Source of the DNA: Pontibacter arcticus
GTDB lineage: Bacteria > Bacteroidota > Bacteroidia > Cytophagales > Hymenobacteraceae
Assembly: GCF_003284895.1 (NCBI RefSeq)
Contig: NZ_QMDV01000002.1
Span: 1 to 64,000, forward strand
DNA: 64,000 nt
Direction: 5' to 3'
Numbering within the stretch: the first letter of the stretch is position 1; every line of letters starts with the position of its first letter. The notes below the pieces were generated by a model. The model was not told where the DNA came from. It did not search any database and saw only the letters and a list, made by a program, of their open reading frames with translations. Below, one piece after another: positions 1 through 64,000 of this stretch. Both the position numbers and the translations under genes were made by a program.

Positions 1-31
1 TTTTACTACTTATTTTTAAAACAGACTTTTT

Positions 32-925
32 ATGAAACGCACCCAACTTTTAGCCGCCGCCCTCGTTTCGTTTTTTACAATTTCATGTGAGCAGTCCGAA
101 GTGGCCGCTCCAAGCGTTAGCCAGTCCATTGCAGGCGAGGTAAGCCAGCAGCAGCAATCTGTTATCTCTTCAGTAGAGACGTACCGCAAAAACCTGCTGG
201 TAGAAGAGCGCTTTGAAACCCCTGAACTGGCCGATTTCATTTCGGGCAACTACAGTGCCTTCTACAAGATGCAGTCCTCCAGGCTCTACAGCTTTGATGC
301 CTCCGCCGAGAAGGCAAAGAAAGGAACGCGTTCAGGTAAGTTTGAGATGCTCAAGGCCGATGCCGCCGCAGGCGTGATCCGCTCGGAGGCGGCCAGTCGT
401 AATGCTGAAACCAACCGTCACCGCTGGTACGGGCTGAGCCTGTATCTGCCATCCTCGGACTGGAGCACCTCCAATGACTGGGAGATCATCACCCAGTTCT
501 GGAGCCAGCACGATGCGGGCGAGGAGGCACACAACCCACCTATTGAATTGTTTGTCTCCAAGGGCCGCTTAAAGCTGGGTGTGAAGTGGGCCTCTGCCCC
601 GATCCACACGGATGCCACCCGGGACGGAGAATTAAAGTTTGACCTGGGCCTGCTGCCCAAAGACAAGTGGGCGGACTTTGTCTACCACATCAACTACTCC
701 TACAAGGAAGACGGCCTGATTCAGGTATGGATGGATGGCAAACTGGTGGTCAACCACAAAGGCCCCAACAGCTACAACGACCAGAAGATACCTTTCTTCA
801 AATACGGCATCTACAAGCGCAACTGGGACACCGCCACCACCAAGCGCAGGCTCTTTGTGGATGAGGTGCGGGTAGGAAACGAGAATGCCACCTACAACGA
901 CGTGGCCCCGACCAGAAAACTTTAA
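32..925 (+). CDS. Secreted polysaccharide lyase-like lipoprotein (heparin lyase I-type fold)
   Basis: The 297-residue protein starts with a lipoprotein signal whose lipobox ends at Cys19 (sequence TISC), so it is probably anchored in the envelope. The region from about residue 60 to 290 resembles the PF14099 polysaccharide-lyase family: the segment RWYGLSLYLPSSDW is followed by WEIITQFWSQH, an IQVWMDGKLVVNH strand and a final IYKRNW stretch, typical of the jelly-roll concanavalin-like fold of heparin lyase I-like proteins. The substrate cannot be read from the sequence; a uronate-containing glycan is the family expectation. It stands alone, with a strong terminator just downstream and a convergent operon beyond. 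No other glycan-uptake genes (SusC/SusD) lie nearby, so a role in a utilisation locus is not supported. It could also be a non-catalytic lectin-like relative. Confidence 0.75.
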   Translation: MKRTQLLAAALVSFFTISCEQSEVAAPSVSQSIAGEVSQQQQSVISSVETYRKNLLVEERFETPELADFISGNYSAFYKMQSSRLYSFDASAEKAKKGTRSGKFEMLKADAAAGVIRSEAASRNAETNRHRWYGLSLYLPSSDWSTSNDWEIITQFWSQHDAGEEAHNPPIELFVSKGRLKLGVKWASAPIHTDATRDGELKFDLGLLPKDKWADFVYHINYSYKEDGLIQVWMDGKLVVNHKGPNSYNDQKIPFFKYGIYKRNWDTATTKRRLFVDEVRVGNENATYNDVAPTRKL

Positions 926-940
926 TATAGGTTATACTTC

Positions 941-986
941 AAACAGCACAGGCAGAAGATCACTCTTCTGCCTGTGCTGTTTTTAA
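941..986 (+). terminator. Rho-independent terminator after the lyase-like gene
   Basis: An 18-bp perfect stem (941-958 pairing with 965-982) with a 6-nt loop is followed by a T-run. It begins 15 bases after the stop codon and faces the convergent cytochrome operon, so it may work in both directions. Confidence 0.9.
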
Positions 987-1046
987 TGTGGGAAGGATAA
1001 AGTATTGAATGAAAAAAGTTAAAACAAAAGAGCTGCTGGTTTTAAA

Positions 1047-1463
1047 TTAATGCTGATGTGGCGGACATAAATTCAGCAAGTCCTGTACTTCGTTTAAAGT
1101 ATAGCGGCGGTTTTGGTTGCCGAAGTTTGTCTGGATGTAGTTGAGCAGGTTCGTGATATCATCTTCGGGCATGGTTTCGACGCCGGGCATTTTCTGATTG
1201 TATTCCACGCCATTCACGGTTATACTTCCTTCTATGCCATGCCGGATGAGGCAGGGCAGTTCGTTGCGGTGATTTTCCAGGTAATCAGCACCGGCAATAG
1301 GTGGAATAACGCCTCGTAATCCTTTGCCATCTTCGAGGTGGCAGCTCTGGCAATGCTCTGCATACAGGCGTTCCCCTTCATTCTTTTTCTGGGTAAAGCA
1401 TTGGGTTAGACTTACGAGCGCCACTGCCCCGATAAGGCCCGATACAAATCTACTTTTTTGCAT
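1047..1463 (-). CDS. Class I-type mono-haem cytochrome c, envelope-anchored
   Basis: The 138-residue protein has an N-terminal hydrophobic signal with Cys22 at its end. The lipobox LTQC is atypical at position -1, so lipidation is possible but not certain. A single haem-binding motif C38-QSC-H42 is followed by a likely Met axial ligand in the sequence QKMPG near residue 90, which is the layout of a small class I cytochrome c. It would carry electrons in the periplasm. It is the last gene of a three-gene leftward operon; its start overlaps the end of the SCO gene by 14 bases, pointing to translational coupling. The SCO neighbour suggests a link to a copper oxidase, although no oxidase subunit lies in the window. 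Confidence 0.88.
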   Translation of the reverse strand: MQKSRFVSGLIGAVALVSLTQCFTQKKNEGERLYAEHCQSCHLEDGKGLRGVIPPIAGADYLENHRNELPCLIRHGIEGSITVNGVEYNQKMPGVETMPEDDITNLLNYIQTNFGNQNRRYTLNEVQDLLNLCPPHQH

Positions 1464-2121
1464 GGGGCTGCGCTTTCAGCAGAAGCGGAATTTCGGACAA
1501 CAATTTATCTACAGCCTCCTCTTTAGTGCCATCGTAAATGCCCCGGATGTGGCGGTTTTCATCTACTAACACAAAATGGCCGCCGTGCGTAAAGCCGCCT
1601 TCTATGGTCTGGTCTTCCTGGGCGGGTACCAGGTATTGCATCGCTACATCATAAATACTATCCTTATCACCAGTTACAAACTGCCACTTAGCTGTTTCAA
1701 CGTTCAGCCTTTCGGCGTACTCTTTTAGAACAGCCACCGTATCGTGCTTCGGGTCGATGGTGTGGGATAGCAGCATCACCTGCGGGTTGTCTTTATACTT
1801 TTCGTAGATGCGCAACATTTGGCTTTTCATTTTAGGGCAGATGGTAGGGCAGGACGTGAAAAAGAAATCCGCTACGTAAATTTTACCGGCCAGTGTGGCA
1901 TTTGTTACCTTCTGACTATCCTGGTTCACGAATGCAAAATCCGGAATCTGGTGGTAAACAGTATCCGTAACCGTTTTACCATCTACTTCTTTTTCAATTG
2001 CTTCGCGCTCGCCAAGTATAGGCAAGGTTGTTTCTTCGGAAGATGGACTGCATGAAAAAAGCGCTGTAGCTGCTAACAGGGCCGGAAGTATACTTTTGAA
2101 AATGACGTTATTTCGTATCAT
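1450..2121 (-). CDS. SCO1/SenC family copper chaperone lipoprotein
   Basis: The 223-residue protein has a lipoprotein signal ending at Cys24 (ALFSC) and a thioredoxin-like SCO domain. The copper-binding pair C91 and C95 (sequence SCPTIC) and downstream histidines at about 179 and 182 (THGGH) match the CxxxC plus His copper site. SCO proteins deliver copper to the CuA centre of cytochrome oxidase or keep its thiols reduced. It is the middle gene of the operon: it overlaps the upstream lipoprotein gene and the downstream cytochrome c gene by about 14 bases each. The SCO plus cytochrome c pairing supports a respiratory role, but the partner oxidase must be encoded elsewhere. Confidence 0.93.
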   Translation of the reverse strand: MIRNNVIFKSILPALLAATALFSCSPSSEETTLPILGEREAIEKEVDGKTVTDTVYHQIPDFAFVNQDSQKVTNATLAGKIYVADFFFTSCPTICPKMKSQMLRIYEKYKDNPQVMLLSHTIDPKHDTVAVLKEYAERLNVETAKWQFVTGDKDSIYDVAMQYLVPAQEDQTIEGGFTHGGHFVLVDENRHIRGIYDGTKEEAVDKLLSEIPLLLKAQPHAKK

Positions 2122-2530
2122 GTTGGGCTAGGGTTTTACGGGCAGCTACCAAAGTGCTGTCCATAATGGTTTTTACTCGTTCGATCTTTACAAGTTCCTG
2201 GTTCAGGTAATGCAGGGCTGCCTGGTTTTCGAGGCTATCCGGGGCGGTGTATTCACGCATCCAGTTCATCATCACTTCATCAGCCAGTGCCAGGCCTTCA
2301 ATGTCGCGTTCTAAAATGGCTTGTTCGGCCGTATCAGTCTTCTTTTCTTTTAAAGTGCGCAGGCTTCTGCGTAGTTTCGAGATCTCATCCATCTTGTTCA
2401 TGGCCTCATCGTGTACGGTAAGCACCTCGGTTTCCAGTTCTTTCTTTTGATCTTCTGTGGAGGAGCCGCCTGAGCAAGCGCTAAAAAGCAGTGTAGAAAC
2501 TAAAGCAACCGGGACTAACATTTTGTTCAT
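2108..2530 (-). CDS. Small coiled-coil lipoprotein of unknown function
   Basis: The 140-residue protein has a clear lipoprotein signal (lipobox FSAC, Cys19) followed by a charged, mostly helical body with heptad-like Leu/Ile spacing between residues 30 and 130. Proteins of this kind in Bacteroidota are often labelled viral A-type inclusion protein by coiled-coil similarity alone, which says nothing about function. It is the first gene of the operon with the SCO protein and cytochrome c, overlapping the SCO start by 14 bases, so a role in the same envelope electron-transfer or copper pathway is plausible but only inferred. Confidence 0.82.
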   Translation of the reverse strand: MNKMLVPVALVSTLLFSACSGGSSTEDQKKELETEVLTVHDEAMNKMDEISKLRRSLRTLKEKKTDTAEQAILERDIEGLALADEVMMNWMREYTAPDSLENQAALHYLNQELVKIERVKTIMDSTLVAARKTLAQHDTK

Positions 2531-5399
<2,869 letters not shown>

Positions 5400-5423
5400 A
5401 AGTTTAGCTAAAGTATAAATTTG

Positions 5424-5463
5424 AAAGCCGGTTGTACTACCAAAGTATAACCGGCTTTTTTTG
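5424..5463 (+). terminator. Rho-independent terminator after gyrB
   Basis: A 10-bp perfect stem (5424-5433 with 5449-5458) is followed by a T-run. The loop contains a copy of AAGTATA. Confidence 0.9.
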
Positions 5464-5538
5464 TGTACATTATAATTTAATATCACTATATTTATAAAAT
5501 TATAGATATACATTATTTCTTTAACCAAACCTAACGCT

Positions 5539-6996
5539 ATGTTAAAAACTTACTTAAAAATTGTTCTTACTGGCTTTCTGCTTTTCGCATCCATTACATC
5601 CATACAAGCGCAGGATTGTAAATGTACAGAGGTAATTGACGCGGCAGCAGACGCTTATGAAAAGAACTATTCGCTATTCATTTATAAAGTTACAGACCAA
5701 AACAGAGATCTTTATAATGCACACAAAAATGTAATTCGGAATAAGGCTGAACTAGTAACTGATTTAAGTGACTGTAAAGCTATTCTGAACCAGTACTTGC
5801 ATTTCTTCAGAGATGGCCATACGTATGTATTAAACTCAGATAAGAAAACCTTTTATAAGGAAGAAATAAAAATTAATGAGAAACAGTTTAAGAAAGCTTA
5901 CAGCAAAAATAATTATAACTTAAATCAGATTATTGGTATTTGGGAAAATGGAAGTTATACAGTAGCTATTGTTCCGAACCCAGCCAAAAGTAGCCGTGAA
6001 AGAGATTTTGTAGGTATTGTTCTGAGCAGCACTAACCCGGAATGGAAGCAATCTGACGTTAAATTTGAGTTGACTTCGAAAGCCGGTGCTTCCTACCAGG
6101 CAAACTTTATGATGGGGGACCATTCTGTTAAAAAAACGGAAGGAACACTGGTTGGTAAATCATTGCTCGAAATAGATGGTTCAGGCGATTGGAACAAAGT
6201 ATGGCCTGAAGTAAAAGGCCAGCAACCAAAAAATGAGATACAGGCAAAATACAAGCAGTTTCATCTATCTTATATTGGTGATATCCCTTACTTAAGGCTT
6301 CCGGATTTCTATTCTGTAGAACGATCTTTTGTTGATAGTCTGATGAAATCGAACCACGATAAAATCATGAAATCAGATTTTATGATTATAGATGTTCGTG
6401 GAAACAGTGGCGGGAGTGATGGTACTTATTTTCCGGTATTACCTTACGTTTTAAGTGGCCCGATAAAGTTACCTATAAACGGTTTCTGGCTGAGCGAATA
6501 TAATATCCAGAAGGTGATGGATTATAAAACAGGCAAACCAGGAAAAAAGGTGGAAGAGTATACGAAGCAGGAAAAGGAAGACTATGATTATATGATGGCG
6601 AATAAAGGGACTGCCGCCTTCGAGAACCCAAATGATTTTTGGACTTTTAAGACAGACACCCTTTACAACGGTCCGAAAAAAATTGTGATTCTAACAGATA
6701 AAGAAACGGCTAGTTCAGGCGAGACATTTGTGTTTCGGGCTAACCAAAGCAATAAAGTTGTTGTGTACGGACAGAACACCGCTGGCGTAGTGGATGGTTT
6801 TAACGGGCTTTCTAAAGACATTGGTTGTTTTGAGGTTGCATTTCCATCATCTTACAGAGCAAAAGATATCAAACAGAATCCTATTGACCCGTATGGCATA
6901 GCCCCGGATGTTTTTGTGAATGAAAAAGTAGATGCATTGAATTATGCCATTGAGCACATGCGGCATCTCCTGAAAAATGAAAGTATTAATCAGTAA
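5539..6996 (+). CDS. Secreted S41 family peptidase (C-terminal processing protease-like)
   Basis: The 485-residue protein has an N-terminal signal peptide of about 24 residues ending in IQAQ, so it is exported. The C-terminal half carries the S41 (tail-specific protease) core: the strand DFMIIDVRGNSGGSDGTY, then ILTDKETASSGETF with the probable nucleophilic Ser, and QNTAGVVDG. No clear PDZ domain is seen, as in the eukaryote-like S41 subgroup common in Bacteroidota. The N-terminal half is unassigned and lysine-rich. It is monocistronic, flanked by terminators on both sides. Codon use looks more AT-rich than gyrB, which may reflect lower expression or a different history. A second S41 protease lies at 14786-16222. 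Confidence 0.85.
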   Translation: MLKTYLKIVLTGFLLFASITSIQAQDCKCTEVIDAAADAYEKNYSLFIYKVTDQNRDLYNAHKNVIRNKAELVTDLSDCKAILNQYLHFFRDGHTYVLNSDKKTFYKEEIKINEKQFKKAYSKNNYNLNQIIGIWENGSYTVAIVPNPAKSSRERDFVGIVLSSTNPEWKQSDVKFELTSKAGASYQANFMMGDHSVKKTEGTLVGKSLLEIDGSGDWNKVWPEVKGQQPKNEIQAKYKQFHLSYIGDIPYLRLPDFYSVERSFVDSLMKSNHDKIMKSDFMIIDVRGNSGGSDGTYFPVLPYVLSGPIKLPINGFWLSEYNIQKVMDYKTGKPGKKVEEYTKQEKEDYDYMMANKGTAAFENPNDFWTFKTDTLYNGPKKIVILTDKETASSGETFVFRANQSNKVVVYGQNTAGVVDGFNGLSKDIGCFEVAFPSSYRAKDIKQNPIDPYGIAPDVFVNEKVDALNYAIEHMRHLLKNESINQ

Positions 6997-7028
6997 AAAA
7001 AGCCGGCAAGTATAGCCGGCTTTTTTTG
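6994..7028 (+). terminator. Rho-independent terminator after the S41 peptidase
   Basis: A stem built on GCCGGC/GCCGGC, extended by A and T runs, encloses a short loop that again contains AAGTATA. It overlaps the stop codon region and ends in eight T residues. Confidence 0.9.
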
Positions 7029-7091
7029 TGCTGTGTAATTTTGAAAATATAAACTGCAAATGCTCACGTATACTTCAACTCAATTCTTCTA

Positions 7092-8237
7092 ATGAGAAAA
7101 CTTATTACGCTATTCATTTTTATACTTGCTTTGCCCATGCTTTCGGAAGCGCAGCAGCTTAAGAAAATTAGGATTGAGCTTTACGCGCCAGGTTTAGCCG
7201 ATACGACAACCGTTTTTATTGCCGGTAATTTGCCGGAATTAGGTAGCTGGAACCCTGGTAAAGTAGCTATGCAAAACGACGGAAATCACACCTGGACAAT
7301 TAATCTGCAAATTCCCCTAGAAACAGCTTTAGAGTATAAGTATACTTTGGGCACCTGGGACAAAGAAGGAACAGATGCTGCAGGCGCCCCGCTTACTAAT
7401 TTCAGCAAAGTTATACTTTCCGATCCGCTCCTGCGTGATACCGTGGAGCATTGGGGCAGCAAGAAATTAAAAACGATTGCAGGAGGCATTACAGGTACTG
7501 TTAAGTACCACAGAAACTTAAAAGCAAAAGGCCTGCAAGACCGTGACATTATAGTCTGGCTCCCGAAAGGCTACACCGAAAACGCAGGTAAAAAGTACCC
7601 GGTTTTATACATGCACGACGGACAAAATATAGTAGATCCTGCTACCAGCTCGTTTGGCGTAGACTGGCAACTCGACGAGACCGCAGATAGCCTGATTGCA
7701 GCAAAAGATATTGAACCGGTTATAATTGTAGGCATTTACAACACCTCAGACCGCAGCGCCGAGTATACGCCCGGCGAAAAAGGAAGCGCTTACATGGATT
7801 TTGTAGTGCATACCGTAAAGCCTTTTGTAGATGCGCACTACCGTACCAAACCTGGTCGGAAACATACGGTAGTCGGAGGTTCGTCGGCGGGCGGTATTAT
7901 GGCGTTTATGCTGGCATGGGAGTACCCAAAGATGTTTTCGAAAGCCATCTGTATGTCGCCGGCCTTTAAAATTCAGGATATCGATTACGTAGATGATGTG
8001 CTGGCTTATAAGGGCAAAAAGAAGAAGCTGTTTTTCTACATTGATAACGGTGGCGTAGAACTGGAACAAAGATTGCAACCCGGCATAGACGAAATGCTGC
8101 AGGCACTTCAACAAAAAAAGTATAAACCAACAAAAGATTTCGTTTGGGTAAAGGCGCCGCAGCACAAACACTCCGAAGCTGCCTGGGCCAGCAGAATGCC
8201 CTTTGCCCTTAAACTTTGCTTTCCGGCAAAAAAGTAG
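7092..8237 (+). CDS. Secreted esterase with N-terminal starch-binding-like domain
   Basis: The 381-residue protein has a signal peptide (cleavage expected after about residue 20, SEAQ). Residues about 25-115 look like a CBM20/CBM48-type beta-sandwich: VFIAGNLPELGSWNPGKVAM and a following LEYKYTLGTW strand are typical. Residues about 135-375 form a putative esterase of the enterochelin-esterase/esterase D type with the nucleophile elbow GGSSAGG (Ser near 264), an IIVGIYN strand and a terminal His in KHSEAAW. It probably hydrolyses an ester on a glycan or siderophore-like substrate outside the cytoplasm; the exact substrate is unknown. It is a single gene downstream of a terminator. Confidence 0.82.
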   Translation: MRKLITLFIFILALPMLSEAQQLKKIRIELYAPGLADTTTVFIAGNLPELGSWNPGKVAMQNDGNHTWTINLQIPLETALEYKYTLGTWDKEGTDAAGAPLTNFSKVILSDPLLRDTVEHWGSKKLKTIAGGITGTVKYHRNLKAKGLQDRDIIVWLPKGYTENAGKKYPVLYMHDGQNIVDPATSSFGVDWQLDETADSLIAAKDIEPVIIVGIYNTSDRSAEYTPGEKGSAYMDFVVHTVKPFVDAHYRTKPGRKHTVVGGSSAGGIMAFMLAWEYPKMFSKAICMSPAFKIQDIDYVDDVLAYKGKKKKLFFYIDNGGVELEQRLQPGIDEMLQALQQKKYKPTKDFVWVKAPQHKHSEAAWASRMPFALKLCFPAKK

Positions 8238-8466
8238 CGAACTTATACATTAACTTCTCCCGAAAGGGCAGGCAAAGCATGGGATGTGCGTATCCGGTAA
8301 CTTTGTGAAGTATAAAGTCTTTATAAGATTAAAATGCCTTTTAAGGTGCCCTAAACTATATAATATCCGTTACAAGCTATATATTAGCAGGATTTACTAA
8401 TTCGTTGGTAAAGTACCTTACTGCCGCGCCCGCAAAGCCCGGGCAGACTATAAACACCCTGAAAGC

Positions 8467-10569
8467 ATGCTTATTAATAAGATTTCCGATCAGATAAAGA
8501 AAAGTAAATACATTAGCCGCGACCTGAGCTGGTTGCGCTTTAATTACCGTGTACTCGACCAGGCCCGCGATACGTCAAAAAACTTTTTCGACAGGCTGAA
8601 GTTCATGGCCATTACCTCGTCTAACCTGGACGAGTTTTTCATGATCCGGGTTGGTAGTTTATATAATTACATCGATTACGGAAAAGAGCGCCTCGATTAC
8701 TCCGGTCTGCGCGAATTGCCTTTCCGCAAGAAGCTGCTCGATTATGCCCACCGTTTTGTAAACGACCAATACCTGACCTACAGCAGCGAACTGAAGCCGC
8801 TGTTCTGCAAACACGGTTTTGATATTCAGAAAGTAGAGGAGCTCTCGGAAGTAGACCAGAAAAAAGTGGATTCATACTTCCGGAACACTATTTTTCCGTT
8901 GCTCACGCCGATGGTATACGATAATTACCATGGGTTCCCGTTGCTGATGAACCAGCTGTTAACCTTTGGGGTAGTTACGCGCACTACCGACGAAGTAAAA
9001 GCCCAGGATCGTTTAACCTTTGTACAGATACCACAGAACCTGGCGCGTTTTTACGAGATCAACCACAAGGATAAGATCATTTTTGTACCAATCGAGGAGA
9101 TCATCCGCTGGAAAATAAAGAAGCTTTTCCGGAACGTCGAGATCACGTCAGTAGACCTTTTCAGGATAACCCGTAACGGCGATTTTACGCTCGAAGAATC
9201 CGATGACCTGGAAGCGGACTTTGTGAAAGAGATTAAATCAAAGCTGCGTACCCGTAAAAAAGGCCGAGTAGTAAGATTGGAGCTCGAGCGAAACCCGTCG
9301 CCGTTTATGCTTAATATCCTGAAAGAGCGTTGGGCGATCGATAATGCGAATATCTTCGCCATCAGCAGCCTGATGGATTTGCGCAGTTTGTGGCAGATCA
9401 TTAACCACCGCCAGTTTAAAGATAAAGGCTTTAAGCAACCGGCTTCGGTTTTGCCCTTAAGTATGCCTTCGGATGTTGTAGACCTTTTTAGCTACCTGAA
9501 AGAGCATGACGTGTTGCTGCACCACCCTTACAATAGCATGGAGCCGGTGGTCAGTTTGCTGGAACGTGCCGCCGAAGACCCATCCGTACTTGGAATCAAG
9601 CAAACGATTTACCGTTTGGCAGACCAATCCAGGGTAACGGCTGCCCTGCTGAAAGCGGCTGAAAATGGCAAGCACGTGTCGGTTTTGTTTGAGGTAAAAG
9701 CTCGCTTTGATGAGGAGCGCAATATAAAGGAAGGCGAACGCCTGGAGAAGGCAGGCTGCTTTGTGATCTACGGTATCAGCAAGTATAAAACGCATACCAA
9801 AATGATGATGATCATCCGGAAAGAGGGTGAAAAAGTGACGCGGTATGTGCACCTGGGCAGCGGCAACTACAACGAATCCACGGCCAGGTTATACACCGAT
9901 GTGAGTTTACTGACGACCAACGAAGTATATGCCCACGACGTGTCTGAATTCTTTAATGTCATAACAGGGCACTCGCGGCCAAATGAGTATAAACACCTGC
10001 TCACGTCGCCGGTAGCGTTGCGCCTGCAACTGATCGAACTGATACGGAATGAAGCCCGAAACGCCAAAAAAGGCCTGAAAAGTGGCATCGTGATCAAGAT
10101 AAATTCCCTGGAAGACCGCGAGATAATCGATGAATTCTACAAAGCATCCAAAGCCGGAGTGCAGATAAAATTAATCGTGCGCGGCATCTGCTGCCTGCGG
10201 CCGGGACGTGTTGATCTGAGCGAGAATATTACGGTAAAATCTATTGTAGGCGAATACCTGGAGCATACACGTTTATACTATTTCCATAACAACGGCGACC
10301 CGAAAGTATACAGCGGCAGCGCCGATTGCATGGTACGCAGTTTCGACAGGAGAGTAGAAGCACTGTTCCTGATCGCGAATGAAGAACTGAAACGCGAGGC
10401 GATCAACATCCTGCACTTCAACGAGCTTGATAACCAGAACTCTTACATTATGCGCGAAGATGGCACTTATATTAAGAAGAAAGCCGCCGCAAACGAAGAA
10501 ATAATTGATGCACACAAAGTGTTTTACAACCGCACGTACGTAGAGGCCAATGTGGTGGAACTGGTGTAA
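8467..10569 (+). CDS. ppk1: Polyphosphate kinase 1
   Basis: The 700-residue enzyme makes polyphosphate reversibly from ATP. The N-terminal helical domain opens with SRDLSWLRFNYRVLDQA and the segment TSSNLDEFFMIRVG, both hallmarks of PPK1. The C-terminal phospholipase-D-like catalytic part contains FEVKARFDEERNI, the phosphorylatable His in KTHTKMMM, HLGSGNYNESTA and a second His in LEHTRLYYFHN, followed by GSADCMVRSFDRR. Length is normal. It faces the exopolyphosphatase gene at 10763-11662, so synthesis and breakdown of polyphosphate are encoded convergently with a terminator between them. A 229-bp gap upstream presumably holds its promoter. Confidence 0.96.
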   Translation: MLINKISDQIKKSKYISRDLSWLRFNYRVLDQARDTSKNFFDRLKFMAITSSNLDEFFMIRVGSLYNYIDYGKERLDYSGLRELPFRKKLLDYAHRFVNDQYLTYSSELKPLFCKHGFDIQKVEELSEVDQKKVDSYFRNTIFPLLTPMVYDNYHGFPLLMNQLLTFGVVTRTTDEVKAQDRLTFVQIPQNLARFYEINHKDKIIFVPIEEIIRWKIKKLFRNVEITSVDLFRITRNGDFTLEESDDLEADFVKEIKSKLRTRKKGRVVRLELERNPSPFMLNILKERWAIDNANIFAISSLMDLRSLWQIINHRQFKDKGFKQPASVLPLSMPSDVVDLFSYLKEHDVLLHHPYNSMEPVVSLLERAAEDPSVLGIKQTIYRLADQSRVTAALLKAAENGKHVSVLFEVKARFDEERNIKEGERLEKAGCFVIYGISKYKTHTKMMMIIRKEGEKVTRYVHLGSGNYNESTARLYTDVSLLTTNEVYAHDVSEFFNVITGHSRPNEYKHLLTSPVALRLQLIELIRNEARNAKKGLKSGIVIKINSLEDREIIDEFYKASKAGVQIKLIVRGICCLRPGRVDLSENITVKSIVGEYLEHTRLYYFHNNGDPKVYSGSADCMVRSFDRRVEALFLIANEELKREAINILHFNELDNQNSYIMREDGTYIKKKAAANEEIIDAHKVFYNRTYVEANVVELV

Positions 10570-10587
10570 GCAAAGATAAAATCGAAT

Positions 10588-10638
10588 AAAAAAAGGCTGG
10601 AGTTTAAACCTGTTATCGGTTTAGCTCCAGCCTTTTTT
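10588..10638 (+). terminator. Rho-independent terminator after ppk1
   Basis: A long stem (about 10591-10610 with 10619-10636, one small bulge) encloses a short loop and ends in a T-run. Confidence 0.9.
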
Positions 10639-10706
10639 ATACGTTAGATTTATACTTTTGAGCCTGATCAAGTTGTGTGTTGTAAACGGCAAACGCTAAC
10701 AGGTTA

Positions 10707-10725
10707 TCGGTGAAAACACCAACAA
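10707..10725. repeat. 19-bp repeat core, copy 1
   Basis: The 19-mer TCGGTGAAAACACCAACAA is identical to the loop region of the large hairpin at 56161-56230. Here it sits in a weaker hairpin (GGTG-AAAA-CACC with flanking partial pairing) between ppk1 and ppx, 70 bases past the ppk1 terminator. Two identical 19-mers in 64 kb are not expected by chance, so this looks like a dispersed small repeat. Confidence 0.7.
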
Positions 10726-10762
10726 CGGCAGCATCGCAGAACAGCGACAAAGTATAAAAATT

Positions 10763-11662
10763 TTACTTTATACTTCGGATAATGAATTTCTCGGGATGTT
10801 GCTGTTCATATAAGGCAGTCAGCATGCCGTCTTTAAGGCCAACGGCGGGCACCTGCATACTTTCGATGCCAGCCCATTTCATGGCAGACAGGTAGATCTC
10901 AGCGGCAGGCAGAATAACATCGGCGCGGTCCGGGTTCAGGAGCAGGTTCGTCAGGCGTTCTTCCATCGTTAAAGAGGCAATACTGGATACCACTGCTTCA
11001 ATCTCGCTTCTTAAAACAGGCAGGCCCATCGGTTTGCGAGCCATCTCGAATATTTTATTGATGTTGCCTCCAGTACCAATGGCGCACGCAGGTTTATAGT
11101 TTTGCGAGTTGACCTCAATCCAGTGGCGCATGTTATTCCATAACTCTTCCGAATCGCGGCCGTGCATATGCCGGATCGAACCTTGCTCAAACGAGCGGGA
11201 AGCCACTTTATCGCGGTTCACATAAAAGTTAAACTCGGTGCTGCCCCCGCCTACATCAATGTGCAGGTAATTCTGATCATCCAGGAAATTCACAATCACT
11301 TTATTGATCAGTTCGGCTTCCATTTCACCGTCTATTACCTGAATGTGCATCCCCAGGGTCTCCTGAACACGGGCAAGTATATCAGGCGCGTTCAGGGCCG
11401 AGCGCATGGCCGATGTGGCACAGATCATCAAATGGTCTACTTCGTGCACATCGATCAGCAATTTACAGGCATGCATCAGTTTGATAAACTTCACTATTTT
11501 GGCTTCGCTGATGTAGCCTGCCTTAAAAACATCTTCGCCGAAGCGGATAGGGTATCGGATGTATTCGATCCGTTTAAAAATTACTTTACCGTGTTGGTTT
11601 AATACGCTGGAAATCTGGCACCGAACTGCGTTGGAGCCTATATCGATAGCTGCTAACTTCAA
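10763..11662 (-). CDS. ppx: Exopolyphosphatase / Ppx-GppA family phosphatase
   Basis: The 299-residue protein is an ASKHA-fold phosphatase that removes terminal phosphate from polyphosphate or converts pppGpp to ppGpp. The first phosphate loop is AAIDIGSNAVRCQI at the N-terminus, and the second is HIDVGGGSTEFNFY with the following SFEQGSIR. It is about 300 residues, the short single-unit form, lacking the HD and C-terminal domains of the roughly 500-residue E. coli Ppx. The only possible start is a TTG codon at 11660-11662; an in-frame TAA lies four codons upstream and no ATG intervenes. Placement opposite ppk1 favours a role in polyphosphate turnover over guanosine pentaphosphate hydrolysis. 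Confidence 0.92.
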   Translation of the reverse strand: MKLAAIDIGSNAVRCQISSVLNQHGKVIFKRIEYIRYPIRFGEDVFKAGYISEAKIVKFIKLMHACKLLIDVHEVDHLMICATSAMRSALNAPDILARVQETLGMHIQVIDGEMEAELINKVIVNFLDDQNYLHIDVGGGSTEFNFYVNRDKVASRSFEQGSIRHMHGRDSEELWNNMRHWIEVNSQNYKPACAIGTGGNINKIFEMARKPMGLPVLRSEIEAVVSSIASLTMEERLTNLLLNPDRADVILPAAEIYLSAMKWAGIESMQVPAVGLKDGMLTALYEQQHPEKFIIRSIK

Positions 11663-11748
11663 AAGCTTAAGGTTTTATAATTGGCACAAGTGTAAATATA
11701 ATCAGAAAACAGGATTTTGAAAGTGCATTTAGCGTTGCCTGCCAGTAA

Positions 11749-11958
11749 GGAACAGTAAATGCGGTATTAAGTTTTGCGAAGTGTCGCCTAAAACTAAGCG
11801 CTAAGAGAAAGGTTTATAAAAGTGACATTCGTGAAATAAAGGACGGTGCCTCTGGCTTTATTACTCAAAAATTCCCAAACTACTATATATTGTTTCCCAA
11901 AACAGGAAAAATTGAAATTGGAAAGCATGAGTTATATGGCTTTAGAGGCTTTAATTAG
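11749..11958 (+). pseudogene. Possible remnant of a small gene with no start codon
   Basis: A 69-codon open stretch ends at a TAG at 11956-11958 and reads like protein, for example DGASGFITQKFPNYYILFPK and GKHELYGFRGF, but contains no ATG, GTG or TTG and is preceded directly by a stop. It may be the 3' end of a lost gene or a chance open frame. Its composition is more AT-rich than its neighbours. The rest of the 380-bp gap between ppx and the next small gene shows nothing else definite. Confidence 0.35.
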
Positions 11959-12042
11959 CATTTTATTTTTTTGGCACGTGTCTTGGAAATAGAAAATCAG
12001 ACACAACAAACACAAACAACCCAAACGTTAATAACCACTTAT

Positions 12043-12201
12043 ATGAAAACGCTTCTACCTAAAATCTTCCTTTTCGTTTTTGCAGTAGTATTATTTGCTT
12101 CTTGCCAGCAGCGTGCCCTTTGCCCGGCTTACAGCAGCATCAGCACAAAAGCTACTCCAAAATCTGAGTTTGTAAAAGAACAAATATCCTTAGGACGCTA
12201 A
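12043..12201 (+). CDS. Very small lipoprotein
   Basis: The 52-residue product starts at the ATG at 12043, chosen because it directly gives a proper lipoprotein signal with lipobox FASC and Cys20; an upstream GTG/TTG extension would add a Gln/Thr-rich tail with no signal. After lipidation only about 30 residues remain (QQRALCPAYSSISTK and on), so it is probably a short surface or periplasmic peptide of unknown function. Short lipoproteins with a CPAY-type segment are common in Bacteroidota, but this is recall and has not been checked. It stands alone. Confidence 0.7.
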   Translation: MKTLLPKIFLFVFAVVLFASCQQRALCPAYSSISTKATPKSEFVKEQISLGR

Positions 12202-12359
12202 GCAACATTTTATACTTAACCTTTCGCTTATCGGGAAATAAGAGATGGTGTAAAGTATAGAAATCAGTTTTTGATACCTTGAATAATTTATCCTTTCACG
12301 TAGCTGCCGCATCTGGCGCAGCTACATACTAACGGGTAGTTATACTTTGTAATAGCCTT

Positions 12360-13706
12360 TTATTCTGCAGTGGTAGCTTCTGACGTATAGATCCAGCCTA
12401 TTTCGCCTTCCGGGTTTTGTACGTAGCTGAACGCATCAAATGTACCTAATACAGCCACGCTGCTTCCTTTTTGGATGTTCGCTTTGGCGGCTGCCTGCGG
12501 GTGTGCCTCATCCAGTAACTGCGTTTCTTTTGCGAGTTTTAACGAGCGTATCTGTTTTGTAACAGGCGCAACGATGCTTTCCGCAATATAACCTTCCGCG
12601 CCATCCGGCAATTTTATCCTGTACCAATCCGAAGTGCCGCCGGTTACTAATAATGGCGTATGCCTGTTCAAAGTATAAATAACGCTTCCTTTGGCGGACG
12701 GCTGCAAGCGCACGTTGGCTTTTGTGGCATCAACCCGTACCCAATTCCCGATCCGGGAGCTTTCTATTTTTACAGCCGGTATTTTTTTAGTGGATTGGTG
12801 TACATAATTGTAAGGGTTAACAGCGCCCTGCCCGGACCGATAGATACCAAAATGCAGGTGCGGATTGATGCCACGCGCATTTCCGGTGTTCCCGATCAAA
12901 CCGATGGTGTCGCCTGCCTGTACCTGCTGGCCTTCCGTAACCAGTTGCGCATCGAGGTGGGCATAGTATAAACGCTGGTTCATTTTAGGGTCCGTCAGCC
13001 ACACTACTTTGCCGCCCAACCCGTTTGTGCCCACCCTGGATATAGTGCCAGCAGTTGCAGCCAACGCAGGTGTGCCACGCTTTGCAAAAATATCGATGCC
13101 TTCGTGGCTGCGTGCGCCGGCATCACGGGCATCGCCCCAGACGCTGGCAATGTGCTGGCTGGTTTTGCCCTGCACCGGAAACGCTAACGTTGGTTTTGCC
13201 TGGATGGTAAGGGTATACTGGCCGCTCTGCAACAGTTCTGGCTGCAGGCGCAGAAGGTGTTGCAGGTCTTCGGTTACATCGTACTGCAGTTGCATAGTTG
13301 CCGTATCAGCAAAGGCCACAGGGGCTGCGCCCGCCCTTACCGGAACTTCGAAAAGATCGGCAAAAACCTGCAATGTTCCCCTGCTTTTTATCTCCAGCGT
13401 TACTTCAATTCTTTCGCCCCGCTTCGCATCGAAACGGTAGTTTAACGCACGCGGATCATCGGAAGCGAAATAGCCGGTTTCTTTAAAAGGAAGCGTGATG
13501 GTGATAGAATCCTGTAGGGCATTGTCGGCGGCAGCCAGCCATTTTTTACCGAGTGCCGTTTCATCTAACTTCGCAGATTTTATACTTGCAGCATAGAGCT
13601 CGTGGGGCGTTTGCTGCTTAAAAACGCCGCGCAACGTCTGGCTGTTGCTGCAACTGGCAAGTACAAGGATAAGGCAGGTATAAAGTATAATTTTAAATGA
13701 TCGCAT
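12360..13706 (-). CDS. M23 family peptidase lipoprotein with SH3-type repeats
   Basis: The 448-residue lipoprotein (lipobox LASC, Cys19) is a predicted zinc endopeptidase acting on peptidoglycan cross-bridges. The LytM/M23 core lies around residues 190-300: SHEGIDIFAKRGTP gives the first His and Asp ligands, YYAHLDA the middle motif, and NPHLHFGIY the terminal HxH. Two SH3b-like segments follow, near residues 325-380 (ANVRLQPSAKGSVIYTL) and 390-445 (AAKANIQKGSSVAVLG). Residues 60-180 form an unassigned beta-rich region with possible PPC-like features. It is encoded alone, opposite the L,D-transpeptidase gene, with which it shares a divergent intergenic region. Confidence 0.92.
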   Translation of the reverse strand: MRSFKIILYTCLILVLASCSNSQTLRGVFKQQTPHELYAASIKSAKLDETALGKKWLAAADNALQDSITITLPFKETGYFASDDPRALNYRFDAKRGERIEVTLEIKSRGTLQVFADLFEVPVRAGAAPVAFADTATMQLQYDVTEDLQHLLRLQPELLQSGQYTLTIQAKPTLAFPVQGKTSQHIASVWGDARDAGARSHEGIDIFAKRGTPALAATAGTISRVGTNGLGGKVVWLTDPKMNQRLYYAHLDAQLVTEGQQVQAGDTIGLIGNTGNARGINPHLHFGIYRSGQGAVNPYNYVHQSTKKIPAVKIESSRIGNWVRVDATKANVRLQPSAKGSVIYTLNRHTPLLVTGGTSDWYRIKLPDGAEGYIAESIVAPVTKQIRSLKLAKETQLLDEAHPQAAAKANIQKGSSVAVLGTFDAFSYVQNPEGEIGWIYTSEATTAE

Positions 13707-13896
13707 ACAGAATTAAACCGAATGGCCGGTGTAAAGTTTAAAAGACTGGTTATAACACGTTTTACTCAGAAATGATGCCCGCGCGCGTTAAGAATACAGC
13801 CAAACCGAACCGCTTTGCTATATAGCTAAAGTAATAAAACCAACCGCACACCGGCACAGCCGTAAACTATACCTTGCATACTTACTAAATAAGACC

Positions 13897-14730
13897 ATGA
13901 AGAAGATACGCTCGGGAAAAAAGAAAAAACTATCGAAAAAGCTGCTGCCGTTTTTTGCACCGTTGCTGCTTTCGCCGGTAGCGCCCTCGCTGCATTCTAC
14001 GGCTTCGGGTGTTAATACCAAAGAACTTAAAACACGCATTTCCACGCTTAAAGTATTGGAGTTTAACCAGGCGGCACATACCCTGTATCAGCAGCTCGGT
14101 CTGCAAAAGCAGGGGTTGAGTTTCGAAGTGTTTGATAAGGCGCTGACTGGTTACTACAACATGAAACGGGAAGGAGCACTTTCAGATAAATCGATTATTA
14201 CGATCGTAGACTTTACAAAATCATCCACTCAGAAAAGGTTGTGGGTAGTAGATGTGGAAGCGCAGGAAGTGCTGCACCATACGTTAGTGGCACATGGCCG
14301 AAACTCAGGAGAAGAGTTTGCTGAATTCTTCTCCAACGATAACAAATCGTTTATGAGCAGCATCGGTTTTTATGTAACGCAGAATACTTACAGTGGCAAG
14401 CACGGCCTTTCGCTGAAACTCGAAGGAATGGACAAAGAGTTTAACACCAACGCCAAAGACCGCTGTATTGTGATGCACGGTGCCGAATATGCTTCCGAAA
14501 ACTCGATCAAGCAACTGGGACGGTTAGGCAGGAGCCTGGGTTGCCCGGCATTGCCGATGGAAGAGCATAAGGAAGTGATCCAAAGCGTAAAAGGCGGAAC
14601 GGCTATGTACATACATGCAGCCCACGATGACTATACATCACAGTACCTGGACCATGCCACTGCGTTGGCAGAACTGGTGAAAGAGAAAAATGAAAAGCTT
14701 AGTATGCAGGGAGGTTTGGCTTCTTTGTAA
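13897..14730 (+). CDS. Murein L,D-transpeptidase catalytic domain protein (YkuD_2 type)
   Basis: The 277-residue exported protein starts with a strongly basic segment and a hydrophobic stretch (LLPFFAPLLLSPVAPS), a probable signal. Residues about 100-250 match the YkuD_2 (PF13645) family: VDFTKSSTQKRLWVVDVE, HTLVAHGRNSG, a conserved CIVMHGAEY and the probable catalytic Cys in SLGCPALPMEEH. Enzymes of this fold cross-link peptidoglycan or attach proteins to it. It is divergent from the M23 peptidase gene, so two wall-remodelling enzymes share a 190-bp control region. A terminator lies downstream and overlaps the end of the convergent S41 gene. Confidence 0.88.
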   Translation: MKKIRSGKKKKLSKKLLPFFAPLLLSPVAPSLHSTASGVNTKELKTRISTLKVLEFNQAAHTLYQQLGLQKQGLSFEVFDKALTGYYNMKREGALSDKSIITIVDFTKSSTQKRLWVVDVEAQEVLHHTLVAHGRNSGEEFAEFFSNDNKSFMSSIGFYVTQNTYSGKHGLSLKLEGMDKEFNTNAKDRCIVMHGAEYASENSIKQLGRLGRSLGCPALPMEEHKEVIQSVKGGTAMYIHAAHDDYTSQYLDHATALAELVKEKNEKLSMQGGLASL

Positions 14731-14768
14731 GCACGATTCTATACTTTCGGAAGTATAAATAACGTATA

Positions 14769-14818
14769 AAATGCCTGAACTGAAGCTACTTTACGGATGC
14801 TTGTTCAGGCATTTTTTT
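14769..14818 (+). terminator. Rho-independent terminator after the L,D-transpeptidase, inside the S41 gene end
   Basis: A stem of about 11 bp (14769-14780 with 14803-14814) ends in seven T residues. The right arm and T-run encode the last codons of the convergent S41 peptidase. A second small hairpin made of TATACTT and AAGTATA (14740-14757, TCGG loop) precedes it. Confidence 0.85.
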
Positions 14819-16222
14819 GTTCAGTAAAGTATAAAGGGTGTAGTTCAGGATCTCATCTTCGCCGGCCAGCAAATGGTCTGCTACAACATAATCCGGTTTT
14901 ACGCCAGCTAACTTTTCATTGCCGTTTGGCCTCACGATATAGCCTTTCGGGACTTTCGCGATGATGCCGGTTTTAGGTAACGGAAACGAAAACTGGGACG
15001 CATACAAGGTAGGTACATCGCCTGTTTCCTCACCAACCAGTTCCGCAAAACCATAATCCTGGATCAGCGCCGCGCTTACAGCTGCCATAGAATAGGTCTG
15101 GCGGTTTATGAGCACATATACTTTGCCTTTAAAGCGTCTGGCTGCCGGAACCGGGTTTTGCATGGGTTGGTCGTAGGCAAAGGTTTCGCCGTTCTGGTGG
15201 CTTAAAATGGCTTTGGTGTAAGCATCTGTGGTATCGGGTGTGTTTTTTAAAGTATGCTCTTTGAGTACTTTACTTGTCTTGATCTGAAAACTGGAAAACC
15301 ACCGGAAGGGCTTGTCAGCGAAGTAAGAGATAAGGTGATCGCTGTATGCATTGTGCCCGCCTGCATGATTTCTCAGGTCGAGGATAAGGGTGTTTGCTTT
15401 TTTCTGGTGGATGTCTGCAAAAACGGAATCGATGTAAGCCTTAAATTGCTGTTCGCCGTCTGCTGCTGACGAACTGAAAGGGCCTGGATTTAAGTATGCG
15501 ACCTCATTATGGTAACTAAAAGTTGGTGCCGCACTCAGAATCTCGCCACCGCGCTCTGTTTCGTAAGTCATAACCGGAATAGCTTCCAAGGTATAACTTT
15601 CTGTTTTGCCAGTTGCTTTTTTAACTTTTACGATAAAAGTATCCCGAGCTCCAAAGGTAGACCAGTACAACCGCGGGAAAGACCAGAATTCCAGCTTTGC
15701 GTTTTTAAAATAAACCCGTTCCGCAGACAGGTAAGGGTGGATGGCTTTCTGAATTTGCCCGATAGGTTTGCCGTTTATACTTTGGAGTTGGTCGCCGGGC
15801 GCGATGGCAGTATTGGAAGTATAACTTTTACGCACATAGGCTTTCCCGTTTTCGAAGGCTAGCTCCAGCGGGAAAACCATACCGCCATCCTGAGCAAAAG
15901 CAATGTAGGGCTGCACTGCAAAATCCACTTCGCAGTGGCCTGCATTACCGGTAGCGGCCAGTTTCTGAAACAGTTTGGTCGTTTCCAGTAAACTAACAGA
16001 GTCTTCCCCGACAGACTTCACCAGGTTTCTATACGCTTTATCATACTTGTTTTTACTTACATAAGCATACAAATTATAATGCGCTTCCTGCAACGTGTTG
16101 TACAGGTATGCCAAATCTGTTTTAACATCAGCAGCTGCAAATTTTACTTCTTTGCTTTGGGCAAACGCAACCTGAAACGTGGTAAAAAGCAAGATGAATG
16201 GTAAGCAGATGGTGCTCCTCAT
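14786..16222 (-). CDS. Secreted S41 family peptidase
   Basis: I use the ATG at 16222 because it directly precedes a good signal peptide (MRSTICLPFILLF..., ending AFAQ); an upstream ATG would add 11 residues before it. The mature protein of about 455 residues contains a PDZ-like patch (PGDQLQSINGKPIGQIQ) and the S41 core: LILDLRNHAGGHNAYS, VYVLINRQTYSMAAVSAALIQ and ELVGEETGDVPTLY. The usual serine position reads TYSMAA, so Ser is present although the context differs from the other S41 protein in the window. Its role is probably turnover of envelope or imported peptides. Its 3' end is convergent with the L,D-transpeptidase gene. Confidence 0.85.
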   Translation of the reverse strand: MRSTICLPFILLFTTFQVAFAQSKEVKFAAADVKTDLAYLYNTLQEAHYNLYAYVSKNKYDKAYRNLVKSVGEDSVSLLETTKLFQKLAATGNAGHCEVDFAVQPYIAFAQDGGMVFPLELAFENGKAYVRKSYTSNTAIAPGDQLQSINGKPIGQIQKAIHPYLSAERVYFKNAKLEFWSFPRLYWSTFGARDTFIVKVKKATGKTESYTLEAIPVMTYETERGGEILSAAPTFSYHNEVAYLNPGPFSSSAADGEQQFKAYIDSVFADIHQKKANTLILDLRNHAGGHNAYSDHLISYFADKPFRWFSSFQIKTSKVLKEHTLKNTPDTTDAYTKAILSHQNGETFAYDQPMQNPVPAARRFKGKVYVLINRQTYSMAAVSAALIQDYGFAELVGEETGDVPTLYASQFSFPLPKTGIIAKVPKGYIVRPNGNEKLAGVKPDYVVADHLLAGEDEILNYTLYTLLNKKMPEQASVK

Positions 16223-16303
16223 TTTAGAGTTTTTTTGATTGTAATCGCGCAGCAAAAGGGAAAGCAGCCATAGTTTAAAATATAAAAATGCTCTTTACTC
16301 CGA

Positions 16304-16903
16304 TTATTGATAGGATGACGATTTTCTATTTCGGGTTAGTATAAGCATAACTATGCCAAACAGAATTTCAATAGTTGCACCTACTAACAGCGTTGTATGC
16401 GAAGATGCATTCATCACTAATAACGCATAAGCTGCTATTCCTAAACCAATGCCGAGTGCCCAGTAAATTTTGAGACCGTATAGTGTAGCAAAATGTAAAT
16501 ATCTGCCTCCGATAATGAGAAGCATCCCCTGGAAAAACCATTCTATTTTATAGAAGGACAGCCCAAAGGCCAGGGGTATGCACATAATCATAAATACGGT
16601 TCCTTCCATAGCAAGCTTACCCAGTGGGTTACTTGGGTTATGCGCACCAGGAGCCCCCAAAATTTTGTCGAGTAACATGCTTAGAGGATAGATAAGAACT
16701 CCACCGATTAGTAAAGCCCAAACCGCTTTCTCAGGCGACACGAATAAGGCAACAAGTGCTGAAACCAGCCACACCGAACCAGATACGATTACCCCAGGAT
16801 AGCCGTGCAGGTAAGCAGTACGCATATCCTGTTGGGCAATTTCAATGTGCTGTAAATCTTGTACAGCACATTGTGTATTCTGATCAGAGTTTCCTATTGG
16901 CAT
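16304..16903 (-). CDS. Small multi-pass membrane protein (DUF7010-like)
   Basis: The 199-residue protein has a hydrophilic N-terminus of about 35 residues and then about six hydrophobic segments (for example VWLVSALVALFVS, TVFMIMCIPLAFGLSF, LGIGLGIAAYALLVM and TIEILFGIVMLIL), with the charged tail TRNRKSSSYQ. The conserved-looking loop PGAHNPSNPLGKLAMEGT lies between the second and third segments. I associate it with the DUF7010 group from memory, which is not certain. No function can be given. It lies about 80 bp upstream of the S41 peptidase gene on the same strand and may be cotranscribed with it. Confidence 0.72.
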   Translation of the reverse strand: MPIGNSDQNTQCAVQDLQHIEIAQQDMRTAYLHGYPGVIVSGSVWLVSALVALFVSPEKAVWALLIGGVLIYPLSMLLDKILGAPGAHNPSNPLGKLAMEGTVFMIMCIPLAFGLSFYKIEWFFQGMLLIIGGRYLHFATLYGLKIYWALGIGLGIAAYALLVMNASSHTTLLVGATIEILFGIVMLILTRNRKSSSYQ

Positions 16904-17057
16904 TTTGATCTTTAGGTTTAGTAGTAGGAGAATTTAGAATAAGCTTCTGTTATTGATTTTATAAACTATTTTTCAACTACTATACCAGCCTGACGCATGC
17001 TTAACTTACAGAATTAATGTAAGGTTAAAGTATAAAAATCTTATTAAGCTACCAATA

Positions 17058-17100
17058 AAAAAGGAAAGTATAGCGTTTTTGAGCTATACTTTCCTTTAGC
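17058..17100 (-). terminator. Terminator of the treZ-GH57-treY-malQ operon
   Basis: A 15-bp perfect stem (17060-17074 with 17083-17097) contains the AAGTATA motif in each arm. On the minus strand it is followed by a T-rich tract and lies 20 bases past the malQ stop codon. Confidence 0.88.
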
Positions 17101-17119
17101 TTTTAATTTATACTTCGGC

Positions 17120-18634
17120 TTATACTAAACGGCCATAAGTTTGTGCCAACTCTCGTAATGCTTTTGCTTGTTTCTTAGAAAATTGACCGGGCTGTAGGCG
17201 CCATTCCCAGTTGCCATCCGAAGTAGACGGAATATTCATTAGCCCTTCTTTGCCTAAACCCAGGATATCCTGCATCGGAAGTATGGCCAGTTGCGAAACC
17301 GAAGCATATGCCAGGCGGTTCATAATCTCGTGCACAGTATCGTTAGTTATCGTCTGGCCTACATAGCGACTCAGGCTTTTGCGTTCTTCCGTTTTGGCGG
17401 CTTTGTACCAGGCTTTCACGGTGCTGTTGTCGTGGGTGCCGGTATACACGATGCTGTTTACGTAATGGTTGTGCGGCACAAACGAGCTCTCGAACGCAAT
17501 GCCATCGCCGAACGCGAAGATCAGAATAAGCATGCCCGGCAGGTTAAATTCCTGTATCAGGTCGCGCACAGGCTGGTCTATTTCGCCCAGGTCTTCCGCT
17601 ATAATCGGCATTTCAGGGTGGTGCTTTTTGATGAGCGTCAGGATATCATGACCCGGAGACTTTACCCATTTCCCGTTTATGGCCGTTTTTTCTGTTGCAG
17701 GTACTTCCCAGTAAGCAGAGAAAGCCCGGAAGTGATCTAATCGTAACACACTAAATAACTGCAAGCTGTGCTCGATGCGGCGCAGCCACCAATCATACTC
17801 GTTTTTACCAAGTTCTTTCCAGTTGTAAACTGGCGTTCCCCATAACTGCCCTGTTTCACTGAAAAAATCTGGCGGCACCCCCGAAACACCCGTTGGCCTG
17901 CCACCTTTATCCAGCTTAAAGTATGACTGGTGCGCCCATACATCTGCACTATCGTGGCTTACATAAAATGGCATATCCCCAAAAAAGTGAACATCTTTAT
18001 CAAGACAATACGCTTTCAGTTTCTCCCACTGGCTGTAAAACAGGAACTGCAGAAATGCCTCGTATTCTATTTCATCGCTTAGCTGGTTAGCCAGTTCCTG
18101 CATCGCTTTTTCATCGCGTTTGCGTAGTTCTTCCGGCCAGTCGCCCCAGCCTTTTCCCTCGAAGTGTTTCTTAAGGGCAGCGAACAGTGTAAAATCCTGC
18201 AGCCAGTGTTTATGGGTTTTCTGGAAATCAGTGAAGCTTTTCTTTAGCGTACCTGGCTGGTTTTCCTGGTAGTTCTGGTAGGCTTTCTGCAGCAGTTCAT
18301 GCTTAAACGTTGTTACACGCCCGTAATCCACGCGCTCATCCGGGAACTTCTCTTTAACCCGCAAATCCTTTGGTTGAAGCAGGCCATCTTCTGCAAGCAG
18401 GTCCGGGCTGATGAGCAGTGGGTTTCCTGCAAAAGCGGAGTGGCTGCTATAAGGCGAATTTCCATAGCCGGATTCTGTCGGGTTTAAGGGCAGAATCTGC
18501 CAGTAGCGCTGGCCTGCTTCCTGCAATAAGTCTGCAAATTTATAGGCTTCCGGCCCCAAATCGCCGATGCCATACTTGGATGGGAGTGAAGTGATGTGGA
18601 GCAGGATGCCCGCACTGCGTTTTTCTATCGTCAT
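17120..18634 (-). CDS. malQ: 4-alpha-glucanotransferase (amylomaltase)
   Basis: The 504-residue GH77 enzyme transfers glucan segments between linear alpha-1,4 glucans and releases glucose. It opens with RSAGILLHITSLPSKYGIGDLG and contains the GH77 markers GVPPDFFSETGQLWGTPVYNW, nucleophile Asp in VLRLDHFRAF, acid/base Glu in IIAEDLGE and the transition-state Asp in YTGTHDNSTV. Length matches bacterial MalQ. It is the last gene of a four-gene operon, and its ATG shares one base with the treY stop codon. In this context it probably processes the glucan primers left by TreY/TreZ digestion or lengthens short maltodextrins so that they can re-enter the pathway. Confidence 0.95.
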   Translation of the reverse strand: MTIEKRSAGILLHITSLPSKYGIGDLGPEAYKFADLLQEAGQRYWQILPLNPTESGYGNSPYSSHSAFAGNPLLISPDLLAEDGLLQPKDLRVKEKFPDERVDYGRVTTFKHELLQKAYQNYQENQPGTLKKSFTDFQKTHKHWLQDFTLFAALKKHFEGKGWGDWPEELRKRDEKAMQELANQLSDEIEYEAFLQFLFYSQWEKLKAYCLDKDVHFFGDMPFYVSHDSADVWAHQSYFKLDKGGRPTGVSGVPPDFFSETGQLWGTPVYNWKELGKNEYDWWLRRIEHSLQLFSVLRLDHFRAFSAYWEVPATEKTAINGKWVKSPGHDILTLIKKHHPEMPIIAEDLGEIDQPVRDLIQEFNLPGMLILIFAFGDGIAFESSFVPHNHYVNSIVYTGTHDNSTVKAWYKAAKTEERKSLSRYVGQTITNDTVHEIMNRLAYASVSQLAILPMQDILGLGKEGLMNIPSTSDGNWEWRLQPGQFSKKQAKALRELAQTYGRLV

Positions 18635-21327
18635 TAGATTGTTGCCGTTAAAAATGCTACCGGGAAAGTTTTAAAAATTTCAGATGCCGGAATGTAACCA
18701 GCCGCCTTTACGTCCTCATCGCCATAAACCGATTGCCATACTTCAGGCGCATCATCCGGTAACTTTATCGCGGTATCTTCCCATACTTCACCCAGCGCAA
18801 ATTCGGTTGGGCTGATAAGGCTGGCAAGTTGAAGCGGCGTAGCTACAATACACCACTTGTGTTCGTAATAGCGCGCAAACGCGATCAGGTGGTGCTGGTG
18901 CTTGCCGGTTATCTGCAACGGAATGTAAGCGCCTTTATCAAAAACTGGCTGCCACGCCCGACGCTGGTTCAGGGCTTTGGCCAGTACATAGAGTTTCACT
19001 TTGCCATCGGCCGGGTTCTGCAGCAGTTGTTCCTGAAGCTGGTTTATACTTTTTTCTTGGTTGATCTCTTGTAAAAACTGTGCACGCTGCTCGTAATCCA
19101 CTGGCCGGCGGTTATCGGGGTCAACTAAGCTGAGGTCCCAGAATTCGGTACCCTGGTACACATCCGGCACGCCGGGACAGGTAACTTTTAGCAGCGTTTG
19201 GCAGAGCGCATATTGCCAGCCGTAATGCGCTATTTTCCGGAAGAAAGGCAGAAAAGATTCTTTAAATGCCTTATCTTCCTGCACCAGTTTTTGCACCAGT
19301 TCTTTTACCGCTTCTTCGTACGGTTCGTTTGGCTCGGCCCAATCGGTTTTCACTTTGGCTTCGCGCAGGGCTTTGGTCAGGTATTCCTGTAGGCGCTCCA
19401 CCAGTTGCTCGTCCATCTGCTCATCCAGCGTCAGTACACCCAGCATCGTCTGGAAAATGAAGTATAAATCGTTGTTGGTGGGCTTGGAAGTATACTTTTT
19501 GCTGATCTCGATCCACTGCTGCACGTGCTGTCCCCATTCTTCGGGCAGTTCGCTGAGTACGTTTAACCGGATGCGGGCCCCCTCGCCGCGTTTGGTATCG
19601 TGGGTTGCGGTGGCATTTAAAGAGTGCGGATACGTGCGCTGGCGGTATTCCATGCGCGCATGAAATTCATCATCTTCGAGGTTAAAAATATCCGGGCTGT
19701 TGCCCACTTCGTTCAGCGATATCAGGCGGTTGTAGTTGTAAAACGTCGTATCTTCTACACCTTTTGCTGCCAACGGGCCCGTAAACTGCTGGCTCCGCAT
19801 GACAAAGTATAACTTATCGTGTTTGGTTTCGTCTGTATCGCCGGGCTGCAACGTGAACAAAGTATGCAGGTGGTCGAGTTGGTCTTTTACCTCAGGTGCC
19901 TGCTTGTACGCTTCTTCAAAACCTTTGTCTACTACTTCCATTTCGGTTTTGGAGAGCGGCAGACGGTTGCCGTAGATGCAGTAAACCGGCCAGGCAGTTA
20001 GTAGATTTGCCAATGCTTTCCGCCATACTTCCTCCTGATCCAATGGTATAAGCTTGCGTTCCTGCAATAAGCGCAACAGGTTTTCGAGCTCGCCCTGCAT
20101 GTAATTTGTCAGGATGAACATTTTTTTATCAAACACCAGTTGCTCGTAATCGGTGCGTGAGTTGGGGACCAGGCGTTTATAGATCTCAGTAAGTCTGCGG
20201 CCTTTTCCGGAAGTATACAGGTTGCTCACCCAGGCCAGGAAATCGTAGCCGCTATTGCCTTCAATCGGCCAGCGTTCGGGAAGCTGCTCTTCGCCTTCCA
20301 ATATTTTTTCAACGATAATATAACTTTCCGGACCGGCCAGTTTACGTAGGCGTTTCAGGTATGTGGGCGGGTCGAAAAGTCCGTCTACGTGGTCAGCGCG
20401 CAAGCCCTGCAACAAACCCTGGTCGCAAAGCTGTTTGATAAACTGGTGGTACTGCTCGAAAACTTCCGGCCGTTCCACGCTCAAACAGATCAGGTCGTTC
20501 ACGGTAAAAAATCGGCGGTAGTTGATATGCTGCTCGGTTTCCTGCCAGTGGCTCAATATAAAATGTTGCTTCTGAAGTATACTTTGCAGCTTTTCAGAAT
20601 CGCTGTTTATACTTTCGAGTATACTTTCAATGGCCTTTTTAAGACCGGCCTGTTTGTAAAGCTTGGTTTTGAAATTGCTCCAGGATGCCGGATTTATACT
20701 TTCGTGGGCTTCGAGTTGCGTTAGTTCCTGCGCCAGGTATTCCACTGCTTTGCTCACTTCCGGATCACTGGAAAGTTTTAAAGCTTCATCTAAAATGTAC
20801 CGGTACGTAGCCACACTCAGCGGATAAGCGCTATCAAAATAAGTTACCTGCAGGCCATCGTCGGAAAATGAAAGTTGCAGCTGATTTTGCTCCAGAATCT
20901 GATCGAGCGGCTCGCCCAGGAAAGGCACCATCACCTGGCCGGCAAAATCCGGGTGGTTAAAATCAATGTCGAAGAAAGTATAAAACTGCGATTGCGGCCC
21001 TTTTTCCAGCACATCCATCAGCCATTTGTTTGTAGGATGAAAAGCCATGTGGTTTGGTACAATATCCTGCAGCCAGCCCATGTTCCGGTTTTTAAGTTCG
21101 GTGGCTATCTCTTCGAGTTCTTGTTGGGTGCCAACTTCAGGGTTAATTTCATAGGGTGCCGTTACGTCGTAGCCATGTTCGCTGCCGGGCTTAGATGTAA
21201 AAAATGGTGCAGAATAAATGGTACTGATGCCGAGTTCGTGCAGGTAAGGGATCAGCTTTTTAATATCCCGCAGCTTAAATTTAGGCGATACTTGAAAGCG
21301 GTATGTGGCAGAAGGTATATAAGTCAT
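18634..21327 (-). CDS. treY: Malto-oligosyltrehalose synthase
   Basis: The 897-residue GH13 enzyme converts the reducing-end alpha-1,4 bond of a malto-oligosaccharide to an alpha,alpha-1,1 bond, giving maltooligosyl trehalose. The N-terminus reads ATYRFQVSPKFKLRDIKKLI, followed by GISTIYSAPFF and QDIVPNHMAF. Catalytic residues are visible: Asp in GLRADHVDGLFDPP, Glu in YIIVEKILEGEE and Asp in NATATHDTKRGE. The conserved PGVPDVYQGTEFWDLSLVDPDNRRPVD block is present, split here only for quoting. It lies between the GH57 and malQ genes with a 1-bp gap and a 1-bp overlap, so translation is probably coupled. Its product is the substrate of TreZ from the first gene of the operon. Confidence 0.96.
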   Translation of the reverse strand: MTYIPSATYRFQVSPKFKLRDIKKLIPYLHELGISTIYSAPFFTSKPGSEHGYDVTAPYEINPEVGTQQELEEIATELKNRNMGWLQDIVPNHMAFHPTNKWLMDVLEKGPQSQFYTFFDIDFNHPDFAGQVMVPFLGEPLDQILEQNQLQLSFSDDGLQVTYFDSAYPLSVATYRYILDEALKLSSDPEVSKAVEYLAQELTQLEAHESINPASWSNFKTKLYKQAGLKKAIESILESINSDSEKLQSILQKQHFILSHWQETEQHINYRRFFTVNDLICLSVERPEVFEQYHQFIKQLCDQGLLQGLRADHVDGLFDPPTYLKRLRKLAGPESYIIVEKILEGEEQLPERWPIEGNSGYDFLAWVSNLYTSGKGRRLTEIYKRLVPNSRTDYEQLVFDKKMFILTNYMQGELENLLRLLQERKLIPLDQEEVWRKALANLLTAWPVYCIYGNRLPLSKTEMEVVDKGFEEAYKQAPEVKDQLDHLHTLFTLQPGDTDETKHDKLYFVMRSQQFTGPLAAKGVEDTTFYNYNRLISLNEVGNSPDIFNLEDDEFHARMEYRQRTYPHSLNATATHDTKRGEGARIRLNVLSELPEEWGQHVQQWIEISKKYTSKPTNNDLYFIFQTMLGVLTLDEQMDEQLVERLQEYLTKALREAKVKTDWAEPNEPYEEAVKELVQKLVQEDKAFKESFLPFFRKIAHYGWQYALCQTLLKVTCPGVPDVYQGTEFWDLSLVDPDNRRPVDYEQRAQFLQEINQEKSINQLQEQLLQNPADGKVKLYVLAKALNQRRAWQPVFDKGAYIPLQITGKHQHHLIAFARYYEHKWCIVATPLQLASLISPTEFALGEVWEDTAIKLPDDAPEVWQSVYGDEDVKAAGYIPASEIFKTFPVAFLTATI

Positions 21328-21328
21328 A

Positions 21329-23755
21329 TCAGATTTTCAGTTGTAAGGATTCGTAGAGTTGTTCAAATTTTTTGCACCATACTTCAGCTTCCGGCCAGTT
21401 GGCGCGGGCTGCATTTCGCTGGTTGTAGGTGCTCTGTTTTAACCGGAAAGCCAGGTTTTGCGCATGCCAGATGTCGGGTTTCAGTTTTAGTCTGGCAAGC
21501 AGCGGTAACAGTTCGGTAAGCAGGTTCATTTGGGTGATGCTGTCGGGCTTTTCCGAAAGCTGCAGCATCAGGCGATCGATCAAGCGGGTAGCTTCGTAGT
21601 TATGCATTTTGGTTATCAGCTTTACATCCATACGATTTACCTCGTCCAGAATCCGGTTCAGTTTTAAAATGCTGGGTTTTTTGGCGGCAAGCTCGCGCTG
21701 CAGCTTCAGGTTGGTAATGTAAGATAGCGTAAGGTGCAGCGGGCGCGGCAATTTGATTGACAGCGTTTTCATGGCGGCCATCAGCGGGTAATTGTTTTCG
21801 TAGATCTGCTGAAAACTGTTTTCTACATTGTGCATGGCGCGCGCCAGTACTTCGTCCAGTATTTTGCGCTGGTCGTCTTTAAACAAGTGCCAGAACGAGT
21901 AATTATGCGACTCGAAATGCTTATCCAGCAGCATGATCACTTCGTTTATATTGCCCCGGTCGAAGGCGGTGGTTAGCTCTACAGACAGCGCTTCGTAGGC
22001 TTCTTCGGAAATAAATTCGCGCACGCCGCCAAACAACTGGTGGTCGCCGAGATGCAGCATGCCAAACGTAACGGTCAGTTCTTCCCAGGTTACAAGCGAT
22101 TTGATGGTGGCATGGCCGATCGCCATTTTCTGCTTTCCGGCAGTTCGTAATTCATACTTTTCAAGGGTTGGTTTAAAGCTTTGCAGCTTCAGTTCTTCCG
22201 GATCATCCGTAAACAAAGAGGTAATGCCAAAATGCGCACCCACCCGCAACAGGTCAATCATCATGGGTTTCACCTTCAGCCGGTAGGTTTGTGCGGCATC
22301 CGCTTCTTCGGGGATGTTGCTTTTCGCTTTCTGAAGGATTTGCAGGAAATCTACTTCGAGTTGTTGCCCGCTTATACTTTCGGCCAGTTGTAAAGCACGG
22401 GCGGCATACAGCAGATCCTGTACCGTTTCGATGCCGGTCACTTCATCAAAAAACCACCCGCAACTGGTATACATCAGCAAGGTATGGTACTGCATTTCGA
22501 GCAGCTGCAAAAATTTGGTTTGCTCAGTTTTACTTAAGTTTCCGGAAGTATGGTGCTTGATAAAAGCCTGTACGTTTGCCTCCGACCTGTCCATGATCAC
22601 GCTGATGTAAGCGTCGCGTACCAGCCAGGGATCAGTTATGCCGAGTGCGCTCATTTCGCGTTCGTACAGCGGTATCAGCTGGTCGCGGAGCCAGTCATAA
22701 GCTTCGCGCAGCGGGGCGCGCCAACGCTGGTTCCAGCCTTCTTTTCCGCCTGTATGGCAGCCGCAATCGCTTCGCCAGCGCTCTACGCCGTGCGCGCAAC
22801 TCCACGACGAATTTTCGATGATCTGAGCTTCGTAAACAGGCGGAAACATAGCGAGGTATTCTCCATAAATGGTTAGCCTTGCCAGTTTTTCACGCTCGAT
22901 GTGGTGCAGCGCATACGTCAATGCCATCTCCCCAAAACGGTGGTGGTGCCCATACGACTCACCATCAGTAGCAATATGCATGAGTTGGGGCTCGGAAGTA
23001 TACGGAGTGAAATTACCGGCCAACCGGTTGGCAAAACCTTCGCCGCTGTTTAATAACCGTTCAAACGCAACACCCTGCGAGGCCGGCCCATCATAAAAGA
23101 AAAGCACGATGCTGTTGCCCGACGGTAGGTTGCAACGGTAAGGCTGGCGCGGATCGATGTGAGCACCGGTAGCATCAAACCATTGCCTTTCGCCGATGCG
23201 CCGGAATCCCCTGGCCTGGTATGGCGAAAGTATAGTAAATGCGATGCCGTTGGCTGCCAGCACTTCCAGGGTTGGCGTATCCACGGCAGTTTCGGCGAGC
23301 CACATGCCTTCCGGTTTGCGGTTAAAGCGCTTTTGAAAATCATAAATGCCCCAAAGCACCTGCGTCTGTTTATCACGGGCATTGGCTAACGGCATAATGA
23401 TGTGGTTGTATACCTGCGCCAGCGCTGCACCGTGCCCGGAAAAGCGTTTCATACTTTCCTGGTCGGCTTGCAGAATGCCGGCATAGGTTTCGGGCGCTTT
23501 CCGCTCCATCCACGAAAGCAGGGTAGGGCCGAAATTGAAGCTGATGCGGGCATAGTTATTCAGCAGATCGGCAATCTCTCCTTTCGGACCCAAAATACGG
23601 GAGGCGGCATTGCGGCTGTAGCATTCTTCTGTAATGCGCTCGTTCCAGTCGTGGTACGGGTGTGCCGATTCCTGTAATTCTATTTCGTTCAGCCACGGGT
23701 TTTCGCGTGGTGGCTGGTAAAAGTGCCCGTGTATACAGATGTAGCGCGTATTCAT
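21329..23755 (-). CDS. GH57 family glycoside hydrolase with DUF3536
   Basis: The 808-residue protein has an N-terminal GH57 catalytic barrel (residues about 1-330), starting YICIHGHFYQPPRENPWL. It contains the candidate nucleophile Glu in GMWLAETAVD and a likely acid/base Asp in HIATDGESYGHHH. The C-terminal half (about 390-800) fits the all-helical DUF3536 domain often fused to GH57. GH57 enzymes include amylases, branching enzymes and 4-alpha-glucanotransferases, so the exact reaction is open. The operon context with treZ, treY and malQ strongly suggests action on alpha-glucan, perhaps trimming or debranching glycogen to feed TreY. It is separated from treZ by 2 bp and from treY by 1 bp. 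Confidence 0.92.
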   Translation of the reverse strand: MNTRYICIHGHFYQPPRENPWLNEIELQESAHPYHDWNERITEECYSRNAASRILGPKGEIADLLNNYARISFNFGPTLLSWMERKAPETYAGILQADQESMKRFSGHGAALAQVYNHIIMPLANARDKQTQVLWGIYDFQKRFNRKPEGMWLAETAVDTPTLEVLAANGIAFTILSPYQARGFRRIGERQWFDATGAHIDPRQPYRCNLPSGNSIVLFFYDGPASQGVAFERLLNSGEGFANRLAGNFTPYTSEPQLMHIATDGESYGHHHRFGEMALTYALHHIEREKLARLTIYGEYLAMFPPVYEAQIIENSSWSCAHGVERWRSDCGCHTGGKEGWNQRWRAPLREAYDWLRDQLIPLYEREMSALGITDPWLVRDAYISVIMDRSEANVQAFIKHHTSGNLSKTEQTKFLQLLEMQYHTLLMYTSCGWFFDEVTGIETVQDLLYAARALQLAESISGQQLEVDFLQILQKAKSNIPEEADAAQTYRLKVKPMMIDLLRVGAHFGITSLFTDDPEELKLQSFKPTLEKYELRTAGKQKMAIGHATIKSLVTWEELTVTFGMLHLGDHQLFGGVREFISEEAYEALSVELTTAFDRGNINEVIMLLDKHFESHNYSFWHLFKDDQRKILDEVLARAMHNVENSFQQIYENNYPLMAAMKTLSIKLPRPLHLTLSYITNLKLQRELAAKKPSILKLNRILDEVNRMDVKLITKMHNYEATRLIDRLMLQLSEKPDSITQMNLLTELLPLLARLKLKPDIWHAQNLAFRLKQSTYNQRNAARANWPEAEVWCKKFEQLYESLQLKI

Positions 23756-23757
23756 GC

Positions 23758-25602
23758 TTATGTTGTACGGCCAAGTAACAGCATCGTGCTGGCAGGCAGC
23801 GTAATTGTTTCCGTTGAGCGGACGGATGTTTTACCTGATCCGCCATTTCCGGCCCATTTCGCATCATCCGAATCAAGTATAACCTCCCAGTCTTGCTGGC
23901 CTTCCAGTGCATCAGATTTAAAAGTCTGTGGTTTGTTACTTATGTTAAATAGACAATAGAGTGGTTCATCGTTTCCAGTATGTACTAAGTGCAGTACCAG
24001 GTTTTCTTCATCCAGTTGTACCACCATCTTTTCTTTGGAAGGCTTGGCCAGGGCAGGGTGCGTTTTACGAAGCTGTATCAGAGCTTTGTAGAATTCGCGC
24101 AGCTGGTTTTGCTTTTCGTTCTGGGTATAGCTGTGCTGTAGTTTCGATTTGTTGAAGGTGTCTTCGCTTTGGGGGTCCGGAACTTCGCCCTGCCAGGTAA
24201 AGGCTTTAAATTCTTCGCGACGTCCTTTCTGTACCGCTTTCACCAGGTCTTTATCGGAATGGCTGATGAAGTATAAAAATGGGTTTTCTTCGCCATATTC
24301 TTCTCCCATAAACAGCATCGGTACGTACGGCGAAAGTATAACCAGGCCTGCCACCACCTTCAGCATATCAAACGAAACTAGTTGCGTCAGGCGGTCGCCT
24401 AACATGCGGTTGCCTACCTGGTCGTGGTTTTGGGAGCAGACCACAAACTGCTGCGCCGGGTTAGCAGTAGCATCGGTGCCTACTGTTTTTTTGCGGTGCT
24501 CTGAGTATAAACCGTTGTAGACAAAGGTTTGCTCCAGGGCTTTTTTGAGGTGGGCCGGTTTCCCGAAATCTTCATAATAGCCTTCCTGCTCGCCTGTGAT
24601 CAACGTATGGATGGCGTGATGGTAATCATCAAACCACTGCGCATCCAGGCCATAGCCGCCTTTGTCTGGAGAGTTAAGAAGCCGTATATCGCTTTGGTCG
24701 CTTTCCGCTATCAGCAAGTATGGTTTGCCGGTTTGTTCTGTTAATTGGATTACTTGTTCTTGTAACTCCTGCAAGAAATGCTTGGCACCCATATCGTAAA
24801 TGGCATGTACGGCATCCAGGCGAAGGGCGTCTATATGGTAATCGCGCAGCCACATCAGCGCATTCTGGAAAAAGAAGTTGCGCACATGGTCGGAGTGGGC
24901 CTGGTCGAAGTTTAGAGCAGCGCCCCAGGGTGTATTGTACTGCTCGGTAAAGTAGGGGCCGAAGTCGTTGAGGTAATTTCCTTCGGGGCCGAAGTGATTG
25001 TACACCACATCCAGCACCACCGAAATACCTTGCGCGTGGCAGGCATCAACCAGTTTTTTCAGGCCTTCGGGTCCGCCATAAGTGCTTTGTGCAGCAAACG
25101 GGTAAACGCCATCATAGCCCCAGTTGCGGCTTCCCGGAAACTGTGCGATCGGCATCAGTTCGATAGCGGTAATGCCCAGGTCTTTTAATTCGGGCAGTTT
25201 ATTTATAACCCCTTCAAATGTGCCTTCTTCTGAAAAAGTGCCGACATGCAGTTCGTAAATAATGAGTTGCTCCAAAGGCGGGGCCTGCCAGTTTTCATCT
25301 GTCCAGCTAAAGGAAGTATGGTCAACTACTTCAGACGCTTCGTGCACATCGTCGGGCTGAAACTGGGAAGCAGGATCAGGGCGTTCTTTGTCGTCGTTTA
25401 ATTTGTATTTATACTTTGCGCCCGGCTTTGCATCTTCGGCCAGGCCGGTCCAGTAGCCAAAGGCTTCGCGCTGTAAGGTAATGGTCTTCTTTTCGGGCTT
25501 GCTCAGTAGAACTTCTACTTTTTCGGCTTCGGGTGCCCATACGGTAAAAGTTACTCCTTTTTCGGGGTGGTAACTGGCCCCGACTTCTCTGGTAATCGAC
25601 AT
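23758..25602 (-). CDS. treZ: Malto-oligosyltrehalose trehalohydrolase
   Basis: The 614-residue GH13 enzyme hydrolyses the bond next to the trehalose unit of maltooligosyl trehalose, releasing trehalose. An N-terminal CBM48-like domain (VTFTVWAPEAEKVEVLL) is followed by the barrel with VVYNHFGPEGNYL, nucleophile Asp in ALRLDAVHAIYD, acid/base Glu in LLIAESDQSD and Asp in VVCSQNHDQVGNR. The block LFMGEEYGEENPFLYF is typical of TreZ. It is the first gene of the leftward operon, so its upstream region (25603-25947) must hold the promoter. The divergent TetR-type gene in the same region is a natural candidate regulator, but this is inference. Confidence 0.96.
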   Translation of the reverse strand: MSITREVGASYHPEKGVTFTVWAPEAEKVEVLLSKPEKKTITLQREAFGYWTGLAEDAKPGAKYKYKLNDDKERPDPASQFQPDDVHEASEVVDHTSFSWTDENWQAPPLEQLIIYELHVGTFSEEGTFEGVINKLPELKDLGITAIELMPIAQFPGSRNWGYDGVYPFAAQSTYGGPEGLKKLVDACHAQGISVVLDVVYNHFGPEGNYLNDFGPYFTEQYNTPWGAALNFDQAHSDHVRNFFFQNALMWLRDYHIDALRLDAVHAIYDMGAKHFLQELQEQVIQLTEQTGKPYLLIAESDQSDIRLLNSPDKGGYGLDAQWFDDYHHAIHTLITGEQEGYYEDFGKPAHLKKALEQTFVYNGLYSEHRKKTVGTDATANPAQQFVVCSQNHDQVGNRMLGDRLTQLVSFDMLKVVAGLVILSPYVPMLFMGEEYGEENPFLYFISHSDKDLVKAVQKGRREEFKAFTWQGEVPDPQSEDTFNKSKLQHSYTQNEKQNQLREFYKALIQLRKTHPALAKPSKEKMVVQLDEENLVLHLVHTGNDEPLYCLFNISNKPQTFKSDALEGQQDWEVILDSDDAKWAGNGGSGKTSVRSTETITLPASTMLLLGRTT

Positions 25603-25947
25603 AAGTTTGTTAGGTTTGGATCAGAGTTTTTAACTGAAAAGAGCGGGTTTGGGTTGTCGGAGTTTTTGAGCAGAAGCTATGAAATTCAGGTTTATACTTA
25701 GGGGTTTACATAATTCAGCTCAAAATCTAAAAAGCAGGTTGAGAATAATGTATAAGATACTTGTAAGAGCTGCGTTTTATACTAGGTGATGATAATCAGT
25801 TTACTTACCGCTCACTCCACCTTAAAACATACTTTATCAAAGTATAAATGGAGCGATTATACGAATGAAATGTGTTACAGTATTACTTGATAAATCTTTA
25901 AACATCTTATACTTCCGGCGGTTAAAGAACTGGAAAACGACAACGTT
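25603..25947. promoter_or_regulatory. 345-bp divergent control region between treZ and the TetR-type gene
   Basis: No gene is seen. The region must hold the promoters of the leftward treZ operon and the rightward TetR-ABC1 pair. At 25829-25845 a short perfect inverted repeat, ATACTTT-ATC-AAAGTAT, could be a regulator site, but because its arms match the window-wide AAGTATA motif it may not be specific. No exact TAnnTTTG box was identified. Confidence 0.4.
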
Positions 25948-26613
25948 ATGGAAAATATACAAAGTGATAACCTGCTTGCCCCTGATACCCGCACCCGTAT
26001 TACAGAAGCCTTTGTGCTGCACGTGCTCGAAACTGGCAGAGAGCCTGTTTCGGTGTTTAAGTTTGCCCAGAGTTTAGGCATACGCGAAGAAGAATTTTAC
26101 ACCTATTATACTTCGTTTCTGGGCGTGAAAGGTGGCGTGTGGGAGCAGATATTCGAACGCACCATCCGGAGCATGGAAGCCCAGCCGGTGCACGCTACTT
26201 ACTCGGCCAGAGAAAAACTGCTGGCCTTCTACTTCACTTGGATCGAAGAATTAAAGAAGAACAGAAGCTATCTGCTGGCTTTATACCTGCAGCCCGAAGG
26301 TTTCAGGAAGGCGATGCCCGAAGAACTGAGAGGTTTTAAAGCCAGGTTCGAGGCGTTTGCCAACAACCTGATCGCAGAAGGAAAAGCAACCGACCAGATC
26401 GCTGAAAGAAAGTATATTTCAGATAAGTATGCGGATGCGCTTTGGGTAGAGACACTGTTTATACTTCAGTTCTGGCTCAAAGATACTTCGCTTTCTTTTG
26501 AAAGAACAGATGCCGCCATCGAAAAATCGGTGAACCTGGTGTTTGATCTTATTGGCAGAACAGCAGTTGATTCGTTAGTCGATTTTGCCAAGTTTCTTTA
26601 CCAGTCTAAATAA
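25948..26613 (+). CDS. TetR-type transcriptional regulator
   Basis: The 221-residue protein has a likely N-terminal helix-turn-helix at about residues 12-60 (TRTRITEAFVLHVLETG and later FAQSLGIREEEFYTYYTSF) and a helical C-terminal ligand domain. The arrangement matches TetR-like regulators of Bacteroidota, although the DNA-binding helix is less canonical than in classical TetR. It lies 6 bp upstream of an ABC1/UbiB-type kinase gene and almost certainly shares its transcript. It is divergent from treZ, and the next operon downstream is the GlgE cluster, so it may control the storage-carbohydrate genes or only its own kinase partner. The ligand is unknown. Confidence 0.78.
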   Translation: MENIQSDNLLAPDTRTRITEAFVLHVLETGREPVSVFKFAQSLGIREEEFYTYYTSFLGVKGGVWEQIFERTIRSMEAQPVHATYSAREKLLAFYFTWIEELKKNRSYLLALYLQPEGFRKAMPEELRGFKARFEAFANNLIAEGKATDQIAERKYISDKYADALWVETLFILQFWLKDTSLSFERTDAAIEKSVNLVFDLIGRTAVDSLVDFAKFLYQSK

Positions 26614-26619
26614 TACTCT

Positions 26620-27939
26620 ATGAGTAATCAGCCTCAGGAACAAAATCATATACCCACATCCAAAGTACAACGCGCTTCTAAATTTATTGGCACCGGCGCA
26701 AAAGTAGGCGGTAATTATATAAAGCATTACGCCAAAAAGATGGTGAACCCATCGCTGAGCAAAGATGAGTTGCATGCCAATAATGCCGAAGATATTTATA
26801 CTTCGCTGAGCGAGCTGAAAGGCAGTGCGCTGAAAGTTGCTCAGATGATGTCTATGGATAAAAACGTGCTGCCCGGCGCTTACCAGGATAAATTTATGAT
26901 GGCCCAGTACAGTGCACCGCCTTTATCTTACCCGTTGATGGTGCGTAATTTTCAGAAGTCTTTTGGCAAAACGCCCGAAGCCATGTTCGATACCTTTACC
27001 ACTTCCGCTGTAAATGCAGCCTCCATCGGTCAGGTACACAGAGCAACAAAAAGTGGAAAGACGTTTGCCGTAAAAGTGCAGTATCCGGGCGTAGCCGACA
27101 GCGTAAGTTCGGACCTGAAAATGGTGCGGCCGTTTGCGTATCGGTTGCTGAACATGAACGCCAGAGAACTCGATCATTACATGGAAGAGGTGGAAGGGAA
27201 GTTGCTCGAAGAAACGGATTACAAACTGGAAGTACGGCGGTCGCAGGAAATATCGGGGGCCTGCAGCCACATCCCAAACCTGAACTTTCCGCAGTATTAC
27301 CCCGAACTGAGCAGCGAGAAAATTATTACCATGGACTGGCTCGAAGGCGCCCATTTAAAAGAGTGGCTCAAAACCAACCCGTCGCAGGAAGCCAGAAATA
27401 CCATCGGGCAGGCGCTTTGGGAATTTTATCACCACCAGGTACACAACCTCAAAAAAGTACACGCCGATCCGCACCCGGGCAATTTCATTATTCAGGAAAA
27501 CAATACCTTGGGCGTGATTGATTTTGGTTGCGTAAAAGTAATTCCGGAAGATTTTTACCAGGGCTACTTTTCGCTTCTCCGCAAAGATGTACTGTTGGAT
27601 GAAGCAGCGCTGAACCAACTTTTCTTGGATCAGGAATTTATCAGCGACCAGGATACGCCGGCAGAACAGGTATACTTTAAAACGGTGTTCAAAGAAATGA
27701 TCTCGTTGCTGGGCAAGCCGTTCCATACTTCGGAATTCGACTTTGCAGATGATGCCTATTTTAACCAGCTGTATGCGCTTGGCGAGCGGGTTTCGAAAGA
27801 TAAAATGTTCCGCAATTCGCGGCAGGCGCGTGGCTCGCGGCATGGCCTTTTCATCAACAGAACATACTTTGGCCTGTACAGTTTGCTAAACCAGTTAAGG
27901 GCAAAAGTCCAGACCACCAAACCAGCCTGGTTCAACTAA
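26620..27939 (+). CDS. ABC1/UbiB (AarF) family atypical kinase
   Basis: The 439-residue protein shows the ABC1 family signature: KVGGNYIKHYAKKM near the N-terminus, the helix ELKGSALKVAQMMSMD (KxGQ-like motif, here KVAQ), an Ala-rich nucleotide-binding patch AASIGQVHRA, the catalytic lysine in TFAVKVQYPG, and the kinase-like HADPHPGNFI and IDFGCVK segments. Family members include UbiB/COQ8, needed for ubiquinone synthesis, and lipid-associated ATPases of unknown substrate. Because this organism group uses menaquinone, a direct ubiquinone role is unlikely. It follows the TetR-type gene by 6 bp and ends in a strong terminator, so the two form one unit. Confidence 0.93.
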   Translation: MSNQPQEQNHIPTSKVQRASKFIGTGAKVGGNYIKHYAKKMVNPSLSKDELHANNAEDIYTSLSELKGSALKVAQMMSMDKNVLPGAYQDKFMMAQYSAPPLSYPLMVRNFQKSFGKTPEAMFDTFTTSAVNAASIGQVHRATKSGKTFAVKVQYPGVADSVSSDLKMVRPFAYRLLNMNARELDHYMEEVEGKLLEETDYKLEVRRSQEISGACSHIPNLNFPQYYPELSSEKIITMDWLEGAHLKEWLKTNPSQEARNTIGQALWEFYHHQVHNLKKVHADPHPGNFIIQENNTLGVIDFGCVKVIPEDFYQGYFSLLRKDVLLDEAALNQLFLDQEFISDQDTPAEQVYFKTVFKEMISLLGKPFHTSEFDFADDAYFNQLYALGERVSKDKMFRNSRQARGSRHGLFINRTYFGLYSLLNQLRAKVQTTKPAWFN

Positions 27940-27943
27940 AAAG

Positions 27944-27978
27944 AAAAGCCGTTTGATTTATTTCAAACGGCTTTTTCG
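27944..27978 (+). terminator. Terminator after the TetR-ABC1 pair
   Basis: A 13-bp perfect stem (27944-27956 with 27963-27975) with a 6-nt loop is followed by T-rich sequence, ending transcription ahead of the glgE operon. Confidence 0.9.
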
Positions 27979-28227
27979 TTTTCAGGGCAGTTTTATACTT
28001 CGGAAATACCAGCTGTTAAACACGCATTTCATACTAAAGTATAAACCGACGTTGTTGGCTCTCAGATTAAATGTAACATTTAGCTCCTAAACGTATTTGT
28101 TGGCTTAAAACGATTATATACGCTGTTATAGTTCTTTAAATGCTGCAGATTTATACTTCCTGCATTATAAATTGTAACCTAATTCCGGTAGCATAGTACC
28201 TATTCTGAGGTAAACCTTAAAGAGTAC

Positions 28228-30249
28228 ATGGAAGCATTGGAAGGAACAAAGCGCGTCGTTATCGAGCATGTAAAACCTCAGGTAGATGGCGGAAAATATC
28301 CTGCAAAAAGAGTAGTAGGAGAGCAGGTAGTAGTAACAGCCGACGTTTTCGGCGACGGACATGATGAAGTAAAAGCGGAACTGATCTACAGGCATAGCCG
28401 CAAAAAAAACTGGCACAAAGTACCCATGGCGTTTCTGGGCAACGACCGCTGGCAGGCTACTTTTACCCCGGATACCATGGGCCGTTTCGAGTATACGATA
28501 CAAGGGTGGGTCGATCATTTTTATACCTGGCAGAAAGGCCTGAAAAAGAAGTTTGAAGCCAACCAGGACATAACCGTTGAACTGCAGATAGGCGCCCAGT
28601 TATTAGAGGAAGCCGCGGCGGCAGCCAAACCCGGCCAACAGAAAAGACTGCGAAAATGGGCAGATCAGCTCAATAGAAATAATTCACCGGCCGATGCCGT
28701 GACGCTGGCCACCAGCCAGGATGTAACCGACCTGATGAATGCCTGCTGCGATCGCCGCAACGTAACCATTTACAACCAGGTGTTGCAGTTGGATGTAGAG
28801 CGCCACAAAGCCTTGTTCAGTACCTGGTATGAGTTTTTTCCGAGATCGGCGGCGCAGGAGCCAGGCCAGCACGGTACCTTTAAAGACTGCGAACGCCTGA
28901 TGCCGCGCATTGCTGAAATGGGCTTCGATACGATTTACTTACCACCTATCCACCCGATCGGGTACGCGTACCGCAAAGGAAAGAACAACGCTGTATCAGC
29001 GCAGCCCGGAGAGCCTGGCTCGCCATGGGCCATTGGTGCAGACACTGGCGGGCACAAAGCAATACTTCCGGAACTAGGCACGCTCGATGATTTCAGAAGT
29101 ATGGTGCATGTGGCCCGCGAGCATGGCATCGAAATAGCCCTTGACTTCGCCATCCAATGTTCCCAGGACCACCCGTACGTAAAAGATCATCCGCAGTGGT
29201 TTAAATGGCGACCGGACGGCACCGTACAGTATGCTGAAAATCCACCGAAAAAATACCAGGACGTACTTCCAGTAAACTTCGAAACCGAAGACTGGCAGAA
29301 CCTGTGGATCGAACTCAGAAGTATACTCTTGCATTGGATAAACCAGGGCGTGTATATTTTCCGGGTAGATAATCCGCATACCAAAGCTTTTGCTTTCTGG
29401 GAGTGGGTGATCGCCGATATTCACAAAGAGCATCCGCAGGTTATTTTCCTGGCGGAAGCCTTTACACGGCCACGGGTAATGGAACGCCTGGCCAAAATCG
29501 GTTTCACGCAATCCTATACGTACTACACCTGGCGTAACACCGCAGCCGAACTGAAAGAGTATATGCAAGAGCTGACGCAAACTGATATGCGCGATTATTT
29601 CAGACCGAACTTCTGGCCTAATACACCGGATATTCTGCCGGTTGGCTTGCAGGAAGGTGGCGAAGCGGCTCATATTCTGAGGTTGGTGATGGCGGCCACG
29701 CTTTCGTCTAACTACGGCATGTATGGCCCGGTTTACGAATTCGGAATTGCCACGCCGGTGCCCGGTAAAGAAGAATACCTCGACTCCGAAAAGTATGAGA
29801 TCATGCACTGGGACTGGGGCAAACTGACCAAGATCAGGGAAGTGATTACGCTCATCAACAAGATCAGAAAAGTGAACCCGGCCCTGCAAACGACCTGGAA
29901 CATTGCCTTCGGCGAAACCGATAATGCACAGCTGCTCTGCTACGGAAAATGGGATGATGCCCGCCAGAATAAGATGCTGATGGTCGTGAACCTGGACCCG
30001 CACCAGACGCAGGCCGGCTGGGTAAAAGTGCCTGCCGATGCCCTAGGCTTAGAAACCGACCAGCCATACTTAGTGCACGACCTTTTAACCGAACACAAGT
30101 ATACCTGGAGCACCGACTGGAACTACGTAGAGCTAAGGCCGCACGAAATGCCGGTACACGTTTTCAGGATAGAAGAAGCAAGCAAAGGCATGGGCCACAA
30201 CAACCTGGATGATACCTGGCTGCCAACAGACCAGCAAACACATAACTAA
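28228..30249 (+). CDS. glgE: Alpha-1,4-glucan:maltose-1-phosphate maltosyltransferase
   Basis: The 673-residue GH13_3 enzyme extends alpha-1,4-glucan with maltosyl units from maltose 1-phosphate. The N-terminal beta-domain (KRVVIEHVKPQVDGGKYPAK, then FEYTIQGWVDHFYTW) is the GlgE-specific DUF3416-like part. The catalytic barrel has FDTIYLPPIHPIG, nucleophile Asp in FRVDNPHTKAF, and general acid Glu in IFLAEAFTRP, all in the GlgE-specific form. Length and motifs match actinobacterial GlgE. It is the first gene of an operon with the TreS-maltokinase fusion and glgB, which provide its donor and its branching partner. A 288-bp gap upstream holds the promoter, but no clear box was recognised. Confidence 0.97.
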   Translation: MEALEGTKRVVIEHVKPQVDGGKYPAKRVVGEQVVVTADVFGDGHDEVKAELIYRHSRKKNWHKVPMAFLGNDRWQATFTPDTMGRFEYTIQGWVDHFYTWQKGLKKKFEANQDITVELQIGAQLLEEAAAAAKPGQQKRLRKWADQLNRNNSPADAVTLATSQDVTDLMNACCDRRNVTIYNQVLQLDVERHKALFSTWYEFFPRSAAQEPGQHGTFKDCERLMPRIAEMGFDTIYLPPIHPIGYAYRKGKNNAVSAQPGEPGSPWAIGADTGGHKAILPELGTLDDFRSMVHVAREHGIEIALDFAIQCSQDHPYVKDHPQWFKWRPDGTVQYAENPPKKYQDVLPVNFETEDWQNLWIELRSILLHWINQGVYIFRVDNPHTKAFAFWEWVIADIHKEHPQVIFLAEAFTRPRVMERLAKIGFTQSYTYYTWRNTAAELKEYMQELTQTDMRDYFRPNFWPNTPDILPVGLQEGGEAAHILRLVMAATLSSNYGMYGPVYEFGIATPVPGKEEYLDSEKYEIMHWDWGKLTKIREVITLINKIRKVNPALQTTWNIAFGETDNAQLLCYGKWDDARQNKMLMVVNLDPHQTQAGWVKVPADALGLETDQPYLVHDLLTEHKYTWSTDWNYVELRPHEMPVHVFRIEEASKGMGHNNLDDTWLPTDQQTHN

Positions 30250-30276
30250 AAGATAACTTCCGATAGACCACACATT

Positions 30277-33200
30277 ATGTCAAACGAGAAAGACGTACTA
30301 GACGATAACATACATTGGTACAAAGATGCCATTATTTACGAGCTGCACATCAAGGCTTTTAAAGATGGCAACGGCGACGGCATCGGCGATTTTAAGGGCC
30401 TGATGCAGAAGCTCGATTACCTCGAAGACCTGGGCGTTACGGCCATCTGGCTGCTGCCTTTTTACCCGTCGCCCCTCCGCGACGACGGCTACGATATAGC
30501 AGATTATTTCAGCATAAACCCGAGTTACGGCGATATGCAGGACTTTAAACTGTTCGTGAAAGAGGCGCATCGCCGTGGGCTGAAAGTGATCACGGAGCTT
30601 GTTATCAACCATACTTCGGACCAGCATCCGTGGTTCCAGCGCGCACGCAAAGCCAAAAAAGGCTCCAAGTACCGCGATTATTATGTGTGGAGCGACGACC
30701 CGACCAAGTATAAAGACGTCCGCATCATCTTCACGGATTACGAACCAAGTAACTGGACCTGGGACCCTGTGGCGCAGCAGTATTACTGGCACCGCTTTTT
30801 CCATCACCAGCCCGACCTGAACTACGATAACCCGGATATGCAGCGCGAAGTGTTCAAGATGCTGGATTACTGGTTCGATCTGGGCGTGGATGGTTTCAGA
30901 CTGGATGCTGTGCCCTACCTGTTCGAGCGCGAAAACACAAACTCCGAAAACCTGCCGGAAACGCACGATTTCCTTAAAAAACTGCGCGCCCACGTAGATA
31001 GCAAGTATAGCGGGAAACTGCTTTTAGCGGAAGCCAATATGTGGCCCGAGGATTCGGCGTCATACTTCGGGAACGGCGACGAGTGCCACATGAACTACCA
31101 CTTCCCGATCATGCCGCGCTTGTTTATGTCGGTGAAGATGGAAGACCGTTACCCGATCATCGATATTTTTGACCAGACCCCGGAGATTCCGGAAACCTGC
31201 CAGTGGGCCATGTTCCTGCGCAACCACGACGAACTTACCCTGGAAATGGTAACCGACGAAGAGCGCGATTACATGTATAAAGTATACACTAAAGATCCGC
31301 TGGCCCGCATTAACTTAGGTATACGCCACCGCCTGGCACCGCTTTTAGGCAACGACCGCCAGAAAATAGAACTGATGAATGTGTTGTTGTTCTCGATGCG
31401 CGGCACACCGGTGGTATATTATGGCGATGAGATTGGGATGGGCGATAACTACTATCTCGGCGACCGTGACGGTGTGCGTACCCCAATGCAGTGGAGCGAT
31501 GAGCGAAATGCAGGTTTCTCGGAAGCCAATCCGCAGAAATTATACTTGCCAATCATTATTGATCCCGAGTATAAGTATGAATCCGTGAACGTGGATGCGC
31601 AGCACCATAACCGCAACTCGCTGCTCTGGTGGATGCGCCGCATCATTAATATGCGCAAGCGTTACAAAGCGTTTGGCCGTGGTACCATCAAATTCCTAAA
31701 CCCAACCAATTCCAAAGTGCTTGCCTTTATACGCGAGTACCAGGACGAAACCATACTTGTTATCGCCAACCTATCGCGCTTCCCGGAAGCCGTAGAACTG
31801 GACCTGCAGGAGTATAAAGGCCGGGTGCCGATGGAGGTATTCAGCAAAAACAACTTCCCTGGTATAAAAGAAGATGCTTACCTGTTCACGATTGGCGCAC
31901 ATGGGTACTACTGGCTAGAGTTGAAACAGCAGGAAGTAGGCACAGATGGCGGCCAGGATACGCAGAAAGCAGCCGTACAAATCAGCTCCCTGAAAGCAGA
32001 ACTGGACAACAAAACTATCAAAGCCCTCGAAACAAAAGTGCTGCCGGCTTATGTCATGAAGCGGCGTTGGTTTGGTGGCAAAGCCCGTAAGATACAGCGG
32101 ATGCAGATTGTTAGCAACATGCCGTTGCCTGCCGGTAAAACCTATACTTCGCTGCTTTTGATTGAAGTGAGTTACAACGATGGCTTGCCGGAACTTTACC
32201 AATTGCCGGTTGCCTTTGCCACCGGCGACCAGGAAGAAAATCTTACGACCCATTGCCCGGCAAGTATAATCGCACGTGTTTCTATCGACGGAAAAGAAGG
32301 GATATTGTATGATGCCGTGTACAGCGAAGATTACCGCCAGCTGTTGCTGCAGCTCATGGTGAAAGCCAGGAAACACAAGTATGGCGCAGCCGAACTCGAA
32401 GGCTACAGCAACCGCGAAGTAGCCGCTGTGCTTAAGTCAATGGATCAGCCAATTACGTCTAAAATTCTGGGTGCCGAGCAAAGTAATACTTCTATACTTT
32501 TCGATAACAAATTCTTCCTGAAAGTATACCGCAAACTCGACAGAGCTATTAACCCGGACATGGAAGTGGTGCAGATGCTGACAGAAGAAGTTGGGTTTGA
32601 ACATGTTCCGCGCTTTATGGGTGCCATCGAGCAACGGGAGCAAGGCAAGCTACCGATGGTGCTGGTGATGTTACAGGAGCTGGTACCAAACCAAGGAGAT
32701 GCCTGGACCTACATGGAAGATGCCCTGAAACGGTTCTATGAGCGGATTTTAACAAATAATGATCGCTTGGAGGTTAGTGCGCCGCAAGGTTCGCTGGCCA
32801 GGCCGTTGGCTTTTGCTACCATACCCGAGGAACTTCAGATGCAGTTGGGTGGTGCCCATGTAGAGCGGGTTGAACTTTTAGGGCTCCGTACGGCAGAAAT
32901 GCATTTGGCGCTGGCATCTGCCACAGATCATAAAGATTTTAAGCCGGAAGAATTTTCGTTGCACTACCAGCGCTCGCTGTTCTCGTCCTTAACGTCATTG
33001 GTGCGCAGCAATTTCGACAGCCTTAAAAAGCACTTGCCAAACCTGCCGGATCATGTGCGGGCCGAAGCAGAAGAAGTACTGAACATGCGCGAAGAAATTC
33101 TGGAGAAATTCAAGATGATCTTCGCCCATAAAATCGATACACTCAAGATCAGAAACCACGGCGACTACCATTTAGGCCAGGTACTTTTCACGGGTAAAGA

Positions 33201-33606
33201 TTTCTATATCATTGATTTTGAAGGTGAACCAGCCCGTTCGTTCAGTGAGCGAAGATTAAAACGCTCCGCACTCCGCGATGTAGCCGGTATGATACGCTCT
33301 TTCCATTATGCAGCTTATAACGCTTTGTTCCAGCACAATGGTCTGCGTAAAGAAGATGCCGAGTACCTCGAAACTTGGGCCGAACAGTGGTTCCATTATG
33401 CCAGCGGCTTCTTTATGCACAGCTATTTGGGTACCACCTTGCCAAACAGTGACGGTCTTGTGCCGGCAAATGAAGATGATTTTGAAGTGCTGATGCAAAC
33501 TTTCCTGCTCGAAAAAGCAATTTATGAGTTGGGTTATGAATTAAATAATCGTCCGGATTGGGTGCTTATTCCGATCAGAGGTATTAAATACATTATGAGG
33601 AAGTAG
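30277..33606 (+). CDS. treS: Trehalose synthase-maltokinase fusion
   Basis: The 1109-residue protein joins two enzymes. Residues about 1-555 are trehalose synthase (GH13_16), which interconverts trehalose and maltose: YELHIKAFKDGNGDGIGDF, nucleophile Asp in DGFRLDAVPYLFERE, Glu in LLLAEANMWPED and Asp in FLRNHDELTLE. Residues about 570-1109 are maltokinase (Pep2/Mak), which phosphorylates maltose to maltose 1-phosphate. Its kinase features are VMKRRWFGGKARKI near the start, FFLKVYRKLD as probable Lys strand, and IRNHGDYHLGQVL with FYIIDFEGEP as catalytic and metal loops. Such fusions are known in many bacteria. It sits 27 bp after glgE and 4 bp before glgB. Confidence 0.97.
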   Translation: MSNEKDVLDDNIHWYKDAIIYELHIKAFKDGNGDGIGDFKGLMQKLDYLEDLGVTAIWLLPFYPSPLRDDGYDIADYFSINPSYGDMQDFKLFVKEAHRRGLKVITELVINHTSDQHPWFQRARKAKKGSKYRDYYVWSDDPTKYKDVRIIFTDYEPSNWTWDPVAQQYYWHRFFHHQPDLNYDNPDMQREVFKMLDYWFDLGVDGFRLDAVPYLFERENTNSENLPETHDFLKKLRAHVDSKYSGKLLLAEANMWPEDSASYFGNGDECHMNYHFPIMPRLFMSVKMEDRYPIIDIFDQTPEIPETCQWAMFLRNHDELTLEMVTDEERDYMYKVYTKDPLARINLGIRHRLAPLLGNDRQKIELMNVLLFSMRGTPVVYYGDEIGMGDNYYLGDRDGVRTPMQWSDERNAGFSEANPQKLYLPIIIDPEYKYESVNVDAQHHNRNSLLWWMRRIINMRKRYKAFGRGTIKFLNPTNSKVLAFIREYQDETILVIANLSRFPEAVELDLQEYKGRVPMEVFSKNNFPGIKEDAYLFTIGAHGYYWLELKQQEVGTDGGQDTQKAAVQISSLKAELDNKTIKALETKVLPAYVMKRRWFGGKARKIQRMQIVSNMPLPAGKTYTSLLLIEVSYNDGLPELYQLPVAFATGDQEENLTTHCPASIIARVSIDGKEGILYDAVYSEDYRQLLLQLMVKARKHKYGAAELEGYSNREVAAVLKSMDQPITSKILGAEQSNTSILFDNKFFLKVYRKLDRAINPDMEVVQMLTEEVGFEHVPRFMGAIEQREQGKLPMVLVMLQELVPNQGDAWTYMEDALKRFYERILTNNDRLEVSAPQGSLARPLAFATIPEELQMQLGGAHVERVELLGLRTAEMHLALASATDHKDFKPEEFSLHYQRSLFSSLTSLVRSNFDSLKKHLPNLPDHVRAEAEEVLNMREEILEKFKMIFAHKIDTLKIRNHGDYHLGQVLFTGKDFYIIDFEGEPARSFSERRLKRSALRDVAGMIRSFHYAAYNALFQHNGLRKEDAEYLETWAEQWFHYASGFFMHSYLGTTLPNSDGLVPANEDDFEVLMQTFLLEKAIYELGYELNNRPDWVLIPIRGIKYIMRK

Positions 33607-33610
33607 ACGA

Positions 33611-35881
33611 ATGGCTAAGAAAAAAGAACGCACAACTACCGAACAGACAGAAATGGGCGCAACTTCCGGCCAGGCTTCCAGCGCACAGACGCCGGAAAGT
33701 ATAAACCCGCTGGAAGTTCAGAAACCGAAGCGTACCCGAACAAAAAAATCAGATGCGCCACTTGCTGAAATGGGCATTATGGATACGGCTGCAGCTCCCG
33801 AAACAGTAGTAACCGTTGAGAATGCACAAACAGCTACATCAACAGCAAAAGGCAGGTCGAAGAAGGCGATTGATACTTCTTCGGAAAGTATAAAACCAGC
33901 CAAGCCAGGCCGGGCAAAAAAAATAGCATTAGTGCCTGCTGTAGAGAACATACCAACCGGACCGGAACAACCTGTATACTACAACGCAGGTCACATCACC
34001 GATTTTGATATCCATCTGTTCCGGGAAGGCCGACATTATACCTTGTATGAAAAGTTAGGCTCCCATGTTATTTCCCACCAGGGCAGGCAGGGTACTTTTT
34101 TCGCGGTTTGGGCTCCCAATGCGGCGCAGGTTTCTGTGATCGGTGATTTTAACGGCTGGAACCGCGAAAGCCACCAACTGCAGGCCCGCCCAGACCATTC
34201 CGGTATCTGGGAGGGCTTTATTCCGGGTGTAGCGGCTGGTATGCTGTACAAGTATCATATCAAATCCAGTTACCATTTATACCACGTCGAGAAAAGTGAT
34301 CCGTTCGCTTTTCAACGTGAATTACCGCCGCATACTGCCTCCATTGTTGCTGATATCAACCACAACTGGCAGGACGAAAGCTGGCTGAGCCAGCGCAGCG
34401 CACAGCAAGCTGAGCCGCAACCCTATAGCGTGTATGAGCTGCATGTGGGCTCGTGGCGGCGCAAACCGGAAGAAGGAAACCGCTCGCTTACCTACCGCGA
34501 ACTTGCCCAGGAGCTGCCGGCTTACCTAAAGGAAATGGGCTTCACACACGTCGAGTTCATGCCCATTATGTACCATCCTTTCAACGGGTCGTGGGGGTAT
34601 CAGATAACTGGTTACTTTGCAGCAGCCAGCAATTTTGGTACACCCGAAGACCTGATGTACCTGATCGATGTGCTGCACCAGCATGGCATTGGCGTACTGC
34701 TCGATTGGGTACCGTCGCATTTTCCGTCGGATGAGCATGGACTGGCGTATTTTGATGGCACTCATTTATTTGAGCATGCCGACCCGCGCAAAGGCTACCA
34801 CCCTGACTGGAACAGTTATATCTTTAACTATGGCCGTAACGAGGTTCGTTCATTTCTGATCAGCAATGCTTTGTTCTGGCTCGATAAGTATCATATTGAT
34901 GGCCTGCGTGTAGATGCAGTTGCCTCTATGCTATACTTAGACTACAGCCGTAAACACGACGAGTGGGTACCAAACGAGCATGGCGGCCGAGAGAACCTGG
35001 AAGCTATTTCTTTCCTGAAAGACTTTAACGAGGCTGTTCATACCCGTTTCCCGGATGTGCGCACCATTGCAGAAGAATCAACAGCCTGGCCGGGTGTTAC
35101 TGCTAAAGTAGCAGATGGCGGCTTAGGGTTCGATATGAAGTGGATGATGGGCTGGATGCACGATACGCTTCATTATTTCTCAAGAGAGTCGATTTACCGC
35201 CGTTATCACCAGGGAGAGATCACGTTCAGTATCATTTACGCGTTTGCTGAGCGCTTCATGTTGCCATTATCGCATGATGAAGTGGTGCATGGCAAAGGCT
35301 CGCTCATCAATAAAATGCCCGGCGACGACTGGCAGAAATTTGCGAACCTGCGCACACTTTATACTTACATGTATGCCCACCCAGGTGCCAAGTTGCTCTT
35401 TATGGGCAACGAGCTGGCACAAGGCCGCGAATGGAACCACGACAGCAGCCTGGACTGGCATTTACTTGACCAACTGCCGCACGCCGGAATGAAGGAACTG
35501 GTAAAAGAGCTGAACCACGTTTATAAAAACGAGCCTAGTTTATACTTCCATGGCTTTGAAGGGCAAGGCTTCGAGTGGATCGATTTTAACGATAGCCACA
35601 ACAGCATTATCAGCTTTATGCGCAACGGGCAAAACGGAAGCGAAAAAATGCTGGTAGTCTGCAATTTTACGCCTGCCGTTTACGATCACTACCGCATCGG
35701 CGTGCCGCTTGCCGGCAACTGGGCCCAGGTATTTAACAGCGATGATGGCAGGTTTGGTGGCAGCAACTATGCCGCAAATGGTACATTGCATACAGTAGCC
35801 GAACCAATGCATGGCCGCGACTTCTCTTTAGAGATAAAAATGCCGCCACTCGCGGTTTTATACTTTAAATATTTACCTTAA
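33611..35881 (+). CDS. glgB: 1,4-alpha-glucan branching enzyme with long basic N-terminal tail
   Basis: The 756-residue GH13_9 enzyme introduces alpha-1,6 branches. From about residue 120 it is ordinary GlgB: a CBM48 domain (GTFFAVWAPNAAQVSVIGDF), HVGSWRRKPEEGNRSLTYRE, nucleophile Asp in GLRVDAVASMLYLDYSR, Glu in RTIAEESTAWPG and Asp in LPLSHDEVVHGKGSL. Before this lies a tail of about 115 residues rich in Ala, Thr, Lys, Glu and Pro with three basic clusters (KPKRTRTKK, KGRSKK, KPGRAKK). No fold is expected for the tail; it could aid solubility or bind nucleic acid, membrane or polymer. The start sits 4 bp after treS. No glgA or glgC is present, consistent with a GlgE-type route. Confidence 0.95.
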   Translation: MAKKKERTTTEQTEMGATSGQASSAQTPESINPLEVQKPKRTRTKKSDAPLAEMGIMDTAAAPETVVTVENAQTATSTAKGRSKKAIDTSSESIKPAKPGRAKKIALVPAVENIPTGPEQPVYYNAGHITDFDIHLFREGRHYTLYEKLGSHVISHQGRQGTFFAVWAPNAAQVSVIGDFNGWNRESHQLQARPDHSGIWEGFIPGVAAGMLYKYHIKSSYHLYHVEKSDPFAFQRELPPHTASIVADINHNWQDESWLSQRSAQQAEPQPYSVYELHVGSWRRKPEEGNRSLTYRELAQELPAYLKEMGFTHVEFMPIMYHPFNGSWGYQITGYFAAASNFGTPEDLMYLIDVLHQHGIGVLLDWVPSHFPSDEHGLAYFDGTHLFEHADPRKGYHPDWNSYIFNYGRNEVRSFLISNALFWLDKYHIDGLRVDAVASMLYLDYSRKHDEWVPNEHGGRENLEAISFLKDFNEAVHTRFPDVRTIAEESTAWPGVTAKVADGGLGFDMKWMMGWMHDTLHYFSRESIYRRYHQGEITFSIIYAFAERFMLPLSHDEVVHGKGSLINKMPGDDWQKFANLRTLYTYMYAHPGAKLLFMGNELAQGREWNHDSSLDWHLLDQLPHAGMKELVKELNHVYKNEPSLYFHGFEGQGFEWIDFNDSHNSIISFMRNGQNGSEKMLVVCNFTPAVYDHYRIGVPLAGNWAQVFNSDDGRFGGSNYAANGTLHTVAEPMHGRDFSLEIKMPPLAVLYFKYLP

Positions 35882-35884
35882 TTC

Positions 35885-35935
35885 TGATGTCCGTATTTAT
35901 CACTTTTACGCTTGATAAATACGGACATTTAAATT
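35885..35935 (+). terminator. Hairpin after glgB
   Basis: A 16-bp perfect stem (35887-35902 with 35913-35928) with a 10-nt loop follows the glgB stop. The following tract is T/A-rich with no uninterrupted T-run, so termination may be partial. Confidence 0.75.
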
Positions 35936-36131
35936 TAATTACCTAAAACTTACAGTTTTATATTAAAATATCTATATAGGGTAAACAGTACTAAATAAAT
36001 CAGCGTATAGAGTAAGGCTAAGCTACGCGCAACTATATCTAATTTCCAAAACTGGAATTCCCATACGTAGAAAGGCATTAGAGCCAACTCCGATGTAGTG
36101 TTAAAGCGGGCCTGCTTATAAACCTGAGCAC

Positions 36132-38360
36132 ATGTCAAAACTTATCATAGTTTCAAACAGATTACCTGTTAAGTTGCAGGAAAAGGATGGGATGCTTACC
36201 TACAAAACAAGCGAAGGCGGCCTGGCAACCGGTTTAGGATCTATTTACAAGCAGGGAGATAATCTCTGGATCGGGTGGCCAGGCATGGTGGTGGAAGAGG
36301 AAGAAGTGCAGGGAAGGATAGCAGAAGACCTGAAAAAGGAAAATATGCATCCGGTTTTCTTAACCGAAACAGAGATTAAAGAATTTTACGAGGGCTTCAG
36401 CAACGAAACGCTGTGGCCTACCTTCCATTATTTCAGCCAGTATGCCATTTACGAGCAGCAATTATGGGAAACTTATGTGGCAGTAAACCAGAAATACTGT
36501 GATGAAGTAGCCAAACTGGCCGGCCCTGATGATACCATCTGGGTACACGATTATCAGTTGTTGTTGTTGCCAAGTATGCTGCGCGAGCGGCTACCGAACA
36601 GCACCATCGGCTTCTTTCAGCATATTCCGTTTCCGAGTTACGAGATTTTCAGGTTATTGCCTTGGCGCCGTGAAATACTGGAAGGTATGCTGGGTGCCGA
36701 TCTGATCGGTTTCCATACGTATGATGACATGCGCCACTTCCTGAGTTCGGTGAACCGGATTATAGGCTATGGCAGCACGCATGGCTGGATCAATACAGGT
36801 TCGCGCTCACTGCTGATCGACTCTTTCCCGATGGGTATTGATTATGAAAAGTATGCAGAAGTAGCCGCCACCGAAGAAGTGATCAAACGCGAAAAAGTAT
36901 ACCGTGGCAACCTGGTAGCTAAAAAGATCATCCTTTCCATCGACCGCCTCGACTACTCCAAAGGTATACCGCAACGGTTGCACGCGTTCGAGCAATTCCT
37001 TGCCAAGTATCCTGAGTTTCATGAGAAAGTAACCCTGGTAATGCTGGTCGTGCCAAGCCGCGATGCTGTCGGAAAGTATAAAGAACTGAAAGAAGAAGTA
37101 GACGAACTGGTAGGCCGCATCAACGGGCGCTACAGCCATATCAACTGGAATCCGGTGCAATATTTTTACCGCTCTTACCCGTTGGAGACTTTGTCTGCTT
37201 TCTACCGTATGGCCGATGTAGCACTTGTTACACCCATGCGCGACGGTATGAACCTGGTCTGCAAAGAGTACGTTGCCAGCAAGCTGGATCAGAAAGGTGT
37301 CCTTATCCTGAGTGAAATGGCCGGTGCTTCCAAGGAGCTTTCCGATGCGCTGCTCATCAACCCAAATGATATAAACCAACTGGTAGATGCGCTGCATGAG
37401 GCCTTGGTTATGCCGGAAGAGGAGCAGGAACAGCATATGCACAGTATGCAGGAAACCCTGAAACGCTTCAATATTCATCATTGGGTGTCGATGTTCATGA
37501 ACAGGCTGTCGTATGTCAAAATCAAGCAGTTATCGCTGGCTACCACGTACCTGGATGATGCTACTTTCTTTGAGATGAGCGATGCCTACGATTCTGCCAG
37601 CTCAAGATTACTGTTCCTAGAGTATGATGGTGCTTTGGTGGACTATAAGAACAAGCCGCTGATGGCCCGCCCGGATGAGGATCTCATCACACTGCTGGAA
37701 AAACTGAGCAGCGACCCTAAAAACCGTGTAGTAGTGGCCAGCAGCCGCGAAAGAGCCAATTTACAGGACTGGCTGGGCAACCTGAACATCGATATAATTG
37801 CAGAACATGGCGTTTGGATAAAGCAGCGCGGCACTGGTTGGCAAACCATCATGAGCATGATGGACGACTGGAAAAACGACATCCGACTGATTGTGGACCT
37901 GTATGTAGACCGTACGCCTGGTACTTTTATCGAAGAAAAGGAATACTCGATTGTTTGGCATTACCGCAAAGCCGAAACAGGTTTAGGCGAGATGCGTGCC
38001 CGCGAACTGGTGAACCACCTCAACTTCCTGGCATCTAACAGCAACCTGCAGGTGCTGGATGGACAGATGGCCGTAGAAATTAAAGCGCAGGAAATAAACA
38101 AAGGCAAGGCGTCCAGTTTCTGGCTGAACAAGTTCCCGCATGAGTTTGTGCTGGCGATAGGAGAGGATTGGGGCGATGAAGATATCTTTAAAGCCATGCC
38201 GCGCGAAGCCTATACGGTTAAAGTGGGCAACGCCTTATCCGTAGCTAAATACCATTTGGATAGCTGCAAGGAAACCCGGAGCCTGTTGAACCGATTGGTG
38301 CAGGGGCAACAGCAGGACCAGCTGCCTCCCAGTGCAAGCAACTCCATGATGATGGGGTAG
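36132..38360 (+). CDS. otsA: Trehalose-6-phosphate synthase fused to a degenerate trehalose-phosphatase domain
   Basis: The 742-residue protein has an N-terminal GT20 domain (residues about 1-470) that makes trehalose 6-phosphate from UDP-glucose and glucose 6-phosphate: SNRLPVKLQEKDG, GWPGMVVEEEE, FFQHIPFPSYEIFRLLPWR, LDRLDYSKGIPQRL and TPMRDGMNLVCKEYVASK. The C-terminal HAD-type OtsB domain (about 490-730) is odd. Motif I reads LFLEYDGALV, with Glu497 where the family has the nucleophilic Asp, and Ala in place of Thr. Motif IV reads GEDWGDED where GDDxTDED is usual. The lysine in NKGKAS (residues 657-659) is kept. The phosphatase half may be inactive or weak, leaving a T6P synthase with a regulatory appendage. 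A hairpin terminator follows. Confidence 0.93.
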   Translation: MSKLIIVSNRLPVKLQEKDGMLTYKTSEGGLATGLGSIYKQGDNLWIGWPGMVVEEEEVQGRIAEDLKKENMHPVFLTETEIKEFYEGFSNETLWPTFHYFSQYAIYEQQLWETYVAVNQKYCDEVAKLAGPDDTIWVHDYQLLLLPSMLRERLPNSTIGFFQHIPFPSYEIFRLLPWRREILEGMLGADLIGFHTYDDMRHFLSSVNRIIGYGSTHGWINTGSRSLLIDSFPMGIDYEKYAEVAATEEVIKREKVYRGNLVAKKIILSIDRLDYSKGIPQRLHAFEQFLAKYPEFHEKVTLVMLVVPSRDAVGKYKELKEEVDELVGRINGRYSHINWNPVQYFYRSYPLETLSAFYRMADVALVTPMRDGMNLVCKEYVASKLDQKGVLILSEMAGASKELSDALLINPNDINQLVDALHEALVMPEEEQEQHMHSMQETLKRFNIHHWVSMFMNRLSYVKIKQLSLATTYLDDATFFEMSDAYDSASSRLLFLEYDGALVDYKNKPLMARPDEDLITLLEKLSSDPKNRVVVASSRERANLQDWLGNLNIDIIAEHGVWIKQRGTGWQTIMSMMDDWKNDIRLIVDLYVDRTPGTFIEEKEYSIVWHYRKAETGLGEMRARELVNHLNFLASNSNLQVLDGQMAVEIKAQEINKGKASSFWLNKFPHEFVLAIGEDWGDEDIFKAMPREAYTVKVGNALSVAKYHLDSCKETRSLLNRLVQGQQQDQLPPSASNSMMMG

Positions 38361-38365
38361 AAATT

Positions 38366-38407
38366 AAAAAGCCGCTCTGAATTTATACTTCGGAGCGGCT
38401 TTTTAAT
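38366..38407 (+). terminator. Terminator after the OtsA-OtsB fusion gene
   Basis: A 12-bp perfect stem (38366-38377 with 38393-38404), with a TATACTT copy in the loop and T-rich ends on both strands. It may also serve the convergent xse operon. Confidence 0.88.
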
Positions 38408-38424
38408 GAGCTATACTTTATACT

Positions 38425-38685
38425 TTAAAACAGTGTATCCCTGTCGTTATCGGCAACTTTTAATTTCTGAGGTTCTTCGCAATTTTCTTCGTTAAATACC
38501 TGGTCAATGGCTTTTTCGGCTTTGCGCAGTTTTTCCTTGCACAGTTTTATAAGCTGCGACGAGCGCTGTACTTTCTGGGTCAGTTCATCTACATCTACGG
38601 CATCGTTTTCAATGGCACGTAATATTTCTTCCAGTTCGCGGGTTGCTTCGCGGTAGGTCATGTTGTCTGGGTCTTTAGCTGTCAT
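38425..38685 (-). CDS. xseB: Exodeoxyribonuclease VII small subunit
   Basis: The 86-residue protein has the XseB core: MTYREATRELEEILRAIEND, VDELTQKVQRSSQLIKLCKEKL and a terminal acidic tail. It is a helical partner that binds several copies to each XseA, forming the ExoVII complex that degrades single-stranded DNA to short oligonucleotides. It overlaps the end of xseA by 11 bases, indicating coupled translation. The C-terminal 25 residues after LRKAEKAIDQVF are longer and more acidic than in the shortest homologues. Confidence 0.94.
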   Translation of the reverse strand: MTAKDPDNMTYREATRELEEILRAIENDAVDVDELTQKVQRSSQLIKLCKEKLRKAEKAIDQVFNEENCEEPQKLKVADNDRDTLF

Positions 38686-40228
38686 CTCGGTCTATATTTA
38701 CAACAAGGCTGTGCAGGTTGCCATCTTTTAACTTGGTTTCCACTACGTCGCCGTCTTTTACTTCATTTATACTTTTTATGATCTTGCCATTGATCAGGGT
38801 TAAAGTATAACCACGCAGCAATAGCTTTTCCGGATCGTTGGCTTTTATACTTAATTCCAGCAAATTAAGGCTGTGCTGTGATGTCTGCAGCTTTGTTCTC
38901 GTACTGTACACCAGCCGGTCGTTATACTTGGTAAAGCTTAGCTGTTTTTGTTTGAGCTTTTCTTTTACCTCGGTTTCCACGCAATGTACCAGCGTATTCA
39001 GCTCGTGTTCTTTCATGTGCAGGTAGCGCTGACTTTTTCCTTCCACGCAAACGGCCAGTTCGCTTAACTGCGTCTGGCGCTCGTGCAGCAGGTCTTTGGT
39101 GCCGGCTGCGGTGCAGCGCTCCAGGTTGCTGATGACGTGTTTCTGAGCCTCCAGGTATGATTTTGGCTTTACCAGGAACCCACGCGAAAGTTGCTCCAGT
39201 TTATCTCTTCCATCCTGCAAAAACGATTTGGTACGATTCGAAATCCGCAGGCTGATGCGCTCCAGCTTATCGTCTGTCAGGCTGAGCTGTTGTGCCGAAA
39301 ACATCCGGATGCTGTCAAATAAATTCTCTGCCAGTTCTTCTGCCGACCGGAACTGTTCGATCAGAAAATCGGCCACAGCGGTTGGTGTTTTAAGCCGGGT
39401 ATGCGCTACAATGTCGGCTATACTTTCGTCACGCTCGTGGCCAATACCGGTGAGTACAGGCAACGGCGAGTTAGCAATAGCGGCGGCAATCGAATAATCA
39501 TCAAAACAACTCAAATCCGTCTGCGAACCGCCACCTCGTATAATTACAACTGCATCAAACCCGGATTTATACTTTGAAATCAGCTGCAACGCATGCCTCA
39601 CCGAAGCAGGAGCCTCATTGCCCTGCACCGTAGCCGGAAAAAGCGTGGTTTCGAACGCATAGCCGAATGGGTTATGCTGCAACTGATGTATAAAATCCTG
39701 GTAACCGGCCGCCGTAGCCGAAGAAACAATAGCCAGACGTTGGGGCACCAGCGGAAACTCGTGCGCTTTGTTACGTGTGAGCAAGCCTTCCGTTTCCAGG
39801 CGTTTCAGGGTTTCCTGGCGTTGGCGGGCAAGGTCGCCGATGGTATAATTAGGGTCGATGTTTATAATGTCCAGGCTCATGCCGTACAGCTCATGAAACC
39901 GTACATTTGCCTGGAACAGTATCTTGAGCCCGGCCTTTAGCGGCTGACCTGTCTTGTCTTCGAAGAAGCGGCTCAGCATCTGGTAACGCGAGCTCCAGAT
40001 GGTCGCTTTAGCCTGGGCCAGCACTTGCCGGGCGTTAGCTCCTTTATCAACCAGCGTAACGTAGCAATGGCCGTTGTTCTGCTGCCGGTTTATGGAAGCA
40101 ATTTCAGCCACTACCCAATAACTATCCGGAAACGCCATTTCCAGCTCTTCTTTAACCTGCTTATGCAGCTCAAAGAGCGAAAGCGGCGCTTCGAAAACAA
40201 GTTCGTGTTTTAGTATAACTGAAGCCAT
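38675..40228 (-). CDS. xseA: Exodeoxyribonuclease VII large subunit
   Basis: The 517-residue catalytic subunit begins with an OB-fold domain (WVVAEIASINRQQNNGHCYVTLVDKG) and continues with the ExoVII nuclease domain (VPQRLAIVSSATAAGYQDF, then AVVIIRGGGSQTDLSCFDDY and PVLTGIGHERDESIADIVAHTRLKTPTAVADF, quoted in parts). A coiled-coil region follows to about residue 440, and the C-terminal segment GYTLTLINGKIIKSINEV is typical of XseA. Length is somewhat over the E. coli protein (456), mostly in the coiled-coil. It overlaps xseB by 11 bases. It acts in mismatch repair and single-stranded DNA degradation. Confidence 0.95.
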   Translation of the reverse strand: MASVILKHELVFEAPLSLFELHKQVKEELEMAFPDSYWVVAEIASINRQQNNGHCYVTLVDKGANARQVLAQAKATIWSSRYQMLSRFFEDKTGQPLKAGLKILFQANVRFHELYGMSLDIINIDPNYTIGDLARQRQETLKRLETEGLLTRNKAHEFPLVPQRLAIVSSATAAGYQDFIHQLQHNPFGYAFETTLFPATVQGNEAPASVRHALQLISKYKSGFDAVVIIRGGGSQTDLSCFDDYSIAAAIANSPLPVLTGIGHERDESIADIVAHTRLKTPTAVADFLIEQFRSAEELAENLFDSIRMFSAQQLSLTDDKLERISLRISNRTKSFLQDGRDKLEQLSRGFLVKPKSYLEAQKHVISNLERCTAAGTKDLLHERQTQLSELAVCVEGKSQRYLHMKEHELNTLVHCVETEVKEKLKQKQLSFTKYNDRLVYSTRTKLQTSQHSLNLLELSIKANDPEKLLLRGYTLTLINGKIIKSINEVKDGDVVETKLKDGNLHSLVVNIDRDDS

Positions 40229-40378
40229 GTGCTGAACAGGTGCCGGAAAGCAGAAGTATATCTGCCAAATAAAAAGACCAAGATAAGCGTTTGAAATGGC
40301 CTCTCAAAGTGTTGGTGCTCAGCTTTTTTAACATGAAGGTATGACCATACTTCTATATAGGCTGATGTTCAGGATATT

Positions 40379-40909
40379 CTACTTATAATTTACTTTATAG
40401 ACCTGCGCTTCGATTTCCTTTATATAGCTGCCAAGTATAAATTTACTTTCAGGCTGATACCTGGAAAACAACAACATAGGAACCGGTGAACCCTCCTTTA
40501 CATAAGGCGGCTGCTCGTACTTTACCTCCTGATGAAGTATAAAACCCAGCCGTTTATAGAATGTTATGCGACGCCTGCTATCTTCGTTCGTTGGCATTTC
40601 AACTTCCAGTATGATTTGCTGATTGGTTTGTGCTGAAAGCCATTTGATGAGCTGCTGCCCGATCTGCCTGCCCCGCAATTCCTCTACCACGGCCAAATGC
40701 TCCAGAAAAACGAAGTCATCCAGGTGCCAGAAAATACAGAAACCAGCAAATACATCATCCAGCACTGCCACATAAATGTGCATGGCTTTGTTAGGGAGCA
40801 ACTCCAGCAGATCCGTAAAGTCCCGCCGCTCATACTTCGGGAAAGCGCTTTCATACAGGTTCTGCAAGGCTGGCAGAAACTTACCGCTCAAATCAGTTAC
40901 CCGTAGCAT
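40379..40909 (-). CDS. GNAT family N-acetyltransferase
   Basis: The predicted 176-residue protein uses the ATG at 40907-40909; an upstream in-frame TTG would add two residues. It shows the GNAT fold: a central VFLEHLAVVEELRGRQIGQQLIKWL stretch, quoted in part, with the acetyl-CoA-binding RxxGxG/Q-type loop (RGRQIGQQL), followed by IILEVEMPTNEDSRRRITFYKRLGF. The substrate is unknown. Its start codon lies only 7 bases downstream of the regulator's stop codon, so the two are probably cotranscribed and it may be under the same control as the acetate-linked regulator. Confidence 0.87.
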   Translation of the reverse strand: MLRVTDLSGKFLPALQNLYESAFPKYERRDFTDLLELLPNKAMHIYVAVLDDVFAGFCIFWHLDDFVFLEHLAVVEELRGRQIGQQLIKWLSAQTNQQIILEVEMPTNEDSRRRITFYKRLGFILHQEVKYEQPPYVKEGSPVPMLLFSRYQPESKFILGSYIKEIEAQVYKVNYK

Positions 40910-40916
40910 TTCCAAA

Positions 40917-42404
40917 TTATACTTGCTTCGCAGCCAGATCCTCTAAAATACCGGTTACACGTTCCTGCCATACTTGTTTTTCAAGTATAAGCGGCGGAGC
41001 GGCACGTTCCAGGCAGTCCAGGGCAGGGCAGCGTTCGCAGGTTTCGTTTACCAGCCTTTTAAGTATACCTGGGTCATCCAGAAAACGGATTTTATGGCGC
41101 AGGTTTTCATTGATAAGTAAACCGATGCTGATGGTGCCATGCGCAGTTTCGGCGGGCTGGGCCAGTGCCAGCACCAGGTATTCGTTTGTAGAGTTGATAT
41201 AGGAAGAGCGTTGCAAACCTACCATAGGTGAAGATGCACCCGATTGCAGTTGCATTTCTACATCCGCAAAAAGGGTTAACGAGATCCAGCGGCGGCAATA
41301 ATGTTCCTGTAAAAAAGAACCGTGCGGGTTATGCAGGCCAGCCAGATGCAGCTCTTTGGTAAGCTGAAAATTATCCTGGCTTGGCGACTTATGAAAACGC
41401 AGGAAAAACAACTGGTTAATGTTGAAAAATTTAGGCAGCAGCGAGGTAAGCCGCTGCAGAAAAGTCTCGGGAGAAGTGTTGTGCTTTTCCATAAGCTGCA
41501 GCAACAACTGCGGCTGCCAGGTAGGTTGCGCAAAAAGTAAGCTGATATCCTGCACCAGCCTGTCACGGTTCAGGAGCAAGGCACCGGCAAAGTAAGAAGC
41601 TTTAAAGTTGTTCAATACTTCCTCAAAAGAGCCTACTTTAACCCACGTGGAAGTATAAGGACGCGGCTGTAACTGCAGAAACTGGAAGCCTATTTCGCGG
41701 GCCACGGCAAAGGCACGCTGCTGCTCCGTTAAAACCGGGTTTAGCTGCAGGCAGGGCTGGGGGCCAGGTACGAAAACAGAACGCAGCGGAGCCAGCTCCG
41801 GGCAGCTAGCAAAAATAGTATCTGCTACCGTAATGCCAAATTCCTGTTCCAGTACTGCGGTCAGCTGCGCATAGGTTAGGGTCTGATCGGGATCCAGTTG
41901 GTATTTCTCCAGAAACTTTTCGGCCTCTACTTCAATATCGTCAAAGTAATTATCGTGCAGCTCCTGGTACGAGCGCAATGCAGAAAAATAGAACTGTTCT
42001 ACCCGCAGATCAAACGCCCGGGATATTTCGAGCAGCGTGTTTACAAACGCACTTAACTTAGCAGGGGCTGTGGCAAATAGATCCAGCACCCGGCTCATGT
42101 CCAGTCCAAAGTGCTCGAGCGGTAACTCAGAAAGTATATTGGATTGCAATAATTCCCCCACAGGCTGCAGGCGCTTATTTAACTTTAACGATACCAGGTA
42201 ATCATAACTCACGCCTAAAGCATCGGCAATGGTAGCGGCTTTACTTGGCTTGGGGTGCTTTTTCCCTTTCTCAATTTCATTCAGATACGAAATCGAGATG
42301 TTGGTCGTTGCTGCCAGATCGGTCAGCGAAATACCTTTATCGGCGCGTAACTGCTTTACTTTCAGGCCAAAAATTAACCTGATTACTTCTTCCTGAAGTC
42401 TCAT
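40917..42404 (-). CDS. ScfR/RamB-type transcriptional regulator (XRE HTH, degenerate ImmA/IrrE, short-chain fatty acyl regulator family)
   Basis: I use the ATG at 42402-42404; the longer frame needs a TTG start. The protein of about 495 residues has an N-terminal XRE helix-turn-helix (LRADKGISLTDLAATTNIS, then ISYLNEIEKGKKHPKPSKAA), a middle ImmA/IrrE-like domain in which the HExxH site is lost (AFAVAREIGFQFL), and a C-terminal ScfR-type region ending in CERCPALDCLERAAPP. This architecture is that of RamB and the short-chain fatty acyl-responsive regulators, which govern acetate and glyoxylate genes. It is divergent from aceB across a 48-bp inverted repeat, so control of aceBA and of itself is very likely. 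Its ligand is probably an acyl-CoA or a similar metabolite. Confidence 0.9.
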   Translation of the reverse strand: MRLQEEVIRLIFGLKVKQLRADKGISLTDLAATTNISISYLNEIEKGKKHPKPSKAATIADALGVSYDYLVSLKLNKRLQPVGELLQSNILSELPLEHFGLDMSRVLDLFATAPAKLSAFVNTLLEISRAFDLRVEQFYFSALRSYQELHDNYFDDIEVEAEKFLEKYQLDPDQTLTYAQLTAVLEQEFGITVADTIFASCPELAPLRSVFVPGPQPCLQLNPVLTEQQRAFAVAREIGFQFLQLQPRPYTSTWVKVGSFEEVLNNFKASYFAGALLLNRDRLVQDISLLFAQPTWQPQLLLQLMEKHNTSPETFLQRLTSLLPKFFNINQLFFLRFHKSPSQDNFQLTKELHLAGLHNPHGSFLQEHYCRRWISLTLFADVEMQLQSGASSPMVGLQRSSYINSTNEYLVLALAQPAETAHGTISIGLLINENLRHKIRFLDDPGILKRLVNETCERCPALDCLERAAPPLILEKQVWQERVTGILEDLAAKQV

Positions 42405-42443
42405 ACTTTCTCTAACTATCAATCTATAACCAATTAAATAACA

Positions 42444-42513
42444 TTTAGCGATAAACTAAGCAAAAGCGAATAAAATATTTTTAGCGAATTTTCGCTAAAA
42501 ATATTTTATTCGC
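42444..42513. promoter_or_regulatory. Operator region of the regulator-aceBA divergon, with a 48-bp inverted repeat
   Basis: A perfect inverted repeat has 23-bp arms (42466-42488 and 42491-42513) separated by TT. The arms begin with GCGAATAAAATATTTTTAGC and the core of the dyad is TTTAGCGAA-TT-TTCGCTAAA. A further TTTAGCGA lies at 42444-42451 and an AAAAGCGAA at 42462-42470. Position between the divergent regulator and aceB genes makes it a likely binding site for the regulator. The hairpin potential could also affect the aceB leader. Confidence 0.8.
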
Positions 42514-42567
42514 GTATAGTCCTAAAAAAGACACACATAGTTCTATCAGCCATTAACAATTTGCCTT

Positions 42568-44166
42568 ATGATCTTAGAAACTGCTACCGAGACAAACACT
42601 AAGTATAAACCAGGATATGAGGACATCCTGACACCAGAAGCCATCAGTTTTCTGGAGATGCTGCACCAGAAGTTTGATGGCCGTCGGCTTGCGCTTTTGC
42701 AGGCACGCACAGACCGGCAAAAGCGCATTGATGCAGGCGAACTACCGGATTTTCTGCCGGAAACCGCAGCTATCAGAGCATATGACTGGAAAGTGGGAAG
42801 TATACCGGCAGATTTACAAAACCGTCGTGTAGAAATTACCGGACCAGTAGACCGCAAGATGGTAATCAATGCCTTAAACTCAGGGGCAGAAGTTTTTATG
42901 GCCGATTTTGAAGACGCAACTTCTCCCACCTGGCAAAACCTGTTAGATGGCCAACGAAACCTGCGCGACGCCATCCGCAGAGACATCGACCTGACCGTGC
43001 AAAATGGCAAAACCTACCGTCTGAACGAGAAAACGGCTGTTTTAAAAGTACGGCCACGTGGTTGGCATTTACCGGAAAAACACTTCACCATCAATGGAAA
43101 AGCGATCAGTGGCAGCCTGTTTGATTTTGGATTATACTTTTTCCATAATGCGCACGCGCTTTTAGACCGCAATACAGGGCCATACTTTTATTTGCCTAAA
43201 CTGGAAAGCCACCTCGAAGCCCGCCTCTGGAACGATGTATTTGTAGCAGCCCAGGAAGCTCTGAACATACCAGTCGGTACCATTAAAGTGACCGTTCTGA
43301 TCGAAACCATCACCGCCGCTTTTGAGATGGAGGAGATTCTGTATGAACTGCGGCCGCATATTGTTGGCCTGAATGCGGGCCGCTGGGATTACATTTTCAG
43401 TGCGATCAAGAAGTTTAGGAACCAGCCCGATATCATTTTTCCAGACCGGACAGCCGTTACCATGCAGGCGCCTTTTATGAAAGCTTATACCAGCTTGCTC
43501 GTTAAAACCTGCCATAAACGAGGTGCCCATGCCATTGGCGGAATGGCTGCTTTTATTCCGAACCGCCACGACCCGAAAGTGAATGAGCATGCGTTCGGGA
43601 AAGTAAAAGCCGATAAGACTTTTGAAGCGGAAAACGGATTCGATGGAACCTGGGTAGCCCACCCGGACCTGGCACGTGTTGCACGCGAGGCCTTTGATAA
43701 AGTACTCGGAGAGAAGCCGCACCAGAAAGAAGTGCTGCGCGATGAGGTACAAGTAAATGCCAAAGACCTGCTCAACTTTAGTATACCAGGCGCTGAAATT
43801 ACCGAAGCCGGCCTACGGCTGAATATTAATGTGGGCATCATGTACCTGGGCAACTGGCTTTGCGGAACAGGCGCTGCCGCGATCCATAATCTGATGGAAG
43901 ATGCCGCTACCGCCGAAATATCACGGGCACAGGTATGGCAGTGGCTTCACCATCCGCACACCAAAACCAGCGATGGAAAAGAGATAACCGAAGAACGGGT
44001 ATTGCAGCTGATAAGCGAGGAAACCGAGAACATTAAAGAGGAAATCGGGCTGGCAAAATTTGTGAACTGCCATTTTGAGCGCGCTTCCCAACTCTTTTCT
44101 GAACTGGTGCTTTCCGGGTGCTTTGTCGAGTTCCTGACGCTGCCTGCCTATAAGTACCTGGATTAA
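42568..44166 (+). CDS. aceB: Malate synthase A
   Basis: The 532-residue enzyme condenses glyoxylate and acetyl-CoA to malate in the glyoxylate shunt. Recognisable segments include [40 protein letters not shown], the conserved [21 protein letters not shown] region, [19 protein letters not shown] and [20 protein letters not shown], with the late QVWQWLHH helix. The length is typical of the A form, not the 720-residue G form. It is the first gene of an aceB-aceA operon (47-bp gap) divergent from the ScfR/RamB-like regulator and preceded by the 48-bp inverted repeat. Confidence 0.97.
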
Positions 44167-44213
44167 CAATGCACATCGCAAAGTATAAATAGTAACCTCT
44201 CATCTCCAAAACC

Positions 44214-45494
44214 ATGACAAAGCAAGAAAGAATACAGAAGATCGAAACAGACTGGATCGAAAACCCACGCTGGAAAGGTATTGTAAGACCCTACACCGCC
44301 GAAGAAGTGGTAAAGCTGCAGGGTTCTGTTAAAATTGAATATACGCTGGCCCGGAACGGAGCCGAAAAATTATGGAAACTCCTGCATTCAGAACCGTATG
44401 TAGCCGGCTTGGGCGCGCTCACCGGAAATCAGGCGGTGCAGGAGGTGCAGGCCGGCCTGAATGCCATTTACCTGAGTGGCTGGCAGGTAGCGGCAGATGC
44501 GAACGGCTCCGGGCACATGTATCCCGACCAGAGTTTATACCCTGCCGATAGCGTACCGAACGTAGTCAAAAAAATAAACAATGCTTTGCTGCGCGCCGAC
44601 CAGATCCAGACTGTAACCGGCGAAGGCGAGATAGACTGGCTGGTACCGATCGTGGCAGATGCAGAAGCGGGTTTTGGGGGCAACCTGAACGCGTTCGAGT
44701 TAATGAAAATGATGATAGAAGCCGGTGCGGCAGGGGTGCATTACGAAGACCAGTTATCGTCTGCTAAAAAGTGCGGCCACCTGGGCGGTAAAGTGCTGGT
44801 TCCCACCCAGGAAGCAATTAATAAACTGGTGGCAGCGCGCCTTGCCGCCGATGTGATGGGCGTACCGACGTTACTTGTTGCCCGTACTGATGCGGACGCT
44901 GCTAATTTGTTAACCTCAGACATCGATCCGCGCGACCATGCATTTATTTTAGATGAACAACGCACCAGCGAGGGCTTTTTTAAAGTTCGTTGCGGTTTGG
45001 AACAAGGCATTGCACGTGGTTTGGCCTACGCGCCGTATGCCGATTTGGTCTGGATGGAAACATCAAAGCCCGACCTGGAGCAGGCCCGTAAATTTGCAGA
45101 AGCCATACTGGCCGAATACCCGGATAAATTGCTGGCCTATAACTGTTCACCGTCTTTTAACTGGGCAGCCAAACTCAGCGTGCAGGAAATGGAAACGTTC
45201 CGGGAGGAGTTGGCGGCGATGGGTTATAAATTCCAGTTTATTACGCTGGCCGGTTTCCATGCGCTTAATAGCAGTATGTTTGAGTTGGCCAAAGCTTACA
45301 AGCACCGTGGTATGGCCGGTTTCTCGGAGTTGCAGGAACGTGAATTTGAATTGGCTAAAGATGGTTTTAAAGCGATCAGGCACCAGTCTTTTGTAGGCAC
45401 CGGTTATTTTGATGCCGTTCAGAATACGGTTACCGCCGGTGCTGCTTCTACGGCTGCGCTAGCAGGCTCCACAGAAGAAGAACAGTTTCATTGA
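44214..45494 (+). CDS. aceA: Isocitrate lyase
   Basis: The 426-residue enzyme splits isocitrate into succinate and glyoxylate. It has the N-terminal [19 protein letters not shown], the [11 protein letters not shown] strand and the catalytic KKCGH loop in [20 protein letters not shown], followed by [14 protein letters not shown] and [11 protein letters not shown]. Length matches bacterial ICL. It lies downstream of aceB with 47 bp between and ends in a clear terminator. Together with aceB it gives a complete glyoxylate shunt, allowing growth on acetate or fatty acids. Confidence 0.97.
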
Positions 45495-45514
45495 AAGTAT
45501 AAACCTGACCACAG

Positions 45515-45550
45515 AAAAGCGCCTGACATACAGAATCAGGCGCTTTTTTA
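45515..45550 (+). terminator. Terminator of the aceB-aceA operon
   Basis: A 12-bp perfect stem (45515-45526 with 45536-45547) is followed by a T-run. Confidence 0.92.
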
Positions 45551-45622
45551 GTTTATAGCTGAATGTATACTTTTCAGCTTATTCCAAAGTATAAATTAAT
45601 GTACAACCCGCAGTACGGGCTC

Positions 45623-45979
45623 CTACAGCGGCGTTCTGGTATTGGGGTCCACATCAAAATAACCCGCCATGCTGGGGGCGTAACCTAAGTTAATTTTAAC
45701 GTATTTGTTGCGCTCGGGCAGCATTGCGCTCAATTTGGATTTGAGTTTTTGATAGTCTTGTAGCAGTTTTTCTAGTTGCTGCTCATTTTCCTGTCGTGCT
45801 TGCTGGTGGTCTGTGCCAAGTGTAGTTCAGTTATCAGGTTAAGGGTTGTTTTCTTCGTGGTACAGCGGGAGCAGTTCAACTTCCAGCAGGCGTATCTCAC
45901 GTTCGGCGGCCAGGTATTATTTTACTTTATTATCCAGCGGCAGCAGCGATCCGGTTAAGTATGAGACGAGGTTTTCCAT
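45623..45979 (-). pseudogene. Decayed gene for a small coiled-coil protein, three in-frame stop codons
   Basis: Read leftward from an ATG at 45979 to a TAG at 45623-45625, the frame stays intact for 118 codons apart from three internal stops. The product would read MENLVSYLTGSLLPLDNKVK, stop, YLAAEREIRLLEVELLPLYH with EENNP, stop, PDN, stop, and then a long tail with QQLEKLLQDYQKLKSKLSAM, LPERNKYVKINLGYAPSMAG and YFDVDPNTRTPL. The first stop is TAA at 45917-45919. The continuous frame, the amphipathic pattern and the Bacteroidota-like tail all argue that this was a gene lost by point mutation without indels. The rest of the 45548-46195 interval shows only the mvaB promoter. Confidence 0.7.
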
Positions 45980-46125
45980 AGTTATTTGTAGCAGTTCAGA
46001 CAGTATTTACGCAGATTTATGGCTACCGCTGCATTAAAAATCCTGTTCCTTTCTTATCGATCCATCATAAAATCAAGTATAACCTGGCAGCCGGATTACC
46101 AACGTATAGCAATAGAGTTTATGCG

Positions 46126-46153
46126 TTGGCGTTAAGGTAAATTCGTATCTTTG
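46126..46153 (+). promoter_or_regulatory. Bacteroidota-type promoter for mvaB
   Basis: An exact TAnnTTTG box, TATCTTTG at 46146-46153, is preceded by TTG at 46126-46128 with a 17-bp spacer, close to the known Bacteroidota -33/-7 layout. It lies 42 bp before the mvaB ATG. Confidence 0.65.
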
Positions 46154-46195
46154 GCAGGCTGCTTTACAGGCGGCTTTATAAACAGGACAACTACT

Positions 46196-47041
46196 ATGAA
46201 AATAATAGAATGCCCGCGCGACGCGATGCAGGGCCTGAAAGATTTTATTCCGACACAAACCAAAATAAATTACCTGAACCAGTTGCTCAAAGTTGGGTTT
46301 GATACCCTTGATTTCGGCAGTTTTGTTTCTCCTAAAGCTATTCCGCAGTTAAGCGATACCACCGAGGTTTTAGCAGGACTGGAGCTTGCGCATACGCGCA
46401 CCAAACTGCTGGCTATTATTGCCAATGTACGCGGTGCCGAACAGGCCGCGCAACACCCAGAGATTGCTTACCTGGGTTTTCCGTTGTCGGTTTCCGAAAC
46501 GTTTCAGCAGCGCAACACCAACAAAAGTATAGCCGAGGCGATGCAGGAACTGGCGCAGATTCAGGAGATCTGCCAGAAAAGCAACAAAACGCTGGTTACG
46601 TATATTTCGATGGGTTTCGGTAATCCGTATAACAACCCCTGGAATGCGGAAACCGTGATCCGTTTTGTAGAACAGCTGGATAAACTGGGCATTAAAATTA
46701 TTTCGCTTTCCGATACGATCGGGGTATCCAACGAGGAGAACATTTCATACTTGTATAAGAACCTGATACCGGCTTTCGGAAGTATAGAATTTGGCGCGCA
46801 CCTGCATACCACGCCTACCACCTGGCTCGAAAAAGTAGCAGCTGCTTACGAGGCTGGTTGCCGCCGGTTTGATGGCGCGTTACGTGGTTTTGGCGGTTGC
46901 CCGATGGCCAAAGACGAACTGGTAGGCAACATGCCAACCGAAAACATGGTCGGTTATTTTGAGGCCGCCGGCATTGAGTTGAACCTGGATAAAGCTGCTT
47001 TTGAGGCAGCACTGGCGCAATCCGGCGCTGTATTTAGTTAA
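46196..47041 (+). CDS. mvaB: Hydroxymethylglutaryl-CoA lyase
   Basis: Starting at the ATG at 46196 gives a 281-residue TIM-barrel enzyme beginning KIIECPRDAMQGLKDFIPT; a further upstream ATG would add an unlikely 15-residue extension that overlaps the promoter. The enzyme splits HMG-CoA into acetoacetate and acetyl-CoA in leucine and ketone-body catabolism. Visible features are the Arg-Asp pair of ECPRDAMQ, FGSFVSPKAIPQLSDT, the His pair in FGAHLHTTP and the active-site Cys loop ALRGFGGCPMAKDELVGN. It lies 3 bp ahead of a LutA-like gene and probably shares its mRNA. It fits with the glyoxylate shunt in using acetyl-CoA-yielding substrates. Confidence 0.95.
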   Translation: MKIIECPRDAMQGLKDFIPTQTKINYLNQLLKVGFDTLDFGSFVSPKAIPQLSDTTEVLAGLELAHTRTKLLAIIANVRGAEQAAQHPEIAYLGFPLSVSETFQQRNTNKSIAEAMQELAQIQEICQKSNKTLVTYISMGFGNPYNNPWNAETVIRFVEQLDKLGIKIISLSDTIGVSNEENISYLYKNLIPAFGSIEFGAHLHTTPTTWLEKVAAAYEAGCRRFDGALRGFGGCPMAKDELVGNMPTENMVGYFEAAGIELNLDKAAFEAALAQSGAVFS

Positions 47042-47044
47042 GTT

Positions 47045-47785
47045 ATGGCAAGTAAAACAGTAGTTGATATTTTTATACCGTGCTTCGTTGACCAGGTTTT
47101 TCCGGAAACAGGCATGAACATGGTAAAAGTGCTGGAAAGCGTAGGCTGCGAGGTACACTATAACCCCAACCAGACCTGCTGCGGACAGCCCGCTTTTAAC
47201 GCCGGTTTTTTTGATGCTGCACGCGATGTGGCTGTTAAGTTTCTGGATGACTTCTCAAACGAAAACTCCCACTATATTGTAGCCCCTTCGGCTTCGTGTG
47301 TGGGCATGGTGCGCAACTCGTACCAGGATATTTTCGTGAAATCATCGAACCTGGTAAAGTACCGCGCCATGCAGAAAAAGGTGTTTGAATTTACCGAGTT
47401 CCTGACCGATGTATTGGGCATCACCAGCATACCCGGTGCTACGTTGCCGGGCACCTTTACGTACCACGATGCATGCAGCGCCCTGCGGGAGTGTGGCATA
47501 AAAGCGGGCCCGCGCGAGTTACTACGCAACGTGCATGGCCTGGACATGGTGGAGATGGAAGAAAGCGAAACCTGCTGTGGTTTTGGCGGTACGTTTGCCG
47601 TTAAGTTCGAAGCTATTTCGTCGGCGATGGCCGAGCAGAAAGTAGATAACGCACTGGCTACCGGTGCCGATTATATTATTTCTACAGACAGCAGCTGCCT
47701 GATGCACCTCGAAACCTATATCCGTAAGCAACAGAAACCCATCCGGACCATGCACATAGCGGATGTGCTGGCAAGTGGCTGGTAA
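47045..47785 (+). CDS. LutA/YkgE-type (Fe-S)-binding oxidoreductase subunit
   Basis: The 246-residue protein has the twin cysteine-rich CCG domains of LutA/GlcF/HdrB-like proteins: PNQTCCGQPAFNAG near residue 40 and SETCCGFGGTFAVK near 175, with added Cys in HDACSALRECG and SSCLMHLE. These bind a non-cubane Fe-S cluster. LutA works with LutB and LutC in lactate oxidation, but neither partner follows here, so the gene is an orphan in this window. It lies 3 bp after the HMG-CoA lyase gene, suggesting a role in short-chain acid or ketone-body oxidation, which is an inference. Its terminator starts 26 bp downstream. Confidence 0.9.
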   Translation: MASKTVVDIFIPCFVDQVFPETGMNMVKVLESVGCEVHYNPNQTCCGQPAFNAGFFDAARDVAVKFLDDFSNENSHYIVAPSASCVGMVRNSYQDIFVKSSNLVKYRAMQKKVFEFTEFLTDVLGITSIPGATLPGTFTYHDACSALRECGIKAGPRELLRNVHGLDMVEMEESETCCGFGGTFAVKFEAISSAMAEQKVDNALATGADYIISTDSSCLMHLETYIRKQQKPIRTMHIADVLASGW

Positions 47786-47811
47786 TTAACCTGTAAAGGA
47801 GAAGTATAACC

Positions 47812-47846
47812 CAAGGCCCGTCTTCCAAAGCCGGGCCTTGTTGTAT
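47812..47846 (+). terminator. Terminator of the mvaB-lutA unit
   Basis: A 9-bp perfect GC-rich stem (47812-47820 with 47832-47840) is followed by TTGTATTT. Confidence 0.8.
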
Positions 47847-48003
47847 TTAGCTGGTTACGCAAACACAGGGATTTATACTTATTAAATTCTTGGGAACATA
47901 CGTAATCTGCCTTCAGCGCAATTTCTTCCAAAATCATAATCCGGCAAGGTACGTATAGTCGATTTACTGTATTTAAGGTTTAAACAGAAATCAGCTATAC
48001 TTT

Positions 48004-48870
48004 ATGCCAGATGCTCAAGGGCAGTTACGTTTGCACAAACCGCTCAAAAGTTCTCTGAAAGAATATGCCCGGGGTATTGCGGGCGGTTTGCTGTTCAGTT
48101 TTCCGTTACTGTTTACCATGGAAGTGTGGTGGGCAGGTTTTTCTGTTACACCCGGCCAGCTCATGCTGCTGCTGCTGGCTACTTACGTGTTGTTGCTGGG
48201 ATATAACCGTTTTGCCGGCATGCGCCCGGGCAGTTCGTGGCGCAGCGTTTTCATCGATTCGGTGGAGGAGATGGGGCTGGGCCTTGTACTCGCCTTTCTT
48301 GTTTTGCTGATGCTAAACCGCATACAGCTGCATGGCATGGAGCTGCTGGAGATCATGGGCAAAACGGTGATTGAAGGAATGGCTGTTGCTATTGGTGTTT
48401 CGGTTGGCACGGCGCAGCTGGGCGCCCAGAGCGATGAGGACGAGCAAGAGGCCGATGAGCTGCAAATAGAGCAGTGGTCTGGTAAACTTAAAATGGCTGT
48501 ATTAGCCTTGTGCGGTGCTTTTATTATTGGCAGCAATGTAGCCCCTACCGAAGAAGTACTGATTATAGCCTATAGTACCACACCCCTGCAGTTATTGGTT
48601 ATGGTACTCGTTTCGCTGCTGCTAACGATCGTTATCGTATATTTCAGTGATTTTACTGGCACTAACAGCAAAAGATCCAGGCATTTTATGTACGAACTGA
48701 CTTTTGATACCTGCCTGAGCTACCTGGTGGCATTGGGCGGCTCCGGATTTATACTTTGGTTTTTCGGCCGTTTTGATGGCGAAAGCTTTTGGGGTATATT
48801 TTCGCAGTGTATTGTGCTGGGCCTGCTTGCCTCGCTGGGAGCTTCGGCGGCACGTCTTTTAATTAAATAA
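48004..48870 (+). CDS. TIGR02587 family multi-pass membrane protein
   Basis: The 288-residue integral membrane protein has about seven hydrophobic segments. Examples are GGLLFSFPLLFTMEVWWAGF, LMLLLLATYVLLLGYNRFAG, MGLGLVLAFLVLLMLNRI and PLQLLVMVLVSLLLTIVIVY; a cytoplasmic acidic loop (SDEDEQEADELQIEQW) lies in the middle. The pattern and the following TIGR02588-type gene match a known conserved pair of unknown function, found in bacteria including cyanobacteria. This assignment is by recall of length, order and motifs. Genes of this pair always occur together in my experience, so they probably form a complex. The pair sits just before the cyanophycinase gene. Confidence 0.82.
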   Translation: MPDAQGQLRLHKPLKSSLKEYARGIAGGLLFSFPLLFTMEVWWAGFSVTPGQLMLLLLATYVLLLGYNRFAGMRPGSSWRSVFIDSVEEMGLGLVLAFLVLLMLNRIQLHGMELLEIMGKTVIEGMAVAIGVSVGTAQLGAQSDEDEQEADELQIEQWSGKLKMAVLALCGAFIIGSNVAPTEEVLIIAYSTTPLQLLVMVLVSLLLTIVIVYFSDFTGTNSKRSRHFMYELTFDTCLSYLVALGGSGFILWFFGRFDGESFWGIFSQCIVLGLLASLGASAARLLIK

Positions 48871-48876
48871 GGTCTG

Positions 48877-49302
48877 ATGTCAGAAGACAAGGAAAAGAAA
48901 CTACGGACAATACTCGAGGAAGAAGAAGCTAAAAATCCGCTTGAGTGGGCGGTTTTTGCGCTGGGCCTTGTGCTGGTACTGGCTATTTTAGGTTACCTGG
49001 GTTTCAAGACCTATACCTATCGTCCTTCGCCTCCGGATTTGCAGCTTGCGTATGCGCCAGAGCCGACCATGAACGAGCCTAACCGGTTTCGGGTAGTTAT
49101 CTCAAACAAAGGAAATACAACGGCAGAAGAAGTAAAGGTACAGGTGGTGCTGCAGAAAGCAGGGCAGGAACTTGAAAAAGTAGAGCTACAGCTTCCGTTT
49201 GTACCGCGCGGTGCCAGGCGTACAGGCTGGGTTATTTTTACGGAAAGCCCTGCCAGTGCCGATACCGTCAGTGCTAATGTAATAAGTTACAGAACCCCTT
49301 AA
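48877..49302 (+). CDS. TIGR02588 family single-pass membrane protein
   Basis: The 141-residue protein has a charged N-terminus (EDKEKKLRTILEEEEA), one transmembrane helix (WAVFALGLVLVLAILGYLGF) and an extracytoplasmic beta-rich domain of about 90 residues that reads like an immunoglobulin-type or DUF11-like fold (RFRVVISNKGNTTAEEVKVQ). This is the partner of the TIGR02587 gene, 6 bp downstream. Function is unknown. A membrane platform with a periplasmic adhesive domain would fit its topology. Confidence 0.82.
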   Translation: MSEDKEKKLRTILEEEEAKNPLEWAVFALGLVLVLAILGYLGFKTYTYRPSPPDLQLAYAPEPTMNEPNRFRVVISNKGNTTAEEVKVQVVLQKAGQELEKVELQLPFVPRGARRTGWVIFTESPASADTVSANVISYRTP

Positions 49303-49328
49303 CATGTGTTAACTTGAATAGATAAGAA

Positions 49329-50222
49329 ATGGCTAGAAAACAAGTTTCCAAAAGATACGAAAGACACAAAGATTCGCCTGTACCAAAAGGGCGTTTGCTT
49401 GCCATCGGCGGCTCCGAAGACAAAGGCAACAGCGAGTTATCTGATGAACAAAAACAGAATTCAGGTTTTATAAAGGAAGAAATCCTGAAGAGGTTTGTGG
49501 ATGAATTGAAAGGCGACAACCCTACCGTATTGGTAGTTCCTACTGCTTCCGGCGAACCCGAAGAATCAGCCAAAGATTATATTAAAGTTTTCTCAGATCT
49601 CGGTGTAAAGAAAATAGAAATCCTGGACATCCGAACGCGGCAGGATGCCCTGAATCCGGAAGGCTGCGAAATGGTGGAGCGAGCATCGGGTATTATGTTC
49701 ACTGGCGGCGATCAGTTGCGGCTGACTTCTATTTTAGGGGGTACTGCCGTGCTGCAATTAATGAAAGAGCGCTATACGTATGATAATATTATTATAGCCG
49801 GCACCAGCGCAGGAGCTGCCGCTATGTCTACGCCTATGATTTATGAAGGCGATACAGAAGGCGGTTACATAAAAGGAGATGTACGTATTACCACGGGCCT
49901 CGAGTTTATGCGCGACGTGGCGATTGATACGCACTTTATAGCCCGTGGCCGCATCGTGCGTATGTCGCAGGCAATTGCGACGAACCCGGGTTGCATTGGC
50001 ATTGGCCTGGAAGAAGATACTGCTATTTTAGTAACCGAAGGCAAAGAAATGGAAGTGATCGGGAGTGGCTTGATTACCGTTGTAGACGGCTCCAACATCA
50101 GCCATACCAACATTTACGAAATAAAAACCGGCGAAACATTCACCGTCCGGGATCTGAAAGTACACCTGCTTTCAAACGGGCAGCGCTATACGTTACCTAT
50201 CTACGACCAACTGCATATTTAA
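49329..50222 (+). CDS. cphB: Cyanophycinase
   Basis: The 297-residue S51-family peptidase hydrolyses cyanophycin to beta-Asp-Arg dipeptides. It starts with a basic leader (MARKQVSKRYERHKDSPV) and then GRLLAIGGSEDKGN, VLVVPTASGEPEESAKDY, MFTGGDQLRLTSIL and the nucleophile elbow IIAGTSAGAAAMS with Ser160. The downstream FIARGRIVRMSQAIATNPGC and IGIGLEEDTAILV are conserved. Length is typical. In Bacteroidota cphB is often next to cphA (cyanophycin synthetase), but none lies in the window: the next gene is a NUDIX hydrolase on the other strand. It may use imported cyanophycin, or cphA may be elsewhere. It follows the TIGR02587/88 pair by 26 bp. Confidence 0.95.
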   Translation: MARKQVSKRYERHKDSPVPKGRLLAIGGSEDKGNSELSDEQKQNSGFIKEEILKRFVDELKGDNPTVLVVPTASGEPEESAKDYIKVFSDLGVKKIEILDIRTRQDALNPEGCEMVERASGIMFTGGDQLRLTSILGGTAVLQLMKERYTYDNIIIAGTSAGAAAMSTPMIYEGDTEGGYIKGDVRITTGLEFMRDVAIDTHFIARGRIVRMSQAIATNPGCIGIGLEEDTAILVTEGKEMEVIGSGLITVVDGSNISHTNIYEIKTGETFTVRDLKVHLLSNGQRYTLPIYDQLHI

Positions 50223-50238
50223 AAATAAACATAACGAT

Positions 50239-50300
50239 AAAATATAACACCCAGCCTTCGGGTTGCTGTGAAGCAGCCGGAAGGCTGGGTGTTATACTTT
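50239..50300. terminator. Bidirectional terminator between cphB and the NUDIX gene
   Basis: A long imperfect stem (50239-50267 with 50272-50300) with a 4-nt loop lies between convergent genes and has T-rich ends on both strands. The right arm ends with TTATACTTT, so the AAGTATA motif is again part of a stem. Confidence 0.85.
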
Positions 50301-50309
50301 AAGCAAAAA

Positions 50310-50852
50310 TCAGGACGTTACTTCCGGGTTTTCCAGGGTAGCATTATTTCTGGCAGCAAGCCATTGCACGGCAATGATGGTTTTGGCATCAAATTGTTTT
50401 TGTTTCTGAAGCTCTTCAAAAGTAAATGCCTTTACCTTGATGTGTTCGTGGTGTTCTTCCAGGCCGCCTCCTTCTTCCTGTTTCTGGCTTACTTCTGCAT
50501 AATATAAGTATACTTTCTCGGTGCAGGCACCCGGCGATGTATAAAAATCCCAGATGTGTTCGAGCTTATCTACAGCGTAACCGATTTCCTCTTTTATCTC
50601 TTTTCGTATCGTTTTTTCAGGGTCATCTTTCTCCACTACACCGGCTACTATTTCGAGCATTTCCATTTGGGCGCTGTAGCGGTATTGCTGCACGAAGAGG
50701 TACAGGTCTCTGCTGGTGTCGTACACGATAGCGGCGGCGGCACTGCCGCTATCAAACTGCTCACGCTCAAACTCTTCGCCGTTTTCTTCCACAATCAGTT
50801 TCCTGAAAGTATAAAATCCGTTGTATATTGTTTCTTTCCGTTTTATCTTCAT
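50310..50852 (-). CDS. NUDIX hydrolase, NudK/ADP-ribose pyrophosphatase type
   Basis: The 180-residue protein contains a NUDIX box with an extra residue in the loop (AGVVEKDDPEKTIRKEIKEE, then IGYAV), a feature of the NudK group that cleaves GDP-mannose. The following FYTSPGACTEKVYLYYAEVS is also conserved in this group, and the N-terminus has an AIVYDTSRDLYLFVQQYRYS strand. ADP-ribose or other nucleotide sugars are alternative substrates. It is a single gene convergent with cyanophycinase. Confidence 0.9.
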   Translation of the reverse strand: MKIKRKETIYNGFYTFRKLIVEENGEEFEREQFDSGSAAAAIVYDTSRDLYLFVQQYRYSAQMEMLEIVAGVVEKDDPEKTIRKEIKEEIGYAVDKLEHIWDFYTSPGACTEKVYLYYAEVSQKQEEGGGLEEHHEHIKVKAFTFEELQKQKQFDAKTIIAVQWLAARNNATLENPEVTS

Positions 50853-50959
50853 AACACAAGAAGTTAAAGTTTAGCTACATACGCAGGCAAACTAAGTACG
50901 GTCAGATTATTTTCCTTAGCCGGAACAGGATGCCTGCCATATCGATAAGTAAGAGCAGC

Positions 50960-51346
50960 ATGAACAGATTAGCAGGTATAGCAAAGCTACAGGGTATTTA
51001 CTGGGCCGTAACAGGCATTTGGCCTTTGCTGCACATGTACAGCTTTTTGTGGGTTACAGGTCCTAAAACAGACCTCTGGCTCGTCCGGACGGTGGCCTTG
51101 CTGCTGACCGTGATCGGGTTGGTGTTACTGTGTGCAGGTATCCGCAGAAATGTAACCACAGAGATTAAATGGCTTGGAATAGGAGGGGCGGCAAGTATGG
51201 CTTTCATTGATTTTTATTACGCTTTGCAGAACGTGATCCGGGATGTATACATGCTGGATGGCGTGGCCGAACTGCTTCTTATTTTGCTCTGGTTCCGGGC
51301 AGGCCGAAACGTAACTAACACAAACGCTGCCCATGCCACGCACTAA
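50960..51346 (+). CDS. Small four-helix membrane protein of unknown function
   Basis: I use the ATG at 50960 (128 residues); the first possible ATG adds 10 residues with no signal character. Four hydrophobic segments are visible (YWAVTGIWPLLHMYSFLWV, TVALLLTVIGLVLLCAG, GIGGAASMAFIDFYYAL and GVAELLLILLWF). The family is not recognised with certainty. It overlaps the start of the lysozyme gene by 14 bases, so both are probably on one transcript. Confidence 0.72.
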   Translation: MNRLAGIAKLQGIYWAVTGIWPLLHMYSFLWVTGPKTDLWLVRTVALLLTVIGLVLLCAGIRRNVTTEIKWLGIGGAASMAFIDFYYALQNVIRDVYMLDGVAELLLILLWFRAGRNVTNTNAAHATH

Positions 51347-52196
51347 GAAAGCAATACCCGAATCAACTATCTGGGACGACCTGGAAACGCAGGCTACCAA
51401 AAAGGCAGCTGCCCCGGATAAGCCCAAACCTGTTCGTAAAGCCCCGGTAAAGCGCAAGCCCCGCACAGCCAAAACGCAGAAATCACCTGTACGCTTCTGG
51501 GTTGGTGTAGGCGTGCTGGCCTCTATTGCGCTGTTGTTTATTTACGTGGAGTTTTTCGTGGAGAAACCTGTTCCGGTATGGCCCGTCGGGCACGAAATTT
51601 ACGGCGTGGATGTATCGCATTACCAAAAGGATGTAAACTGGCAGCACGTACGCGAGAGCCAGATTACCTTTGCCTTCATCAAAGCCACCGAGGGCAAAAG
51701 TCTGAAAGATAAAAAGTTTGACCGCAACTGGAGTGAAGCCGGGAAAGCAGGGTTGATGCGGGGTGCATACCATTTCTACAGGCCACGCAGCAGCCCCGAA
51801 AAACAAGCCAACCACTTTGTAGCAAACGTAACGTTACAACCCGGCGATCTGCCGCCGGTTTTGGATGTGGAGCGCCGCGGCTTAAAGCCTATCAAAGCGT
51901 TCAGGCAGGATATTAAAGTATGGCTGAACCTGGTTGAGCGAAGTTATGGAACTAAACCGATTATCTATACCGGTTATAAATTTTACAAAGATTACCTCGA
52001 AGGTCATTTTGATGAGTACCCGCTCTGGATCGCGCACTACAAAGTACCGAAACTGGCTATGGAACCCACCGAAAAAGCAAAACTACACTTCTGGCAGCAT
52101 ACCGACGGCGGAAGCGTGAAAGGCATTGAAGGCAACGTAGACTGTAATGTGTTTTACGGAAGCATGCGGCAGCTACGGGAAGTATGTTTGAAGTAG
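51333..52196 (+). CDS. GH25 family lysozyme with N-terminal membrane anchor
   Basis: The 287-residue protein has a basic N-terminal tail (KPVRKAPVKRKPRTAKTQK), one transmembrane helix (FWVGVGVLASIALLFIYVEF) and a GH25 muramidase domain from about residue 88. The domain shows YGVDVSHYQKDVNW with the first Asp, TFAFIKATEGKSLKD, GAYHFYRP and the DxE catalytic pair in PPVLDVERRG. It probably cuts the peptidoglycan glycan chain from the outer face of the inner membrane. The membrane topology of the basic tail inside and the enzyme outside is consistent. It overlaps the upstream small membrane protein gene. Confidence 0.93.
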   Translation: MPRTKKAIPESTIWDDLETQATKKAAAPDKPKPVRKAPVKRKPRTAKTQKSPVRFWVGVGVLASIALLFIYVEFFVEKPVPVWPVGHEIYGVDVSHYQKDVNWQHVRESQITFAFIKATEGKSLKDKKFDRNWSEAGKAGLMRGAYHFYRPRSSPEKQANHFVANVTLQPGDLPPVLDVERRGLKPIKAFRQDIKVWLNLVERSYGTKPIIYTGYKFYKDYLEGHFDEYPLWIAHYKVPKLAMEPTEKAKLHFWQHTDGGSVKGIEGNVDCNVFYGSMRQLREVCLK

Positions 52197-52198
52197 GA

Positions 52199-52531
52199 TT
52201 ACCCCTTTTCTTTGGAAACAACCTCAAGCAAGGTATACTTTAAACTCGACCCGTCAGCGGGCGGGTTTGCTACTTTCTCTATTTTTACTTTCAAAGTATA
52301 AATAAAGCCTTCCTGGTAAGTAAAACCTTCGATGTTGTTATAAAAAAGCTGCCAGTTATTGCTGCCAACCTGGTCTCTTTCCTGGGTCAGGTAACAAGAA
52401 AACACACCCTCTGCCTGGCACGTCTGTTTATAGGAGTTTACCCGCAACAGGGTTTCGGCCGGTGCTGCTTCCTCTTTTTTGCAAGCAGAAAAAGCTACTA
52501 AAAGACCAATCGAAAAAAGTGAATTTCTCAT
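52199..52531 (-). CDS. DUF4377 domain lipoprotein
   Basis: I use the ATG at 52531, which directly gives a lipoprotein signal with lipobox FSAC and Cys17; a start further upstream would overlap the neighbouring gene and add residues with no signal character. The mature part of about 93 residues has YKQTCQAEGVFSCYLTQERD, NNWQLFYNNIEGFTYQEGF and VANPPADGSSLKYTLLEVVS, the layout of DUF4377. This domain is found in secreted proteins of META/HslJ-linked families; its function is unknown. The gene is convergent with the lysozyme gene, only two bases from its stop codon. Confidence 0.8.
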   Translation of the reverse strand: MRNSLFSIGLLVAFSACKKEEAAPAETLLRVNSYKQTCQAEGVFSCYLTQERDQVGSNNWQLFYNNIEGFTYQEGFIYTLKVKIEKVANPPADGSSLKYTLLEVVSKEKG

Positions 52532-52568
52532 ATCGTGATGCATACTGCCTGTGTGTTTCGGATTATTT

Positions 52569-53033
52569 TTACGATTTAATTTCCAGATCAAGTTGTCTTC
52601 CTTCTGCCAATGCCTTCTTATCCATGGCAGTGCCCACGGCGCTCCCGATGCCCAGCCCCAGCGGCAAGCCTATTCCTAAAAAAGCCATATTCCCTGATGT
52701 AAGCCCGAAAGCTACCCCTATTGGAATCCCAAAAGAAGCCATGCCTAATCCAAGCCAAATGTTACGGTAATAGGCTTTGGGTACAAGCTTCAGTTCTTTT
52801 TCAAGGGACCGGACCAGCCTGGCTTGCCTGCTTTTAAGTTCTTGCGCCAGCAGCTTGCCATCTTCCGGCATCGCGTTTAATGCTTCAACATCTTTATTGA
52901 TGGAAGCAACCACATGTTCCGGCAATTTCCTTTTAGAGAGCTCTTTCAGCAGTGTTTCGTATTGCAAGTATGCTTTGCTGATTTTAGTGTCCTGTCCAAG
53001 GTCCTGCCGAGGTTTTAAGGTGCTGATTTCCAT
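52569..53033 (-). CDS. Hypothetical protein with a glycine-rich membrane hairpin
   Basis: The 154-residue protein has a helical N-terminal half (residues 1-90) with Leu-rich amphipathic segments and a C-terminal part with two glycine-rich hydrophobic segments (NIWLGLGMASFGIPIGVAFG and AFLGIGLPLGLGIGSAVG), followed by a charged tail. This glycine-zipper-like pair suggests membrane insertion or oligomer formation. The family is not recognised. It lies 37 bp upstream of the DUF4377 lipoprotein gene on the same strand and may be cotranscribed with it. Confidence 0.72.
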   Translation of the reverse strand: MEISTLKPRQDLGQDTKISKAYLQYETLLKELSKRKLPEHVVASINKDVEALNAMPEDGKLLAQELKSRQARLVRSLEKELKLVPKAYYRNIWLGLGMASFGIPIGVAFGLTSGNMAFLGIGLPLGLGIGSAVGTAMDKKALAEGRQLDLEIKS

Positions 53034-53312
53034 AGTTTACTTATGAGCAAGTATAAAGTACTTTAGTTGTCAGGGCCGATATAAGTTTATAGCTCCCTAT
53101 TTGAATTTAAGGTATAAGTCGTTGCTTGCAGCATACTTAAAAGAAAGCAATATAAAGTATAACCCCAAAGGCTTACCGAATATAACATTTTTACAGTATA
53201 GAGTAGATATTATAGTTGCGGTATTTTCCTCTTCGAAGTATAAATTTAATAAGCGGCTTCTGTCCTTCTGTGAATTAGTATACATGAGCGATTAAAAAGC
53301 CTTAGCCACAAA
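53034..53312. other. Gene-poor gap rich in AAGTATA
   Basis: No gene is supported. Short open frames on both strands (53097-53285 and 53101-53295) overlap each other almost completely and resemble no family. The stretch is AT-rich and contains at least four copies of AAGTATA or TATACTT. Confidence 0.55.
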
Positions 53313-53341
53313 AAAGGCGCTACCAAACTGATAGCGCCTTT
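53313..53341 (-). terminator. Terminator after the low-complexity protein gene
   Basis: A 10-bp perfect stem (53313-53322 with 53332-53341) is followed on the minus strand by a T-run. It lies 20 bases past the stop codon. Confidence 0.85.
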
Positions 53342-53360
53342 CTCTGTCATTTATACTTGT

Positions 53361-54176
53361 TTAGTACTGGTCGTAGTTGTTTTCTCTGTTGTTCCGGAAG
53401 GTGCGTTCACGGTTTCGGCTCTGGATATAGCTGGCATCGTGGTCGCTGTAGCCGCCACCCGAAAAGCCGCTTCCACTAAAACGCTGATTAGAAGATGGAT
53501 TACTTTGGGTATTAAAACTACCAAAGTTGCCATCGCGCGAGCCATAATCGCCTCTGGATTGGTTGCTGTAGCCGTATTGGCTCTGGTTTCTGCTTTTGTA
53601 TGGGTCTCTGGAGTAATCGTTTTCCTTGAAGCTGTAGCGGTGTTGTGCCTGCGCACCCTGGAATCTTCGTTCGTTGTCGGAGCCATATAAATCCGGGTTA
53701 GAGTTGAAGCCCATATCGCTGCCGTGGCTGTCAGAGTCGCTTTGGTAGCCGTACGCGCGGTGCTGGCCAGTACCGTAGCCACTTCTGCCTGCTTCGCGTG
53801 GGTGGCCCATGCCACTATCAAAATCGTGGCCCGATGAGCCGGAAGTATAAGCGCGTTGTGATGAGTAACCGCCCCGGTCTGAGCCGAAACCTTGCGCGCC
53901 GCCGTAACTGCCCATATTGCCCTGGTTACGCGATGTGCTGTACGTGCTGCCATGCAGGTCGTGGTTGGCTACGTTTCTGGAGCCAGCGCCTTCATCTCCC
54001 TGGTTTCCCCAGGTGCCCGAATATCCTTCGTTGCCATAGCCACCGTGAGCTGCCGAGCCATAATCATCGAAGCGGTAATTGCTTTCCTGTTCCGGAAAAC
54101 GGTAACGCTCCGACCGGTTGGTACGGTTCGAATTGCTCTGGTTATGGCGGTCAAATTCTGATCTGTTACTGTTCAT
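53361..54176 (-). CDS. Low-complexity Gly/Ser/Tyr/Asn/Arg-rich protein
   Basis: I use the ATG at 54176; an earlier frame start adds 19 residues that look hydrophobic and unrelated. The 271-residue protein is almost free of aliphatic residues and is built of Gly, Ser, Tyr, Asn, Arg, Asp and Gln, with patches such as YGSAAHGGYGNEGYSGTW, GYGTGQHRAYGYQSDSDS and DPYKSRNQSQYGYSNQSR. There is no signal peptide, domain or transmembrane segment. Composition resembles prion-like, condensate-forming or RNA-binding disordered proteins and also some stress-linked proteins of this bacterial group. It ends with NNRENNYDQY. It is a single gene with its own terminator. Function cannot be assigned. Confidence 0.8.
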   Translation of the reverse strand: MNSNRSEFDRHNQSNSNRTNRSERYRFPEQESNYRFDDYGSAAHGGYGNEGYSGTWGNQGDEGAGSRNVANHDLHGSTYSTSRNQGNMGSYGGAQGFGSDRGGYSSQRAYTSGSSGHDFDSGMGHPREAGRSGYGTGQHRAYGYQSDSDSHGSDMGFNSNPDLYGSDNERRFQGAQAQHRYSFKENDYSRDPYKSRNQSQYGYSNQSRGDYGSRDGNFGSFNTQSNPSSNQRFSGSGFSGGGYSDHDASYIQSRNRERTFRNNRENNYDQY

Positions 54177-54514
54177 AGCTTTTAAGTTTTGTAGGTTTAG
54201 AATAATGGTTATCCTTTTACTAAACGAAGGCAAAAGGCGGGGGTTTAGGCTTAGGCCTTAAACCTTATGTATTTATAAGTATCTGCCAAAGTATAAATGA
54301 AAGTAAAGTATAGAATTATAAAAAGGAAAATCAGCCTTATTTAAAGCTTTTAAGCTTCCCGGTTCGTATTTTACAACCATCACCCTTTTAACTAAGTAAA
54401 AGTTTTTATTGCGCATGTGGTACATTCCGGTACCTGCTCAATTTGCACGGCACCCCGCTGTGTAATTTTTCTTCAGATCAAAAAGGAAGTATAAAACTGA
54501 AAATAAATAGCATC
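54177..54514. other. 338-bp divergent gap
   Basis: This AT-rich region lies between the leftward low-complexity gene and the rightward nucleotidyltransferase operon and must contain both promoters. Three AAGTATA copies lie between 54290 and 54500. A GC-rich palindrome-like patch (GCTTAGGCCTTAA) at about 54249-54261 is the only other visible structure. No gene is supported. Confidence 0.5.
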
Positions 54515-55270
54515 ATGGCTAAAGTAATAGAGTTACAGGGTGGAATTCATCAGCAGGCTGCGCATGATTTTTACCAGCAGGCGCTTGAGCTGCTGCAATC
54601 CAGCAACCAGGATTTTATGGTGGGCGGCGGGTTTGCACTCCGGTTGTATACCGATATCATGCGCGACACCAAAGACCTGGATGTGTTCTGCAAAGCCAGC
54701 GACATGCCCCGCATTTTAAAGCATTTTGCTGAGAATGGTTTCGATACGGAAGTAACCGATGCGCGCTGGCTGGCCAAAGTAAAGTTGGGCGAGCACTTTA
54801 TGGATATCATCTTTAACAACCCCGGCAACCACTGCGCCGTGGACGACAGCTGGTACGAGCGCTCCACCAAAAGCGAACTGCTGGGCATAAAAGTACGCGT
54901 TATTCCACCCGAAACGCTTATCTGGTCGAAGTTGTATGTGCAGAACCGCGAGCGTTACGATGGAGCCGATATAAACCACCTTATACTTCGGTACGGCACC
55001 AAACTCGATTGGAAATGGCTCTGGCAGCACATGGATATCCACTGGCATTTATTGCTGGCGCAGTTTCTTTCGTTTCAGTTTGTGTACCCATCCGAGCGAG
55101 AACTGATACCAAAATGGCTTTTCGATGAATTGATACTTCGGGCCAAAGAGCAGTACGATATGCCGACGCCTTTAGAGAAAATCTGCCTTGGCCCGCTTAT
55201 CGACCAGACCCAGTATGCCCCCGATATTACCGAGTGGGATTTTAAAGTAGTAACCATGAGATCAGTGTAA
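54515..55270 (+). CDS. Nucleotidyltransferase-fold protein
   Basis: I use the ATG at 54515; the longer frame adds 24 residues without conserved character. The 251-residue protein has the NTase motif GGGFALRLYTDIMRDTKDLD, with the GG...DxD-type pattern (DLDVF) that binds metal and nucleotide, and a further HFMDIIF strand as the third acidic position. The rest is helical. It resembles stand-alone nucleotidyltransferases related to AbiEii/MNT-type proteins, but no toxin-antitoxin partner is visible. It lies 3 bp ahead of a metallophosphoesterase gene and must be cotranscribed. The pair could modify and demodify a nucleotide or RNA end, which is only an inference. Confidence 0.82.
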   Translation: MAKVIELQGGIHQQAAHDFYQQALELLQSSNQDFMVGGGFALRLYTDIMRDTKDLDVFCKASDMPRILKHFAENGFDTEVTDARWLAKVKLGEHFMDIIFNNPGNHCAVDDSWYERSTKSELLGIKVRVIPPETLIWSKLYVQNRERYDGADINHLILRYGTKLDWKWLWQHMDIHWHLLLAQFLSFQFVYPSERELIPKWLFDELILRAKEQYDMPTPLEKICLGPLIDQTQYAPDITEWDFKVVTMRSV

Positions 55271-55273
55271 ACT

Positions 55274-56026
55274 ATGACGGAAGAGCTAACCGACCCCCGA
55301 CCAACCACCAGAATTGCAGCCGTAGGCGATATCCACGTACGCGAAAACGACCAGGGTAAATGGGAAGAGTTTTTCAGGCAGGCATCGCAACAGGCCGATA
55401 TACTTTTGCTGTGCGGCGACCTGACCGACACTGGCCGAATTGCCGAAGCCGAAATACTGGTAAAAGAACTGAAAGCCTGTACCATACCAATTGTAGCCGT
55501 GCTGGGTAACCACGATTTTGAGCGCGATAACCAGAAAACCATCCGCAAAATGCTGATCCAGGAAAATGTGCACATGCTGGATGGCGACCACATTGTGATC
55601 GGAAATGTTGGGTTTGCCGGCGTGAAAGGATTTGGTGGTGGTTTTGACCAGGGTATGCTGGGTATGTTCGGCGAAAAGATGATCAAGAATTTTGTGCAGG
55701 AAGCCGTAGACGAATCCCTCAAACTCGATGGCGCGCTGGCCCGATTGGATGGTGAGTATACCGATATCAAGAAGATCGTGCTGCTGCATTATGCACCTAT
55801 CAAAGCAACCGTAGTAGGCGAGCCCGAGCAGATTTTTCCATATTTAGGATCTTCCCGTTTGGCAGAACCTATTAACCGCCGCGATGTGGTAGCCGCTTTT
55901 CATGGGCACGCGCACATTGGTACTTTGCATGGCGAAACCTCCAGGGGCGTGAAAATATTTAATGTATCGCGGCCTATACTTTTGCGCGACGGCTACGAAA
56001 CCGGTTTTTATATTTTTGAAGTATAA
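55274..56026 (+). CDS. Metallophosphoesterase (calcineurin-like)
   Basis: The 250-residue protein has all five metallophosphoesterase motifs: AAVGDIHVRENDQG, LLLCGDLTDTGR, VAVLGNHDFER, VLLHYAPIKATV and AFHGHAHIGT. It would bind two metal ions and cleave phosphate esters. The substrate is unknown; cyclic nucleotides, nucleic-acid ends or phosphoproteins are all possible. It follows the nucleotidyltransferase gene by 3 bp and is the last gene of the operon, with a terminator 20 bases downstream. Confidence 0.93.
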   Translation: MTEELTDPRPTTRIAAVGDIHVRENDQGKWEEFFRQASQQADILLLCGDLTDTGRIAEAEILVKELKACTIPIVAVLGNHDFERDNQKTIRKMLIQENVHMLDGDHIVIGNVGFAGVKGFGGGFDQGMLGMFGEKMIKNFVQEAVDESLKLDGALARLDGEYTDIKKIVLLHYAPIKATVVGEPEQIFPYLGSSRLAEPINRRDVVAAFHGHAHIGTLHGETSRGVKIFNVSRPILLRDGYETGFYIFEV

Positions 56027-56044
56027 ACCTATACTATACATGAT

Positions 56045-56086
56045 AAAACGGGTAGCAGATGTAAGATTTGCTGCCCGTTTTTTTTA
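56045..56086 (+). terminator. Terminator after the metallophosphoesterase gene
   Basis: A stem of about 16 bp with two G-U pairs (56045-56060 with 56066-56081) is followed by a T-run. Confidence 0.85.
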
Positions 56087-56150
56087 AGAATTGTTCATAC
56101 TTTAACGCTTTTTAGCGTTTTAAATAAAATTGTTTTGCTGCCCTTGCTGC

Positions 56151-56233
56151 GTGTTTTCACCAGCAAATCCTGGCTAACCCGCCATTGTCGGTGAAAACAC
56201 CAACAATGGCGGGTTAGCCAGGATTTGCTGCTC
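56151..56233. repeat. Large perfect hairpin with a repeated 19-bp core
   Basis: Two 28-bp arms (56161-56188 and 56203-56230) are perfectly complementary. They enclose a 14-nt loop that itself contains GGTG-AAAA-CACC, so the whole structure folds as one near-continuous hairpin of about 70 nt with a single mismatch. The 19-mer at 56188-56206 is identical to the copy at 10707-10725. Just outside the left arm, GTGTTTTCAC (56151-56160) is the inverse of the loop sequence GTGAAAACAC. No T-run follows closely and a terminator already lies upstream. Confidence 0.85.
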
Positions 56234-56310
56234 GTTTTTGTTTGAGACTTGTTTATACTTTGTAATTCAGAACCGGCATCTTAATTTCACTTCTGATTAA
56301 ACAAGAATGT

Positions 56311-56652
56311 ATGGTAACAATATTTCATAATGCGATGTGCAGCAAAAGTCGCGGCACCCTAGACCTTATCCGGAATGCGAACGAAGAAGTGCAGGTAATA
56401 GAGTACCTGAAAACACCCCCTACCAAAGCGGAACTTACTGGTATACTAGCCAAACTTAACCTGAAACCCCAGGAACTGATCCGGAAAGGGGAGAAGGTGT
56501 ACAAGGAAAACTATGCCGGCCAAACTCTGACAGATGAAGAGTGGCTAGACGCAATGGTGCAACACCCCGCCCTGATCGAGCGGCCTATTGTGGTTAAAGG
56601 TGATAAAGCTGTGATCGGGAGGCCACCCGAGAATGTATTATCCATACTTTAA
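56311..56652 (+). CDS. arsC: ArsC family (glutaredoxin-type) reductase
   Basis: The 113-residue thioredoxin-fold protein has the ArsC active-site loop FHNAMCSKSRGTLDLI with Cys10, the segment YLKTPPTKAELTGILAKLNL and the C-terminal RPIVVKGDKAVIGRPPENVL with the conserved Arg-Pro pair. Enzymes of this type reduce arsenate with glutathione and glutaredoxin, while close relatives (YffB/Spx-like) do other jobs. No arsR or efflux gene is present nearby, so an arsenic role is uncertain. It is a single gene. Confidence 0.9.
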   Translation: MVTIFHNAMCSKSRGTLDLIRNANEEVQVIEYLKTPPTKAELTGILAKLNLKPQELIRKGEKVYKENYAGQTLTDEEWLDAMVQHPALIERPIVVKGDKAVIGRPPENVLSIL

Positions 56653-56956
56653 AGAGGCACACTGGCTTTCATACTTTAGCCCTCTTTGTACTTTCCCAAA
56701 TGTAGCAGCGCAATTCCTATCTTTGGAAAAATTTAAGTATGATTTGCAACATTTAGAACATACTCTAAAAAATATTGAATCATTAGTATGATTTTTTAAA
56801 GTATAAATAACTGAAATCAAGCTATTTATACTTGTTAAGTCGATCTTTTTAAGATAGCTCCGGGTTTAGGAAAGAAGTTGGCATGTATTTTTATAGGTAG
56901 CTGGTACGCTGCTGCTTTAAACAAGTATTTACAGCCAAAAACTGAACTGCCACGCC
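56653..56956. other. 304-bp gap between arsC and the SpoIIAA-like gene
   Basis: No gene is supported. An 11-bp perfect inverted repeat, AAGTATAAATA (56799-56809) with its complement at 56823-56833, is built on the common AAGTATA motif and could fold as a hairpin. Otherwise the sequence is AT-rich and unremarkable. Confidence 0.5.
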
Positions 56957-57424
56957 ATGAAAATACTACCTTATAACCTGACCTCATTAAACGATCAACT
57001 TACCTTAAAGCTATTTTGTTCTACAGAGCTTTTCAGTTTATATATCAATTATGTGCACCAGGTAACGGCTTTCGTGTGGCACAAACACACCACAAGCCAG
57101 CAGTACAAACAAGGCATTTTATGGCTGAACGAAATCGTTTTAACAAACAACATTAAAACAATTCTGATAGACGCTACCGATGCACATGAACTGGGGCATC
57201 AGCAGTACGACTGGACCTTGCAGACCTTTGCCAAGTTCCAGGGTACATCAGCCGTACAACGCGTGGCGCAGATCTTAAACCCTGATTTTTCTGAATCGGA
57301 TAACGAGGTAGAAGCTTCGGCAGCATCTACGGCTTACCCGCTTGAGTTTTCAGCGCAAACTTTCCATAAAGAGTCCGATGCCGTTCGCTGGCTTTTAAAC
57401 GAGCGAATTTTTAGTGTGGCATAA
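56957..57424 (+). CDS. SpoIIAA/STAS-like small protein
   Basis: The 155-residue protein has alternating beta and alpha segments: TLKLFCSTELFSLYINYV, WLNEIVLTNNIKTILIDATD and HEKSDAVRWL-like C-terminal helix (read as FHKESDAVRWLLNERIF). This matches the layout of the STAS/SEC14-like or SpoIIAA-like proteins in Bacteroidota that carry a conserved C-terminal A(V/L)xWL element. Function is unknown; these are often stress- or light-linked regulators. It is monocistronic, followed by a perfect terminator. Confidence 0.65.
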   Translation: MKILPYNLTSLNDQLTLKLFCSTELFSLYINYVHQVTAFVWHKHTTSQQYKQGILWLNEIVLTNNIKTILIDATDAHELGHQQYDWTLQTFAKFQGTSAVQRVAQILNPDFSESDNEVEASAASTAYPLEFSAQTFHKESDAVRWLLNERIFSVA

Positions 57425-57442
57425 GTAGTAGATCTACTACAC

Positions 57443-57483
57443 AAAAAAGGCCTTCCGTTGCTGTAAACGGAAGGCCTTTTTTA
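57443..57483. terminator. Bidirectional terminator between the SpoIIAA-like gene and tamL
   Basis: A 17-bp perfect stem (57443-57459 with 57466-57482) with a 6-nt loop has A/T runs at both ends, suitable for both convergent genes. Confidence 0.93.
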
Positions 57484-57501
57484 TGGAATATTAACTATAC
57501 T

Positions 57502-59886
57502 TTAAAAAGGATAGCCAATGGCAATGTTAAGTACCATACCTTCTTCGCCTCCAAATTTAGGTTTGAAATTGCTTAATACGTTCTGCTCTCCTTTGGGTAG
57601 ATATGGTATTTTTACAGGTATACCCAGGTCAAAACGGATAACAAAGAAATCCACATCAACGCGTAAACCGAAACCTGTACCAATTGCCACATCATTTAAA
57701 AAATTACTCGCTTTAAACACACCGCCCTGCCGTTCAGGTACTCCTTTCTCATCCAGTGTTTCGTTGGCCAGCCATACGTTACCGGCATCCACAAACACTG
57801 CACCTTTAAAGAAGCCGGCAATCGGGAAACGATATTCTATGTTTGCTTCAATTTTTATATCGCCTACCTGGTCGAAGTAGGAGGAAGCCAGCGAATCAGG
57901 AATATTGTAACTGCCCGGACCTATACTTCGGGCCCTGAACGCGCGGATACTGTTTGGCCCACCCACCGAGAATTGCTTTACATACGGCAACTGCGATGAG
58001 TTGCCATACGGCATGCCAATACCTACGGCCAAGCGCGTTACCAGCTGGCTTTCTTTAGTTAAGTTAAGGTAATGCCGGAAATCGTTTTCGAGGCGGATGT
58101 ATTGCGAGAACGGCTGTTTGGCAATAGTTCTCGGGAACTCGTCTGTGCCTTTTGGCGTGCCGCCTAATGTTTGTAAGGCATTCAGTATATTTCCGGAAAG
58201 GTCGAGGGAGGTATTGTTAAAGAAATGGTTCGTTTTACCCTCGATCATCTGGTTGCTGTACGTAACCTGGAAAATCGACCCGATAATAAACTGGTTTTCG
58301 AAGCTGCGTTGTAAGTAAGGCCGGTCACGAAGGATGGTGTCAAAATCGGCCGTAATGCGGCCAAGTTTTACATATTGTAGGTTAATAGGCGTGGCATCGA
58401 AAGTCAGCGTTCTTTTGGGGCGCCAGTTGTAGCCGTAGCTTGCGTTAAAAGAGTTCATCTGGTAATACTGCACCCTGTTCAGGAAACTGAAACCAGCTGA
58501 AATTCTGGTTTTCGGGACAAACTCTGTACGGAGGTTGCGCAGCTTAAACGGAGAAACAATGCGCGGAAAAGTTAAGGTGCTCTGCACACCTAATTCGTAA
58601 GAAGTAAGGCTGGCGTTTCCGCTTGAAGATTCATCTTTTGTTTCCACATCTTTGCCGCGGCCACCACCAACAGAGTTCTCCAGGTTACCGGTAAGTTCTA
58701 CACTCAGCAACTCAGAACCCCGCAAGGCATTCCGGTTCCGGAACGAGACAGTAATGCCCGGCCCCGCAAAACCATTCGATTTATTGACCATCCGGGCTTC
58801 GGCCTGCAATGATTTTTTCAGGGAAGGCGTCAGGTAAATAAAGGCATCCAGTTTGCCCAGTTCGGTCGTATCACGCTCATACTGTACATTCACAAATTTG
58901 TAGGCTGGTAAGCCCATCAGCCGGTTCACGGTTAGCAGGTGGTCCTGGCGGGTATGGATGCTGTCTTTCTCCAGGAAAACATTGCGAAGCAGGTACCGTG
59001 CTTTTACATAATCCTCGTTAGGCAGGTAATGGTAGCCCCTGACGTGAATGGTATCCCGGGCATAAAGGGTATCGTTCAGTGTGTAATTGGCAAAAATAAA
59101 GACTTCATCCAAAGTATAAGGCCGCAGCGCATAACCCGGTACATCCTTTTTTAGGCGTAACAACACATCAGCCTGCCTTCCGCCGGAGGTAGTATCCACA
59201 CTAAAAATCAGGTTTTCGGGGCTGAAGTAGTAATAGCCCATTTCTTTCAGCTTCTGATCGATGCGTACGCGCTCGGCCGTCATTTTGGAAAGCTCGTAGG
59301 GCTCGCCGGGTACTAAGAGTGAGCCTGCCTTTATCCCCTCGATGGCCTGTTGAATCGGCAACGAGTCGCTGAGCGTATATTCTATTTTGCGGATGCGGTA
59401 AGGCTCACTTACAGTAGCTGTCCAGTCGATGGTGGCCATTTTCTTGTTAACCGTGGTTGCGCTTTCAACGGTATTTACAAAATAGCCTTTGTTGTGCAGC
59501 CTGCCGCTCATTACGCCACTGATGCTGTTTGTATCCACTGCAGAAAGCAGCACCGGTGGTTCACCGAACTTAGTCTGGATCCAGTGTTTCAGTCCTTTTT
59601 CTTTTTCGGTATAGAAGGCGTTGTAGATCCATAGTTTAGGGCGCAGGCCAAGTATGGAAGCGTTGGGCTTGGGCCTTACGGTGGCTGTTAACTCAGTCTG
59701 TAGCTCGCTGGTACGATTGCTGCTGTCGCGCTCATCGTTGATCTTAACCTGGTAACCGGCAAACAAAGCATCTCCTTCGGGTACTGTTTTGGTACTGCTG
59801 CAACCGGAAAGTATACTTGCGGCAGCCAGCAAAAATACCAGCAACGGCGCGTGTAAACGGTTTATGCAGTGTTTGTATGCTATCAT
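57502..59886 (-). CDS. tamL: Translocation and assembly module lipoprotein TamL (BamA/TamA family)
   Basis: The 794-residue Omp85 protein starts with a lipoprotein signal (lipobox LSGC, Cys29), the mark of the Bacteroidota TamL form. Residues about 40-350 hold POTRA-like units (IRKIEYTLSDSLPIQQAIEG, then LRPYTLDEVFIFANYTL). The C-terminal half is a 16-strand beta-barrel with surface Bacterial Surface Antigen features: GPGITVSFRNRNALRGSELL, FSVGGPNSIRAFRARSIGPG (the conserved VRGF-type loop, here IRAF), VFVDAGNVW and a last strand ending VLNIAIGYPF. It works with TamB to carry lipids or proteins to the outer membrane. It lies 15 bp downstream of tamB on the same strand. Confidence 0.93.
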   Translation of the reverse strand: MIAYKHCINRLHAPLLVFLLAAASILSGCSSTKTVPEGDALFAGYQVKINDERDSSNRTSELQTELTATVRPKPNASILGLRPKLWIYNAFYTEKEKGLKHWIQTKFGEPPVLLSAVDTNSISGVMSGRLHNKGYFVNTVESATTVNKKMATIDWTATVSEPYRIRKIEYTLSDSLPIQQAIEGIKAGSLLVPGEPYELSKMTAERVRIDQKLKEMGYYYFSPENLIFSVDTTSGGRQADVLLRLKKDVPGYALRPYTLDEVFIFANYTLNDTLYARDTIHVRGYHYLPNEDYVKARYLLRNVFLEKDSIHTRQDHLLTVNRLMGLPAYKFVNVQYERDTTELGKLDAFIYLTPSLKKSLQAEARMVNKSNGFAGPGITVSFRNRNALRGSELLSVELTGNLENSVGGGRGKDVETKDESSSGNASLTSYELGVQSTLTFPRIVSPFKLRNLRTEFVPKTRISAGFSFLNRVQYYQMNSFNASYGYNWRPKRTLTFDATPINLQYVKLGRITADFDTILRDRPYLQRSFENQFIIGSIFQVTYSNQMIEGKTNHFFNNTSLDLSGNILNALQTLGGTPKGTDEFPRTIAKQPFSQYIRLENDFRHYLNLTKESQLVTRLAVGIGMPYGNSSQLPYVKQFSVGGPNSIRAFRARSIGPGSYNIPDSLASSYFDQVGDIKIEANIEYRFPIAGFFKGAVFVDAGNVWLANETLDEKGVPERQGGVFKASNFLNDVAIGTGFGLRVDVDFFVIRFDLGIPVKIPYLPKGEQNVLSNFKPKFGGEEGMVLNIAIGYPF

Positions 59887-59901
59887 AAAGTATAAAACTA
59901 C

Positions 59902-62900
59902 TTAGCGTGTAGACTGGCTTTTAATATTTTCTTCTTCGCGGCGGATGGCATCTTTTCGTAACTTGGTTTCCATACTTCTGAAAAGGTCTGAAAAGTTATT
60001 GTACTCGCGCTGGTAAATAAGTGCAGCGCCCGTTGCCCGTACGTCGCCTTCAAAATCTTCGTACTGGTTGCGCTGGAATGCCTGTACACGCAGCCTGCCA
60101 TCAGCCGTAAGAGAATATTCTACGGAAATGTTACCCCCGAAACCGCCCATTTTATTGTTGGCCTCTCTTTGTCCTTCCAGCCCGATGTCGCTGCCTACTC
60201 TTACGGTCAGGCGGTCGTTCAGGAATTGCTGGCGGAGCGCTACATTCAGATCGGTGCGGCCTTGTGCCGAGCCGGAAGAATAATCCTCATAAGAATCAAC
60301 ACCCAGTTCCAGACCCAGGCCACCGGCGTAGCGGTTGGTCAGGTTGTTAAGCTGGTCGGTCATGGCGCCGCTTATGCTGTTACGGGCCGAGGCTGCAAAG
60401 CCACCACCCGAACTCGCTAACGGATCAGGCGCCATAAAGCGATTGAGCACCAGTAACGCGAAAACCTGTTTGTTCATTTCGGATTCGTCCTGGCGCAGGC
60501 GGGCAAGCGCTGCTGTTACTTCGGTGCTTACACTTCCCCGCTCTTCTTCAGGCAACCGTATATCGAAGCCGATCTCCGGTCTCAGCAACTCACCTGATAG
60601 GTTAACAAAAACCTGGAAGGGTACCTGGTTGCGTAGAGAAGGATTATCTGTGTTATTTGTTTGAGAAGCAACAAGCTCCATAGGTGCCGTTTCTACGTTG
60701 TAGATGGCGCTGATCTGGAAATCGGCCTGCATCGGGTCGCCTTGCCAGGCAATGTAGCTGCCTTTCGCAATATCCAGCTCTCTTGATACGATATCGTAAA
60801 AAGCCATGCTATACTTGCCGTCTGTAATGGTATAGCGGCCTGTCATGTTCATTTGCCCGTTTGGAAGAATTCCCACATATAGCGGTTCGGCTGTTCCGCG
60901 CACCACTAAATTATCGCCTGTAACAGGGTCAATTATGATCGTGATCGGGGTGGCATCTGTTACGTTTACTTCTACATCAATCTTAGCACCAACAAAACCT
61001 GAACTGGCTGAATCCTGGGCTTCCATCCCTAAAATAGCTGAAAGCGAATCGTTCAGGGTTACAAATTCCACGATGCCCTCCCTTCCGGCAGCGCCGGCCT
61101 CATCGGCAGGAACAACAGCCGTAAAAGCGGAGCCATCCAGCACATTCACTTCTATATCCATCACAGGCTCCAGCATAGTACCCGTTATTGTGGCATTGCT
61201 CCCGATATACACTGTACCATAGTAGAGGTCATTGTCTTTGGCAGTGGAGTTCATGGCCAGGAAACGGTCTGTTTCGGCGCGCAGATCAAAGCGATAATCC
61301 ATGTAATTCTGGGTTAGCACATTGCCGTTAATGGTCAGGTTCTGGCCCAGCGAATCGGTTATGGTAAAGTTAGGGAAGTTGATGCCCTGCTCGTTAAATA
61401 CCAGTCGTTCGTTTTGCAGGCGGTACAGCGAGTTTAGCATACTGACGTTGAACTGCGCCTGGTTAAAGTTAAGCTGGCCTAAAATGTTCGGGTCGTCTAG
61501 GGTGCCTGTAATCCGGAGTTTTCCGTTCGCGTTACCGCCCATATCTTTCACCATGCCCATGGTAAAGCCCTGCAAAGAGGCCAGGCTCAGGTTAGCGACA
61601 TTGGCATCCAGGTTTAGTAAACTGGCATTCGGCTGTGCTTCGTAAAAACCTGTTATTGTTAGCTGGTTTCCGTTTCCGGTGAGGGCTGCATCCAGGTTAT
61701 AGCGGTTAGCTGTGGCCGAGTTGGCTTTCAGGGCAATGTTGCCTACCGGCACCTTCTGGAAAGTGAAATCAGTTACATTGATATCCGAAGTGAATGCGAG
61801 GTTACCGGCCATCAGGTTCTCTACCGTGGCGACGCCGTTTATAGTCCCATCAACCAGGCTGTCCTGTTGCTCAAAACTCTGCATCAGGTACCCGATGTCG
61901 AAATTGCTGAACTGCGCCTGCAACGGTGCAGCAGGCGAAACAGGGCCGATGCTGTTAAGCAGTATAAAACTGTTATCACGCTGCAGTTTGATGTTGTTGG
62001 CATAAAGCAGGTTGGTATCGAACTGTAAGTAGTTGTCTGCTGGCACTGTCCATTTATCGTAATTGATCACGAGCTGGTCCGGGTTAAACACGAAGCGGTA
62101 GCCCTGGCCCAGGCCATTTAATAATCCACCCAGCACAAAGCGTTCGCGTCCGTTCTCAGGAGCCATAGCCAAACGCGTGGTGATGCTGTTATCGCGGGCA
62201 GCCCCGCTAAGCGACACATTTCTGGCCTGCAACGAAGGCGAAAGTATGGCACCCAGGCCCAGGTTATAAGCCAGTTGATCTTTATCGCCGTTAATGCGCA
62301 GGGTCAGGTTTTGCAACGTATAATCGGTATACTTTATACTTCCGAAGCCGCCCTCTACACGCATCTGTTTGGTAGCGGCATTGTACGTACCGGCCAATGG
62401 GGCAGAAGGGGAGAGCTGTTCCAGGCCAGGCACAAACGCTTTTATCACTTCGCTGTTCTTCAGTAAAATGCTAAAAGTAAAATCGCCGAGGTTGGTATTG
62501 GCCGGATAAGGGGAATCGGGCTGCAGGTCGAGGTAATTTGAGAAATGCTTTTGCAAGGCAACTGGCAAGGTGCCCAGGTCGTTTCCGAAGCGCAAGTCCG
62601 CATTCGCGATGTTAGACTGTAATCCGATCAGGGTGCGGTCGCCGGGCTGCTGCAAGTTTAGCCGCAGCGAATCGATCGGATAAGTTACCTGGTTCAGTTT
62701 TACTAAAACATCCTGACCTTCCAGAATACCACTTATACTTGCTGCATCGGCACCGCTCATGTTGGCTGCAATTCTGCCTTGCACTTCCAGCGGTTCGTTG
62801 TAAAAATTCAGCTTCTGCAGGTCGGCTTCTCTCAGATCGAGGGTGAAGTTATACTTTGGGACATCCGCATTACGCAAATTAAAATCACCGTTCAGCGTAA

Positions 62901-64000
62901 AATCCAGGTTCTGGTCTCCGGACACCGCATTTACAGTATACAGGTTCTGGTTGATAGTGGCGTTCAGGTTGATGTTGTTGTAAGTATAGTTATTATACTC
63001 AGCCTGTTTGATGCTGGCTTTCGCAACGGCCTGCATGGTTTCCGGGGCAAGTCCGGTACCGCGAACAGTGGCATTCATGGCAATAACACCAACGCCCAGG
63101 CTATCGGTAAAGAGTTGGGCCATGTCTATCCGGTTGGTGCTTACGGTTGCACTGAAAGGCTCACGACCGGAAGGGCCGGGGTTCATATCTACTACTGCAT
63201 TCAGGTTACCCACAGAAGTCCGGATATCTGCTCTGGCATCGAAGGCGGTCATGGTGCCGGTATACTTGCCGGTCAGGCTCATGTTGTTGGGTATTCTGAT
63301 GTTAGGAGGTACCGTGCCTGCAGGCAGCAGCGCCATCACATCGGTGCGGGTAGTGGCAAAGCGGTTAATGTTCAGGTCGGCAAACAGTTTATCCGGGTCC
63401 ATGGCATTTTTAATATTGCCGCTTACCGCTATGTTCGTGCCTTTTAAACCTGATACCTGCAGCTGTTGTACCTGTATATTATCGAGCCTGCCTGTCGCTT
63501 TACCATCTAATTTTACAGTAGAGCCAGCTATACTTCTGAACGACGGATTGGAAGCCAGGTCCGGGGCAAAGTATAAAACATCCTGCATCCCGATGCGGGT
63601 GTTGTCGATATCCAGGTTTAGCGTAATCAGGTTGGGGTTATCGGCAATTGTGGTAAGGGATGGGTAGCCAATGGCCAGGTCCTGAGCGATGCGGCTGTTG
63701 CCGGTCTGCAGATCGAGGTTGGCCAGGCGTGCACTGGTGGAATCTACGGTTATATCAGCGTTAAAATTATTTACCCGGAAACCGCTTTTTTCCTGTAGCT
63801 TAAGCTGGTTCAGGGCAAGGCCCATTTTGCTCTGGCTATACAGGATATCTTCCGCGTTAATCTCTACATTGCTGAACTGCAGGTGGTCGTAATCCATGCC
63901 GCGTTGGAGTGGGGCAGCATTAAAATTATCGAACTTCACATTTAAGCCGGCAATATCCAGGTTGTTCAGGTTAAGTACCCAGTTTACAGGCTGGCCCTGC
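59902..64000 (-). CDS. tamB: Translocation and assembly module subunit TamB (5' part outside the window)
   Basis: At least 1365 residues are encoded and the frame stays open to the right edge, so the N-terminus lies outside the window. The valine at 63937-63939 (GTG) is internal, since the frame continues upstream as VNWVLNLNNLDIAGLN. The protein consists of repeated beta-strand units of the AsmA/TamB type, such as LKGTNIAVSGNIKNAMDP, and ends with the TamB C-terminal (DUF490) region: GGNISVEYSLTADGRLRVQA and RQQFLNDRLTVRVGSDIGLE. TamB forms a long lipid-conducting groove across the periplasm. Its last residues (REEENIKSQSTR) lie 15 bp upstream of tamL, its partner, in one operon. Confidence 0.93.
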   Translation of the reverse strand, partial: QGQPVNWVLNLNNLDIAGLNVKFDNFNAAPLQRGMDYDHLQFSNVEINAEDILYSQSKMGLALNQLKLQEKSGFRVNNFNADITVDSTSARLANLDLQTGNSRIAQDLAIGYPSLTTIADNPNLITLNLDIDNTRIGMQDVLYFAPDLASNPSFRSIAGSTVKLDGKATGRLDNIQVQQLQVSGLKGTNIAVSGNIKNAMDPDKLFADLNINRFATTRTDVMALLPAGTVPPNIRIPNNMSLTGKYTGTMTAFDARADIRTSVGNLNAVVDMNPGPSGREPFSATVSTNRIDMAQLFTDSLGVGVIAMNATVRGTGLAPETMQAVAKASIKQAEYNNYTYNNINLNATINQNLYTVNAVSGDQNLDFTLNGDFNLRNADVPKYNFTLDLREADLQKLNFYNEPLEVQGRIAANMSGADAASISGILEGQDVLVKLNQVTYPIDSLRLNLQQPGDRTLIGLQSNIANADLRFGNDLGTLPVALQKHFSNYLDLQPDSPYPANTNLGDFTFSILLKNSEVIKAFVPGLEQLSPSAPLAGTYNAATKQMRVEGGFGSIKYTDYTLQNLTLRINGDKDQLAYNLGLGAILSPSLQARNVSLSGAARDNSITTRLAMAPENGRERFVLGGLLNGLGQGYRFVFNPDQLVINYDKWTVPADNYLQFDTNLLYANNIKLQRDNSFILLNSIGPVSPAAPLQAQFSNFDIGYLMQSFEQQDSLVDGTINGVATVENLMAGNLAFTSDINVTDFTFQKVPVGNIALKANSATANRYNLDAALTGNGNQLTITGFYEAQPNASLLNLDANVANLSLASLQGFTMGMVKDMGGNANGKLRITGTLDDPNILGQLNFNQAQFNVSMLNSLYRLQNERLVFNEQGINFPNFTITDSLGQNLTINGNVLTQNYMDYRFDLRAETDRFLAMNSTAKDNDLYYGTVYIGSNATITGTMLEPVMDIEVNVLDGSAFTAVVPADEAGAAGREGIVEFVTLNDSLSAILGMEAQDSASSGFVGAKIDVEVNVTDATPITIIIDPVTGDNLVVRGTAEPLYVGILPNGQMNMTGRYTITDGKYSMAFYDIVSRELDIAKGSYIAWQGDPMQADFQISAIYNVETAPMELVASQTNNTDNPSLRNQVPFQVFVNLSGELLRPEIGFDIRLPEEERGSVSTEVTAALARLRQDESEMNKQVFALLVLNRFMAPDPLASSGGGFAASARNSISGAMTDQLNNLTNRYAGGLGLELGVDSYEDYSSGSAQGRTDLNVALRQQFLNDRLTVRVGSDIGLEGQREANNKMGGFGGNISVEYSLTADGRLRVQAFQRNQYEDFEGDVRATGAALIYQREYNNFSDLFRSMETKLRKDAIRREEENIKSQSTR

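Follow-up and report, generated by a model that had tools for sequence, protein, structure and literature searches.

A probable decayed REP-pair copy with a perfect 28-bp stem between a metallophosphoesterase gene and an arsC-like gene of Pontibacter arcticus

The hairpin and its locus

The window, i.e., the whole stretch of 64,000 nucleotides of Pontibacter arcticus DNA that was analysed, carries a long hairpin between a metallophosphoesterase gene and an arsC-like gene (Table 1). The initial annotation had described a perfect 28-bp stem at 56151-56233, a loop with pairing of its own and an outer sequence that inverts the loop. The arms are indeed complementary at 28/28 positions, the 14-nt loop pairs within itself as GGTG AAAA CACC, and GTGTTTTCAC at 56151-56160 is the reverse complement of that loop. 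Among the perfect inverted repeats of the window (64 kb, loop 3-60 nt) this stem is the longest, the runner-up having 22 bp with a 4-nt loop at 42466-42513. The predicted RNA fold of 56130-56260 reached -69.6 kcal/mol, whereas shuffles averaged -31.4 (z -10.8, with 0/200 shuffles as good), and the DNA fold of 56140-56233 gave a z of -14.6. No Rfam family matched at gathering score; 29 sub-threshold matches up to E 1, from 7 sources and mostly microRNA precursors, leaders and small RNAs, were taken as hairpin artefacts.

Table 1. Features at the locus, in window coordinates
Feature	Position	Strand	Basis
Metallophosphoesterase gene, upstream neighbour outside the element	55274..56026	+	Pfam Metallophos, 58.8 bits
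Left flanking direct repeat: terminator of the metallophosphoesterase gene plus TTTATACTTT-like tail	56049..56103	+	alignment with 56210-56261
Outer left segment, related to GAAGCTGTTTAGCGTTTT... of other copies	56104..56139	+	by eye against another copy (L017)
Left REP-like hairpin: outer foot GCCC, stem TTGCTG/CAGCAA, centre GTG TTTT CAC	56140..56166	+	by-eye family alignment, 17-mer census
Left arm of the 28-bp perfect stem	56161..56188	+	28/28 complementary
Linker, 17 nt, exact reverse complement of part of the right arm	56167..56183	+	
Right REP-like hairpin, inverted relative to the left, outer foot GGC	56184..56210	-	outer-foot counts, by-eye family alignment
Right arm of the 28-bp perfect stem	56203..56230	+	28/28 complementary
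Right flanking direct repeat: diverged copy of the same terminator region, T-run from 56235	56210..56261	+	alignment with 56049-56103
arsC-like gene, downstream neighbour outside the element	56311..56652	+	NCBIfam TIGR00014, 136.8 bits, exceeds cut-off

It had also been stated that a terminator lies about 65 bp upstream of 56151 and that no T-run follows the hairpin. The upstream terminator is there, with a stem starting at 56049 and a T-run reaching about 56085, but the second part is inexact, as a T-rich tract, TTTTTGTTT, begins at 56235 after CTCG. It belongs, as T-run, to a second and diverged copy of the terminator: the two flanking repeats align with a score of 30.5, against a maximum of 15.5 among 1,985 random pairs of the same spacing. 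A terminator scanner found zero sites in 55900-56400 and missed the known upstream terminator too, the loop of which exceeds the length that the scanner allows, so its result is not decisive on terminators.

The best named match of a 794-aa protein from the neighbourhood comes from Pontibacter sp. 172403-2, with 70% identity. The metallophosphoesterase gene was found in 46/50 genomes of the genus (own genome included). Among 30 loci read, own included, arsC lies downstream of it in the own genome and at three others (L131, L137 and L138), a tally that leaves out the downstream stretches of minus-strand loci, where further arsC hits are possible. No REP word (at most 1 mismatch) occurs between the two genes at these three loci, and L137 shows by eye one terminator-like stem ahead of TTTATACTTT. 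The intergenic DNA is too diverged to align, and thus none of the three is a true empty site.

A dispersed family of inverted pairs and a RAYT-like gene

The initial annotation gave three possible readings, namely mobile miniature element, REP-like hairpin and RNA, and pointed to a genome search for the hairpin sequence. The sequence turned out to be neither single-copy nor without relatives: in the own genome (3.77 Mb, 7 contigs) the query 56140-56245 gave at least 55 matches, opposite-strand duplicates included, from which at least 39 further places were taken, both being lower bounds because 40/78 candidates were scored. The part common to the family is about query positions 1-76, and the long stem lies outside it. 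The 17-mer GTGTTTTCACCAGCAAG (at most 3 mismatches, right-hand hairpins counted in) has 127 genomic occurrences, compared with 9 of its reversed word; for the 11-mer GTGTTTTCACC the corresponding figures are 99 and 5. The 61 stretches considered, i.e., the window slice and 60 fetched ones, yielded 51 inverted pairs and 14 left-only hits; the strict pattern applied gave no pair in three stretches (L188, L193 and L195) despite BLAST matches.

Each pair consists of a left hairpin, a linker and a right hairpin, the latter typically TTGTcGGTG AAAA CACCaACAA with the outer foot GGC. Among the 51 pairs, the outer foot is GCCC on the left in 45 and GGC on the right in 40, and the linker measures 21 nt in 34. 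Since the opposite strand of the right hairpin reads as a REP like the left one, the two REPs of a pair are inverted, and the second GTGTTTTCAC-type sequence in the window is accounted for as the loop of the pair's second, inverted REP. Because the two centres are complementary, a pair can fold either as two hairpins or as one longer hairpin; predicted DNA folds gave two hairpins for one copy (L010) and one longer hairpin for two others (L017 and L030). In the place of the canonical GT[AG]G tetranucleotide, dispersed copies most often show ATAG on the right (31/51) and GTGC on the left (20/51). Of the 51 pairs, 33 show an outer inverted repeat of about 18 nt on the left and 25 show it on the right; 23 have it at both ends and 16 at neither. 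The right-hand count is inflated, as the reversed-word control gave 2 on the left and 11 on the right.

The REP-pair family favours the 3′ ends of genes. With mechanical ORF calls, 0/51 pairs lie inside an ORF of at least 100 aa, one (L191) reaching 34 nt into a predicted ORF, and the pairs fall between convergent genes in 24 cases, tandem genes in 25 and divergent genes in 2; the intergenic bases of the window, for comparison, amount to 849 convergent, 4330 tandem and 1448 divergent.

A RAYT-like transposase, which the initial annotation had proposed to look for, is present, with the same hairpins adjoining it in the own genome and at loci across the genus. Five places in the own genome resemble Y1_Tnp, four of them above the Pfam cut-off; the fifth, C1:1021205-1021723 (172 aa), has family hairpins 412 and 300 nt upstream. 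No family hairpins were found in the stretches fetched around the other four, save one single-mismatch 11-mer in L061. The protein from C1:1021205-1021723 scored 66.6 bits against NCBIfam REP_Tyr_transpos (E 2.2e-18), below the curated cut-off of 80, and 19.5 against Pfam Y1_Tnp, below the cut-off of 23; a sequence search of the PDB gave no match up to E 1. In 9 aligned homologues the HUH motif NHLH (NHIH in the sole sequence from another family), YIH[NQ]NP and SS are conserved.

Close homologues of this RAYT (72-79% identity) occur in seven relatives of the same genus, one of which (G036) has two, among 59 genomes with the own included; broken or fragmentary copies occur in four (G007, G019, G023 and G025). 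Family hairpins lie within 412 nt, on one or both sides, at 8/8 intact RAYT loci of the genus, counted as one per genome with the own included; this set leaves out a ninth intact gene, on contig C11 of G036, for which a repeat is listed about 20 nt away. Of the broken loci, two (L119 and L121) have hairpins and one (L116) has none, the G025 fragment being outside the comparison. The foot GT[AG]G is present at 9/23 RAYT-side hairpins. The word that marks the family hairpins was absent from all eight more distant loci searched (L117, L120 and L122-L127).

At one locus from another family (L118), the RAYT homologue is flanked by a hairpin of another type, GTGTCAGGTGTTATCACCTGACAC or close to it, which has the related centre GGTGTTATCACC. 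Its five copies extend as far as 845 nt on the upstream and 145 nt on the downstream side of the match, as if RAYT and repeat change together.

The close RAYT, remnants counted, was found in 11/18 repeat-positive but 0/18 repeat-negative relatives of the genus (Fisher p 1e-4; p 8e-4 without the repeats at the RAYT itself), a test that overstates the association because the genomes are related. Repeats in relatives were scored on the best 13 or fewer matches per genome, and their counts are thus lower bounds. The link is not one to one, as seven repeat-positive genomes have no close RAYT (G006, G013, G021, G026, G027, G028 and G032); two of these nevertheless hold 43 (G027) and 30 (G006) copies of the 11-mer. 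Loss of the RAYT gene is one reading of these seven genomes. Together, the multicopy family and the hairpins beside the RAYT-like gene support the earlier suggestion of a mobile miniature element or REP-like hairpin.

A separate observation concerns the 9-mer AAGTATAAA, present in 70 copies in the window where 0.76 were expected, and near the hairpin at, e.g., 56019-56027 (+) and 56252-56260 (-). Of these copies, 31/70 fall outside ORFs; 10% of the window is free of ORFs. The word occurs 3,679 times genome-wide, against 42 for the reversed word; in 50 genomes of the genus it reaches at least 1,000 copies in 23 and 84 to 572 in the other 27. The core AAGTATA, which also terminates many REP linkers, has 32 copies against 2.2 expected in positions 1-22325 of L053 (Pontibacter sp. 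172403-2). We presume that AAGTATAAA may be an uptake-signal-like or HIP1-like word; a literature search on it found no paper.

The perfect stem and the flanking repeats

The 28-bp perfect stem is a later change in the window copy, not a trait of the family. Elsewhere, the longest perfect stem within an element is at most 12 bp, except for 17 bp in one pair (L178), and a 21-bp perfect stem in L183 belongs to a terminator beside the element. In the window copy alone, reverse-complementing the right flank gives the linker exactly, and no other copy's linker matches these 17 nt over their length. From CGGGTTAGC on, the right flank aligns with the upstream terminator copy; the right side therefore seems to have arisen separately and to have served as the source from which the left was rewritten. 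One template switch during replication would suffice to produce the perfect stem, to judge from a single present-day sequence. GGCTAAC of the rewritten linker is also found in other linkers, an overlap that a simple right-to-left switch leaves to chance. This overlap, and the likeness of CAGCAA in the left arm to family sequence, would fit copying in the reverse direction, i.e., of the right arm from the left. We regard that direction as unlikely, however, because the right arm from CGGGTTAGC matches the upstream terminator copy and hence has a separate origin, and because the linker is 17 nt long instead of the usual 21 and over its full length is unlike that of any other copy.

Direct repeats also adjoin other members of the family. 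A first test on 39 elements (1/40 had no recognised right end) prompted a criterion for flush repeats, fixed after the first cases had been seen: a score of at least 20, with the right copy starting at most 12 nt and the left copy ending at most 60 nt from the core. By this criterion, 8/51 own pairs have flush direct repeats against 84/2550 cross pairs (3.3%; binomial 2.5e-4), and in five other genomes 3/39 pairs against 9/1482 cross pairs (0.6%; binomial 1.7e-3), the latter set comprising the 39/40 stretches with a pair (L256 was dropped). At a score of at least 24, the counts were 5/51 own pairs against 2.2% of cross pairs, with 0/1314 and 0/1568 at random points of the window, and 2/39 pairs in the other genomes, one of which (L242) is not flush. 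The cross-pair control preserves composition, not locality, and own-genome cross pairs reach a score of 37, above the 35.5 of the best true pair. The window copy, L173 and L179 each have an entire terminator in duplicate; with L194 and L196 they make up the best flush-repeat loci.

These flush repeats fit a duplication of the target upon insertion and are suggestive of it, but they are not proof. It may instead be that the terminators were doubled before the element arrived, or by later recombination, and this we consider a substantial possibility, if somewhat short of even. In its favour, the criterion finds no flush repeat at 43/51 own and 36/39 other pairs, three alignments among the eleven positive ones (L207, L216 and L243) are long and gappy, no empty site was found, and Y1 transposition of IS200/IS605 is described as proceeding without larger target duplications (PMC2817692). 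Against it stand the excess over cross-paired controls in two separate sets, the excess over random points of the window, and the fact that the repeats adjoin the element on both sides. A literature search covering titles and the beginnings of abstracts, mostly outside subscription journals, found no description of REPs in Pontibacter or of target duplication by REPs.

Interpretation and comparison with known systems

Taken together, the feature is likely to be a decayed and rearranged copy of a REP pair (BIME/REPIN-like), the family of which is probably mobilised in trans by the RAYT-like HUH/Y1 transposase at C1:1021205-1021723. By analogy with the known family, the RAYT would bind the single-stranded hairpins and cut beside them, and would insert the pair elsewhere, mostly at gene 3′ ends. 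In the window, insertion beside the terminator of the metallophosphoesterase gene would have left two copies of a target of about 50 bp. A later single template switch, with the right flank (REP tail and terminator copy) as template, would then have rewritten the linker and turned an imperfect palindrome into the perfect 28-bp stem. The window copy has probably lost its mobility, since one arm of its left REP now lies within the long stem. At the RNA level, it would be at most a passive 3′-end hairpin between the two genes.

The same hairpin might have been selected at this locus as a strong terminator or stabiliser of an mRNA 3′ end, its relation to the repeats being incidental. Its place between two genes and downstream of a terminator, the T-rich tract after the stem, the very stable RNA fold and the preference of the family for gene 3′ ends would all suit such a role. 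However, a terminator is already present upstream, and the core belongs to a family that has many copies and a cognate RAYT, so the repeat origin is not incidental, making selection of this kind very unlikely. An origin as a MITE of a DDE transposon, with an incidental REP-like core, would explain the outer inverted repeats on both sides of 23/51 pairs. Yet the conserved part is the core and not the outer repeat, which 16/51 pairs lack altogether and for which the right-hand control is high, and core hairpins adjoin the RAYT; we therefore hold a MITE to be highly improbable. With the REP-pair reading preferred, a tentative generalisation, which we think rather more apt to fail than to hold, is that REP pairs of this Bacteroidota RAYT family enter next to intrinsic terminators by replicative insertion, which, unlike the transposition of IS200/IS605, duplicates about 30-55 bp of target, and that the doubled hairpins may seed template switches leading to long perfect palindromes.

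Although elements of this kind are known, some copies look as if they had duplicated the adjoining gene-end signal, a possible clue to how such repeats spread, a process described as poorly understood (PMC8266576). A family that keeps flush direct target repeats at some copies would make the insertion step readable from sequence, and the window copy illustrates a way in which a mobile hairpin could turn into a long perfect palindrome. In E. coli, quasipalindromes are known to be perfected by template switching (PMC7202029), and such switching has been proposed as a source of RNA stems (PMC8794818). The E. coli mutation and the proposed event in the window copy share an imperfect inverted repeat that is perfected in one step, with one arm copied from the other; they differ in that the event in the window is deduced from one present-day sequence.

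The family belongs to the known REP/BIME-RAYT kind, with the canonical GT[AG]G foot only partly present: its members are multicopy, extragenic and paired in inverted orientation, and the RAYT-like gene has repeats of the family around it. It resembles the proteobacterial REP/BIME (REPIN) and RAYT/TnpAREP systems (PMC2817692, PMC3116915 and PMC3733652) in that its palindromes are short, extragenic, repeated many times and arranged as inverted pairs, that they also adjoin a RAYT gene, and that repeat and RAYT co-occur. It differs from the proteobacterial REP/BIME in its constant outer foot, GCC/GGC, GT[AG]G being only partial, in the flush target-like repeats that adjoin some copies, and in having fewer copies than the >100 per genome called usual in PMC2817692.

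The closest described group, to which the own RAYT may belong, is TnpAREP subclass 2.6, equivalent to RAYT group 5, of the Bacteroidetes (PMC6006769). The two have in common the Bacteroidetes host, NH[LIV]H, YIH[QN]NP, SS after the core, and atypical structures around the gene that recur at other genomic places. The differences are WE in the own RAYT and its homologues (WK in L117) where the subclass table gives WQ, and a length of 172 aa against 179. With the Pontibacter family, the Bacteroidota, for which PMC6006769 records atypical flanking structures, gain a clear RAYT-REP pair.
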